From Candidatus Avilachnospira avicola (GTDB taxonomy: Bacteria > Bacillota > Clostridia > Lachnospirales > Lachnospiraceae): DNA of 46,272 nt. The stretch spans positions 1 through 46,272 of the forward strand of contig DVNQ01000125.1 in the NCBI GenBank assembly GCA_018714245.1, written 5' to 3'. The notes beneath the pieces were generated by a model that saw nothing but the letters and a program-made list of their open reading frames with translations, made no database searches and had not been told where the DNA came from. The translations under genes were made by a program, and so were the position numbers. The first letter of the stretch is position 1. Every line of letters starts with the position of its first letter. Of the stretch, positions 1-46,272 are shown one piece after another.

Positions 1-11
1 TAAAGGGGATT

Positions 12-500
12 TCAAGCGTTGGCAGCTATGCCTTCATCCTCTATAAGGTTCTGCCCGGTGGCCGCCTTTACGGCCAGTCTGTCACAGCGTTCATTCTCCG
101 GATGTCCGTCATGCCCCTTTACCCATATGAAGTTGACTCTGTGGGGTTCCATGGCCTTAAGGAGCCTTTTCCAGAGATCTATGTTTTTCACAGGGCCTGA
201 TCTGCCCCGCTTCCAGTCATTTTTGACCCAGTTTTCTATCCATTTCTGGTTGAATGCATCCACAAGATACTTTGAATCACTGTAAAGATCCACAAGGCAG
301 GGTCTGTTCAGAGCCTCCAGGCCGGCTATTGCGGCCATCAGCTCCATACGATTATTGGTGGTGCGGAGATAGCCCTGGCTGATCTCCTTTTCATGGATCC
401 TGCCTTCATTATCCCTGTACTGCAGTATGGTACCGTAGCCTCCGGGGCCATCCGGGTTTCCCCGCGCCGCTCCGTCTGTAAATATGCTGACTGCTCCCAA
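12..500 (-). CDS. rnhA: Ribonuclease HI
   Basis: This 162-residue protein cleaves the RNA strand of RNA-DNA hybrids. The RNase HI acidic catalytic set is visible: Asp9 in [10 protein letters not shown], Glu53 in NNRMELMA, Asp75 in [10 protein letters not shown] and Asp140 in [11 protein letters not shown], with the loop His130 in [11 protein letters not shown]. Length matches the single-domain bacterial enzyme, with a short extra tail ([10 protein letters not shown]). The start is a TTG at 500, chosen because the sequence then begins directly with the first beta strand as in the family; a GGAGG lies about 11 bases upstream, inside the end of the preceding gene. It starts only 6 bases after the stop of the beta-CASP hydrolase, so the two are probably co-transcribed. 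Confidence 0.95.
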
Positions 501-506
501 TTCTTC

Positions 507-2114
507 TCAGTCCTCCGTCCCATATTTTTCTATGATGGCATTGATGTCTGCCGTAAGCCTGCGTATATCCTTGTTTGAAAAATCCTCATATCTGACGCAT
601 AGCCTGCGGAGCCCTTCGATGGCCTCTGAAAGATCCGAGCGCACCTTGTCGTTCCGCATGCTTATGGCAGTCTCCTTCTTCCGAAATACCGGCTCTGCCA
701 TATAGTCAAAGGTACCTGCTGCAAGGTCAAATACGGAGCCGCTGTAGGGGCAGGAGACCTCATATCCGTACTTATCCTTTATAAGCCCGGAAAGATTTTC
801 CATGGCAGAGTCTTCGCCATGGACAAGGAATACCAACTTAGGAGCCTTCTTATAGGCACCTATCCACTCCATGAGCCCGTCACAGTCCGCATGGGAGCTC
901 ATGCCGCCCATATTTTCTATGGATGCCTCCACATGGACTGCCTCACCCAGGATCTTGACTTCCTTTTTGCCGTCCTGAAGGAGCCTTCCAAGGGTTCCCT
1001 CCGCCTGATAGCCGGCAAAGACCACTGAGCAGGAGGGCTTCCATAGATTATGCTTCAGGTGATGCCTTATCCTTCCGGCGTCACACATGCCGGAGGCAGA
1101 GATTATGACCTTCGGTTCTTCGTTATAATTGATGGCCTTGGAATCTTCTGCCGTCACACTGAGCCTGAGGCCCTCAAATCCGATAGGATTGATCCCTGAA
1201 AGGACCAGTTCCTTCGTCTCCCTGTCATAACATTCAGCCAGGTTTTCCCTGAAGATCTCCGTGGCTTCTATGGCAAGGGGACTGTCCACATATACCGGAA
1301 ATCCATCATGTCCATTCACCAGGCCCTTCTGCTTTATATGCCTGATAAAATAAAGCATCTCCTGTGTCCTGCCCACTGCGAAGGCAGGGATTATGACATT
1401 GCCTCCCCGATCCAGGGTGCGCTGGATGATATCCGCAAGCTCAGCCACGTGGTCCAGTCCCTTTTCATGGTATCTGTCACCGTAGGTGGACTCCATGACC
1501 ACATAATCGGCCTCCTCGATGTACTGAGGATCCCTGATGAGGGGTTTGTTCTTGTTTCCTATGTCTCCGGAAAATACGATCTTTTTGGAGATCCCATCTT
1601 CATTTATCCAGATCTCTATGGAGGCTGAGCCCAGCAGATGGCCTGCATCCACAAACCTTATGCTCACGGTATCGGAAAGCTCCTCTGTCTTTCCATAAGG
1701 CACAGGGCGGAATCCGGCTATGGCCTTTTTTGCATCCTCCACGGTATAAAGAGGTTCCACCTCAGGCCTTCCGGCTCTTTTTGCCTTTCTGGACTCCCAT
1801 TCTGCATCCTGCTCCTGGATATTGGCGCTGTCAAGGAGCATGATGCCGTCAAGATCCATGGAAGCATCAGTGGCAAGTACGGATCCCCTAAATCCCCTGG
1901 CATAGGCATAGGGGATCATGCCTGCATGGTCAATATGGGCATGGGTAAGCAGTATATAATCTATCTCCGAATAAGGTATGGGCATGTCAGCATTTTCATA
2001 AGGATTGCTCCCCTGCTCCATTCCGCAGTCTATAAGAAGATTAAGGTCCTTTGTCTGAAGAAAATGCATTGATCCGGTCACTTCATGATCGGCTCCGATA
2101 AATGTAAGCTTCAT
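507..2114 (-). CDS. Beta-CASP family metallo-beta-lactamase-fold hydrolase (probable RNA-processing nuclease)
   Basis: The protein has 535 residues. The metallo-beta-lactamase signature THAHIDHAG supplies His58, His60, Asp62 and His63 for two zinc ions, followed by DAGHLLGSA, FSGDIG and MESTYGDR. The beta-CASP insertion follows, with ISASGMCDAGRIRHHLKH, and then a C-terminal RMMBL part (MGGMSSHADCDGL, PKLVFLVHGE). This is the architecture of CPSF73-like and YSH1-like RNA endo/exonucleases in bacteria; substrate is inferred from the family. The ATG at 2114 is preferred over an upstream in-frame ATG at 2252 because GGAAAGGAGG lies 6 bases before it and homology begins there (MKLTFIGADHEVTGS). 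About 35 residues after RMMBL are Lys/Arg/Glu-rich and of unknown role. Transcribed from the promoter at 2154-2182, probably with rnhA. Confidence 0.92.
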   Translation of the reverse strand: MKLTFIGADHEVTGSMHFLQTKDLNLLIDCGMEQGSNPYENADMPIPYSEIDYILLTHAHIDHAGMIPYAYARGFRGSVLATDASMDLDGIMLLDSANIQEQDAEWESRKAKRAGRPEVEPLYTVEDAKKAIAGFRPVPYGKTEELSDTVSIRFVDAGHLLGSASIEIWINEDGISKKIVFSGDIGNKNKPLIRDPQYIEEADYVVMESTYGDRYHEKGLDHVAELADIIQRTLDRGGNVIIPAFAVGRTQEMLYFIRHIKQKGLVNGHDGFPVYVDSPLAIEATEIFRENLAECYDRETKELVLSGINPIGFEGLRLSVTAEDSKAINYNEEPKVIISASGMCDAGRIRHHLKHNLWKPSCSVVFAGYQAEGTLGRLLQDGKKEVKILGEAVHVEASIENMGGMSSHADCDGLMEWIGAYKKAPKLVFLVHGEDSAMENLSGLIKDKYGYEVSCPYSGSVFDLAAGTFDYMAEPVFRKKETAISMRNDKVRSDLSEAIEGLRRLCVRYEDFSNKDIRRLTADINAIIEKYGTED

Positions 2115-2153
2115 ATATCCTCCTTTCCTCTGGAAGTCAAACTTTTGAAAAAG

Positions 2154-2182
2154 ATTATAACACAAAAACTCCGCTCTGACAG
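2154..2182 (-). promoter_or_regulatory. Promoter of the beta-CASP hydrolase gene
   Basis: The -10 TATAAT (2154-2159, read on the minus strand) has an extended TGT immediately upstream, and CTGTCA (2177-2182) is 17 bases away as -35. It lies 40 bases before the start codon and is divergent from the MFS gene promoter. Confidence 0.7.
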
Positions 2183-2194
2183 CATGACGATTTA

Positions 2195-2221
2195 TTGACT
2201 TCCCTGGCCTTTTGTGATAAT
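2195..2221 (+). promoter_or_regulatory. Promoter of the MFS transporter gene
   Basis: The -35 TTGACT (2195-2200) and GATAAT (2216-2221) with an upstream TGT (extended -10) are separated by 15 bases; the short spacer is offset by the extended -10. The region is shared with the oppositely directed hydrolase promoter. Confidence 0.55.
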
Positions 2222-2234
2222 AAATCCCTTGCAC

Positions 2235-2263
2235 GGCAGTACCCCATGACATAAGGTACTGCC
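2235..2263 (+). other. Stem-loop in the leader of the MFS gene
   Basis: A perfect 9-bp stem (GGCAGTACC at 2235-2243, GGTACTGCC at 2255-2263) with an 11-base loop lies between the predicted transcript start and the ribosome binding site. No U-tract follows, so it is not a standard terminator. It could be a protein-binding or RNA-stabilising hairpin, or a DNA operator. Confidence 0.5.
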
Positions 2264-2294
2264 CTGAATCCAGATTTTATTAAAGGAGCATCCC

Positions 2295-3512
2295 ATGACA
2301 GGCCTTCTTCTTTCGGTAATATATCTTTCATTCATAAGCCTTGGGCTTCCCGATTCCCTTCTTGGGTCGGCCTGGCCCTCCATGTATCGTGAGCTTAACG
2401 TGCCCGTATCATATTCCGGCATCATATCCATGATCATATCCGTCGGCACCATAGTCTCAAGCCTTCAGAGCGACAGGCTTACCAAAAGGCTCGGCCCGGG
2501 AAAGGTAACTGCAGTAAGCGTCGCCATGACTGCGGCGGCTCTCCTCGGATTTTCATTTTCAGGAAGCTTCCCTGCCCTCTGTCTGCTTTCCATACCCTAC
2601 GGGCTCGGAGCAGGCAGTGTGGATGCAGCTCTCAATAATTATGTCGCCCTTCATTACAGCAGCAGGCATATGAGCTGGCTCCACTGCATGTGGGGAGTCG
2701 GGGCATCTGTTGGTCCTTACATCATGGGCTATGCACTTACCAGGGGATCAGGCTGGAATCAGGGCTACCTCATTGTTGCCCTGCTGCAGTTCCTGCTTTC
2801 CGCCATACTCATATCCAGCCTGCCTCTTTGGAACAGACAGGGCAATGGCAGTCAGAACCAGATCAAAAGTCCTGAAACCAAGGTTTCTGAAACTTCCGGG
2901 GAAGAGATAAGAGGGACCATGGACATAGGGCCTGCTGCCCTTTCTTTAAGACAGATCTTTTCCATACCCGGAGCCAAATCCCTTATCACCGCATTTTTCT
3001 GCTACATGGCTCTGGAGACAACGGCCTCCCTCTGGGCCAGCAGCTATCTTACTTTTGAAAAGGGAATTCCCTCAGCCTCAGCCGCCTCCTATGCAGGCCT
3101 CTTCTTCATAGGCATAACCTTGGGAAGAGCCATAAGCGGCTTTCTCACGATGAAGCTGAGCGATACGTCCATGATACGTCTGGGTGGCGGGATCATCGGC
3201 CTGGGACTTATCTCCCTGCTGCTTCCTTTAGGCAAAGCCTCATCCCTTTTGGGGCTTTCACTCATGGGGCTTGGATGTGCTCCCATATATCCCTGCATCA
3301 TCCACTCAACTCCAGTATATTTCGGCGCAGAAAGATCCCAGGCAGTGATCGGAGTCCAGATGGCAAGCGCCTATGTGGGAAGCTGTCTTATGCCTCCCCT
3401 GTTCGGTGTCCTAGGCAATCATCTCGGCTTCTTCCTCTACCCGCCGGTACTCCTGATCTTTCTGGCGCTTATGATACTCATGCATGAAAAGCTGGTAAAG
3501 ATAAAGCCATGA
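2295..3512 (+). CDS. Major facilitator superfamily transporter
   Basis: A 405-residue polytopic membrane protein with about 12 hydrophobic segments, the usual MFS number. The loop after the second segment carries the MFS-type basic motif (SDRLTKRLGPGK), and the second half repeats it in GRAISGFLTMKLSD. A hydrophilic central loop (about residues 175-220, rich in Ser/Glu/Gln) separates the two six-helix bundles. The first helix LGLPDSLLGSAWP resembles the fucose-permease-like branch, but the substrate cannot be read from the sequence. ATG at 2295 follows AAAGGAG by 6 bases. It is a single-gene transcript, ending towards the convergent liv operon. Confidence 0.88.
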   Translation: MTGLLLSVIYLSFISLGLPDSLLGSAWPSMYRELNVPVSYSGIISMIISVGTIVSSLQSDRLTKRLGPGKVTAVSVAMTAAALLGFSFSGSFPALCLLSIPYGLGAGSVDAALNNYVALHYSSRHMSWLHCMWGVGASVGPYIMGYALTRGSGWNQGYLIVALLQFLLSAILISSLPLWNRQGNGSQNQIKSPETKVSETSGEEIRGTMDIGPAALSLRQIFSIPGAKSLITAFFCYMALETTASLWASSYLTFEKGIPSASAASYAGLFFIGITLGRAISGFLTMKLSDTSMIRLGGGIIGLGLISLLLPLGKASSLLGLSLMGLGCAPIYPCIIHSTPVYFGAERSQAVIGVQMASAYVGSCLMPPLFGVLGNHLGFFLYPPVLLIFLALMILMHEKLVKIKP

Positions 3513-3564
3513 ACAAATATAGCCCATATATCCCAGGGCCCTTTGCAAGAATAATCAATACAGG

Positions 3565-3641
3565 AAAAAACTGCCCGGTATATATTGTTGGGTGTCTGCT
3601 GCCTCAAAGAGGCGAAGGGCCCAACAGTATATACCGGGCAG
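3565..3641 (-). terminator. Structured hairpin element, copy A (terminator of the liv operon; conserved core)
   Basis: A long hairpin between convergent genes. The outer stem is 14 bp (3571-3584 with 3628-3641), then a TT/AG internal loop, then a 6-bp stem GTTGGG/CCCAAC (3587-3592 with 3620-3625). The next internal loop is asymmetric: TGTCTGCT (3593-3600) facing GAAGGG (3614-3619). The apex is a GCCTC/GAGGC stem with an AAA loop. On the minus strand a run of six T (3565-3570) follows the stem, so it should terminate livF transcripts. The core is nearly identical to that of the element at 13021-13098. Confidence 0.8.
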
Positions 3642-3658
3642 AATTAATTCTGTAATGG

Positions 3659-4372
3659 TTATTCTGACAGATATGCCGACTTTACCTTCGGATCCTCCAT
3701 AAGCTCCCTGGCATTGCCCTCAAGCACGATCTTGCCTGTCTCAAGGACATAGGCGCGGTCAGCGATAGACAGGGCCTTCTTTGCATTCTGTTCAACCAGA
3801 AGTATGGTCACTCCATCGGCATTTATCTTCTTTATGATCTCAAATATCTCATTTACATATATAGGAGAAAGTCCCATGGAGGGCTCATCCATAAGCAGCA
3901 GCCTGGGCTTTGACATAAGGGCCCGTCCCATGGCCAGCATCTGCTGCTCTCCTCCCGAAAGGGTGCCGGTACGCTGCTCCCTTCTTTCAAGGAGCCTGGG
4001 AAATCTCTCATATACCATATGAAGATCCTTTTCCACCCCTTCTTTATCACTGCGGGTATAGGCTCCAAGCATCAGGTTCTGATATACGCTGAGATCCGCA
4101 AACACACGCCTTCCCTCAGGCACATGTGCAAGTCCCCTTGATACCAGCTTGAATCCGGGCACCTTCAGTATGTCGCTGTCCTCATATATGACCTCACCGC
4201 TCTTTGCAGGTATCAGCCCTGATATAGTCTGCAGCGTGGTGGTCTTTCCCGCTCCGTTTGCACCTATAAGAGTGACTATCTCACCCCGTCCCACATGGAA
4301 GGAGATATTTTTTATGGCATGGATGACACCATAATATACATTTAAGTCCTTTACACTGAGTATGTTTTCCAT
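3659..4372 (-). CDS. livF: Branched-chain amino acid ABC transporter ATP-binding protein LivF
   Basis: A 237-residue ABC ATPase, one of the two nucleotide-binding subunits of a hydrophobic amino acid importer. Walker A is GANGAGKTT, the signature is LSGGEQQMLAMGRAL and Walker B is LLLMDEPSMGL, followed by the switch His replaced by Gln in LLVEQNAK, which is typical of LivF. The LAHVPEGRRVF segment is also LivF-like. ATG at 4372 has AGGAGGAG just upstream. It is the last gene of the five-gene liv operon, 11 bases after livG, and is followed by the hairpin terminator at 3565-3641. Confidence 0.95.
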   Translation of the reverse strand: MENILSVKDLNVYYGVIHAIKNISFHVGRGEIVTLIGANGAGKTTTLQTISGLIPAKSGEVIYEDSDILKVPGFKLVSRGLAHVPEGRRVFADLSVYQNLMLGAYTRSDKEGVEKDLHMVYERFPRLLERREQRTGTLSGGEQQMLAMGRALMSKPRLLLMDEPSMGLSPIYVNEIFEIIKKINADGVTILLVEQNAKKALSIADRAYVLETGKIVLEGNARELMEDPKVKSAYLSE

Positions 4373-4383
4373 ATCTCCTCCTG

Positions 4384-5172
4384 TCAGTCTCCAAGATAGG
4401 CCTTTATGACCTCAGGGTCATTGAGCACTGTCCTGGTCTCTCCCTCTGTCAGTATCTGTCCGAAGTTGAGCACCGTCAGTCTCTCACATATGCCGCTGAC
4501 CAGCTTCATGTCATGCTCTATAAGAAGTATGGTCATGGAAAATTCCTTACGTATAAGTGCTATGGTATCCATGAGCTCAGCTGTCTCCTGAGGATTCATG
4601 CCGGCAGCAGGCTCATCAAGAAGTATGAGCTTCGGCTCCGTAGCCAGAGCCCTGGCTATCTCAAGCTTTCGCTGCTGTCCATAAGGAAGCTGCGAAGCCT
4701 TGTATTCGGCAAGCTTGTCAAGATCAAAGACCTTCAGTATGGAAAGAGCTTTTTCATCCAGTTCTCTTTCCATCCTGCGAAACTTAGGCGTTCTGAAAAT
4801 GCTGTCCAGAAGCCCATAGGTATATCTCTCGTCCAACGCCGCCTTGACATTATCCAGTACGCTGAGATTATTGAAGAGCCTTATGTTCTGAAAGGTACGG
4901 GCTATGCCCTCATGATTGATCTCAGTAGTCTTTTTGCCGGTAATGTTTTTTCCATCCAGCACTATGGATCCGGTATCAGGCTTATATACTCCTGTAAGGA
5001 GATTGAAGACAGTGGTCTTTCCTGCGCCGTTGGGCCCTATCAGGCCATAGAGCTCTCCTCTCCTTATGCTCATGCTGAAGCCGTCCACGGCCTTTAATCC
5101 CCCGAAGGAGATGCTCAGGTTTTCCACGGAGAGAAGGATATCTTCCCTGTTTATGCTGAAATTATCGCTCAT
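4384..5172 (-). CDS. livG: Branched-chain amino acid ABC transporter ATP-binding protein LivG
   Basis: A 262-residue ABC ATPase that pairs with LivF. Walker A is GPNGAGKTT, the signature region is LPYGQQRKLEIARAL and Walker B is LILLDEPAAGMNPQE, the LivG form. IARTFQNIRLF is the Q-loop. Tandem ATGs occur at 5175 and 5172; the second is preferred because it lies 6 bases from GGAGG, the first only 3. A longer reading frame to 5205 would lie inside livM and lacks a better ribosome binding site. Its start overlaps the end of livM by 11 bases, implying translational coupling. Confidence 0.94.
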   Translation of the reverse strand: MSDNFSINREDILLSVENLSISFGGLKAVDGFSMSIRRGELYGLIGPNGAGKTTVFNLLTGVYKPDTGSIVLDGKNITGKKTTEINHEGIARTFQNIRLFNNLSVLDNVKAALDERYTYGLLDSIFRTPKFRRMERELDEKALSILKVFDLDKLAEYKASQLPYGQQRKLEIARALATEPKLILLDEPAAGMNPQETAELMDTIALIRKEFSMTILLIEHDMKLVSGICERLTVLNFGQILTEGETRTVLNDPEVIKAYLGD

Positions 5173-6238
5173 CATCCACCTCCGCGCTGTTTTTGCGTCT
5201 CGCAAACTTTGCCGCCATCCTTGCCCTGAACTCTATGGCCGAAGGAGCAGAATTGAATAGCATCATGGCTATGAGCACCACGGCATAGATCAGCATGCGA
5301 TAGTCATCCAGGAAACGGAGCTTCTCTGGAAGTATGGTCAGTATGGTTGCAGCTATAACAGAATTACGTATATTGCCTATGCCGCCGAGCACCACAAATA
5401 CCAGTATCATGATGGACTGGTTGTATCCGAAGTTTGCACTGGTAGACTGAAGGGTGGACAGGTTGTGGCTGTAGAGCACTCCTGCCACTCCGGCTATGGA
5501 TGAGGCTATGACAAAGGCAAGCATCTTGTACTTGGATGCGGATATACCTATGGACTCAGCTGCTATCCTGTTGTCTCTTATGGCCATGATCGCCCTTCCG
5601 TGCCTCGAATTGATCAGATTGAGTACGATAAAGAGAGAAATAAGCAGCAGTATGATGCCCAGTGTAAACGTGGCATTTCTCGGAAGCCTGGATATGCCCT
5701 GGGCTCCCTTTATGATGGTCACGCCGTCCGGCTCAAGCCCCAGGCTCAGACTGTCCTTGAAGGAGATATGGGGCCCTCTGGAATCTATGCCGAAATAGAC
5801 CACATTTATGACATTTTTGATGATCTCGCCGAAAGCCAGCGTCACTATGGCCAGATAGTCTCCCCTGAGTCTGAGAACGGGTATTCCGATCAGGAAACCG
5901 AAGGCGGCCGATACCAGGGCTCCGAGTATGATCGCAATCAGAAGCTCCAGCCAGCCTGGAAGTGCAGCTCCTATGGTCATTGCAAATATGGCTCCGGTAA
6001 ATGCGCCTATGCACATGAAGCCGGCATGGCCCAGGGAAAGCTCTCCGGATATGCCGACTACCAGATTAAGTGATACGGCCAGCATGGAATAATAACAAAG
6101 GGATACCAGCATGCCCTTCATGAGGGAGGACATATTGCCCGTGTTCATCATGATCTCCCAGAGCACATAGAAAAATATGACCATCCCATAGGTGATCAGG
6201 TTATAGCGCAGAGCACGTTTTCTGTATTTTAATTTCAT
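5162..6238 (-). CDS. livM: Branched-chain amino acid ABC transporter permease LivM
   Basis: A 358-residue membrane protein of the BPD_transp_2 permease family with 8-10 hydrophobic segments. Characteristic LivM stretches are LSLGHAGFMCIGAF, LRGDYLAIVTLAFGEI and GRAIMAIRDNRIAAESIG, the last being the cytoplasmic loop that contacts the ATPases. The C-terminus is basic then acidic (ARMAAKFARRKN). ATG at 6238 follows AGGAGG by 9 bases; livH ends 14 bases upstream. LivM pairs with LivH to form the membrane channel. Confidence 0.95.
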   Translation of the reverse strand: MKLKYRKRALRYNLITYGMVIFFYVLWEIMMNTGNMSSLMKGMLVSLCYYSMLAVSLNLVVGISGELSLGHAGFMCIGAFTGAIFAMTIGAALPGWLELLIAIILGALVSAAFGFLIGIPVLRLRGDYLAIVTLAFGEIIKNVINVVYFGIDSRGPHISFKDSLSLGLEPDGVTIIKGAQGISRLPRNATFTLGIILLLISLFIVLNLINSRHGRAIMAIRDNRIAAESIGISASKYKMLAFVIASSIAGVAGVLYSHNLSTLQSTSANFGYNQSIMILVFVVLGGIGNIRNSVIAATILTILPEKLRFLDDYRMLIYAVVLIAMMLFNSAPSAIEFRARMAAKFARRKNSAEVDDER

Positions 6239-6252
6239 GTCCTACTGCCTCC

Positions 6253-7137
6253 TCAGACCTTTTCCTGTATCTGCTTTCCCATAAGCCCGGAGGGCTTGAA
6301 TAGCAGCACAATGATCAGTATGCCGAAAACTATGGGATCAGAAAGCTGTGACGATATATATGCTTTGGAAAGATTTTCTATGATGCCGAGCAGCAGCCCG
6401 CCTATCATGGCACCGGGGATCGAGCCTATGCCTCCGAATACCGCAGCCGTAAAGGCTTTTATACCTGGCATGGATCCTGTGGTCGAGGAAAGCACAGGAT
6501 ATGAGGAGCAGAGAAGCACTCCTGCTATGGCAGCAAGCCCGGAGCCTATGGCAAAAGTCACGGCTATGGTCTTATTGACATTGATACCCATAAGGGTGGC
6601 AGCCCCACGGTCTGCTGATACGGCCAGCATGGCCTGTCCTGTCTTCGTCTTATTTATGAAGGCAGTAAGCAGCACCATCACCAGTATGCAGACCACTATG
6701 GTGACCAGAGTCTCATCCGAGATGGTTATGGCCCCGTCCATAAGCTTCAATGACGGAAGATTCACCACCGAGTTAAAGGATTTGGTATCTGCACCAAAAA
6801 GTATGAGGGCAGCATTCTGAAGAAAATAGCTCACGCCTATGGCAGTTATGAGCACCGACAGAGAAGAAGCGCCCCTCAGGGGCTTATAGGCTATGCGTTC
6901 TATGGTTATGCCAAGGAGCGTACACACAACGACTGCCATCAGTATGGCTGCCCAGGCGGGAAGGCCCAGTATTGAAGTAGCCAGAAAGACCACATAGCCT
7001 CCGACCATAATAACATCGCCATGGGCAAAGTTAAGCATCTTTGCTATACCGTATACCATGGTATAGCCCAGTGCTATGATCGCATAGACCGAGCCCAAGC
7101 TTATACCGTTTATCAGGAATGAGATGAAGCTTGACAT
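6253..7137 (-). CDS. livH: Branched-chain amino acid ABC transporter permease LivH
   Basis: A 294-residue permease with about eight transmembrane segments. Typical LivH motifs include GISLGSVYAIIALGYTMVYG at the N-terminus, MLNFAHGDVIMVGGYV, and AAVFGGIGSIPGAMIGG near the C-terminus. It partners LivM. An AAAGGGG ribosome binding site precedes the ATG at 7137. The gene is separated from the upstream binding-protein gene livJ by about 100 bases containing a strong hairpin (7184-7209). Confidence 0.95.
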   Translation of the reverse strand: MSSFISFLINGISLGSVYAIIALGYTMVYGIAKMLNFAHGDVIMVGGYVVFLATSILGLPAWAAILMAVVVCTLLGITIERIAYKPLRGASSLSVLITAIGVSYFLQNAALILFGADTKSFNSVVNLPSLKLMDGAITISDETLVTIVVCILVMVLLTAFINKTKTGQAMLAVSADRGAATLMGINVNKTIAVTFAIGSGLAAIAGVLLCSSYPVLSSTTGSMPGIKAFTAAVFGGIGSIPGAMIGGLLLGIIENLSKAYISSQLSDPIVFGILIIVLLFKPSGLMGKQIQEKV

Positions 7138-7183
7138 AGGATTCCCCTTTTAGTAAAAAATTATGACTACGATATCATAGCAT

Positions 7184-7209
7184 TGGAGGGCTGTCAACAC
7201 AGCCCTCCA
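7184..7209 (-). other. Intercistronic hairpin between livJ and livH
   Basis: A perfect 11-bp stem (7184-7194 with 7199-7209) closes a 4-base loop just after the livJ stop codon. No U-tract follows on the minus strand. Such hairpins commonly protect the 3' end of a binding-protein message and lower expression of the downstream permease genes; that role is inferred. Confidence 0.7.
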
Positions 7210-7242
7210 TGATAATAGAGATAAATGCTTTTTAACCGCTTA

Positions 7243-8475
7243 TCAGTCCATCATAACATAAGCGCCATTTTCGATCCTTACGGCTCTGGGCTCCTTATTG
7301 GGCTCTCCGTCCTCGGAGAAGCTGATGCCTGCTCCTGTAAGTCCGTCATAGCTTACATTTACCATCTCTGCACATACGGCGTCACAGAGATCAGATACGC
7401 TCATATCGGGAGTTACGCCTGCTGCCTCCATAGCCTGCTTGAGCACATATACACAGTCATATGCATCTGCTGCGAACTGGTTGGGGGTCTCGCCGAACTT
7501 CTCCTCATACTTTGTAACGAAGCTTACGGTCTTGTCGTCGGTTGCATCTGCTGCAAACGGAGTAAGGAGCATAAGTCCCTCTGCAAGGCTTACATCAAAG
7601 TCAGGAAGGGTAAGTATGCCGTCCATGCCGTCACATCCGAAGAACATGGGCTCATATCCCATCTCATTTGCCTGACGGAGCACAAGAGATGCCTCAGTAT
7701 AATAGAAGGGAAGGAATACCAGCTCAGCACCTGCATCCTGGATGATCTGGAGCTGAGTCCTGAAGTCAGTATTGCTCTCAGAGGTAAATGCCTCTGCAGC
7801 CACGATCTCAAGTCCCTGGTTGGCTGCCTCTGCAGCAAAGTTCTCGTAGATACCGCTGGAATATGTATCGGAGCTGTCATAGATAACACCGATCTTGGTA
7901 GCCAGCTCATGGGTCGCTATGAACTCTGCTGACTTGGTTCCCTGAGCAGGGTCAGAGAAGCACATACGCCATACATTGGCAGGTGCCGTGATGTCTGCGG
8001 TGGTTCCGGACGGTGTGATCTGGAACATGTTGTCTGCTTCTGTCTCTGCTATAACAGCCATGCAGGATCCGGATGTGGTGGTTCCGATGAGCATCTGCAT
8101 GCCCTGATCCTTAAGTGCATTATATGCGTTTACTGCAGTCTCGGTACCGGCCTCATCATCCTCGAAGATCCAGTTTACCTGGTATCCGTTGATACCTCCG
8201 GCCTCATTGACCTCATCTACTGCGATCTGTGCACCGTTCATAACGGCGGTGCCATAGATGGCAGTGCTTCCGGTGATAGGGCCAAGACCTCCGAATGTCC
8301 AGACTGCTCCCTCCGAAGCCTCTGCTTCTTCAGCCTCAGCCTCTGTCTCAGCGGCCTCTGCCTCCTCAGCTGCGGCTTCGGTGGCTGCCGTGGTCGTCTC
8401 CTCTGCAGATCCTCCGCAGGCTGCAAGCATCATGCTGGCAACTACGGCTGCTGCTGCGATCCTCCATTTTTTCAT
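7243..8475 (-). CDS. livJ: Branched-chain amino acid ABC transporter substrate-binding lipoprotein
   Basis: A 410-residue extracellular lipoprotein that delivers substrate to LivHM-GF. A lipoprotein signal peptide (MKKWRIAAAAVVAS then LAAC) ends at Cys20. It is followed by a linker of roughly 35 residues of Ala, Glu and Thr, then a Peripla_BP_6 fold starting near WTFGGLGPITGS. Conserved family features are VNEAGGINGYQ, TTSGSCMAVI (ligand-binding Ser/Thr loop), and the C-terminal YDCVYVLKQAM and FSEDGEPNK. It is the first gene of the operon, from a consensus promoter at 8519-8547, with AGGAGG 7 bases before ATG 8475. The exact ligand is not certain; Leu/Ile/Val is the family default. Confidence 0.93.
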   Translation of the reverse strand: MKKWRIAAAAVVASMMLAACGGSAEETTTAATEAAAEEAEAAETEAEAEEAEASEGAVWTFGGLGPITGSTAIYGTAVMNGAQIAVDEVNEAGGINGYQVNWIFEDDEAGTETAVNAYNALKDQGMQMLIGTTTSGSCMAVIAETEADNMFQITPSGTTADITAPANVWRMCFSDPAQGTKSAEFIATHELATKIGVIYDSSDTYSSGIYENFAAEAANQGLEIVAAEAFTSESNTDFRTQLQIIQDAGAELVFLPFYYTEASLVLRQANEMGYEPMFFGCDGMDGILTLPDFDVSLAEGLMLLTPFAADATDDKTVSFVTKYEEKFGETPNQFAADAYDCVYVLKQAMEAAGVTPDMSVSDLCDAVCAEMVNVSYDGLTGAGISFSEDGEPNKEPRAVRIENGAYVMMD

Positions 8476-8518
8476 AATCTTTCCTCCTCAAGCTTACTTT
8501 GAAAATGATATGTGTCAG

Positions 8519-8547
8519 ATTATATTTTTTCATGATTTGGCTGTCAA
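8519..8547 (-). promoter_or_regulatory. Consensus sigma-A promoter of the liv operon
   Basis: On the minus strand TTGACA (8542-8547) and TATAAT (8519-8524) are exactly 17 bases apart, a perfect match to the housekeeping consensus, suggesting strong expression of livJ. Confidence 0.9.
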
Positions 8548-8567
8548 TTCTTTCAAAGGCATATATC

Positions 8568-8591
8568 AAAAAAGAGAGCCTTTTGGCTCTC
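8568..8591 (-). terminator. Intrinsic terminator after gpsA
   Basis: GAGAGCC (8585-8591 region read on the minus strand) pairs with GGCTCTC across a 4-base loop, followed by six T. It ends the der-plsY-gpsA transcript and lies just upstream of the liv promoter. Confidence 0.88.
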
Positions 8592-8610
8592 TTTATAACT
8601 TATGGTTATA

Positions 8611-9618
8611 TTAGTCCCACTTTATCTCCGCGTGTTCGACTCTTCTTTCCCTGCACATGAGGTCGCTGACTGCCTCCTGTGCCGGTTTTCCTTCAAATAA
8701 TATCCGGTTCACCTCTTCAATAATGGGCATGCTGACATTGTACTTTTCTGCAAGCTGGAGTCCCGCCTTTGCGCTGTAGACTCCTTCAACCACCATCCTG
8801 ACCTCATCCATGGCCTGCTTTACGGTATACCCCTTGCCGATCAGTACTCCCGCTCTCCGGTTGCGGCTGTGTTTGGATCCGCAGGTGACCATCAGATCCC
8901 CAAGCCCAGTAAGTCCGAAGAAGGTCTGAGGGTCACAGTCCATGGCCTTTCCAAGCCTGCTCATCTCTGCAATGCCCCTGGTGATGAGCGCCGCAAGAGC
9001 ATTGTCACCGTATCCAAGGCCATCCGACATGCCGGCTGCAAGAGCGATCACGTTTTTAAGGGAACCGCCTATCTCCATGCCCTTGATATCGGATGAAGTA
9101 TAGACACGGAAGGCAGGACTCATAAATACATTCTGTATGTACTCAGCCGTTTCCCGATCCGGTGCCCCCACGACTACTGCCGTAGGAAGGCCTCTGCTCA
9201 CCTCCTCCGCATGGGAAGGGCCGGAAAGCACGCATACCTTGGCCTGGGAGATCTCCTCAGATGTTATGTCTGTCTGAGTCTTAAGGCTTCCTTCCTCTAT
9301 GCCCTTTGCCACGTTTATGATGAGCTGGCCCTGCGGGATAAAGGGACAGAACCTCTTTGCAGTAGATCTTGTAAAGATGGAAGGCACCGACAGGACTATA
9401 AGATCCTTTCCGCTGCAGAGCTCAGCATCATCGGAAGTATAGCTTATGCCTTCCGGAAGCCTGACTCCGGGAAGGTTTTTATGCTCACCGGATGTCTTTA
9501 TCTCCTCTATCTCTTCCTTTATTGCGGACCAGAGTGTCACCTCATGCCCCATCTTCCTGAGATGGATGCTGAGCGCAGTGCCCCAGGTCCCGGATCCTGC
9601 TATGCCGATCTTTGCCAT
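8611..9618 (-). CDS. gpsA: Glycerol-3-phosphate dehydrogenase [NAD(P)+]
   Basis: A 335-residue cytoplasmic enzyme that reduces dihydroxyacetone phosphate to sn-glycerol 3-phosphate, the backbone for phospholipids. The Rossmann nucleotide-binding motif is GSGTWGTALS at residues 7-16. Further family motifs are NVAKGIE, LSGPSHAEEVSRGLPTAVVV, the catalytic-lysine region GGSLKNVIALAAGMSDGLGYGDN, and TCGSKHSRNRRAG. Its ATG overlaps the TGA of plsY by one base (TGATG), with GGAGG inside the plsY end. The pairing with plsY places production and acylation of glycerol 3-phosphate in one operon. Confidence 0.96.
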   Translation of the reverse strand: MAKIGIAGSGTWGTALSIHLRKMGHEVTLWSAIKEEIEEIKTSGEHKNLPGVRLPEGISYTSDDAELCSGKDLIVLSVPSIFTRSTAKRFCPFIPQGQLIINVAKGIEEGSLKTQTDITSEEISQAKVCVLSGPSHAEEVSRGLPTAVVVGAPDRETAEYIQNVFMSPAFRVYTSSDIKGMEIGGSLKNVIALAAGMSDGLGYGDNALAALITRGIAEMSRLGKAMDCDPQTFFGLTGLGDLMVTCGSKHSRNRRAGVLIGKGYTVKQAMDEVRMVVEGVYSAKAGLQLAEKYNVSMPIIEEVNRILFEGKPAQEAVSDLMCRERRVEHAEIKWD

Positions 9619-10280
9619 CAGCGCTTACCTCCTCCGAAGGAAAGTTTATTTTCATTTCCTCTGATAAGTCTTATGATATTTGAGCGGTGCTGAAATACTA
9701 TCATCGCAGAAACAACAAATACCAGTATATAAAACTCCGTATGGAATGCAGGCGAAAGAGGCTCATTACCGCCCCAGCCCATCCTGTGTCCCCGGGAGAC
9801 CAGAAGGATGTTCACCGCAAAATAGGTGACTGAAACCAGAAGAGATCCAACGGATACGAATCTGGTCAGCAGAGTGCCTCCGAAAAATGCTATCGCACAG
9901 CTTATAAGAAGTATCGGATCAGAGTAAATGATCATGGCACCGGTACAGGCCACACCCTTCCCACCGTGAAATCCAAGGCTTATCGGAAAATTGTGCCCTA
10001 TAACCGCTCCAAAGCCTGTATATACAGTAAGAAGATACCTCATATCCAGAGCGTCACGGAACATAAAGGAGGTGATAAAAAGCGGAATAAGAGTCTTCGT
10101 AAAGTCTCCAAGGAGTGTCAGAAGGCCGGCCTTCGGGCCAAGATTCCTGAGCACATTTGTGGTGCCCACATTTCCGCTTCCCTTTTTGGTGATGTCAACT
10201 CCGTATATCTTCCCAAGCAGATATCCCGTGGGAAAATTACCAAAGGCATATCCTATCAAAAAGCATATGACCCTCTCCAT
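9618..10280 (-). CDS. plsY: Glycerol-3-phosphate acyltransferase PlsY
   Basis: A 220-residue integral membrane enzyme that transfers an acyl group from acyl phosphate to glycerol 3-phosphate, the first step of phosphatidic acid synthesis. All three family motifs are visible: KKGSGNVGTTNVLRNLG, the glycine-rich GHNFPISLGFHGGKGVA, and QHRSNIIRLIRG near the C-terminus. About five hydrophobic segments are present. The ATG at 10280 directly abuts the TAA of der, and the gene overlaps gpsA by one base. Confidence 0.95.
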   Translation of the reverse strand: MERVICFLIGYAFGNFPTGYLLGKIYGVDITKKGSGNVGTTNVLRNLGPKAGLLTLLGDFTKTLIPLFITSFMFRDALDMRYLLTVYTGFGAVIGHNFPISLGFHGGKGVACTGAMIIYSDPILLISCAIAFFGGTLLTRFVSVGSLLVSVTYFAVNILLVSRGHRMGWGGNEPLSPAFHTEFYILVFVVSAMIVFQHRSNIIRLIRGNENKLSFGGGKR

Positions 10281-11612
10281 TTAAGCATCCTTGTCCTTTC
10301 TTTCCCTTATGATAAGCTTTATGGGCGTGCCGGTAAATGAAAAGGCATCCCTGATCCTGTTCTCTATGTACCTCTGATAGGAAAAATGGAACAGCTCCCT
10401 GTCATTGACGAATATGACAAATGTGGGAGGCTCAATACTTACCTGGGTGACATAGTAGATCCTGAGTCTCTTTCCCTTGTCTGAAGGAGGCTGCTTAAGG
10501 GCACATGCCTCGGTAATGATCTCATTGAGAACGCCTGTCTGTACTCTGAGGGTCTGGGACTGCCTTACCTTGTCTATCTCAGTAAACAGATTCTGAAGCC
10601 TCTGTCCGGTGACCGCAGAGATAAAGAGTATGTCCGCATAAGGCATGAAGGAAAATTTCTGCCTCAGCTCCTCCGTAAATCTGTATATGGTCTTATCGTT
10701 CTTATCAGGAACTATATCCCATTTATTGACCGCTATGATGACGCCCTTTCCTCTCTCATGGGCTATGCCGGCGATCTTGGTATCCTGCTCAGTCACTCCC
10801 TGGCTGGCATCGATCACCACCACCGCTATGTTGCAGCGGTCTATGGCTGCCACTGTCCTGATGATGGAGTACCGCTCTATATCTTCCTTGATCTTGGACT
10901 TTCTCCTGAGCCCCGCCGTGTCTATGAAGACATATTCCTCTCCATTGTGGACGACTGCAGCATCCACCGCATCCCTTGTAGTCCCGGCTATGTCAGAAAC
11001 GATCATGCGGTTCTGCCCTAAAAGCCTGTTGATGATGGAGGATTTTCCCACATTCGGCCTTCCAACTATGGCGATCCTGGGCCTGTCGTCCTCTTCTTCC
11101 ATGGAACTTGAATCCGGAAGCTTCTCAACTATCTCATCCAGGAGCTCTCCAAGTCCCAGCTTGCCCTGGGCGGATACTGCTATGGGATCTCCCAGTCCCA
11201 GATTGAAGAACTCATAGACATCGTTCTGCTGCTTCTGGAAATTGTCCACCTTATTTACGCAGAGTATAAGAGGCTTTTTGCTCTTTCTGAGCATGTTTGC
11301 CACATGATAATCCGCATCAGTCACCCCGTCTCTTACATCCGTAAGGAAGACTATCACATCAGCGGTATCTATGGCTATCTCAGCCTGCTCCCTCATCTGA
11401 CGAAGTATCACGTCATTTGAGTCCGGCTCTATGCCTCCTGTATCTATAAGTGTAAAGAAACGTCCCTCCCAGTCACATTCCGCATATATCCTGTCCCTGG
11501 TCACTCCGGGGGTATCCTCCACTATGCTCAGTTTCGTACCTGAAAGCGCATTGAAAAGCGTGGACTTGCCGACATTTGGACGGCCGACCACGGCTACTAT
11601 GGGTCTGCTCAT
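10281..11612 (-). CDS. der: Ribosome biogenesis GTPase Der (EngA)
   Basis: A 443-residue protein with two tandem GTPase domains and a C-terminal KH-like domain; it acts in late assembly of the 50S ribosomal subunit. The two P-loops are GRPNVGKSTLFNAL near residue 8 and GRPNVGKSSIINRLLG near residue 180; each domain also has DT(A/P)G-type G3 and NK(V/W)D G4 motifs. The start at 11612 (MSRPIVAVVG) is preferred over an in-frame ATG at 11672 because homology starts there; the ribosome binding site is weak (GAGAGGT). First gene of der-plsY-gpsA, divergent from prs. Confidence 0.95.
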   Translation of the reverse strand: MSRPIVAVVGRPNVGKSTLFNALSGTKLSIVEDTPGVTRDRIYAECDWEGRFFTLIDTGGIEPDSNDVILRQMREQAEIAIDTADVIVFLTDVRDGVTDADYHVANMLRKSKKPLILCVNKVDNFQKQQNDVYEFFNLGLGDPIAVSAQGKLGLGELLDEIVEKLPDSSSMEEEDDRPRIAIVGRPNVGKSSIINRLLGQNRMIVSDIAGTTRDAVDAAVVHNGEEYVFIDTAGLRRKSKIKEDIERYSIIRTVAAIDRCNIAVVVIDASQGVTEQDTKIAGIAHERGKGVIIAVNKWDIVPDKNDKTIYRFTEELRQKFSFMPYADILFISAVTGQRLQNLFTEIDKVRQSQTLRVQTGVLNEIITEACALKQPPSDKGKRLRIYYVTQVSIEPPTFVIFVNDRELFHFSYQRYIENRIRDAFSFTGTPIKLIIRERKDKDA

Positions 11613-11695
11613 ATATACCTCTCTTATCTTACTGTTATTAGAAGTATATAACATGACCGGGGCTTTTTCCACTTTAAATTTTCTCTGAAAAAAAG

Positions 11696-11724
11696 TTGAG
11701 AGATATTTACCTATTTGTTACAAT
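11696..11724 (+). promoter_or_regulatory. Promoter of prs
   Basis: TTGAGA (11696-11701) and TACAAT (11719-11724) are 17 bases apart, each one mismatch from consensus. The start codon is 50 bases downstream. Confidence 0.8.
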
Positions 11725-11773
11725 AAGCGTAAAGAGAACTGATCTGCCTGATCTCTTTAGAAAGGATCCCTTC

Positions 11774-12991
11774 ATGCCTAATACAAATAAGTATATTATA
11801 GAGGACATCCCGATAGCTCCTCTTAAGATTGCTGCGCACATAAGCGCACGGCCTCTTGCGGAAGAGGTCGATCGTCATCTGGTCTCTTTTCGTAAAAATG
11901 ATTATGAGATACTTAAGCAGACCTATAAGGAGAGCCTTCTCCTTAAAGGTTTCGCTCCGGATACCTTCCTTCTCAAGCTGGACTGTCCAAGATTCGGTTC
12001 CGGAGAGGGAAAGGGCATCATATACGAATCCACCAGAGGTGTGGATGAATTCGTAATCTGTGATATCACAAACTATTCCAATACATATACGGTAAACGGC
12101 TTCGTAAACCATATGTCCCCTGATGACAATTATCAGGATATGAAGCGTATCATAGGCGCATCCGTTGCCAGATGCCACAGGGTCAATGTCATAATGCCCT
12201 TCCTCTATTCATCCAGACAGCACAAGCGCACCAAGAGGGAGTCCCTGGACTGTGCAATGGCTCTTATGGAGCTGGTAAATATGGGAGTGAAGAACATCAT
12301 AACCTTCGATGCCCATGATCCCCGTGTTCAGAACGCCATACCCCTTTCCGGATTCGACAATATCATGCCTACATATTCATTTGTAAAGGCACTGCTCAAG
12401 TTCGATCCCAACATACGCATAGACAGGGACAATTTCATGGTCATATCCCCCGATGAAGGTGCCATGAACAGAGCCGTATACCTTGCCAACAACCTGGGTG
12501 TGGACATGGGTATGTTCTATAAGCGGCGGGACTATTCAAAGGTCATAAACGGACGTAATCCCATAGTAGCCCATGAGTTCCTCGGCTCCTCAGTAGAAGG
12601 AAAGACAGTCCTTGTGGTGGATGACATGATATCCTCAGGAGACTCCATGCTGGATACTGCAAGGGAGCTCAAGGACAAAAAGGCCAAGAGAGTCATCGTA
12701 TGCTGCACCTTCGGCCTCTTCACCTCAGGCTTTGACAAATTCGACGACTACTACGAGAAAGGCTATATAGACTGTGTAGTGACCACAAACCTCAACTACA
12801 GGCCTGCAGAGATATATCAGAAGCCCTGGTATTATGAGGCTGACATGAGCAAGTATCTCGCTTCGATCATAAACTCCTTCAACTATGACATAAGCCTGAA
12901 GCATGCAGTCCAGTCCACAAAGAAGATCCAGAATCTCCTCAAAGGACACAGGAGCGACGGCTACGAGTATGAAGGAAGCCTGTTCGGCTAA
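11774..12991 (+). CDS. prs: Ribose-phosphate pyrophosphokinase (long form)
   Basis: PRPP synthetase makes phosphoribosyl pyrophosphate from ribose 5-phosphate and ATP for nucleotide, His and Trp synthesis. The 405-residue protein shows the PRPP-binding loop VLVVDDMISSGDSMLDT, the catalytic flexible-loop residues MFYKRRDYSK, and the His-rich region SSRQHKRTKRESLDCA. It is about 90 residues longer than the usual 310-320, with extra sequence at both ends (for example an N-terminal segment before the Rossmann-like core). The start at 11774 is chosen from AAAGGA 7 bases before it; the frame stays open to 11696, which is inside the promoter. A single-gene unit closed by the hairpin at 13021-13098. 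Confidence 0.92.
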   Translation: MPNTNKYIIEDIPIAPLKIAAHISARPLAEEVDRHLVSFRKNDYEILKQTYKESLLLKGFAPDTFLLKLDCPRFGSGEGKGIIYESTRGVDEFVICDITNYSNTYTVNGFVNHMSPDDNYQDMKRIIGASVARCHRVNVIMPFLYSSRQHKRTKRESLDCAMALMELVNMGVKNIITFDAHDPRVQNAIPLSGFDNIMPTYSFVKALLKFDPNIRIDRDNFMVISPDEGAMNRAVYLANNLGVDMGMFYKRRDYSKVINGRNPIVAHEFLGSSVEGKTVLVVDDMISSGDSMLDTARELKDKKAKRVIVCCTFGLFTSGFDKFDDYYEKGYIDCVVTTNLNYRPAEIYQKPWYYEADMSKYLASIINSFNYDISLKHAVQSTKKIQNLLKGHRSDGYEYEGSLFG

Positions 12992-13020
12992 ACTGTTAAA
13001 CAAGCTACATTAAGACATAA

Positions 13021-13098
13021 TAAGGCTCCGGCCGTATATGATCGGGTGTCTGCTGCCTCTTTGAGGCAAAGGGCCCGATGTATACGGCCGGAGCCTTA
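13021..13098 (+). terminator. Structured hairpin element, copy B (between prs and thrS; conserved core)
   Basis: The outer stem is a perfect 18 bp (13021-13038 with 13081-13098). A small TG/G internal loop leads to ATCGGG/CCCGAT (13041-13046 with 13074-13079). Then comes the asymmetric loop TGTCTGCT (13047-13054) facing AAAGGG (13068-13073), and a GCCTC/GAGGC apex with a TTT loop. It matches the element at 3571-3641 at 24 of about 27 core positions, whereas the outer arms differ in sequence but remain paired. A T-rich tract follows on the plus strand, so it can terminate prs; it may also stop thrS from the other side. Confidence 0.8.
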
Positions 13099-13111
13099 AT
13101 TTATCTTATTT

Positions 13112-14890
13112 TTAGTTTGCCTTGTCCGCTATCTCCTTCTTTACCCGGTCCATGAACTCGCTGAGAGCTACTGCACCCTCATCACCCTGCTTCCTGGAAC
13201 GTACGGATACGGTCTTATCATTCATATCCTTTTCACCGACAACGAGCATGTAAGGTACCTTTTCCTTCTGGGCTTCCCTGATCTTCCAGCCAAGCTTCTC
13301 GGAGCGCTTGTCCACCTCGACCCTGATACCCTCAGAATCAAGCTTTGCGGCAACCTCCTGGGCATAATCCATGAATTTGTCGGATACGGGAAGGACTTTG
13401 ACCTGAACAGGAGCGATCCATACCGGAAATGCACCTGCATAGTGCTCGGTAAGTATGCCTATGAACCTCTCTATGGATCCGTAAAGAACCCTGTGGATCA
13501 TGATGGGCCTATGCTTCTCTCCGTCAGCTCCCATGTATTCAAGTTCGAATCGCTGAGGAAGCTGGAAGTCAAGCTGTATCGTTCCGCACTGCCACTCACG
13601 TCCTATGGCATCTATAAGATGGAAATCGATCTTGGGGCCGTAGAAGGCTCCATCTCCTTCATTTATCTTGTATTCCATGCCGGCCTTATCAAGGGCATTT
13701 TTAAGGCCGGACTCTGCCATCTCCCAGTCCTCATCGGATCCCATGGAGTTTTCGGGCCTTGTGGACAGTTCCACAAAATATTTGAAGCCAAACAGTGAGT
13801 ATACCTGATCAATAAGTCTTATGACTCCCAGTATCTCATCAGTTATCTGATCAGGAGTCATGAATATATGAGCATCATCCTGGGTAAAGCAGCGTACCCT
13901 GAAAAGGCCGTGGAGCTGTCCGGATTTCTCATGTCTGTGCACTATGCCAAGCTCTCCAACCCTAAGGGGAAGGTCCCTGTAGGAACGGGGCTCTGACTGA
14001 TATATCAGTACTCCGCCGGGACAGTTCATGGGCTTTACGGCATAGTCCTCATCATCTATCACCGTAGTATACATGTTCTCCTTATAATGATCCCAGTGTC
14101 CTGAGGTCTCCCAGAGCTTTCTGTTAAGGATAATAGGGGTGCTTACCTCCACATATCCGTTCTTGTGATGTATCTGTCTCCAGTAATCAATCAGTGTATT
14201 CTTGACAGTCATGCCGTTGGGAAGGAAGAAGGGAAATCCCGGACCTGCTTCATTGAACATGAAAAGCTTTAATTCCTTGCCGATCTTTCTGTGATCCCTC
14301 TTTCTGGCTTCCTCCATCATGCGGACATATTCTTCAAGAGCCTCCTTATTGTCAAAGGCTGTTCCATAGATACGGGTAAGCATCTTGTTCTTCTCGGATC
14401 CTCTCCAATATGCTCCGGCTATATTCTGGAGCCTGAAGGCCTTTCCGACTGCCCTTGTGCTCTGCAGATGAGGGCCTGCACAAAGATCCGTAAAGTCCCC
14501 CTGTCTGAAGAAGGATATGAGCTCACCCTCGGGAAGATCCTCTATAAGCTCTACCTTATAGGGCTCGTCCTTTTCCTTCATGAGCTTTATTGCATCCTCT
14601 CTGCTGAGGGTAAAATACTCGATCTTAAGATCTTCCTTGATGATCTTTCTCATCTCTGTCTCGATCTTTTCAAAATCGGATTCGGATATGGGCTCCTCAA
14701 AGTCAATATCATAATAGAATCCGTCAGCAATGCTGGGGCCTATGGCAAGCTTTGCGCTGGGATAAAGTCTCTTTATCGCCTGAGCCAGCACATGTGAGCA
14801 GCTGTGACGAAGTGTGCTGAGGTAAAGGGGATCTTCCTTTGTGATCTCCTTTATGCTTCCGTCATGCATGGTGATCTTTACGTTGTCCAT
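13112..14890 (-). CDS. thrS: Threonine--tRNA ligase lacking the TGS domain
   Basis: ThrRS charges tRNA-Thr. The 592-residue protein has the editing domain (HSCSHVLAQAI with His29 and His33, and DLCAGPH), the class II core with the zinc-ligand Cys290 in MNCPGG, motif 2 (RHEKSGQLHGLFRVRCF), motif 3 (HRVLYGSIERFIG), and the anticodon-binding C-terminal domain (GEKDMNDKTVSVRSR). The editing motif is about 44 residues closer to the N-terminus than in E. coli, so the TGS domain is reduced to about 20 residues. ATG at 14890 follows AGGAGG by 6 bases, and no in-frame extension is plausible because the T-box terminator lies upstream. Confidence 0.96.
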   Translation of the reverse strand: MDNVKITMHDGSIKEITKEDPLYLSTLRHSCSHVLAQAIKRLYPSAKLAIGPSIADGFYYDIDFEEPISESDFEKIETEMRKIIKEDLKIEYFTLSREDAIKLMKEKDEPYKVELIEDLPEGELISFFRQGDFTDLCAGPHLQSTRAVGKAFRLQNIAGAYWRGSEKNKMLTRIYGTAFDNKEALEEYVRMMEEARKRDHRKIGKELKLFMFNEAGPGFPFFLPNGMTVKNTLIDYWRQIHHKNGYVEVSTPIILNRKLWETSGHWDHYKENMYTTVIDDEDYAVKPMNCPGGVLIYQSEPRSYRDLPLRVGELGIVHRHEKSGQLHGLFRVRCFTQDDAHIFMTPDQITDEILGVIRLIDQVYSLFGFKYFVELSTRPENSMGSDEDWEMAESGLKNALDKAGMEYKINEGDGAFYGPKIDFHLIDAIGREWQCGTIQLDFQLPQRFELEYMGADGEKHRPIMIHRVLYGSIERFIGILTEHYAGAFPVWIAPVQVKVLPVSDKFMDYAQEVAAKLDSEGIRVEVDKRSEKLGWKIREAQKEKVPYMLVVGEKDMNDKTVSVRSRKQGDEGAVALSEFMDRVKKEIADKAN

Positions 14891-14925
14891 TTTTGTCCTC
14901 CTTATTGTTAGGGGATCCTGGAATT

Positions 14926-15161
14926 AAAAAATCCCCTACTACAGTTTTGTAGTAAGGGACGATATGATCGCGGTTCCACCCTTATTGCGCAGGGCCTGGC
15001 CTGCGCCTCTCATTTTTGATTATAACGGAATCACCGTTCCCGATTAAGGGACGCTCCGAGGTGGTCTTCACTTCCGCTTCCCGTAAGGCGCTTCCAGCCA
15101 TGGCGTCTCTCTCTGTCACGTTTCACGGAGCTACTGTCCTCATCAACGCTTTAAATATACG
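14926..15161 (-). promoter_or_regulatory. T-box riboswitch of thrS (threonine)
   Basis: The 5' leader contains the T-box sequence AAGGGTGGAACCGCG (14969-14983), which pairs with the NCCA end of uncharged tRNA. Stem I features are present: GATGAGGACAGTAG at its base and AGAGAGA further in. The likely specifier is ACC (Thr) within 15060-15065, where two ACC triplets lie in tandem. A terminator hairpin (14932-14959) ending in six T (14926-14931) competes with the antiterminator. Uncharged tRNA-Thr should allow read-through into thrS. Confidence 0.93.
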
Positions 15162-15167
15162 TTACCA

Positions 15168-15195
15168 ATTATAACAGACTGGATGGCGTTGTCAA
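15168..15195 (-). promoter_or_regulatory. Promoter of thrS
   Basis: TTGACA (15190-15195) and TATAAT (15168-15173) are perfect consensus hexamers separated by 16 bases. The promoter sits within the last codons of ysxC, and the -10 overlaps its stop codon. Confidence 0.9.
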
Positions 15196-15801
15196 GCTGA
15201 GTATGAGCTTATATATCTCCTCCCTGCCCTGTTTGGTCTCAGCAGAAAACTGAAGGAGAAGGTCATCCTCTTCCATGGAAAGAGTCTCCCGTATCAGCTT
15301 TACTGCCTTCGGGATCTCGTTTTTCTTAAGCTTGTCACGCTTTGTGGCAATGACTACCGGATGAAATCCGTTTGCTATGATCCAGTCATACATCAGTACA
15401 TCGTCTGCAGTAGGCTTATGCCGCATGTCGACCAGCAGGAATACGGCCTTAAGCACCATGGAGGACTTCAGATAACGTTCCACCATCTTTCCCCATTTGG
15501 CCTTTACGCTCTCAGAGACCTTTGTAAAACCATAACCGGGAAGGTCAACAAAATACATCTCATCATTTATATTATAGAAATTGACTGTCTGAGTTTTTCC
15601 CGGCGTCTGGGAGGTCCTGGCCAGTGACTTCCTCTGCATCAGTGCATTTATAAGGGAGGATTTTCCCACATTGGATTTTCCGGCGAAGGCAAACTCCGGA
15701 AGCCCGTTCTTCGGAAAAACCGAACTGATGCCGCAAACGGTCTCAAGCTCGGCCTTCCTTATCTTGAGCCCGGGTGCTTCAGCCGATGTTTTCTGCGGCA
15801 T
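15169..15801 (-). CDS. ysxC: Ribosome biogenesis GTP-binding protein YsxC/EngB
   Basis: A 210-residue small GTPase needed for 50S subunit assembly. P-loop FAGKSNVGKSSLINAL (about residues 39-54), switch region TSQTPGKTQTVNFY, G3 FVDLPGYGF, G4 ATKRDKLKK and G5 FSAETKQG are all in order. Start 15801 is chosen because AAAGGAG lies 7 bases upstream; the longer frame from 15843 would overlap clpX. It is the last gene of tig-clpP-clpX-ysxC, 22 bases after clpX. Its 3' end hosts the thrS promoter. Confidence 0.95.
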   Translation of the reverse strand: MPQKTSAEAPGLKIRKAELETVCGISSVFPKNGLPEFAFAGKSNVGKSSLINALMQRKSLARTSQTPGKTQTVNFYNINDEMYFVDLPGYGFTKVSESVKAKWGKMVERYLKSSMVLKAVFLLVDMRHKPTADDVLMYDWIIANGFHPVVIATKRDKLKKNEIPKAVKLIRETLSMEEDDLLLQFSAETKQGREEIYKLILSLTTPSSLL

Positions 15802-15823
15802 GGCTAATCTCCTTTCTTTTCGC

Positions 15824-17122
15824 TCAGGCGATCTCCGGAGCAATATGCTCTATATCGGCGCCCTTGTTTACAGGCTCTATGACATTGTCCTTAAGCCTGA
15901 GCTCAGGCTCCTGAAGATGCTTTACACAGTCGCTGGTGATGATCACTTCCTCGATCTCCGGCCTTGAAGGGATCTCGTACATGATGTCATTCATCACAGA
16001 CTCCATTATGCTCCGAAGACCCCTTGCACCGGTCTTTCTTAGCACCGCCTGGTGAGCCACCTCCCTGACTGCATCATCAGTAAAGGTAAGCTGTACTCCG
16101 TCTATCTCAAAGAGCTTCTGATACTGCCTGATAAGGGCATTTTTCGGCTCCGTCAGTATGCGTACAAGAGAGTCCTCATCCAGGGACTTAAGGGTAACAT
16201 TGATCGGCACCCGTCCTATGAACTCAGGGATAAGTCCGTATTTTATAAGATCCTGGGGCTCGACAAGACTGAGGAGCTCATCTATATCCCTGTCGTTCTT
16301 TTCAACCAGCTTGGCCCCGAAGCCCATACTGCCGTTTGACACACGCTGATCAACAATCTTTTCAAGCCCATCAAAGGCACCGCCGCAGATGAAGAGTATG
16401 TTCGTCGTATCGATCTCCATCATCTCCTGATGGGGATGCTTCCTTCCTCCCTGGGGAGGAACTGAAGCCACGGTTCCCTCCATGATTTTGAGCAGGGCCT
16501 GCTGTACTCCCTCTCCGGAAACGTCTCTTGTGATGGAGACATTTTCAGATTTCTTTGTGATCTTATCTATCTCATCGATGTAAATGATTCCGAGCTCAGC
16601 TCTCTTGATATCCATGTCTGCAGCCTGGATGAGCTTGAGGAGTATGTTCTCCACATCCTCTCCCACATATCCCGCCTCAGTAAGGGAAGTGGCATCAGCT
16701 ATGGCAAATGGCACTCCCAGCATCTTGGCCAGGGACTGGGCAAGATAAGTCTTTCCTGATCCGGTCGGGCCTATCATAAGTATGTTTGATTTCTGCACCT
16801 CTATGTCCTGGATCTTGCCCGTAATACGCTTATAGTGATTGTATACGGCTACGGAAAGGACCTTCTTTGCATCCTCCTGTCCGATGACATAGTTATCAAG
16901 GAACTCCTTGATCTCCCTGGGCTTTGAGAGGTTTATGTCCTGAAGCATCTCATTTTCAGCCTGCCCGTCTGCGGCAAACTCTTCTTCAAGGATCTCAGTG
17001 CAAAGCTCCACGCATTCATCACAGATATATGTGTTGTTAGAACCCGCTATAAGCTTGCGGACCTGTCCCTGGGACTTTCCGCAGAAGCTGCAGCGTACTT
17101 TTCCTGTCATGTTGGATGGCAT
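15824..17122 (-). CDS. clpX: ATP-dependent Clp protease ATP-binding subunit ClpX
   Basis: The AAA+ unfoldase that feeds substrates to ClpP; 432 residues. The N-terminal zinc-binding domain has Cys11, Cys14, Cys34 and Cys37. Walker A is GPTGSGKT, Walker [10 protein letters not shown], the pore loop YVGEDVEN follows Walker A, and sensor motifs sit in [16 protein letters not shown] at 17122 has GAGG about 12 bases upstream; a second Met at position 5 is an alternative. The gene lies 19 bases after clpP. In many Bacillota a lon gene lies between clpX and ysxC; here it does not. Confidence 0.97.
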
Positions 17123-17141
17123 AGATTATATTTACCTCAAA

Positions 17142-17726
17142 TCAATGTTTATCAAGGATACGGTCTACTATACCGTAATTCATGGCTTCCTCAGCAGTCA
17201 GCCAGTTGTCTCTTTCCGTATCGCGGCATACTTCTTCGTAGCTGCGTCCGGTATTTTCCGCAAGGATACGATTGAGCTTTTCCTTGGTCTTTAAGATCTG
17301 CTCCGCAACTATCTGGATCTCCGTAGCCTGCCCCTGGGCACCGCCGCTGGGCTGATGGATCATGATCTCCGCATTGGGAAGGGCTATGCGCTTTCCCTTT
17401 GCTCCTCCGGCAAGAAGAAATGCACCCATGCTGGCTGCCATGCCCACGCAGATGGTGGATACATCGCACTTGATGTAGCGCATGGTATCATAGATAGCCA
17501 TACCGGCAGTCACTGATCCGCCCGGGCTGTTGATGTACAGATTTATGTCCTTGCCGGGATCCTCGGATTCGAGGAAAAGGAGCTGGGCCACCACAAGTGA
17601 GGCAGAGGCATCCGTAACCTCTTCTCCAAGGAAGATGATCCTCTCCTTCAGCAGTCTTGAAAAAATATCATATGAGCGCTCTCCTCTGGAGGTCTGCTCG
17701 ATAACGTAGGGTATGGTGAACGGCAT
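17142..17726 (-). CDS. clpP: ATP-dependent Clp protease proteolytic subunit ClpP
   Basis: A 194-residue serine peptidase that forms the tetradecameric Clp chamber. The catalytic triad is Ser99 ([12 protein letters not shown]), His124 ([13 protein letters not shown]) and Asp173 ([10 protein letters not shown]). Length and motifs match the canonical form, with the [12 protein letters not shown] oxyanion-side strand. AGGAGG lies 7 bases before ATG 17726. It is second in the tig-clpP-clpX-ysxC operon, after an intercistronic hairpin. Confidence 0.97.
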
Positions 17727-17763
17727 TTTCCTGCCTCCTTTCTTTTATCCAGTCATTCAAGAA

Positions 17764-17786
17764 GTGCTGCCCTCATAAGGCAGCAC
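17764..17786 (-). other. Intercistronic hairpin between tig and clpP
   Basis: A perfect 8-bp stem (17764-17771 with 17779-17786) and 7-base loop directly after tig. The following sequence, TTCTTG, is a poor U-tract, so it probably acts as a partial terminator or mRNA-stability element. Confidence 0.6.
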
Positions 17787-17805
17787 CTTGATTTGTCTTA
17801 TGTCA

Positions 17806-19125
17806 TTACTTTTCGGAAGCTTCTTCCTTAACGGCATCCGTAAGCTTGGCCTCAGCTACGAGGAAATCTATGGCCTCCTGAACGGCCAGGTCTCTCTTAA
17901 GCTGCTCGATCTGATCTCCGATGGCCTCCTTGAAAGCATCCGGCTCCATGCCGTACTGCTTTGCAGCCCTATCGATCTCAGCCTGTACCCTGTCATCGGG
18001 AGCTGATATGCCTTCCTTATCAACTATGGCCTCAAGGGTCAGTCTGGTCCTGATGGTGGTCTCAGCCTGAGGCTTCATATTGTCCTTAATGGACTCTGCT
18101 GTCATGCCTGTGTACTTCATGTACTGATCGAAGTTCATGCCCTGAGATTCAATCCTTCTTCTGAAGTTCTGAGCCATCTGCTCAGCCTCAGTGTCGATCA
18201 TGGCATCAGGTACATCTATCTTTGCGTTGGCTACGACTGCAGCAACCACATTGTTCTCATTCTGCTGAGCTGCCCACTTCTCCTTCCTTTCCTTGATCTC
18301 CTTGCGTACGGAGTCCTTGTACTCGGAGAGCGTTTCAAACTCGGAAACCTCGCTGGCAAAATCATCATCTATCTCAGGAAGCTGTTTTTCCTTGATGGTC
18401 CTTACCTTTACCTTGAAAAGTGCAGGCTTGCCCTTGAGCTCCTCTGCATGATAGTCTTCAGGGAAGGTAACATTTACATCCACCTCTTCTCCTGCCTTGT
18501 GTCCTATGAGCTGATCCTCAAAGCCTTCGATAAAGGAATGGGATCCTATGGTAAGGGGATAATCCTCGCCCTTTCCGCCGGCAAACTCCTTGCCATCCAC
18601 AAATCCGTCAAAGTCTATGTTTACGATATCTCCATCCTTGATCTCTCGGGATTCATCCTCGATGGAAACTATACGGGCATTGCGCTCCTGAGTCCTCTTT
18701 ATCTCAGCATCAACTTCCTCATCGGTTACCTCAGCATCAGCCTTAGCGACCTCAACACCCTTGTACTCCCCAAGCTCTACCTCAGGTTTTACTGCAACTG
18801 TAGCAGTGTACACAAGGTCCTGTCCCTTTTCAATCTTCTCTACTGAGATCTCAGGGCGGCTTGCGATCTCAAGTCCGGACTCCCTGCATGCCTCGGGATA
18901 AGTACGGTCAAGGATTATGTCAACTGCCTCTTCATAGAAGATAGCTGCGCCATACATCTTTTCTATCATGGCCTTGGGAGCATGGCCCTTACGGAAACCG
19001 GGTATGCTTATCCTGTTTTTCTGTCTGTTATAGGCCTCAACGGTAGCCTTGTCAAAGTCCTCAGAGGGAACAGTGACAGTCATCTTAGCCATATTCTTTT
19101 CAAGCTTTTCTACCTGTACGTTCAT
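17806..19125 (-). CDS. tig: Trigger factor
   Basis: The ribosome-bound chaperone and peptidyl-prolyl isomerase; 439 residues. The N-terminal ribosome-binding domain has the signature IPGFRKGHAPKAMIEKMYG near residues 42-60. A central FKBP-type PPIase domain follows (IKDGDIVNIDFDGFVDGKEF through FPEDYHAEELKGKPALF), and then the long helical C-terminal domain ending in acidic and basic residues (KEEASEK). AGGAG lies 7 bases before ATG 19125. First gene of the tig-clpP-clpX-ysxC operon. Confidence 0.96.
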   Translation of the reverse strand: MNVQVEKLEKNMAKMTVTVPSEDFDKATVEAYNRQKNRISIPGFRKGHAPKAMIEKMYGAAIFYEEAVDIILDRTYPEACRESGLEIASRPEISVEKIEKGQDLVYTATVAVKPEVELGEYKGVEVAKADAEVTDEEVDAEIKRTQERNARIVSIEDESREIKDGDIVNIDFDGFVDGKEFAGGKGEDYPLTIGSHSFIEGFEDQLIGHKAGEEVDVNVTFPEDYHAEELKGKPALFKVKVRTIKEKQLPEIDDDFASEVSEFETLSEYKDSVRKEIKERKEKWAAQQNENNVVAAVVANAKIDVPDAMIDTEAEQMAQNFRRRIESQGMNFDQYMKYTGMTAESIKDNMKPQAETTIRTRLTLEAIVDKEGISAPDDRVQAEIDRAAKQYGMEPDAFKEAIGDQIEQLKRDLAVQEAIDFLVAEAKLTDAVKEEASEK

Positions 19126-19176
19126 GATATCGCTCCTAATCTATACTTTCAAATATGTAGTCAAAATCAATCATAG

Positions 19177-19205
19177 ATTCTAACACAAAACTAAAGGCCT
19201 TGCAA
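19177..19205 (-). promoter_or_regulatory. Promoter of the tig operon
   Basis: TTGCAA (19200-19205) and TAGAAT (19177-19182) on the minus strand are 17 bases apart. The region also contains paired GGCCTT/AAGGCC repeats followed by TTTAGTTTT, which could terminate the upstream gene at 19222. Confidence 0.75.
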
Positions 19206-19221
19206 GCCATTACAAAGGCCC

Positions 19222-19680
19222 TTATGGAATATCCAGAGAAAACTTTGCATGAAGCACGATATCATTGCCGACAGTATCAGTCTGGAAATCCCAGCGATAT
19301 CCGTTTTCCAGATACCAGCCTTCAAATTTATAACCGGGAAGTTCAGGTTCCGAAGGTTCCGTGACCTTCTTTCCATATCCGACATCCTGAGTTTCGATCT
19401 CCATCCCGGGAATATCGGTCTCAAACCTGACCTCATATCCCCCGTCCCTTGAGAAAAATATCATTATGACTATGATACAGATTATGAGGATGGCAATAAA
19501 TCCATCCAGGAGATGCAGGCTGATCCTCTTTTTGTCTCCATATATCCCAAGGCCGAAGCCTCGCTTACTTTTCTGGATCTCCTCGTCCGTACTGGGAAGC
19601 TTCTTGGCGGCATCAGCAATCTCCGGAAGGTCTCTCTCCTGTTCCGGCAGGTTCTTTTTTTCAATATCTTCGTTCTGCAA
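19222..19680 (-). CDS. Small membrane-anchored protein with an InlB-type (Listeria-Bacteroides) repeat
   Basis: A 152-residue protein of unknown function. Residues 1-55 are charged and predicted cytoplasmic, 57-77 form one strong transmembrane helix (LLDGFIAILIICIIVIMIFF), and 82-146 resemble one InlB B-repeat: VRFETDIPG, then LPGYKFEGWYLENGYRWDF, then IVLHAKF. Orientation is probably type II with the repeat outside. The start is a TTG at 19680, supported by AAGGAG 6 bases upstream; no ATG lies nearby. It sits between the mgl terminator and the tig promoter and may be transcribed by read-through from mgl, since no clear promoter was seen. Confidence 0.75.
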   Translation of the reverse strand: MQNEDIEKKNLPEQERDLPEIADAAKKLPSTDEEIQKSKRGFGLGIYGDKKRISLHLLDGFIAILIICIIVIMIFFSRDGGYEVRFETDIPGMEIETQDVGYGKKVTEPSEPELPGYKFEGWYLENGYRWDFQTDTVGNDIVLHAKFSLDIP

Positions 19681-19694
19681 ATATTACTCCTTAG

Positions 19695-19726
19695 AAAACG
19701 ATGGGAAGCTTTGGCACTCCCCATCG
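19695..19726 (-). terminator. Intrinsic terminator after mglC
   Basis: CGATGGG/CCCATCG (19720-19726 and 19699-19705) forms a 7-bp stem with a 14-base loop, followed by TTTTC on the minus strand. It lies 34 bases after the mglC stop and just before the TTG start of the next gene. Confidence 0.7.
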
Positions 19727-19759
19727 TGAAATCAGACAACTTATAAGTTTTTCAGTCCA

Positions 19760-20824
19760 TTACTTACGTACAAGGTACTTACGCATATCGATGGAACATG
19801 CAACAAGGATGATGCATCCCTTTATGATATACTGCATGTTCTGGTTGATAGCCAGGAACTGAAGGGCAACGAAGATGATCCTCAGAAGGAATACACCAAG
19901 CACTATGCCTGAGATCTTTCCGGTACCACCTACGAAGGATACTCCTCCGATAACGCAGGCAGCTATGGCATCTGACTCATAGTTCTGTCCTGTGGTTGCT
20001 GAGTTAGAACCTATACGTGAGGACTCGATGAATCCGGTAAGTCCGTACATGGCACCTGCAAGTGTATGAACTCCGATGATGGTCTTCATGACATTGACAC
20101 CGGATACATTAGCTGCCTCAGGGTTTGAACCGACTGCAAACATGTTCTTACCAAAGGATGTCTTGTTCCATACTACCCACATGATGACCGTTATGATCAG
20201 AGCAAATATGATGTAGTTGGGTATGGTGGCATTTCCGATCTTAGGAAGCACTGTTCCCTTTACAAAGTTATTGAAGCCCTCATCAAGGCCTGAAAGAGGC
20301 TGTCCGTTATTGCCATTGATGGTAAGGAATATCAGCAGCAGGCCATAAACGATAAGCTGGGTAGCCAGCGTAACGATGAAGGGATGCAGGCTGAACTTTG
20401 CTACGAAGAATCCGTTTACGAATCCAACAACACCGCCGACCAGCAGCACAAGAAGGATAACCAGCGGAACGGGAACGGGGCCGATGTTCGGAAACATCTT
20501 TGAAGCATAGTCAACAGACTGCTCCAGGGCTCCGGTGATACAAGCCGTAAGTCCAACGATACGTCCTGCGGAAAGGTCGGTACCTGTAAGTACGATACAT
20601 CCGGCAATACCAAGAGCTATGGGCAGGTTAGCTGCGGAAAGGCTTATGATATTGATAATAGAACCGGATGATATGAACATGTGGTTCTGAGTATAGGTGT
20701 AAATAACAGCTATTACAAGCAGTATATACAGCGCATTGTTTATAAGTGAGTCCTTGATGTAAGCCTTCTTTTCCTTGGCATCAAGCGACTGATAATGAGC
20801 TATCTTTGACTGTAGTCCTTTCAT
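19760..20824 (-). CDS. mglC: Galactose/methyl-galactoside-type sugar ABC transporter permease
   Basis: A 354-residue permease of the ribose/galactose (CUT2) class with about ten hydrophobic segments. Family motifs include GTDLSAGRIVGLTACI, GFVNGFFVAKFSLHPFIVTLAT, the cytoplasmic ATPase-contact loop FGKNMFAVGSNPEAANVSGVNV, and CVIGGVSFVGGTGKISG. The N-terminal soluble segment (about 30 residues, LDAKEKKAYIKD) is typical of clostridial MglC. AAGGGGG precedes the ATG at 20824. Last gene of mglB-mglA-mglC, 12 bases after mglA. Galactose is the likely but unproven substrate. Confidence 0.93.
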   Translation of the reverse strand: MKGLQSKIAHYQSLDAKEKKAYIKDSLINNALYILLVIAVIYTYTQNHMFISSGSIINIISLSAANLPIALGIAGCIVLTGTDLSAGRIVGLTACITGALEQSVDYASKMFPNIGPVPVPLVILLVLLVGGVVGFVNGFFVAKFSLHPFIVTLATQLIVYGLLLIFLTINGNNGQPLSGLDEGFNNFVKGTVLPKIGNATIPNYIIFALIITVIMWVVWNKTSFGKNMFAVGSNPEAANVSGVNVMKTIIGVHTLAGAMYGLTGFIESSRIGSNSATTGQNYESDAIAACVIGGVSFVGGTGKISGIVLGVFLLRIIFVALQFLAINQNMQYIIKGCIILVACSIDMRKYLVRK

Positions 20825-20836
20825 TTCGAGTCCCCC

Positions 20837-22336
20837 TTATACATATTTGGCGGCAAGAGTCATGATCTCTTCCTGAGTGGTCGTCTTGGCATCTACCTCT
20901 CCGGCAAGCCTTCCGCCTGACATAACGAGTATCCTGTCACATACGCCCAAAAGCTCGGGCATCTCGGAGGATACCATGATGACTACCTTGTCCTGCTTTG
21001 CAAGATCGATGATGAGCTGATATATCTCATACTTTGCTCCTACGTCGATACCTCTTGTAGGCTCGTCAAGAAGCAGTACCTCAGGCTCCGTAAGAAGCCA
21101 TCTTGCAAGGATGACCTTCTGCTGATTGCCTCCGGAAAGAGACCTGATCTGTGTCTCCTGGGTAGGTGTCTTGGTACGCAGTTTGTCGATATATTCCTGA
21201 GTATCCTTTGCCATATCCTTGTTGACCAGCAGATGGAACTTGTTTTTATATTTGTTGAGGTTGGAGATAACGGTGTTCTCACGGATATTAAGTATGCTGA
21301 ATATACCGGTGGCACGTCTCTCCTCTGTCAGAAGGGCAAAGCCGTTCTTTATCGACTCTCCGGAGTTGCGGTTCTTGCACTCCTTGCCGTTAAGCTTTAT
21401 GGTGCCTGACTTTCTTGTGGCAACTCCAAATATGTTTTCCAGGGTCTCAGTCCTTCCTGAGCCGTCCAGTCCTGCAATACCGAGGATCTCTCCCTTTCTT
21501 GCAGTAAATGAAACATCCTTGAGAAGTGAATACTGAGCTGTAAGGTTGTTGACCTCAAGAGCCACATCACCGGGCTTATTGTCCTTGGGCGGGAACTGAT
21601 TGCCAAGCTCACGTCCGACCATAAGCTTTATGATGCGTTCCATGGTCATCTCCTTTGCGGGCTCCGTAGCGATCCAGGTACCATCACGCATTACCGTGAT
21701 CTCATCGGATATACGGAGAATCTCCGCCATCTTATGTGAAATGTAAATGATGCCGCAGCCCTGATCCCTGAGCATATTGATGATCTCGAAAAGATGATCT
21801 ACCTCTTTCTCGGTAAGTGAGGAGGTGGGCTCATCGAATACGATGACCTTTGAATTGTAGGATACTGCCTTAGCGATCTCAAGCATCTGCCTCTGCGATA
21901 CCGGCAGGGTGCTCATGGTCCTGAGCGGATCCACGTCAATGCCCAGCTTTTCAAACAGAGCCTTGGTATCGACATACATCTTATGTTCGTCTATCAATCC
22001 GCCTTTTTTTGGAAAGCGCCCAAGCCAAAGGTTATCCATGACATTGCGCTTAAGAGCCTGGTTAAGCTCCTGATGCACCATCGCAACTCCATTTTCCAGC
22101 GCTTCTTTTGAGGTCTTGAAATTGACTTCCTGACCTTCCAGATAAATATGGCCGCTGTCTTTCTTGTAGACACCGAAAAGGCACTTCATGAGGGTAGATT
22201 TTCCGGCTCCGTTCTCTCCCATCAGGGCATGAACGGTTCCTCTCTTTACTTCGAGATGTACCTTGTCGAGGGCCTTGACGCCGGGAAATTCTTTTGTGAT
22301 GTCGACCATTCTTAATAAAACATCATCCTGTGCCAT
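20837..22336 (-). CDS. mglA: Galactose/methyl-galactoside-type sugar ABC transporter ATP-binding protein
   Basis: A 499-residue protein with two fused ABC domains. The first has an intact Walker A (GENGAGKST), signature [15 protein letters not shown] and Walker [12 protein letters not shown]. The second has a degenerate P-loop ([11 protein letters not shown], Lys replaced by Arg), signature [15 protein letters not shown] and Walker [15 protein letters not shown]. This asymmetry is normal for CUT2 transporters (RbsA/MglA). ATG 22336 follows GGGGG by 6 bases. The upstream binding-protein gene is separated by a strong hairpin. Confidence 0.94.
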
Positions 22337-22360
22337 ACGTTTCCCCCTTAAAACTACTTA

Positions 22361-22391
22361 AAAATATAGCTGCTGCTTGCGCAGCAGCTAT
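22361..22391 (-). terminator. Hairpin between mglB and mglA (attenuating terminator)
   Basis: A perfect 11-bp stem (22366-22376 with 22381-22391) with a 4-base loop, followed on the minus strand by ATTTTTAAG. It follows mglB by about 25 bases and probably terminates a share of transcripts so that the binding protein exceeds the membrane components. Confidence 0.75.
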
Positions 22392-22416
22392 ATGCTTTAC
22401 AATATGATCTTGCTTA

Positions 22417-23619
22417 TCAGCCGTTGTACTCGCCGTAAGGGATGTAGATCTTGTTGGCTACGTTCTCAGAGATAACGAAGCTGTCGGTTCCATCCATAAG
22501 GGCCTTGCCGGCACCAACATTCTCAGTAAGGAATGCGATGCAGTCAGCCATACCCTGTGCATCCTGCATGATGGTACCAACCATCTTGCCGTCAGCGATG
22601 AGCTGCTTAGCTGCGTCTGTAGCATCAACACCGAATACGGGGATCATGGTGCTGTCCTCGGTTCCGAGGTTGTAACCCTGATCGTTAAGAGCTGAGATAG
22701 CTCCCTCTGCCATACCGTCGTTGTTGCAGATAACGAGCTCGATCATGTTGCCGTTAGCCTCATTGTACTGGCTGAGGTTGGTGGTCATGTACTCGTTTGC
22801 AGCCTGTGCGGACCAGTTACCGTTTGCATCAACCTGATACTTATCAGTGTTGGAAGCATCGAAGTAAACAAGCTCAGGCTTTCCAGCCTCGGTAAGAACT
22901 GCGTTGGCATCCTCTACTGCGTACTGAGTACGATAGATAGCCTCTGCATTACCAAGCTGTCCCATGAACATAGCGTAGGAGATCTGTCCGTCACCGTTAA
23001 GATCTACTGCATCATAGTTCTCTACAAGATAGTTACCGATCATCTGACCCTGCATGTGTCCAGCCTCAGGAGCATCGGTTCCTACGAATGCACACTTGTC
23101 ATAGCTGCCAAGTACTGCGCCCTCGTTTGCATCATCCTCAACAGCTCTGTTGAAGAAGATAACGGGGATGTCAGCTGTCCTAGCCATCTCTACAACTGCA
23201 GAAGAAGCATCAACTGATCCGGAAGTAACGATGTTTACGATAAGAAGGTTAGCTCCGGTAGTGATAGCCGTATTGATCTGCTCGTTCTGAGTAGTCTGGC
23301 TGGAGTTGGAATCATAATCCTGATACTTGATGCCTGCTGCATCAAAAGCAGCATCAAGAGCGGTACGTACTGATGAAATGTAGGTATCAGCGTAGGTGTA
23401 GTAGAATACTGCAACGTTGAGGTCAACTGCCTCTCCTGCTGCCTCCTCTACTGCTTCGGTAACTGCCTCTGCCTCTTCCTCAGCAGCCTCTTCAGCTGCC
23501 TCTGTTGCTGCCTCGGTAGCTGCTGCGGTAGTCTCTTCCTTAGAACCTCCGCAGGCTGCCATTGAAAGTACCATAGCTGAAGCAAGGGCTACAGCCAATA
23601 CTTTTTTGAACAGTCTCAT
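22417..23619 (-). CDS. mglB: Galactose/sugar ABC transporter substrate-binding lipoprotein
   Basis: A 400-residue lipoprotein of the Peripla_BP_4 family. The signal peptide (MRLFKKVLAVALASAMVLSM) ends with lipobox MAAC, Cys23. A linker of about 35 Ala/Glu/Thr-rich residues follows, then a sugar-binding fold starting at DLNVAVFYYTYADTY. Galactose-binding-protein-like features are VIFFNRAVE, the calcium-loop-like DLNGDGQISY and VICNNDGMAEGAISAL, and VFGVDATDAAKQLI. The start at 23619 is chosen because GGGAGGA lies 9 bases upstream; the ATG at 23637 overlaps that site. First gene of the mgl operon. Confidence 0.92.
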   Translation of the reverse strand: MRLFKKVLAVALASAMVLSMAACGGSKEETTAAATEAATEAAEEAAEEEAEAVTEAVEEAAGEAVDLNVAVFYYTYADTYISSVRTALDAAFDAAGIKYQDYDSNSSQTTQNEQINTAITTGANLLIVNIVTSGSVDASSAVVEMARTADIPVIFFNRAVEDDANEGAVLGSYDKCAFVGTDAPEAGHMQGQMIGNYLVENYDAVDLNGDGQISYAMFMGQLGNAEAIYRTQYAVEDANAVLTEAGKPELVYFDASNTDKYQVDANGNWSAQAANEYMTTNLSQYNEANGNMIELVICNNDGMAEGAISALNDQGYNLGTEDSTMIPVFGVDATDAAKQLIADGKMVGTIMQDAQGMADCIAFLTENVGAGKALMDGTDSFVISENVANKIYIPYGEYNG

Positions 23620-23672
23620 GTTAATAGTTCCTCCCATTAAAAAATTAGTCAGTTTTCACAACTGATAGCATC

Positions 23673-23701
23673 ATTATATACTGTTTTGCTTAAAATATCC
23701 A
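23673..23701 (-). promoter_or_regulatory. Promoter of the mgl operon
   Basis: TATAAT (23673-23678) on the minus strand with TGGATA (23696-23701) 17 bases upstream. The -10 is perfect, the -35 weak, which would fit an activator- or repressor-controlled promoter. Confidence 0.7.
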
Positions 23702-23738
23702 TAGGAAAAAGAGACTTATTTATTTTTTTAACAATCTC

Positions 23739-23752
23739 TTAACATATGTTAA
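23739..23752. promoter_or_regulatory. Palindrome TTAACATATGTTAA upstream of mglB
   Basis: A perfect 14-base palindrome about 38 bases upstream of the mgl -35, with a further TTGTTAA-like half-site next to it. It could be an operator for the mgl operon; no regulator gene is adjacent. Confidence 0.4.
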
Positions 23753-23760
23753 TCCAGCCA

Positions 23761-24216
23761 TCAGGATCGGGAAAGCCAGGAATTTTTATATTCCTCGCGC
23801 AGGCTGACGTCTTCGCCGAACCAGGAAGGTGCCATGAAGCTCCCGGCTTCCTCTTCTGAGGAAAATTCCACCTCGGCAGTAATAAGCCCCTCATGATCCC
23901 CCTTATATATGTCAAGCTCGATCACATGTCCCTCCTGATCTCCCGTCGGGATGAAATAACGCTGCTTTACGATAAGCTTTCCGTCACATTTTCTGATCAG
24001 TTTCTCGAAGGCATCTTTCGTAAGTGGCATATTGTATTCCTCCCGTTTCAGAAGTCCCTCTCCCTTATAGGTAAGGACATATCTGTCTCCTTCCTTCCTG
24101 ACACGGACCACAGGAGAAGTACACAGGTAGCCCTGTATGTATTTTTCGTTAGGATATCGGCTGATATCCTCCGGAAGCTCTTTTACGAGCCATTTCCTTT
24201 CTATCTCGACCCCCAC
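23761..24216 (-). CDS. CYTH domain protein (probable inorganic triphosphatase)
   Basis: A 151-residue protein consisting of one CYTH domain. The defining ExExK motif is at the N-terminus (EIERKWLV), followed by QGYLC, VVRVRKEGDRYVLTYKGEG, EEYNMPL, VKQRYFIP, HVIELDIYKGDHEGLITAEVEF and the closing REEYKNSWL. Alternating charged residues line the predicted beta tunnel that binds metal-triphosphate. Related bacterial proteins hydrolyse inorganic triphosphate, but the natural substrate here is unknown. The start is GTG at 24216, with AAAGGAG 6 bases upstream. It stands alone between the rpsA terminator and the mgl promoter. Confidence 0.88.
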   Translation of the reverse strand: MGVEIERKWLVKELPEDISRYPNEKYIQGYLCTSPVVRVRKEGDRYVLTYKGEGLLKREEYNMPLTKDAFEKLIRKCDGKLIVKQRYFIPTGDQEGHVIELDIYKGDHEGLITAEVEFSSEEEAGSFMAPSWFGEDVSLREEYKNSWLSRS

Positions 24217-24275
24217 CTTCTGCTCCTTTCACAACTGTCACATCCTTATGAAGTACTATATAAGTGATCTGAAAT

Positions 24276-24314
24276 AAAAAACGCCTTCCGTGATCTTTCA
24301 TATCACGAAAGGCG
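24276..24314 (-). terminator. Intrinsic terminator after the S1 gene
   Basis: A 13-bp stem with one G.U pair (24282-24294 with 24302-24314), 7-base loop, then six T on the minus strand (24276-24281). It closes the UPF0237-UPF0210-cmk-ispH-S1 transcript. Confidence 0.9.
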
Positions 24315-24345
24315 CTGATCATGTCAATCTGCTGATACTCAGAGA

Positions 24346-25533
24346 TCATTCTGCATCAGATGTCTCTTCGGTTTCCTCTGCTGCGGTCTCAACAACCTCT
24401 TCTACGATCTCCTCATCATCGCTGTCCGTATATACGGAAACAACATCTTCCTCCTTGGGAGCTTCCTTATGCTCGTGCTCAGGAGCATTGAGAGCCTTGA
24501 TGGAAAGAGAGATCTTCTTGTCTGCGGCATTGAGCTCAGTAACCTTTGCAACGATCTCGTCTCCAACCTTGAGGACATCCGAAGGCTTCTCGACTCTCTC
24601 GCTGGAGATCTGAGAAACATGAAGAAGTGCATCGATGCCGGGCTCAAGATTTACAAAGGCACCGAAATCAGCAAGCCTTGCAACACGGCCCCTGACGATG
24701 TTGCCTACTGCATACTTGGTAAGTGCAAGTACCCAAGGATTCTCATCGGGGAACTTGCGGGTAAGAGCGATCTTATCTCCGTTGATCTCCTTGATCATGA
24801 CTCTGAGTTCCTGTCCGGGCTTGTATACCTTCTTGGGATTCTCAGTCCTTCCCCAGCTCATCTCTGAGATATGAAGAAGTCCGTCAGCTCCTCCAAGATC
24901 CACGAAAGCTCCGAAGTCGGTTATGTTCTTGACTGTTCCGTCAATAACATCGCCTTCCTTGATAGTGGCAAGGAGAGCTTCCTTGGCTGCAGCCTTGCGC
25001 TCAAGGATAAGATGCTTGCGGTCTCCTATGATCCTGTGCTTCTGAGGATTGAACTCGGTGATCACAAACTCGATATCGGTACCTGCGTACTTGGAGAGAT
25101 CTCTCTCAAACATATCGGAAACAAGGCTGGCAGGGATGAAGATCCTTACACCTTCAAATATTACGGAAAGTCCGCCGTTGACCACTCTGTCTACCTTGCC
25201 GGTGATAAGCTCCTTATTTTCAAAAGCTTCCTTGATCCTCTGGTTGCTCTTCTCGGAGATCACATCCCTGTGTGAAAGGGATACAAGGCCTTCACCGTCA
25301 TTGACCTTTCTGACCTTGGCTTCGATCTCATCTCCGGGCTTTACCTCTGCGGTAAGATCCAGGGAGCTGTCTGCTGAATAATCGTTTCTGGTGATTATGC
25401 CATCTGATTTATAGCCGATGTTTACAATGATGTAGTCGGGCTTTACATCGATGACCTTACCGGTAACTACCTCTCCTGTACGTATTGTTTTGAAAGATTC
25501 ATTGAGCATATCTTCAAAACTCATCTCTGACAT
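24346..25533 (-). CDS. rpsA: Ribosomal protein S1-like RNA-binding protein (four S1 domains)
   Basis: A 395-residue protein with four S1 RNA-binding domains, at about residues 17-90, 100-172, 185-256 and 271-342. Domains 3 and 4 carry the clear signature DFGAFVDLGGADGLLHISEMSW and DFGAFVNL..IDALLHVSQIS. A strongly acidic tail of about 44 residues follows. Start 25533 has AGGAGG 9 bases upstream; the ATG at 25551 lies within ispH. It overlaps the end of ispH by 20 bases. In some Clostridia IspH and S1 are a single fused protein; here they are separate but coupled. It probably helps mRNA binding by the ribosome. Confidence 0.9.
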   Translation of the reverse strand: MSEMSFEDMLNESFKTIRTGEVVTGKVIDVKPDYIIVNIGYKSDGIITRNDYSADSSLDLTAEVKPGDEIEAKVRKVNDGEGLVSLSHRDVISEKSNQRIKEAFENKELITGKVDRVVNGGLSVIFEGVRIFIPASLVSDMFERDLSKYAGTDIEFVITEFNPQKHRIIGDRKHLILERKAAAKEALLATIKEGDVIDGTVKNITDFGAFVDLGGADGLLHISEMSWGRTENPKKVYKPGQELRVMIKEINGDKIALTRKFPDENPWVLALTKYAVGNIVRGRVARLADFGAFVNLEPGIDALLHVSQISSERVEKPSDVLKVGDEIVAKVTELNAADKKISLSIKALNAPEHEHKEAPKEEDVVSVYTDSDDEEIVEEVVETAAEETEETSDAE

Positions 25534-26407
25534 ATTTAAAAACCTCCTCAATAATGGTTCTTGGGGTCGACGCCCCAGCCGTTATACCAACGCAACGCAC
25601 AGAATGATCAATAGTTCCCTTAATATCTGTTATGGACTGAATCAGATACGTCCTCTTACATTCAGAAAGACAGATATCATAGAGCTTCCTTGTATTGGAA
25701 GAATTCCTCCCTCCGATAACGAGCATCGCATCACACTTGGATGCCAGGTCAGCTGCTTCGCTCTGCCTTCTTTGTGTAGCATTGCAAATCGTGTCTATAA
25801 CATTTGTATAATAGCTCTTTTTATTCAAAATATCAACTATATCTTGAAATTTTGCGGTGCTCTGGGTAGTCTGCGAAACAAATGTGAGCCGCTCTCCCTC
25901 CGGAAGTTCAAAAGCAGCCGCTGAGTCAGTATCATTGAAGACCTCTGCATCCCCATTTATCTGTCCGAGAATGCCCTTTACCTCCGGATGATCCGGATCT
26001 CCGCATATGGCTATCCTGTCTCCCATCGCATGCCTCTCCGTAACGATGTCATGTATCCTTTTTACATGGGGGCAGGTGGCATCTATGATCTCTGCTTTGG
26101 GAGCAAACCTCTTTATCGATTCAAATATCTCCCTGGGAGCTCCGTGGGCCCTGATGATGATGACTGCATCTGCGAGTTTTCCTGAAGACAGTAGATCCAT
26201 GAGCATCTCCCTGTCCTCTATTACGCCGACTCCCCTCATCTTGAGTTCATCCACCACGGTCTCATTATGAACGATGGGCCCGTAGGTATATATGTCTCTT
26301 TTTCCAGCACCTGATTCTGCGGCATCATCCACTGCCTTATATACAAGCTCCACGGCCCGTTTTACCCCGTAACAGAATCCTGCCGTCTTTGCAAGCCTGA
26401 CCTCCAT
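25514..26407 (-). CDS. ispH: 4-hydroxy-3-methylbut-2-enyl diphosphate reductase
   Basis: The last enzyme of the MEP isoprenoid pathway, which yields IPP and DMAPP. The 297-residue protein has the three conserved iron-sulfur cysteines: Cys12 (GFCYGVKRA), Cys112 (DATCPHV) and Cys208 (DTICNATQRRQ). The substrate-binding motifs IVHNETVV, IIRAHGAP, VSQTT and VIGGRNSSNTRKL are present. Its ATG overlaps the stop of cmk, and its end overlaps the S1 gene by 20 bases, indicating tight translational coupling. Confidence 0.96.
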   Translation of the reverse strand: MEVRLAKTAGFCYGVKRAVELVYKAVDDAAESGAGKRDIYTYGPIVHNETVVDELKMRGVGVIEDREMLMDLLSSGKLADAVIIIRAHGAPREIFESIKRFAPKAEIIDATCPHVKRIHDIVTERHAMGDRIAICGDPDHPEVKGILGQINGDAEVFNDTDSAAAFELPEGERLTFVSQTTQSTAKFQDIVDILNKKSYYTNVIDTICNATQRRQSEAADLASKCDAMLVIGGRNSSNTRKLYDICLSECKRTYLIQSITDIKGTIDHSVRCVGITAGASTPRTIIEEVFKYVRDEF

Positions 26408-27087
26408 CAGATCAGCTTCCTTTCTTTCAGCATATTGATTATGGCCTCCAGAGCTTCCTCCTCAGTCAGATCAGATGTGTCCAGAAGCACGGCATCCTCT
26501 GCCTTCATAAGCGGAGCATTTTCCCTGTGGGAATCCCTGTAATCCCTCTCCCTCATATCCTCCTCAATGGAAGAAAGAGTAGCCCCGCAGAGCTTGCCCT
26601 GCATGAGAAGCTGGTCATATCTTCGCTTTGCCCTGACTTCCGGCCTTGCAGTCACGTATACCTTGAGCTGGGCATCCGGAAGTATGACCGTGCCTATGTC
26701 ACGGCCATCCATGATGGCATTTCTGTAAGCCGCCATGCTTCTCTGTATGTCCAGAAGCTTCTCCCTGACTTTTTTGTACTGGGAGGTGACTGAAGCTGCC
26801 CTGGATACCTCTTCGGTACGTAACAGGGACGTCACATTTTCCCCGTTAAGATACATCTGCTGCTGTCCATCCTCATAACCCGTATCTATGCTGCAGGAAG
26901 AAAGCACGCTGCATACCGCTTCCTCATCATCCGTATTGATCCCGCACCTGAGGAAATATACTGCCAGGGTACGGTACATTGCCCCTGTATCTATGTATGT
27001 AAAGCCAAGTCTTCCTGCAAGAGCCTTTGCTATGGTGGACTTTCCCACTCCCGAAGGCCCGTCAAGCGCTATGTTTATATATCCCAT
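26407..27087 (-). CDS. cmk: Cytidylate kinase
   Basis: Phosphorylates CMP and dCMP; 226 residues. The P-loop GPSGVGKSTIAKALA lies at residues 10-24, followed by YIDTGAMYR, the CMP-binding insert, DGRDIGTVILPDA and the lid region RAKRRYDQL. The typical Cmk C-terminus RDYRDSHRENAPL..EDAVLLDTSDLT is intact. GAGGG lies 10 bases before the ATG at 27087. It is followed by ispH with overlapping stop/start codons. A 7-bp hairpin (27109-27137) sits between it and the upstream UPF0210 gene. Confidence 0.96.
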   Translation of the reverse strand: MGYINIALDGPSGVGKSTIAKALAGRLGFTYIDTGAMYRTLAVYFLRCGINTDDEEAVCSVLSSCSIDTGYEDGQQQMYLNGENVTSLLRTEEVSRAASVTSQYKKVREKLLDIQRSMAAYRNAIMDGRDIGTVILPDAQLKVYVTARPEVRAKRRYDQLLMQGKLCGATLSSIEEDMRERDYRDSHRENAPLMKAEDAVLLDTSDLTEEEALEAIINMLKERKLI

Positions 27088-27138
27088 GTCAAAATTACCC
27101 TCTATTCAGCGATCTGCGCAGTTTTCCTGAAGATCGCA

Positions 27139-28503
27139 TCAGTTCTTGAAGCTGTGTATGGGAGCAGGTATCCTTCCCTTCCTGCTTATGAATCCCTCAC
27201 AGGAGAATCTGTTTACCGGCATGACCGGAGCATATCCAAAAAGTCCTCCGAATTCGACTCTGTCCCCCACATCCTTTCCGATGGCAGGGATAAGCCTGAC
27301 GGCCGTAGTCTTCTGATTTATCATGCCTATGGCGGCCTCATCGGCTATGATTCCTGATATGGTGGATGCTGATGTATCACCTGGAACCGCGATCATGTCA
27401 AGACCGACGGAACATACGCAGGTCATGGCTTCCAGCTTTTCAAGCGACAGGGATCCTCTCACTACCGCATCTATCATGCCCTGATCCTCACTTACCGGTA
27501 TGAAGGCTCCGCTCAGCCCTCCCACATAAGAAGAGGCCATGATACCTCCCTTTTTGACCTGATCGTTGAGAAGGGCCAGGGCTGCGGTAGTTCCCGGAGC
27601 TCCCGCGGATTCCAGTCCCATGGCTTCAAGTATCTCCGCCACGCTGTCTCCTACCGCAGGCGTGGGTGCCAGTGAAAGATCGATGATGCCGAAAGGTATC
27701 CCAAGCCGTTCCGAAGCCTCCTTTGCAACCAGCTGTCCCACTCTGGTGATCTTGAAAGCGGTTTTCTTCACCGTCTCACAAAGCACTTCAAAGCTCTCTC
27801 CCCTGCAGGATTCAAGAGCAGTCTTTACTACTCCCGGGCCGCTTACGCCAACATTTATCACTGCATCCGGTTCGCTAGGGCCGTGGAAGGCTCCTGCCAT
27901 GAAGGGATTATCGTCCGGAGCATTGCAGAAGACCACCAGCTTTGCGCAGTGGGGAAATTCATCCTCTTCCGTATTTTCCGCGATCTCCTTTATGATCTCT
28001 CCCATAAGCCTGACCGCATCCATATTTATGCCGGTCTTGGTGGATCCCACATTGACCGATGAACATACCCTCTCGGTGGCAGGCAGGGCATAAGGCAGGG
28101 ATCTGATCAGCATCTCGTCTGCAGTAGTCATCCCCTTGGATACCAGGGCAGAAAAACCTCCGATATAATTGACCCCTACTTCTTTTGCAGCATCATCCAT
28201 GGCCCTGGCGATCTTTACAAAGTCTTCAGTTCCGGATGCGCAGGAAGCAGCTATCAGGGAGATCGGCGTTACGGATATCCTTTTATTTACTATCGGGACT
28301 CCATAGTCCTTTTCTATCTGTTCCCCGCAGCTCACAAGATCCTTTGCGGTAAGACATATCTTATTGTAGATGTTGCTGCAAAGCTCATCTATATTGCCGG
28401 CAGCACAGTCCAGGAGGCTTATGCCCATCGTTATGGTGCGTACATCCAGATTTTCCTGTTCGATCATCTGGTTGGTTTCATGTACTTCATAGATATTTAT
28501 CAT
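27139..28503 (-). CDS. UPF0210 / PFL family protein (DUF711)
   Basis: A 454-residue protein of the DUF711/UPF0210 family. Recognisable segments are [30 protein letters not shown], the glycine-rich [34 protein letters not shown] and [26 protein letters not shown]. Its length is the family's usual one. The family is structurally linked to pyruvate-formate-lyase-like folds, but no reaction is established; no glycyl-radical motif is visible. AAGGAGG lies 6 bases before ATG 28503. Directly downstream of the ACT protein (12 bases), a pairing that recurs in many bacteria. Confidence 0.9.
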
Positions 28504-28515
28504 ATCTCCTCCTTA

Positions 28516-28788
28516 TCAGATCCTGTGCATGGAGGTAAATATCTCCTCACGCTGGCATTTTACGTCCACATGTTTTTCTTCTCCAACCGCATAAAGGCCG
28601 TCGGAAAGCTCATCAAAGCTTATGTCCGACGCGCTCACATCCACTATCATCATCATATTGAATATCCCCTGGAGTATGGTCTGGGAAATATCAAGTATGT
28701 TTATGTTATGCTCAGCAAGATAAGTACATATGCCTGCTATGATACCCACCGTATCCTTTCCTACTACAGTAATTATTGCTCTGTTCAT
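28516..28788 (-). CDS. UPF0237 ACT domain protein
   Basis: A 90-residue single ACT domain (ITVVGKDTVGIIAGICTYLAEHNINILDISQTI), which normally binds an amino acid or similar small ligand. Start 28788 is chosen because GGAGG lies 7 bases before it and the ACT fold starts there; the ATG at 28845 would overlap the promoter. Forms a two-gene unit with the UPF0210 gene and heads the transcript leading to cmk, ispH and S1. A regulatory or sensor role for the UPF0210 protein is inferred from this constant pairing. Confidence 0.9.
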   Translation of the reverse strand: MNRAIITVVGKDTVGIIAGICTYLAEHNINILDISQTILQGIFNMMMIVDVSASDISFDELSDGLYAVGEEKHVDVKCQREEIFTSMHRI

Positions 28789-28816
28789 ATTCTGACCTCC
28801 GGAATTATTTTCAATA

Positions 28817-28845
28817 ACAATACCATGCATCGGCTCATATCTCAA
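28817..28845 (-). promoter_or_regulatory. Promoter of the UPF0237-UPF0210-cmk-ispH-S1 operon
   Basis: TTGAGA (28840-28845) and TATTGT (28817-28822) on the minus strand are 17 bases apart. The -10 has two mismatches. Confidence 0.55.
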
Positions 28846-28866
28846 TAGTCCATTACTGAGCCTATG

Positions 28867-28899
28867 AAAAAGGCACCCTGGCCATAGGCCATAGGTGCC
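28867..28899 (-). terminator. Intrinsic terminator after rpsO
   Basis: GGCACC (28894-28899 side) pairs with GGTGCC (28872-28877 side), enclosing an inner GGCC/GGCC pair, and five T follow on the minus strand (28867-28871). Confidence 0.8.
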
Positions 28900-28920
28900 A
28901 TATCCTAAGCTTCTTCGGTC

Positions 28921-29187
28921 TTACTTTCTGATGCCAAGTCTCTGGATCAGGCTTCTGTATCCCTCAAGGTTCTTCTTTGCATAGTAATCAAGAAGTCCCC
29001 TTCTGCGTCCGACCATCATAAGAAGTCCTCTTCTTGAATGGTGATCCTTGGGGTTCTGCTTAAGGTGCTCTGTGAGCTCATTGATCCTCTCGGTAAGGAC
29101 AGCGATCTGAACCTCAGGTGATCCTGTGTCATGCTCGTTACGACCGAACTCCTTCATGAGCTCCTGCTTCTTTTCCTTTGAAATCAT
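28921..29187 (-). CDS. rpsO: 30S ribosomal protein S15
   Basis: An 88-residue primary 16S rRNA-binding protein. The family signature is complete: [55 protein letters not shown] and a C-terminal [15 protein letters not shown] lies 9 bases before ATG 29187. It is a single-gene transcript with its own promoter and terminator and a leader of roughly 95 bases. S15 often represses its own translation by binding such a leader. Confidence 0.98.
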
Positions 29188-29291
29188 TGTAAATATCCTC
29201 CTTAATGCGGCCTAAGCCTTACTTACCTCCGACTGAGCAGATGCAGGAGTCGCAAACTGCCGGGCCGTGGCGTTCATATCAAAACAGGAGC

Positions 29292-29320
29292 ATTTTACCA
29301 TCTGAAGATGGAAAAAGCAA
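29292..29320 (-). promoter_or_regulatory. Promoter of rpsO
   Basis: TTGCTT (29315-29320) and TAAAAT (29292-29297) on the minus strand with a 17-base spacer. The predicted leader contains short complementary segments (CGACT/AGTCG) near GGAGG that might form the S15-binding structure. Confidence 0.7.
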
Positions 29321-29362
29321 GCGAAAATTCCCATCAGCAGCCATGTTCCAATGTATCCCTCA

Positions 29363-30298
29363 TCATCCATGCTCCAATACATCTTTCATGCTCTTTCCGC
29401 CATGATCCGTATCAAATTCCCTGAGGAATATGAGTATCAGTTCCCTGACCTCCTCTGTTATGCTAAGGCTGTCACTCAGTACTATGCACAGCGTATAGTA
29501 TGCCTCCGGCCTTATAGGCATATGAGCAAACTCATCCCCGGATTCTATAAAGCCCTCCGGCAGTATGCCGTAGGCAAACTGACGATTCAGAAGCTCCTTG
29601 AGATGTCTGTAGGAGGCAGTATAGCAGAGCGTATCCGGTTCAAGACCGGCGCATCTCAGATAATACATATCGGCACCGCTTAATCCCGTAAATGGCGAGG
29701 AGATATAGCCTATGCCTCTTAGCTTCCTGATGATCTCTTCATACTGCAGATCTGAGGGTTCTTTTCCTGCCACCCAGGAAGGAAATGCCAGATGCAGTAT
29801 CTCTTTCTGTATTGGTATGCTGTCAAGGGAAGAGGCCTTTATGCCGGAGGCGATGATAAAAGCCATATCCGCATTGCCGTGGATCACCTCGTCCCTGGCT
29901 GAACTCTCATTTACTACTACGGCTTCAAGCTTTATATATGGAAATGCCGTTTCAAAGCCCCTCTTTATTCTGGCATTGAAAAATGACAGAAAATCCTTAT
30001 TGAGGGCAAGCCTTATGGTGAAACTTTCAATTTCCCCGGAGCCCATGGCGCAGATCCTGCTCAAGGCATCCTGCTTCAGCTTCAGCATCTGCCTGGCCCC
30101 GGAAAGATATATATTTCCATCTGCCGTGGGGATGACTCCACCGCCCGACCGCCTGAAAAGCCTTGTGCCCAGTTCTCCCTCCAGCTGCTTTATCTGCTGG
30201 CTCAGCGCTGAAGGAGAGATATAAAGTTCCTTTGATGCTCCTGATATGCTCCTGTGCTTTTCAATGCACAGCATATATTCAAGCTGCCTGGTATCCAT
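29363..30298 (-). CDS. LysR family transcriptional regulator
   Basis: A 311-residue regulator. The N-terminal winged helix-turn-helix reads LEYMLCIEKHRSISGASKEL, YISPSALSQQIKQLEGELG, then TRLFRRSGGGVIPTADG. The C-terminal co-inducer domain starts near residue 90. Start 30298 is chosen because AAGGAG lies 9 bases upstream and the fold begins at MDTRQLEYML; the longer frame from 30343 lies in the preceding gene. It begins one base after the stop codon of a second LysR gene. Its target is unknown; the neighbouring permease and hydrolase are candidates. Confidence 0.9.
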   Translation of the reverse strand: MDTRQLEYMLCIEKHRSISGASKELYISPSALSQQIKQLEGELGTRLFRRSGGGVIPTADGNIYLSGARQMLKLKQDALSRICAMGSGEIESFTIRLALNKDFLSFFNARIKRGFETAFPYIKLEAVVVNESSARDEVIHGNADMAFIIASGIKASSLDSIPIQKEILHLAFPSWVAGKEPSDLQYEEIIRKLRGIGYISSPFTGLSGADMYYLRCAGLEPDTLCYTASYRHLKELLNRQFAYGILPEGFIESGDEFAHMPIRPEAYYTLCIVLSDSLSITEEVRELILIFLREFDTDHGGKSMKDVLEHG

Positions 30299-30299
30299 A

Positions 30300-31274
30300 T
30301 CAGTTTTCTCCTTCGGATTCGAGCATGCGTCTTGAAGCTTCATTGAGATAAATGAAATCCTCCCTTTCCCTGAGGACTTCCTTTAAAAGTCTCCTTATCA
30401 CCAGGCTTTCCACCTCATCAGGATCCTTACGGTCTCTTAGGCGTATGCCATAATATATGCATGGATGTGACTCCATCAGAAATATACGGCATCTTGAGAT
30501 ATCAGCACCCGATGCGGCATTGAGCGTCAGAAATGCCGCGCCGAAGCCTCCGGCAGCAAGTTCCATAGCCACATAAGGGTTATCAGAACGATAGCTTACA
30601 TGCGGCATGTATCCGGCTTCGCTGAAGGCTCTGTCTACCAGCCCCCTGAGGACACTCCGTCCCTCTGGCAGTACAAAGGGCTGATCCCTGAGTTCCTCAA
30701 GGGGAAGCAGCTTATGCTCTTTGTTGTTTTCAAGGACCGGGAAGTTAAGGTTGAAAACTCTGGGGACAAGTATACAGACCTCGCATCTCATAAATACAAA
30801 GCCTGACTCAGGAGTATCCGGAGAATCTGCAGAGCCTATTATGGCCATATCAAGCTCTCCTGCGTCCAGCTGGTTTGAAAGGTCCAGGCTTACCGCATCC
30901 TTTATGCTTATGTCTATATTTTTTATGCTGCTGTACAGGGACGGAACTATCCTGGCTGCCAGCCGATCATAGTACTGATTCGGAACGCCTATCCTTACTC
31001 TCCTTATGCTGTCAGGATCAGGCCTCATGATCCTGCTGTAGGTCTGGTCCCTGACCTTCAGCATCCTTGAGGCTGCAGTGATATAAACATTGCCTGCAGG
31101 TGTGGGGATCATCCTATTTCCATAAGGTATAAAAAGTTTTGTCCCCAGCGCCTGCTCTTCATTAGCCAGAAACTGACTGAGAGCGGGCTGAGACACTCCC
31201 AGATGTCTTGCAGCCCCTGACAGGCTTCCCCATCTTCCTATCTCCACCATATATCTCAGCTGTCTGTCCTGCAT
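30300..31274 (-). CDS. LysR family transcriptional regulator
   Basis: A 324-residue regulator, divergent from the permease gene at 31463. Helix-turn-helix: YMVEIGRWGSLSGAARHLGV, SQPALSQFLANEEQALGTKL, then IPTPAGNVYI. The effector domain begins about residue 92 (RVRIGVPNQYYDRLAARIVP). AGGAGG lies 6 bases before ATG 31274. Its position makes it the likely regulator of the permease and hydrolase. It shares with the downstream LysR a similar layout (IPTPAGNVYITAASRMLKV versus IPTADGNIYLSGARQMLKL), suggesting the pair arose by duplication. Confidence 0.92.
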   Translation of the reverse strand: MQDRQLRYMVEIGRWGSLSGAARHLGVSQPALSQFLANEEQALGTKLFIPYGNRMIPTPAGNVYITAASRMLKVRDQTYSRIMRPDPDSIRRVRIGVPNQYYDRLAARIVPSLYSSIKNIDISIKDAVSLDLSNQLDAGELDMAIIGSADSPDTPESGFVFMRCEVCILVPRVFNLNFPVLENNKEHKLLPLEELRDQPFVLPEGRSVLRGLVDRAFSEAGYMPHVSYRSDNPYVAMELAAGGFGAAFLTLNAASGADISRCRIFLMESHPCIYYGIRLRDRKDPDEVESLVIRRLLKEVLREREDFIYLNEASRRMLESEGEN

Positions 31275-31370
31275 AGATTTCCTCCTGCGAAGATCCGCTT
31301 AACTTCCCATTATTTCATTTCTATAACCACTCAATGGTATAAGTTTTACTTAAAATATATATAAATTATA

Positions 31371-31392
31371 CATGTTTGTCTATGGAAACATG
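31371..31392. promoter_or_regulatory. Inverted repeat CATGTTT-N8-AAACATG overlapping the permease -35
   Basis: A perfect 7-bp inverted repeat (31371-31377 and 31386-31392) covers the -35 hexamer of the permease promoter. Its size suits a LysR-type or other dimeric regulator. Binding is inferred only from position. Confidence 0.5.
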
Positions 31393-31404
31393 CTGGTATA
31401 CAAT
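31376..31404 (+). promoter_or_regulatory. Promoter of the permease-hydrolase operon
   Basis: TTGTCT (31376-31381) and TACAAT (31399-31404) are 17 bases apart, 59 bases before the start codon. Confidence 0.7.
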
Positions 31405-31462
31405 AAAAATCACTAAACCCGGGAAAGTAACGAAGAAAAAAGCTTTTTGAAAGGAGAACAAA

Positions 31463-32755
31463 ATGACGACAGATATGATCATCGTACTGGCTCTGCTGGT
31501 ATTTGTCGTAACTGCTCTTTTGACTCATATCGTGCCCTATGGTGTAGCCGGAATGATATGCTGCGTAACCCTTGTCCTTACAGGAGTTTTTACCATTGAG
31601 GAGTCTTTCGCCAGCATGGCAAGCGGCAACTGTATCATGGTCGCATGTATGATAGTGGTAGCATCAGCTCTTGGCAAGCTCAGCTTCATAAAAAAGCTTC
31701 AGGCCAGGGTCAACAGCATGAAGGGAAACCGGCAGATGCTGGTAATAGTCATTATATTTGCATTTACCATACTGCTTTCCCAGTTCATGGGCTCTACAGC
31801 CTGTCTTTCAATCATGGTACTGCTTGTACAGACCCTTGATCCAGACAGTGATCTCAATCCAGGCAGGGTTTTCTTTGCAGTTGCAGTCATGAACTGCCTC
31901 TGGGTATCCAGGATCCCCATAGGCATGGGTGTAGCCATGACAGGCATCATCAACTCCCTGTATTCCGGAATGGTCCCCGCAGAAGATCTGCTTTCGGTAG
32001 CAGACTTCCTGAAGGTAGGCATCATACCCTCCATCATAGGAACTGTATACTGTCTGCTGTTTTATAAGTTCCTGCCCAAGACAGTCATGAATGAAGCTGC
32101 CGCTCCCGCCGCAGCTGCAGGAAAGGACGAACAGCCCATATCCGCTCTTCAGGAAGGTATCATCTGGCTGGTATTTGCAGCTGTTACCATAGGTTTCATG
32201 TTCCAGGATCAGCTTGGAAGTGATGTATCAAACATCATTCCTGCTGCAGGCGTGCTGGTTATGATACTCTTCAAGGTGCTTCCCGTTAAGCAGGTCACTG
32301 CCACTCTTGCCTCTGACATGATATTCATGGTCATCGGAATGCAGACCATGTCCTCTGCCCTGACTGCTACCGGCGTGGACGGTCTTATAGGCCAGCTGGT
32401 ACTTAAGATCCTCGGCGGAAATCCCAGCGGTTTCATGGTCATAACAGTTTTCTGTCTTGTAGCTACAGTCATGACCAACTTCATGAACAACATGGGTACC
32501 ATGGCAGTGCTTATACCCATAGCAGCTTCCACAGCCATGGCAGGCGGATTCAATGTACAGAACGTAGTGCTGGTAGTTGCAGCATCCGCTTGGATGATGG
32601 CCTTTGTACTCCCCACCGGAAGCTCTGCAGCCATCATGGGCTTCGGCATGGGAAATCACAACCCGTTAAAGACCATGAGATTTTCCCTGCCTCTTATAGC
32701 CATACTTGTTGTCAGTCTTATCATCTGTTCAAATATTTTCTATCCGATAGTGTGA
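31463..32755 (+). CDS. SLC13/DASS-type anion permease
   Basis: A 430-residue integral membrane protein with about 10-12 hydrophobic segments, of the divalent-anion:Na+ symporter / ion-transporter superfamily. Recognisable parts are the two hairpin-type motifs, FMGSTACLSIMVLLVQTL in the first half and TNFMNNMGTMAVLIPIAAS in the second, the latter matching the SNT-like substrate/Na+ site region. The mid-protein loop carries an Ala-rich stretch (NEAAAPAAAAGKDEQ). Substrate is probably a dicarboxylate or other organic anion but cannot be read from sequence. AAGGAG lies 6 bases before ATG 31463. It is followed 65 bases later by the hydrolase. Confidence 0.85.
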   Translation: MTTDMIIVLALLVFVVTALLTHIVPYGVAGMICCVTLVLTGVFTIEESFASMASGNCIMVACMIVVASALGKLSFIKKLQARVNSMKGNRQMLVIVIIFAFTILLSQFMGSTACLSIMVLLVQTLDPDSDLNPGRVFFAVAVMNCLWVSRIPIGMGVAMTGIINSLYSGMVPAEDLLSVADFLKVGIIPSIIGTVYCLLFYKFLPKTVMNEAAAPAAAAGKDEQPISALQEGIIWLVFAAVTIGFMFQDQLGSDVSNIIPAAGVLVMILFKVLPVKQVTATLASDMIFMVIGMQTMSSALTATGVDGLIGQLVLKILGGNPSGFMVITVFCLVATVMTNFMNNMGTMAVLIPIAASTAMAGGFNVQNVVLVVAASAWMMAFVLPTGSSAAIMGFGMGNHNPLKTMRFSLPLIAILVVSLIICSNIFYPIV

Positions 32756-32820
32756 TAAGGCACATTCCACACCATACATGATACAGTATAAAATAATGCA
32801 TTTATAAGGAGGATATTGAT

Positions 32821-33744
32821 TTGAGATACTATATGGATCCGGGCCGGAAAAGACCCAGCATCAATTTTATCGACAGCATCGTTTATTCACATAAGCCTGA
32901 CCTTGACGGCAACATGCTGGACCTTGAGATGTCCATTATGCTTCAGAACGGAAACAGTGAGATGCGCTTAGCCGCAGGCACTGAGGGTGAGGACCGCAAA
33001 AGATACCTTAAGCCCGCTATACTCTGGATACCCGGCGGCGGTTACAGAGGCTGTGACAAGAATCTTATGGTGGCTGAATGTGAGTACCTGGTAGAGGCAG
33101 GTTATGTGGTAGCTTCCATGTATTACAGAAGCAGCGCTCAGGCAAAGTATCCTGAGCAGCTCAAGGATGTCAAGACCGCTCTCCGCTTCCTCAGGGCAAA
33201 TGCTGAAAAATACGAGATCGATCCTGACCGGATAGGTGTCATGGGGCGTTCTGCAGGAGGTCATCTTGCAGCTATGGCAGGTATGAATACCGAAGGCTAT
33301 GATACGGAAGAATGGTCAGATTATTCTTCAGAGGTACAGGCAACCTACGATATGTTCGGACCTGTTGATTTCATCAAGCTCATGGAAGCTGATGAGGTGG
33401 CCATGAGAGAAAATCCCAATCACAGATGGAAGACCGTTGAGGACACCCATGCAGGAGCCCTTATAGGCGGAGATCCTGCTACCATGAAGGAAAGAGCAAA
33501 ACAAGCCTGCACTCAGTATTTTATCACTGATAAGATGGCTCCCATCCTGATCATGCATGGGGATGCAGATCCTCTGGTACCCCTCGAGATAAGCGAGGAT
33601 TTTTATAAGCAGATCTGTGATGCAGGCCTTGAAGACAGAGCTGATCTTTATGTACTGAAAAACGGAGGTCATGGCACTCCCGAATTCTTCCAGCCTGAGG
33701 TCAAGGAAGTCGTAGTTAAGTTCTTTGACAAGTATCTTAAATAA
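32821..33744 (+). CDS. Alpha/beta hydrolase (esterase, BD-FAE/HSL-like)
   Basis: A 307-residue hydrolase, no signal peptide, thus probably cytoplasmic. The nucleophile Ser144 lies in GVMGRSAGGHLAAMAG, the acid is Asp250 in MHGDADPLVP, and the base is His284 in LKNGGHGTPEFF. The oxyanion motif is WIPGGGYRGC (residues 69-78), a variant of HGGG without His. The start is a TTG at 32821, 8 bases after AGGAGG; the first ATG (32833) is too far from it. Co-transcribed with the permease. It may cleave an ester, perhaps of the imported anion; the substrate is unknown. Confidence 0.85.
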   Translation: MRYYMDPGRKRPSINFIDSIVYSHKPDLDGNMLDLEMSIMLQNGNSEMRLAAGTEGEDRKRYLKPAILWIPGGGYRGCDKNLMVAECEYLVEAGYVVASMYYRSSAQAKYPEQLKDVKTALRFLRANAEKYEIDPDRIGVMGRSAGGHLAAMAGMNTEGYDTEEWSDYSSEVQATYDMFGPVDFIKLMEADEVAMRENPNHRWKTVEDTHAGALIGGDPATMKERAKQACTQYFITDKMAPILIMHGDADPLVPLEISEDFYKQICDAGLEDRADLYVLKNGGHGTPEFFQPEVKEVVVKFFDKYLK

Positions 33745-33795
33745 AATAAGCAGATGATCACAGTCCTCTTTAGTACTGTTCCATCTGCCAAATGC

Positions 33796-33830
33796 AAAAA
33801 GCTGAAGGATGTCATCCCTCAGCTTTTTTT
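33796..33830. terminator. Bidirectional terminator between the hydrolase and truB-ribF genes
   Basis: AAAAAGCTGA (33796-33805) pairs with TCAGCTTTTT (33819-33828) around an inner GGA/TCC stem. A-tract and T-tract flank the stem, so it works on both strands. The right arm extends into the last codons of truB-ribF. Confidence 0.85.
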
Positions 33831-35419
33831 ATACCCTCAAAATACTTTTTTGCCTCCTGCATGTCCCGTGAAAGCAGCTGATCCCGAAGTTCCTCCAGGG
33901 ATCCGAACTTCCTCTCCGGCCTTATGAAATGAAGAAGGCTTACCTTTATGTCCCTGCCATAGGCATCACCCTCATAGTCAAAGGCAAATGTCTCAAGCCA
34001 TATTTTGTCCTTATAGACATCATCAGCATCCACGGTAGGCTTCCGTCCCAGGTTAGCTATACCCTCATAGGTATCCAGGATCTCTCCCTTTCTGTCCATG
34101 AAGCAAAGCCTTACCGCATATACTCCAAATGGCGGCAGCACAAGCTCGGGAGGCATCTCAAGATTCATGGTGGGAAAACCAAGTACGGAGCTTCCAAGAT
34201 GTCTTCCATGCACCACCCTTCCGCCTATGGTGATATCCCGGCCCAGAAGGGCTGCAGCTCTTCCTATATTCCCCTCTACTATAAGGTTTCTGATCAGGGT
34301 AGAGCTGATCACGGTCCCGTCAGCAGTCCTAAGCTTATCTACGGTCTCGAAGCTGTAACCAAGCTCATCCATACGTGCTCTAAGGTAGTCCGCATTTCCC
34401 TCCTTCATATATCCGAAGCTTACGTCTTCCCCTGATACAAGGGCACGCATGGACAGTCTCTCCATAAGAACTTTCCTGAGGAAAGTATCAGCCTTCATAT
34501 GTCTGAAGCTCTCGGTCATCCTTAGCCTTACGACATAATCAATATCCATGGAAAGGAGCTCCTGCTTGACCTCCTCCCTCTGACATACATAACCGCAGCC
34601 CGTATCAAGCATGATGACGCAGGTCCTGAGCTTATTTCTCTGAGCGCAGGCCCTGAGCCTCTGTATGATCATTTTATGTCCAAGATGCAGGCCATCAAAT
34701 TTGCCCAGGGCAACAGCGCAGCCTGAGGCTATGGAAAGAGCCTCATCAAGGCTTCCCTCATCCCTCATCCTCTCTATATCCGAGAGCCTCAAGGCATCAT
34801 CTATATCATACTCTCCAACCCTGAGGCGGATAAGCTCCTCCATGCAGGCCCCGCAGCCAAGCCTGTCTCCTATATCGCTGCAGAGCGTACGTATGTAGGT
34901 GCCCTTTGTACAGCTCACCGTAAATGTCACCCTCGGCAAAGCTATCTCATCTATGTCTATGCTGAGTATCTCAACCCTTTTGGTCTTTCGCTCTACTGTC
35001 ATGCCCTTTCTGGCATATTCATAAAGCTTTTTGCCTCCCACCTTCCTTGCAGAATACATGGGGGTGAGCTGATCATATGTACCCACAAAGGAAAGCAGGG
35101 CCTCCTTTATATCCTGATCTGAAAATGCCGGTACCTCCCGCTCGGACAAGCGGCTGCCGGTGATGTCCTGTGTGTCCGTGACAACTCCCAGCAGCATGAC
35201 GGCCCTATAGGTCTTTGTGCCGTCTCCCAGTCTGTCCACGTCCTTCGTAGCCCTTCCAAGAGCCACCGGCAATACGCCCTCAGCCATCGGATCCAGCGTG
35301 CCTGCATGGCCGATCTTTCGCATGCCAAGTATGCCTCTCAGCTTTGCGCATACGTCCATGGAGGTATATCCGGCTTCCTTATAAATATTCAAAAATCCGT
35401 TATAGGGGTTATTGTTCAT
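33812..35419 (-). CDS. truB-ribF: Fusion of tRNA pseudouridine-55 synthase (TruB) and bifunctional riboflavin kinase/FAD synthetase (RibF)
   Basis: A single 535-residue open frame joins two enzymes. Residues 1-230 are TruB, making pseudouridine 55 in tRNA: catalytic Asp43 in HAGTLDPMAEGVLP, then KTYRA, SARKVGGKKLYEYAR and GTYIRTLCSDIG. TruB's C-terminal PUA domain is missing. Residues 237-535 are RibF: the FAD synthetase motif ALGKFDGLHLGH (237-248), SSTLIRNLI (372-380), and the riboflavin kinase with GRHLGSSVLGFPTMNL (405-420) and ANLGRKPTV (455-463). The start at 35419 overlaps the nrnA end by 11 bases; the ribosome binding site is weak (AAGAGG). truB and ribF are neighbours in most Bacillota, so the fusion preserves a known order. 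Confidence 0.93.
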   Translation of the reverse strand: MNNNPYNGFLNIYKEAGYTSMDVCAKLRGILGMRKIGHAGTLDPMAEGVLPVALGRATKDVDRLGDGTKTYRAVMLLGVVTDTQDITGSRLSEREVPAFSDQDIKEALLSFVGTYDQLTPMYSARKVGGKKLYEYARKGMTVERKTKRVEILSIDIDEIALPRVTFTVSCTKGTYIRTLCSDIGDRLGCGACMEELIRLRVGEYDIDDALRLSDIERMRDEGSLDEALSIASGCAVALGKFDGLHLGHKMIIQRLRACAQRNKLRTCVIMLDTGCGYVCQREEVKQELLSMDIDYVVRLRMTESFRHMKADTFLRKVLMERLSMRALVSGEDVSFGYMKEGNADYLRARMDELGYSFETVDKLRTADGTVISSTLIRNLIVEGNIGRAAALLGRDITIGGRVVHGRHLGSSVLGFPTMNLEMPPELVLPPFGVYAVRLCFMDRKGEILDTYEGIANLGRKPTVDADDVYKDKIWLETFAFDYEGDAYGRDIKVSLLHFIRPERKFGSLEELRDQLLSRDMQEAKKYFEGIKKAEG

Positions 35420-36425
35420 ATGCCTCTTCTGAATCAAGCTGCAGGCTGATCTCATGAACCAGCTTGTTTATATCATCCCTGAGATCAGTCCCCATAAAGC
35501 ATCCTGCTGCCTTTACATGCCCTCCGCCCCCGAAGGCCATGGCTGTCCTGGCCGCATTGAAGCTGTCAGAATTTGAGCGAAGGCTTACCTTATATGTCCT
35601 GTTCCTGCACTGATACATGAATATGGCTCCCAGGACGCCTCTTGTGGTACGGAGCTGATCAACTATCCCGTCCATATCCTTGCTGGTCACACCATAAAGC
35701 TCCATGGCGGCTGCATCTATATGTCCCAGGGCTATCTTTCCGTCAAGCAGGACCTCCATCTCTGAAAGGACCCTTCCAAGGACAGCCTTCTGATTCTTAT
35801 CCATGGCAAAAAAAGAGTCATCTATAATGTGTCCGAAATCTATGCCATGGGACATGCAGGCTCCCGCTATCTCCATGGTATGGGCGGAGGTGCAGTCATA
35901 TCTGAATACCCCCGTATCATGTATGATGCCTGTATACACTGCTTCAGCGATATCCCTGTCTATGTATTCGGGAAGGAAAAGGTCATATACCAGCTCAGAT
36001 GTGGAAGATGCATCCGGTTCTATAAGTGAAGAGGCCGCAAATCCCTCGTTGGTAATATGGTGATCCACACATATGGAATCTCCTGCTGCCTTCAAAAAGG
36101 GCAGGAACTTTCCCACCCTTCCTGTATCTCCGCAGTCAAGGACTATGCAGAGATCATATGACGTTACTTCCTTTTCATCGTGGCAGATATCGGAAAAGCC
36201 CTTGAGATAGGCAAACTTTGAAGACGCCTCTTCAAGATATACCCTGACCCTGTCTTCCTCTTTCCCGTCAGCACAAAAGCAATTTTTTATATAGGAGGCC
36301 ACCGAAAGTGTGGATCCCAGACAGTCTCCGTCAGGGCTGATGTGCCCAAGTATGCATACGGAGCCGGCATTGCTGATCTTTTTATTGAACAGGGCCTTGA
36401 ATTCAGTCCTCTTCTTCAGATCCAT
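35409..36425 (-). CDS. nrnA: DHH family phosphoesterase NrnA (oligoribonuclease / pAp phosphatase)
   Basis: A 338-residue enzyme that degrades nanoRNA and dephosphorylates 3'-phosphoadenosine 5'-phosphate. The metal site is visible in LGHISPDGDCLGS, VLDCGDTGR and CVDHHITN (DHH), and the substrate-binding DHHA1 domain ends in MAFGGGGHVKAAG. Start 36425 is chosen because GGAGG lies 9 bases upstream; the longer frame to 36455 lies in rbfA. It overlaps the rbfA end by 23 bases and truB-ribF by 11, as in the common rbfA-nrnA-truB order. Confidence 0.95.
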   Translation of the reverse strand: MDLKKRTEFKALFNKKISNAGSVCILGHISPDGDCLGSTLSVASYIKNCFCADGKEEDRVRVYLEEASSKFAYLKGFSDICHDEKEVTSYDLCIVLDCGDTGRVGKFLPFLKAAGDSICVDHHITNEGFAASSLIEPDASSTSELVYDLFLPEYIDRDIAEAVYTGIIHDTGVFRYDCTSAHTMEIAGACMSHGIDFGHIIDDSFFAMDKNQKAVLGRVLSEMEVLLDGKIALGHIDAAAMELYGVTSKDMDGIVDQLRTTRGVLGAIFMYQCRNRTYKVSLRSNSDSFNAARTAMAFGGGGHVKAAGCFMGTDLRDDINKLVHEISLQLDSEEAYEQ

Positions 36426-36825
36426 ATCCGTCTCCCTCCGTGTCATTCTCTTCAATGTCAGAAGAAAAAGTCTCTGCCTTTATGAGATCGTCGATCTTTT
36501 TTGACATCTCAATGGCATATTCTATGCTTCTGTCCGCCACGAACTGAAGCTCAGGAGTCTTCCTCAGATTTACCGTATGGGCAAGCTCTCTCCTTATATA
36601 GCCTTCCGCATTGCGCAGTCCCTCAATACTGCGGTCCAGACTGTCGTCTGCTCCCAGGGTGGATACATGCACCTTGCAGAACTGAAGGTCAGGTGTGACC
36701 TCCACTTTGGTGATGGAGAGCATCGGATCTATCCTCGGATCCTTTACTCCTTCTCTGATGATCACGGAGAGGGCACGCATGACCTCTCCGTTTATCCTGT
36801 TATTTTTAATACTGCCTTTTTTCAT
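36403..36825 (-). CDS. rbfA: Ribosome-binding factor A
   Basis: A 140-residue KH-type 30S assembly factor. Conserved segments are INGEVMRALSVIIREGVKDPR near the N-terminus and LSITKVEVTPDLQFCKVHVS, and the C-terminal IRRELAHTVNLRKTPELQFVADRSIEYA. It ends in an acidic tail (EENDTEGDGYGSEEED), somewhat longer than usual. AGAGGA lies 6 bases before ATG 36825. Located between infB and nrnA. Confidence 0.95.
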   Translation of the reverse strand: MKKGSIKNNRINGEVMRALSVIIREGVKDPRIDPMLSITKVEVTPDLQFCKVHVSTLGADDSLDRSIEGLRNAEGYIRRELAHTVNLRKTPELQFVADRSIEYAIEMSKKIDDLIKAETFSSDIEENDTEGDGYGSEEED

Positions 36826-36860
36826 TAATTATCCTCTTCGGCATGGGCAAATCAGGTCCG

Positions 36861-39686
36861 TCAGTCAGACTTCTTAGGTGTCCTGGGGACCTCCACCATC
36901 TTATATACTTCTATGTTGTCATCCACCGAAAGATCACTGAAATCTTCAAATACCATACCGCATTCAAAGCCGGTCTTTACTTCCTTGACCTCATCCTTGA
37001 ACCTCTTTAAGGAAGCGATATTTCCATCGAATATCTTCTTGTCTCCACGGTAGATCCTTGCCTTTGATCCTCGCTCTATGATACCGTCGGTCACATAGCA
37101 GCCGGCGATTGTGCCTACTCCGGAGGCCTTGAAGAGCTGACGGATGATAGCCTTTCCGGTATCTCTCTCCTCATATACGGGAGCCAGCATGCCGGTAAGT
37201 GCAGCCTCAAGATCATCTATTGCCTGGTAGATGACCTTATAGAGCCTTATATCAACATGCTCATGCTCTGCCGTTGATTTAGCGACCGCATCAGGCTTTA
37301 CATTGAATCCTATGATGATCGCATTTCCGGCCATGGCAAGGCTGACATCGGATTCGTTTATGTTTCCTACTCCGGAATGAATGACCTTAACAGCTACCTC
37401 CTCATTGGAAAGCTTTCCAAGAGACTGCTTGACAGCCTCCACCGAGCCCTGTACGTCCGCCTTGATTATGATCGGAAGCTCCTTAACGTTTCCGGCCTTG
37501 ATTTCATCGAAGAGATCATCAAGGTTCATCTTCTGCTTGGTCTCCTCCAGCATGCGCTTCTTCTGCTCGGCTATGAAGGTATCTGCAATATTTCTTGCTT
37601 CCTTCTCATCCTCACATGCCATGAATACTTCGCCTGCATTGGGAACATCATTGAGTCCGAGGATCTCCACGGGGGTGGAGGGGCCGGCCTTCCTTACCCT
37701 TGCTCCCTTGTCATCTATCATGGCACGGACCTTACCGTAGCAGGATCCTGCAGCTATGTTGTCACCTACATGAAGGGTACCCTTCTGTACAAGCACGGTA
37801 GCCACAGGGCCTCTGCCTTTATCAAGCTCGGCCTCGATAACTATGCCTCTTGCCTTCCTGTTGGGGTTAGCCTTGAGTTCAAGCACATCAGCTTCCAGAA
37901 GTATCATGTCAAGAAGATCCCTGATGCCTTCTCCTGTCTTAGCAGAAATGGGCACCATGGTAGTGGATCCTCCCCACTCTTCAGCTATGAGTCCATACTC
38001 GGTAAGCTCCTGCTTTACCCTGTCTATGTCAGCACCGGGCTTATCGATCTTATTGATGGCAACCACGATCTCAACGTCAGCTGATTTTGCATGGTTTATG
38101 GCCTCTACGGTCTGAGGCTTGACACCGTCATCAGCTGCAACCACGAGCACGGCTATATCCGTAGCCTGGGCTCCTCTCAGCCTCATGGCTGTAAACGCCT
38201 CATGTCCGGGAGTATCAAGGAAGGTGATCTTCCTGTCTCCCACCTTTACAACCGATGCTCCGATATGCTGGGTGATGCCTCCTGCCTCATGGCTGGTGAC
38301 ATTGGTATTCCTGATGGCATCCAGAAGTGAGGTCTTGCCATGATCGACGTGTCCCATGACACAGACCACGGGGCTCCTCTGTACCATGTCCTTTTCATCT
38401 TCTTCCTCTTCATGGAGAAGATCAGCAATGACATCTTCCTGCTCTTCCTTCTCGCAGAGGATATCATACTCCATGGCTATCTCTTCAGCTTCTTCATAGC
38501 TGAGATCCGTATTGGGTGTTACCATCTTTCCCTGAAGGAACAGCTTCTTGATAATGACAGAAGGCTGCAGCTTGAGCTTCTCGGAAAGGTCCCTGATGGT
38601 AAGGGTCTCGGGTATGGTAATGACTTTGATATCATCCTCAGGCTTTTCCTTCTTGGGCTCCGGCCTTATGAATGCACCCTTCTTCTGAACTACTGCCTCA
38701 TCCTTGTACTTGTCTCTCTTATCGTATCTGTCCTTCTGATGGGCATTTTTATTTCTGCTTCCGGCATTTTTGGATGAAGGCGCATCAAATGCAGGAGCCG
38801 AAGGACGTCCCGCATCCCTGCTTCCTGGCCTCTGGAACTGGCTGCGTCCCTGCTGTCCTCTCTGGTCAGAAGGACGTCCCTCTCCGGGTCTTCCGCCCTG
38901 TCTCTGTCCCTGGGACCTGCCTCTTCCGATTCCTCCTTCGGCTGCGCCTGTGCGTCCTCCCGAAGGTCTCTGGCCTGAAGGTCTCTGGGCCTTCCTCTCT
39001 GCGGCCTGCTTTGCCTTATTTGCAGCAGTAGCCTTGGCTATGATGGAAGCCACATCATAGTCAGCATAGGACTTTACGATCTTTATCTGGGGTGTTGCTG
39101 AGGGAACCTTTCCCACATCGCTTACCGCCTGTTTTTTCTGTTTCCTGGGCTCATTCTGGGCTTCAGCTTCAGAAGAAGCTGCTTCCTTCTCAGCTTTCTC
39201 AGCAGTTTCCGAAACGGCTGCAGCCTCAGTCTTCTGCTGTGAAGCGGCAGCAACAGTAACAGAAGGCTGATTTATATCTGCAGTTTCAGCTGCCTTATCA
39301 GCTTCAGTTGCTGCAGCCTCATTGGAAGCCTTGATCTCCTTATTCTGCAGGATCTCAGCCGGCTTCACGCCGTCTGTCACTTTTTTCTCCTCAGAGCCGA
39401 AAACTGCAGGCTTTACCGGCTTTGTTCCGGCAGGAAGAGGCCTGGGCCCTTTTCTCTTATCACTTCTTTGCTGAGACTTATCAAGCTGCTTTTCAGCATT
39501 GTCCTTTTCCCTTCTTGCCGCAGTCTGATATGCAGCCCCTCTGAGTCCCTTGGGAAGTTCCTTAAGGCCCTGTGCATTCTGCTGTCTGAATACGACGCTG
39601 ACCTTTTTCTTCCGGGCAGGCGCAGCCTGCTCAGAAGCTTCGGCTGCAGGGTTTTGTCCTTTATTTTCTATATTTTCATTACTCAT
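36861..39686 (-). CDS. infB: Translation initiation factor IF-2
   Basis: A 941-residue GTPase that recruits fMet-tRNA to the 30S subunit. The N-terminal half is low complexity: Lys/Ala/Glu-rich then a Gly/Arg/Gln-rich stretch (about residues 215-320). An IF2-N domain follows ([20 protein letters not shown]), then the G domain near residue 440 with [21 protein letters not shown] and SAKTGEG. Domains II, III and C2 complete the protein. GGGAGG lies 8 bases before ATG 39686, which overlaps the ylxQ end by 8 bases. Encoded in the nusA operon. Confidence 0.97.
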
Positions 39687-40014
39687 TCACGATCCCTCCC
39701 TCTGTCAGATCAGCAATACTCCTGGCAAATCCGGCATCTTCGACCGAAACTGAAGAACGCAGCTCCTTGCCTGCCGTATGTCCAAGTTCCTCTTTATCCA
39801 AATCACAAACCATAAAAGGTATCTTTCTGAAAGTACACATATCGGAAAATCTCTTCTTTGTAGCCTCTGAAGCATCGGAGGCAATGATGCACAGTCTTGA
39901 TCTTCCGCTTTTTATTGATTTTTCAGTAGAGAATTCCCCGCTCTTAAGCTTTCCTGCTCTCTGTGCCAGCCCTATGAGGCCGGTCATTTTTTTCTTATCT
40001 ATCTCTTTACTCAC
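39679..40014 (-). CDS. ylxQ: L7Ae-family RNA-binding protein YlxQ
   Basis: A 111-residue K-turn-binding protein of the L7Ae/L30e/S12e/Gadd45 family. Visible: [19 protein letters not shown] near the start and the conserved [25 protein letters not shown] and [14 protein letters not shown]. The start is GTG at 40014, supported by AGAGG 6 bases upstream; it lies one base after the nusA stop. It overlaps infB by 8 bases. ylxR, which usually precedes it, is absent. Confidence 0.9.
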
Positions 40015-40015
40015 C

Positions 40016-41212
40016 TTATTCCTCTTCAGACTCAGCCTCTGATGACATGTCCTCAGGTTCCTCTGCCTCTATATCTTCCTCATCATAGCCCTCATACATC
40101 TCATCATCCTCATATCCATAATCTTCTTCCTCATAGGAAGCCGGAGAAGATATGCCGAATTCATCGAAAAGTCCAAGCTCCTGAGCCTGGGTCTCTGATT
40201 TGATGTCTATCTTGAAGCCGGTAAGCTTGGCAGCAAGTCTGGCATTCTGTCCTTCCTTGCCGATCGCAAGGGACAGCTGATTGTCAGGCACGATTACTTC
40301 TGCTTCCTTGGCATCCTCATCAGCCACGACAACGATGACCTTTGCGGGGCTTAACGCATTTTCGATAAGGTAAGCAGGGTTGTCATCCCAGTTTATGATG
40401 TCTATTTTTTCTCCGCCAAGCTCATCAACGACGGAATTGACCCTTGTTCCGTTTACTCCTACACAGGCTCCTACGGGATCCACATTTTCATCATGGGATA
40501 CCACTGCCATCTTTGTCCTTGATCCGGCTTCCCTTGCAATGGCCATGATCTCGACTATGCCGTCCCTGACCTCAGAGGATTCCTGCTCAAAAAGCTTCTT
40601 TACCAGATCGGGATGGGTACGGGATACGGAGATCCTGGGGCCTCTGGGATTGTTCTTGACCTCAAGCACATAAACCTTGATCCTCTGATTCGGCTTCAGG
40701 GTCTCGGTCTTGATCTGTTCGCTTTCGGAAAGGATGGCATCTGCCTTGCCGAGATTTACGGATACGTTCTTTCCGAAGAATCTCTGTACGACTCCGGTCA
40801 TTACCTCATGTTCATGCTCAAAGAAATCACGATAGAGGGAATTTCTCTCCTCCTCCCTGATCTTCTGCACAATGACTCCCTTTGCATTCTGGGTCGCAAT
40901 ACGCCCGAATTTCTGTGAATCTATCTGTATATCCACCGTGTCGCCAAGCTTTGCGTTTCTGTCTATGGTAAGCGCATCCGGAAGGCTGATCTCCATGACG
41001 GGATCAGTCACATTTTCCACCACAGTCTTTTTCTGGATTATGTTGTACTCATAAGTGTCCCTGTCGATATTGACGATGCAGTTTTCAGCCTTTCCAAAAT
41101 GGTTCTTGCATGCGGTAAGGAGTGAATCCTCAATGGCCTTAAGCAGCGCCTCCTTGGGGATATTCCTTTCTTTTCCAAGTATTTCAAGTGCATCTCTCAG
41201 TTCGTTATTCAT
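40016..41212 (-). CDS. nusA: Transcription termination/antitermination factor NusA
   Basis: A 398-residue factor that binds RNA polymerase and RNA to modulate pausing, termination and antitermination. N-terminal polymerase-binding domain (residues 1-125, IPKEALLKAIEDSLLTACKN), S1 domain (EVMTGVVQRF...VNLGKADAILS), then KH1 and KH2 (DPVGACVGVNGTRVNSVVDELGG..ID and LSLAIGKEGQNARLAAKLTG). A 39-residue tail (360-398) is almost all Asp, Glu and Tyr. AAGGAG lies 9 bases before ATG 41212. Second gene of the rimP-nusA operon, 14 bases after rimP. Confidence 0.96.
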   Translation of the reverse strand: MNNELRDALEILGKERNIPKEALLKAIEDSLLTACKNHFGKAENCIVNIDRDTYEYNIIQKKTVVENVTDPVMEISLPDALTIDRNAKLGDTVDIQIDSQKFGRIATQNAKGVIVQKIREEERNSLYRDFFEHEHEVMTGVVQRFFGKNVSVNLGKADAILSESEQIKTETLKPNQRIKVYVLEVKNNPRGPRISVSRTHPDLVKKLFEQESSEVRDGIVEIMAIAREAGSRTKMAVVSHDENVDPVGACVGVNGTRVNSVVDELGGEKIDIINWDDNPAYLIENALSPAKVIVVVADEDAKEAEVIVPDNQLSLAIGKEGQNARLAAKLTGFKIDIKSETQAQELGLFDEFGISSPASYEEEDYGYEDDEMYEGYDEEDIEAEEPEDMSSEAESEEE

Positions 41213-41226
41213 CTCAAACTTCTCCT

Positions 41227-41526
41227 TTAAACTTCCTCAGGCTGTCCCTCATCAGAGAGAAAACCCTTGGAGCATACCTCAAGAGTGTACGCTTCCTTAA
41301 TAAAATCTTCCTTATCCAGCCATTTACTGAGCCTTCTCGATACCTTGGCACAGTCATTGATGCTTATCTCCCTTCCCTCTTCATAAGAACCCGGGATAAG
41401 ATCGATATATGATCTCAGGAAATAATTGCCGTCTTCCTTTACAAACTCAGTCTTTATAAGCTTATAGCCTTCCTTCTCCAGGAAGGTCTGCAGGTAAGCG
41501 TCGACACGCTCGACATATCTTTCCAT
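41227..41526 (-). CDS. rimP: Ribosome maturation factor RimP, N-terminal domain only
   Basis: A 99-residue protein; the family usually has about 150 residues. The N-terminal alpha/beta domain is intact: YLQTFLEKEGYKLIKTEFVK, LRSYIDLIPG and the signature ISINDCAKVSRRLSKWLDKED. After YTLEVCSKGF the sequence ends within 14 residues, where the family has LEVSSPGLDRPL and then an SH3-like C-terminal domain. No frame in the 14 bases before nusA could carry the rest. Start 41526 is chosen for GAGG 5 bases upstream and homology; the frame extends back to 41586. First gene of the nusA operon. Confidence 0.85.
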   Translation of the reverse strand: MERYVERVDAYLQTFLEKEGYKLIKTEFVKEDGNYFLRSYIDLIPGSYEEGREISINDCAKVSRRLSKWLDKEDFIKEAYTLEVCSKGFLSDEGQPEEV

Positions 41527-41564
41527 CGTCACCTCACAAAAGACAACTCTTTTTACAAACATTT

Positions 41565-41590
41565 GGGAGTGGGCCTTTCGGTCCACTCCC
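41565..41590 (-). other. Hairpin between rimP and topA
   Basis: GGGAGTGG/CCACTCCC (8 bp) plus CC/GG around one mismatch and a 4-base loop. It lies 20 bases after topA and may be its terminator, but only a weak T-rich tail (AAATGTTTG) follows on the minus strand. Confidence 0.5.
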
Positions 41591-41609
41591 TGTAACTTAG
41601 TTTATACTA

Positions 41610-43628
41610 TCAGCTTTCTTCCTTGTTTGCAAGCTTTTTTTCTATGGCTACCCCATTTTTGTCCCCCTTTGGCCTTATGAAGCTGACATACTCACACTCC
41701 GGGTCCTCACAGGCGTAAAAGATCCTGCCCTTCTTTGAGCGTCTTACGACTATGTCCTTCCCACATCTGGGACACTTGAGGCCTATCTTTTCTACAAAGG
41801 GCTTTGTATTCCTGCATTCCGGAAATCCCGGACAGGCAAGAAACTTGCCATGGGGCCCATATTTTATGACCATGTTCCTTCCGCACTTTTCGCAGATGAC
41901 ATCAGTCACCTGATCTGCCACCTTGACTCTGGAAAGATTCGCCTCAGCCTCATCCACAGCCTCCTTAAGGTCAGGATAAAAGTTCCTTATGAGAGATCTC
42001 CACTCCAGTTTTCCCTCAGCCACCGAGTCAAGCATATACTCCATGTTTGCCGTAAACTGCTCATCCACAATGGAAGGGAAAGATCCCCTCATAAGGTCAT
42101 TTACCGCAGTACCAAGCTCGGTCACAAAAAGATTTCTCTTTTCCTTTGATATATATCGTCTTGAGGTAAGGGTAGTTATGGTCGGCGCATAGGTTGAAGG
42201 CCTTCCAATCCCATCTTCCTCCATCTTCTTTACTATGGATGCCTCAGTATAATGAGCCGGAGGCTCGGTCTGATGACGTATCGCTTCAAGCTTGTCAAAG
42301 CCAAGGCTCTGACCCTCCTTCATAAATGAAAGATCCTGTTTTTCTTCCTCCTCCTCGGAAGCCCGGTAAACGGAGAGGAAGCCGTCAAACTTAAGTTTGG
42401 AACCTGCTGCCGTAAAGGTATGGCTGCCAGACTGCATCCTGACATTGACAGTGTCGTAGCGGGCAGGTGTCATACGGCTTGCCACATAGCGCTCCCATAT
42501 CATCTTATAGAGCCTGAATTCATCCCTTCCCAGCTGTTCCTTGAGTTCAGTAGGAGTAATGTCTATGTATGTAGGCCTTATGGCTTCATGGGCATCCTGA
42601 ACATTCTGGCTGTTCTTCCCCGCTGGCCTTGCATAGGAGACATAATCCTTTCCGTATCTGGAGCTCACAAAGGCTTTTGCGGCCTCGAACGCCTCATCAG
42701 AGATCCTTACCGAGTCTGTCCTCAGATAGGTTATGAGGCCTATGCTTCCGTGTCCCTCAACATCCACGCCCTCATAAAGCTTCTGGGCGATACGCATGGT
42801 CTTCTGGGGAGCCATTGAAAGGGTCCTCGCAGCCTCCTGCTGCATGGTAGAGGTAGTGAATGGAAGGGGGGCGTTCCTGAGTCTTTCGGACTGTCTGACC
42901 TCTGTGACCGTCACACCGGAGCTCTTTACCTCCTTTACGATGGATTCGGCAAGCTCCTTGTCCCGAAGCTCAGTCTTTTTTCCGTTTTCCCCGTAATATG
43001 CAGCCTTAATGGACTTCTGCCCATGCTTTATGGTCCCCTCTATGGTAAAATATTCCACGGGAACAAAAGCGGCTATCTCTTCTTCCCTCTTGCAGATGAT
43101 ATTGAGAGTTGCAGACTGGACACGTCCGGCGGAAAGGCCCTTCCTGATCTTCTTCCACAGTACCGGACTTATCATATATCCCACCAGCCTGTCCATGATA
43201 CGTCTTGCCTGCTGTGCATCCACCAGGTCCTGATTGATCTCCCTGGGAGATTTTATCGCATTTTTAACGGCATTTTTTGTTATCTCATTAAAAGTTATCC
43301 TGTATACTTTTTTATCCTTTGCATCATTGAGCCCGAGAGCTGTCATCAGATGCCAGCTTATGGCCTCTCCTTCACGGTCCGGGTCGGTTGCAAGATATAT
43401 CTTGTCCGCCTTTTTTACCTCTTTCCTGAGAGAACTTATCAGCTCGCCCTTTCCTCTGATCGCTATGTACTGAGGCTCAAAGTCATGCTCCACGTCTATG
43501 CCCATCTTGGATTTGGGAAGATCTCTCACATGTCCCATGGAAGCCGCTACAGTATATGAGCTTCCAAGGAATTTCTTTATCGTCCTCATCTTGGCCGGAG
43601 ACTCAACTATGACCAGGTTCTGTCCCAT
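41610..43628 (-). CDS. topA: DNA topoisomerase I
   Basis: A 672-residue type IA topoisomerase that relaxes negative supercoils. The Toprim domain starts with VIVESPAKMRTIKKFLG and has DPDREGEAISWH at residues 82-93. The active-site Tyr301 lies in SIGLITYLRTDSVRIS. Two four-Cys zinc fingers follow at about 579-605 and 619-645, then a basic tail. AAAGGTG lies 9 bases before ATG 43628. It follows dprA by 3 bases; comM-dprA-topA is a common Bacillota arrangement. Confidence 0.97.
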   Translation of the reverse strand: MGQNLVIVESPAKMRTIKKFLGSSYTVAASMGHVRDLPKSKMGIDVEHDFEPQYIAIRGKGELISSLRKEVKKADKIYLATDPDREGEAISWHLMTALGLNDAKDKKVYRITFNEITKNAVKNAIKSPREINQDLVDAQQARRIMDRLVGYMISPVLWKKIRKGLSAGRVQSATLNIICKREEEIAAFVPVEYFTIEGTIKHGQKSIKAAYYGENGKKTELRDKELAESIVKEVKSSGVTVTEVRQSERLRNAPLPFTTSTMQQEAARTLSMAPQKTMRIAQKLYEGVDVEGHGSIGLITYLRTDSVRISDEAFEAAKAFVSSRYGKDYVSYARPAGKNSQNVQDAHEAIRPTYIDITPTELKEQLGRDEFRLYKMIWERYVASRMTPARYDTVNVRMQSGSHTFTAAGSKLKFDGFLSVYRASEEEEEKQDLSFMKEGQSLGFDKLEAIRHQTEPPAHYTEASIVKKMEEDGIGRPSTYAPTITTLTSRRYISKEKRNLFVTELGTAVNDLMRGSFPSIVDEQFTANMEYMLDSVAEGKLEWRSLIRNFYPDLKEAVDEAEANLSRVKVADQVTDVICEKCGRNMVIKYGPHGKFLACPGFPECRNTKPFVEKIGLKCPRCGKDIVVRRSKKGRIFYACEDPECEYVSFIRPKGDKNGVAIEKKLANKEES

Positions 43629-43631
43629 CTG

Positions 43632-44831
43632 TCAAAACACCTTTCTGTAATATGCTGCCTGAACGGGCGCAGCAAGACCCTTCTTTTCAAGCCCTGCAAG
43701 CGCCTTTATCGTATCCCTGAGGGAAATTCCGGCCTGCATAGCTATGTCTTCTATATGTCTCGAGTTAAAATCGAGGCAACTATACACTATTTTTTCCGAT
43801 CTTGCAATATCAGCATTTTCATTTATATCTCTTATGTCCTTGGCTTTCCGTTCTGTCTGCCCTGCAGTATCATCCTGCTGTTCTTCCTTTATGGATACCT
43901 CCGTACTTGTTTTAAGATCCAGTTCAAGCCTTATATCCGATAGTCCGCAGGCGGGTATGGCACCGTCCTTTATCAGTGCATTGCATCCCTCGCCACTAGT
44001 ATCACAGATCCTGTGAGGCACTGCATATACATCCTTTCCAAATGAAAGAGCATAATCCACGGTTATGGCAGTACCGCTTTTCTTTTTCGCCTCAGCAACT
44101 ATGATAATATCAGAAAGGCCTGCTATGATCCTGTTTCTTGATACAAAACGCCATGGATCCGGCCTTGCTGCAGGCGGAAATTCAGATATCACTCCTCCCT
44201 GACCCTTTGAAAGTTCCTCAAAGATATCAAAGCTTTCCATGGGATAGCAGTTACTGACCCCGCTGCCAAGGACCGAAAAACACCTGGCTCCCGACCTGAT
44301 GGCAGCCCTCTGGGCCGCAGAATCTATGCCTGCTGCCATCCCGCTTACGATCTGGACGCCCAGCTTTCCCAGCTCCTTTGCAAAATACTCTGCTGCATAG
44401 ATTCCATATCCCGTACATTTCCTGCCGCCGATTATCGCAGCCGAAGGAGAAGAATCATCAGGAAGCTCTCCTCTGAAATAAAGAAGCAGCGGAGCATCAT
44501 CGATACGTCTCAGCTTCCTGGGATAGTTCTTATCAAATATGGTACATAGTCTTATGCCCCGTCCCGTAAGCTCTTCGTAATCCCGAAGCAGTTTCTCCCT
44601 CTGTTCATGTCTTCTGTCAAATCCGTAGCTTTCTCCTCTTCCGGAAAATACCCCAAGACGTATAAGCTCCTCCTTTTCCATGGCATATGCCTCTGAAAAT
44701 GATCCTGCAGCCATAAACATCTCATATATCTTTCTGTTGGATATGCCCGGAAGATTGTTGAGAAGATAAAGGCTGATCCTTTCATCTTCACTGATCCCCT
44801 TGCCTTCTGACCCCCATACGTCCGATACCAT
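43632..44831 (-). CDS. dprA: DNA processing protein DprA (Smf)
   Basis: A 399-residue protein that loads RecA onto incoming single-stranded DNA in natural transformation; also found in non-competent species. The Rossmann-like core has AAIIGGRKCTGYGIYAAEYF, QIVSGMAAGIDSAAQRAA, SGVSNCYPMES, SEFPPAARPDPWRFVSRNRIIAGLSD and KKSGTAITVDYAL. The C-terminal winged helix (DIAMQAGISLRDTIKALAGLEKKG) is present after a linker rich in Glu/Gln. ATG 44831 has TAGGAG 3 bases upstream and overlaps comM by 44 bases; no internal start fits the fold better. Confidence 0.94.
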   Translation of the reverse strand: MVSDVWGSEGKGISEDERISLYLLNNLPGISNRKIYEMFMAAGSFSEAYAMEKEELIRLGVFSGRGESYGFDRRHEQREKLLRDYEELTGRGIRLCTIFDKNYPRKLRRIDDAPLLLYFRGELPDDSSPSAAIIGGRKCTGYGIYAAEYFAKELGKLGVQIVSGMAAGIDSAAQRAAIRSGARCFSVLGSGVSNCYPMESFDIFEELSKGQGGVISEFPPAARPDPWRFVSRNRIIAGLSDIIIVAEAKKKSGTAITVDYALSFGKDVYAVPHRICDTSGEGCNALIKDGAIPACGLSDIRLELDLKTSTEVSIKEEQQDDTAGQTERKAKDIRDINENADIARSEKIVYSCLDFNSRHIEDIAMQAGISLRDTIKALAGLEKKGLAAPVQAAYYRKVF

Positions 44832-46272
44832 AAGCTCCTATCCTGCTTTCCACACTTCTTAATTCTGCCGCTTCCATCACATGTGCCTCCCCGATCTTTT
44901 CAGCGCCATCCATGTCGGCTATCGTACGGGCAACCCTCAGGATCTTATGATATGCCCTTCCGGAAAGTCCCCTCGACCTGAATATGGATGCCATGTATGA
45001 AGCAGCATCTTTCTCCAAAATACAGTATTTTTCAGTCTCCCGATGCCCCATCCTCCCGTTGAACCGGACAGAAGGTTCCTGCCTGAAGCGCTCCTCCTGT
45101 ATCCATCGGACGGATTCCACTCTTTTCCTGATCTCCGATGAGCTCTCGGGCTTTTTCTCCCGCAGTCTTCCAGCATCCCGGAAGAATTCATCTCCTTCCA
45201 TCGGCCTCGCCTCGGCACATATGTCGATACGCTCCAGTATAGGCTTTGAAAGCCTCCCCATATATGCCCTTATCTGGCTTTCCGAACACCTGCACTTTTC
45301 AGTAGGATAATAGCCGCAGGCACAATTATTCATTGCCGCACAGAGCTGAAAGTCTGCCGGGAATTCAAAACTGCCCTCCGCCCTCTGGATGAGTATCCTC
45401 CCATCCTCCAGAGGCTCCCTGAGCCCCTCTATGACATTCCTTGAAAAAAGTGGAAATTCATCAAGAAACAGTATCCCTCCTGAACTTAGGGATATCTCCC
45501 CCGGAACGACCCTGTTGCCTCCTCCCAGAAATGCTGCGGTGCCTATGCCGTGATGAGGGGCACGAAAGGGCCTCTTATGAAGCAGCGGCCTCCCTTCAGG
45601 AAGAAGGCCCCACACACTGTAGACTGCAGATATCTCCAGCTCTTCCTCCCTTGTAAGTCCTGGCATTATCCCTGTCATGGCCCTTGCAAGCATGGTCTTC
45701 CCCGTACCGGCAGGCCCGGTAAAAAGTATGTTATGGCGTCCCGCCACCGCTATCTCAGCAGCCCGTTTAAGAAGTTCCTGACCTCTTATGTCGGAAAAAT
45801 CAGGCACAGGATGCTCCTGCTCATTGAACGCTTCGGATTCCGGAATATCCCAGGGGACTCCATCCAGATATGAAACTGCTTCATATTTATCAGCAGCAGG
45901 CTCCTCCCTGAAAAACCTTATCACGGACTTAAGATCCGAAAATCCATAGACCTTCATGCCCTCCACGGCCATGGCTTCCCTGATCCCCTCTGCAGGTACG
46001 ATGACATTTCTAATGCCTCCCTTTCTGAGGCAGAGGCACAGGGGAAGTATGCCCTTTACCCGCTTAAGGCTTCCGTCCAGCCCTATCTCTCCAAGAAAGG
46101 CAAAGGCTTCAAGTCTCTCCTGCCTAAGCTCTCCCAGGCTGCAGAGGATGGCCATCGCGATCGGAAGGTCAAAGGCTGTACCTGTCTTTCTGAAGGAAGC
46201 GGGAGATATATTGACGGTTATCTTTTTGGGTTTTATCTGTACTCCTGAATTCCGTATGCCGTTCCAGACCCT
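44788..46272 (-). CDS. comM: ComM/YifB family Mg-chelatase-like AAA ATPase (5' end outside the window)
   Basis: The last 494 codons of a ComM-type helicase that aids branch migration in DNA uptake. The frame stays open to the window edge; translated, the first residues read VWNGIRNSG then ITVNISPASFRKTGTAFDLP, the conserved Lon-like N-terminal region, so only the first roughly 40-50 residues are missing. Walker A is GPAGTGKTMLARAM, Walker B GGILFLDEFPLFSRNVIEGL, and LCAAMNNCACGYYP carries the zinc-like Cys set. The ATG at 46155 is internal and not the true start. Overlaps dprA by 44 bases, so the two are translationally coupled. Confidence 0.93.
   Translation of the reverse strand, partial: RVWNGIRNSGVQIKPKKITVNISPASFRKTGTAFDLPIAMAILCSLGELRQERLEAFAFLGEIGLDGSLKRVKGILPLCLCLRKGGIRNVIVPAEGIREAMAVEGMKVYGFSDLKSVIRFFREEPAADKYEAVSYLDGVPWDIPESEAFNEQEHPVPDFSDIRGQELLKRAAEIAVAGRHNILFTGPAGTGKTMLARAMTGIMPGLTREEELEISAVYSVWGLLPEGRPLLHKRPFRAPHHGIGTAAFLGGGNRVVPGEISLSSGGILFLDEFPLFSRNVIEGLREPLEDGRILIQRAEGSFEFPADFQLCAAMNNCACGYYPTEKCRCSESQIRAYMGRLSKPILERIDICAEARPMEGDEFFRDAGRLREKKPESSSEIRKRVESVRWIQEERFRQEPSVRFNGRMGHRETEKYCILEKDAASYMASIFRSRGLSGRAYHKILRVARTIADMDGAEKIGEAHVMEAAELRSVESRIGAYGIGRMGVRRQGDQ

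Follow-up and report, generated by a model that had tools for sequence, protein, structure and literature searches.

The hairpin family described here has its closest known counterparts among the REP sequences with their BIME and REPIN arrangements, among bidirectional intrinsic (Rho-independent) terminators, and among DNA-uptake-sequence terminators. In the last of these, found in Neisseria and the Pasteurellaceae, the repeated motif itself forms the inverted repeat. BIMEs serve as sites for gyrase or other nucleoid factors. REPs are palindromic, intergenic and dispersed, and lie downstream of coding regions in co-directional and convergent placement; the present family shares all these properties. 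As described in PMC3733652, PMC8266576 and PMC2817692, REPs, BIMEs and REPINs resemble it also in their inverted pairs, their lineage restriction and their proposed roles, which include termination. Some REP families are species-specific, and the CGTC REPs apparently have no dedicated transposase (both PMC3733652). The spread of REP-like palindromes without a RAYT is an open question, which the CGTC REPs pose as well (PMC3733652). The TnpA_REP of E. coli needs an AA-GC bulge and processes one REP strand only (PMC8266576). Our reading of the present family, held with slightly better than even confidence, is that of lineage-restricted, dispersed imperfect palindromes that work like REPs and BIMEs and double as two-way intrinsic terminators of the genes upstream of them.

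The window, that is, the whole stretch of 46,272 nucleotides analysed, is contig C103 of a 1.58 Mb genome (G000) in 127 contigs, 91.9% complete. Two hairpins, copies A and B, are both present in it at the following positions.

3565–3570, minus strand: T6 (A6 on the plus strand), read directly, immediately 3′ of the copy A hairpin on the minus strand.
3571–3641, plus strand: copy A, whole hairpin, between an MFS transporter gene (2295–3512, plus; Pfam MFS_1) and an ABC transporter ATPase gene (3659–4372, minus; Pfam ABC_tran), which are convergent.
3571–3592, plus strand: 5′ arm of copy A, pairing with 3620–3641 (95% complementary).
3593–3600, plus strand: core of copy A, 5′ side, TGTCTGCT.
3601–3613, plus strand: inner stem-loop of copy A, GCCTC-AAA-GAGGC; other copies have covarying variants of it, as short as GC..GC.
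3614–3619, plus strand: core of copy A, 3′ side, GAAGGG.
3620–3641, plus strand: 3′ arm of copy A, from the inverted-repeat listing.
13021–13098, plus strand: copy B, whole hairpin, between a ribose-phosphate pyrophosphokinase-like gene (11696–12991, plus; here the X gene) and thrS (13112–14890, minus), which are convergent.
13021–13046, plus strand: 5′ arm of copy B.
13047–13073, plus strand: core of copy B, TGTCTGCT-GCCTC-TTT-GAGGC-AAAGGG.
13074–13098, plus strand: 3′ arm of copy B.

The T6 at 3565–3570 is a terminator-like tract for the minus-strand ABC transporter gene, which we take to be livF-like. No other terminator-like site was found in the two gaps that hold A and B. The arms of the two copies are the two longest inverted repeats among those listed with at most 60 bases between the arms (22 nt at 95% for A, 28 nt at 89% for B), and folding z-scores for both copies, each on both strands, range from −8.7 to −10.7. 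The window has two instances of the pattern TGTCTGCTGCCTC-N3..5-GAGGCRAAGGG, compared with none in 100 dinucleotide shuffles, and the whole G000 genome has three.

No Rfam family exceeds its gathering threshold at the elements of the window or of five fetched loci; in the latter, searched at E≤1, the elements drew only sub-threshold microRNA hairpins. The only match over the whole window is a T-box leader (RF00230) at 14952–15155 on the minus strand, with 108.5 bits, directly upstream of thrS. The preliminary description had not recognized the hairpin as a named family. The Rfam comparison agrees with this, and no description of the family was found in the literature searched.

Searching the genome and the genus with a covariance model confirmed the claim of a repeat family that extends beyond the window. 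The family comprises 37 copies in two genomes, 9 in G000 and 28 in a congener, G019, whose assembly is 95% complete (92% for G000). Further model rows in these two genomes are reverse-strand readings of known hairpins, or weak. The genus search covered 25 genomes with the best candidates, at most 150 per genome, scored, and the other 23 yielded no convincing copy. Draws from the family, order and phylum (397, 392 and 398 genomes, under stricter filters and with 13 candidates scored per genome listed) returned G000 only; G019 evidently lay outside the draws. Of 80 genome-contig loci around the X gene, 30 were searched with the model and gave 0 matches.

Several candidates were rejected. A match in G003 (28.4 bits with R1, 23.8 with R2) is weak and its core match incomplete, one in G009 (21.6 with R2) is weak, and contig C57 of G009 fits a loose pattern with flanks that, read by eye, have no long paired arms. 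An origin from phage or plasmid is not supported: the sole exact viral match (L197) has no paired arms on direct reading, and copy B gave no phage match and just three plasmid matches, with E 0.6 and 78%. L-numbers here denote fetched loci around copies or compared gene ends.

The hairpins are about 53–78 bp long with arms of mostly 16–22 bp. The core consensus is GGG-TGTCTGC-N-GC...GC-R-AAGGG-CC, in which the inner stem varies and covaries and shrinks to two pairs at minimum. Among 36 copies the asymmetric core, GGTGTCTGC / RAAGGGCC, hardly varies. The first alignment had 10 copies (three exact cores in G000, six in G019 among seven rows from the loose pattern, and one beside those), and 15 of 28 pairs were compensated. 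The later alignment, A3, leaves out L172 1016–1080, a cut-off copy that overlaps its neighbour. In 35 distinct rows of 36 copies, 18 of the 28 pairs changed on both sides and 94.2% of cells pair, with a covariation score of 0.506 versus 0.144 when shuffled and at most 0.114 in slid controls. This alignment was fitted to the structure; arm pairing counted independently of the structure agrees. The inner 18 arm positions of 36 copies contain 574 Watson-Crick pairs, 35 G.T or A.C pairs, 11 other mismatches and 29 gaps, the script having taken 36 of the 37 copies and missed L183 994–1056, whose core is decayed. Two wobble pairs inside the core are kept in 33/35 and 35/35 rows. The conserved, unpaired, asymmetric core with covarying arms that had been proposed from two copies thus holds for the family.

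The outer arms had been called unrelated, which is not wholly so, while their pairing and covariation stand. Over 36 copies they show a weak positional consensus, with CCC near the foot and TATAT in mid-arm. B-type arms recur at three sites in G019: those of L162 and L163 are unchanged, and those of L171 differ by a single base. A second subfamily with near-identical arms, of the CCCATTTTATATC type, occupies five sites. Because near-identical arms are shared within subfamilies at different sites, the dispersed unit is the whole hairpin. Insertion of a bare core into the loops of unrelated terminators was rejected: the arms share a consensus, near-identical arms recur elsewhere, and the terminators of relatives at equivalent gene ends have unrelated arms. 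Where a gyrase/topoisomerase-like gene (named by eye) ends in G019, an extra lone arm (TTGATATAAAATGGGGT, L176 1108–1124) stands in tandem behind the hairpin.

T-tracts (at least 5 T in 8) stand beside the stem on the plus side in 31 of 36 copies, on the minus side in 25, on both sides in 22 and on either side in 34, compared with 10% of random 20-mers from the same loci. The preliminary description had contrasted the hairpin with a simple terminator, and this contrast is not supported. The hairpins sit at terminator positions with T-tracts on one or both sides, so that a terminator and a recognized structure are not alternatives. With bidirectional intrinsic terminators the family shares the stable hairpin and the T-tract, on both strands in 22/36 copies, and the often convergent position; it differs by an asymmetric internal core that is conserved from locus to locus and in both species, by dispersed subfamilies and by arms mostly of 16–22 bp. 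DNA-uptake-sequence terminators are likewise gene-end terminators made from a repeated motif, whereas the motif of this family is an unpaired core within a stem of free sequence.

G003, G008 and G009 have ordinary terminators of hairpin plus T, without the element, at several orthologous gene ends (thrS, the livF-like gene, the X gene, potD and others). A few of the gene ends compared in these three genomes showed no clear terminator. L259 (3′ of the livF-like gene of G009) and L286 (3′ of a peptidase gene of G008) have long hairpins without the core, with arms of 24 nt and loops of 3 nt, which are possibly members of other repeat families. In G019 a PhoU-domain gene and a hairpin copy are closely followed by the bacterial large SRP RNA (RF01854; L179 1124–1387, plus strand).

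With orthologs and multi-copy gaps merged by hand, the copies occupy 26 distinct sites, 11 convergent, 15 co-directional and none divergent; a mechanical count per locus gives 10, 19 and 0 of 29. L169 is counted as co-directional because the likely LysR start is downstream of the called one. Every gap that holds a copy contains the 3′ end of one or both flanking genes. The location between convergent genes, as first described, is true of A and B and not of the family, in which 15/26 sites are co-directional. The genus background, drawn from the window and from 24 genus-related loci that do not overlap it, comprises 61 gaps of 60 bp or more, of which 5 are convergent, 48 co-directional and 8 divergent. 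Compared with it the family has a convergent excess (11/26 sites versus 5/61 gaps, p=0.0004), although the background loci are not independent because many surround orthologs of one gene. Element-free gaps in the two carriers (3 convergent, 12 co-directional and 3 divergent of 18) give a convergent excess that is not significant (p=0.10). The excess expected from the preliminary description therefore stands against the genus background and not against the carriers alone. Taken alone, the lack of divergent sites does not reach significance (p=0.10 with the genus background, p=0.06 with the carriers' own). Three outcomes had been named that would speak against a structured family, namely two copies only, a match to an Rfam or repeat family, and no convergent excess, and none of them clearly emerged.

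The convergent excess over the genus background could also reflect a host site that works at the DNA level at convergent ends, where supercoils meet, with the core as a protein site and the palindrome extruding. Such a site would be orientation-neutral and agree with the strong constraint on the core sequence. We regard it as very unlikely. The density of copies is low (9 in 1.58 Mb), none of the 23 congeners has a convincing copy, and the excess is not significant against the carriers' background (3/18, p=0.10). Alone, it would leave unexplained both the T-tracts and the lack of other terminator-like sites in the two gaps of the window.

Comparison of the two carriers shows how strongly the core is constrained. 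Fourfold sites of eight flanking genes are identical between G000 and G019 at 497 of 923 positions (54%), which is near saturation. In seven ortholog comparisons between these genomes, the core (17 positions) is identical at 114/119, the arms at 198/238 and the flanks 24–60 nt out at 316/504, with random pairs of flanks 54% identical. The count of 114/119 enters B twice (against L162 and against L163) and does not contain the decayed pair L183 994–1056 / L174, the inclusion of which would lower it. This core conservation is purifying selection or ongoing conversion between copies. Conversion may be hinted at by L181 and L182 of G000, 5 kb apart, which share the inner stem CGC-GAA-GCG; L180, the ortholog of L181, is without it.

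Most sites have a single copy. A back-to-back pair unit, 243 columns at 94%, occurs at two G019 sites and resembles the BIME arrangement, a second pair arrangement is present at alr in both carriers, and L172 contains a tandem partial duplication. The ThrS tree, built from 21 of the 25 genus genomes (G010, G011, G015 and G023 were left out), groups G000 with the non-carrier G003 (92/95), not with G019. The carriers are therefore not established as sisters, and the shared orthologous copies imply either loss in G003 or an unreliable single-gene tree.

Orientation of the core is mixed. In co-directional gaps it is the same as that of transcription in 9 copies and opposite in 10, of 19 assigned by hand. 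The same absolute orientation reported for A and B is true of those two and does not extend across all copies. Since the core orientation is mixed with respect to transcription, the data do not point to an RNA that is recognized within the transcript of the gene. The second G000 hairpin at the amidohydrolase/gltS locus aligns to the third of G019 only when inverted (43.0 versus 18.5), and the flanks align directly (9.0 and 28.0 versus 1.5 and 7.0). At the X-gene end, B is likewise inverted relative to L162 (63.0 versus 21.5), so that two loci in all are inverted between the species. The left flank of B matches L162 and the right flank L163, which are 6.4 kb apart in G019 (window 13028–13092 versus C17:7494–13987). 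One genome therefore lost or gained the intervening DNA; as the matches place it, this is a rearrangement with its apparent breakpoint at the hairpin.

Termination could also be the only function of the family, if a single original terminator multiplied through slippage, recombination and gene conversion, with conversion keeping the cores alike and template switching keeping the arms paired. The tandem partial duplication at L172, the inner stem shared by L181 and L182 and missing in L180, the inversion of hairpins and the near-identical B-type arms between copies are all consistent with such copying. However, template switching that repairs a palindrome should erase a mismatched core, and the core is nearly invariant in 36 copies; the conversion tracts would also need to stop at the core while the arms differ. 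We consider this explanation quite improbable.

The arm mismatches carry a strand bias. On the core's plus strand G.T exceeds A.C by 27:8 (5:2 in copies oriented with transcription, 9:1 against it and 13:5 in the rest), and the excess is weaker, about 21:8 (two-sided p=0.02), once some related copies are set aside by hand. An excess of G.T over A.C is expected if one folded strand gets read. It suggests that the plus strand itself folds, from numbers that are small and related copies that are not independent.

The same bias would fit a host RNA element, in which an RNA-binding protein or a nuclease would attach to the internal loop of an mRNA 3′ hairpin to protect, process or terminate the message, with copies spread by recombination rather than transposition. 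The strong constraint on the core at orthologous sites, the two core wobble pairs kept in 33 and 35 of 35 rows, and the absence of copies from divergent gaps agree with it too. Nevertheless, the core is asymmetric and still lies 9 times with and 10 times against transcription, and it is inverted between species at two loci. The G.T excess of the opposite-oriented copies (9:1) is on the strand left untranscribed from the upstream gene, and close relatives lack a copy at several equivalent gene ends. An RNA element of the host is thus an unlikely explanation.

We return to the REP/BIME-like reading. Like the group 2 REP with its bulge, the family has a conserved mismatch zone in the stem, a likeness in kind, not in sequence. 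It differs in size, as REP hairpins measure 20–40 bp compared with about 53–78 bp here, and its long arms are nearly free in sequence while paired. REPs usually exceed 100 copies (PMC2817692), compared with 9 and 28 here. The family also differs from REPs, BIMEs and REPINs by the lack of a GTAG or CGTC tag and of a Y1 tyrosine transposase found in the carriers. No GTAG/CTAC or CGTC/GACG tag lies within 12 nt of either foot in any of 36 copies. Y1_Tnp/RAYT matches number 0 in G000 and G019 (assemblies 92% and 95% complete) and are present in 15 of the 25 genus genomes. Membership of the tagged REP super-families therefore fails, as judged from two incomplete assemblies that yielded neither tag nor Y1_Tnp.

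Other signs of mobility were sought. RVT_1 was matched in G019 only, among five genomes searched, and not in G000. A Pfam scan of 20 neighbouring proteins named no transposase, with four proteins giving no match. The search for a clean empty site with a target duplication found none; most gaps are too diverged, and the mgsA insertion is alignable and not clean.

In the REP/BIME-like reading, the arms and T-tracts would terminate transcription from either side. The asymmetric core would be kept because a putative protein reads the hairpin folded from one strand, by analogy with TnpA_REP and the bulge of the E. coli REP, and this one-strand reading may have let the family spread or be homogenized. 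The arms would stay paired through selection for termination, perhaps helped by template-switch repair of the palindrome. Against this reading, an immobile host element would likewise be conserved at orthologous sites. A fuller version, in which these are spreading two-way terminators without REP tag or transposase, with a folded single-strand core read by a putative enzyme, which replace ordinary terminators, invert in place and keep their arms paired by repeated compensatory change, is doubtful when all its parts are taken together.

The family provides a compact test, since a near-fixed core lies in free but paired arms, in two species, and three close relatives, with ordinary terminators at several of these gene ends, yielded no convincing copy. 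If the REP/BIME-like reading is true, the family would be a case of a repeat that has assumed a host function where genes end.

Some intervals between hairpin copies contain genes. In G019, L161 462–2046 and L168 1124–3176 encode AAA ATPases (ATPase_2/DUF234 and AAA_14/DUF4143, respectively), each between inverted hairpin copies, and at L168 a DUF1287 open reading frame also lies between hairpin copies.
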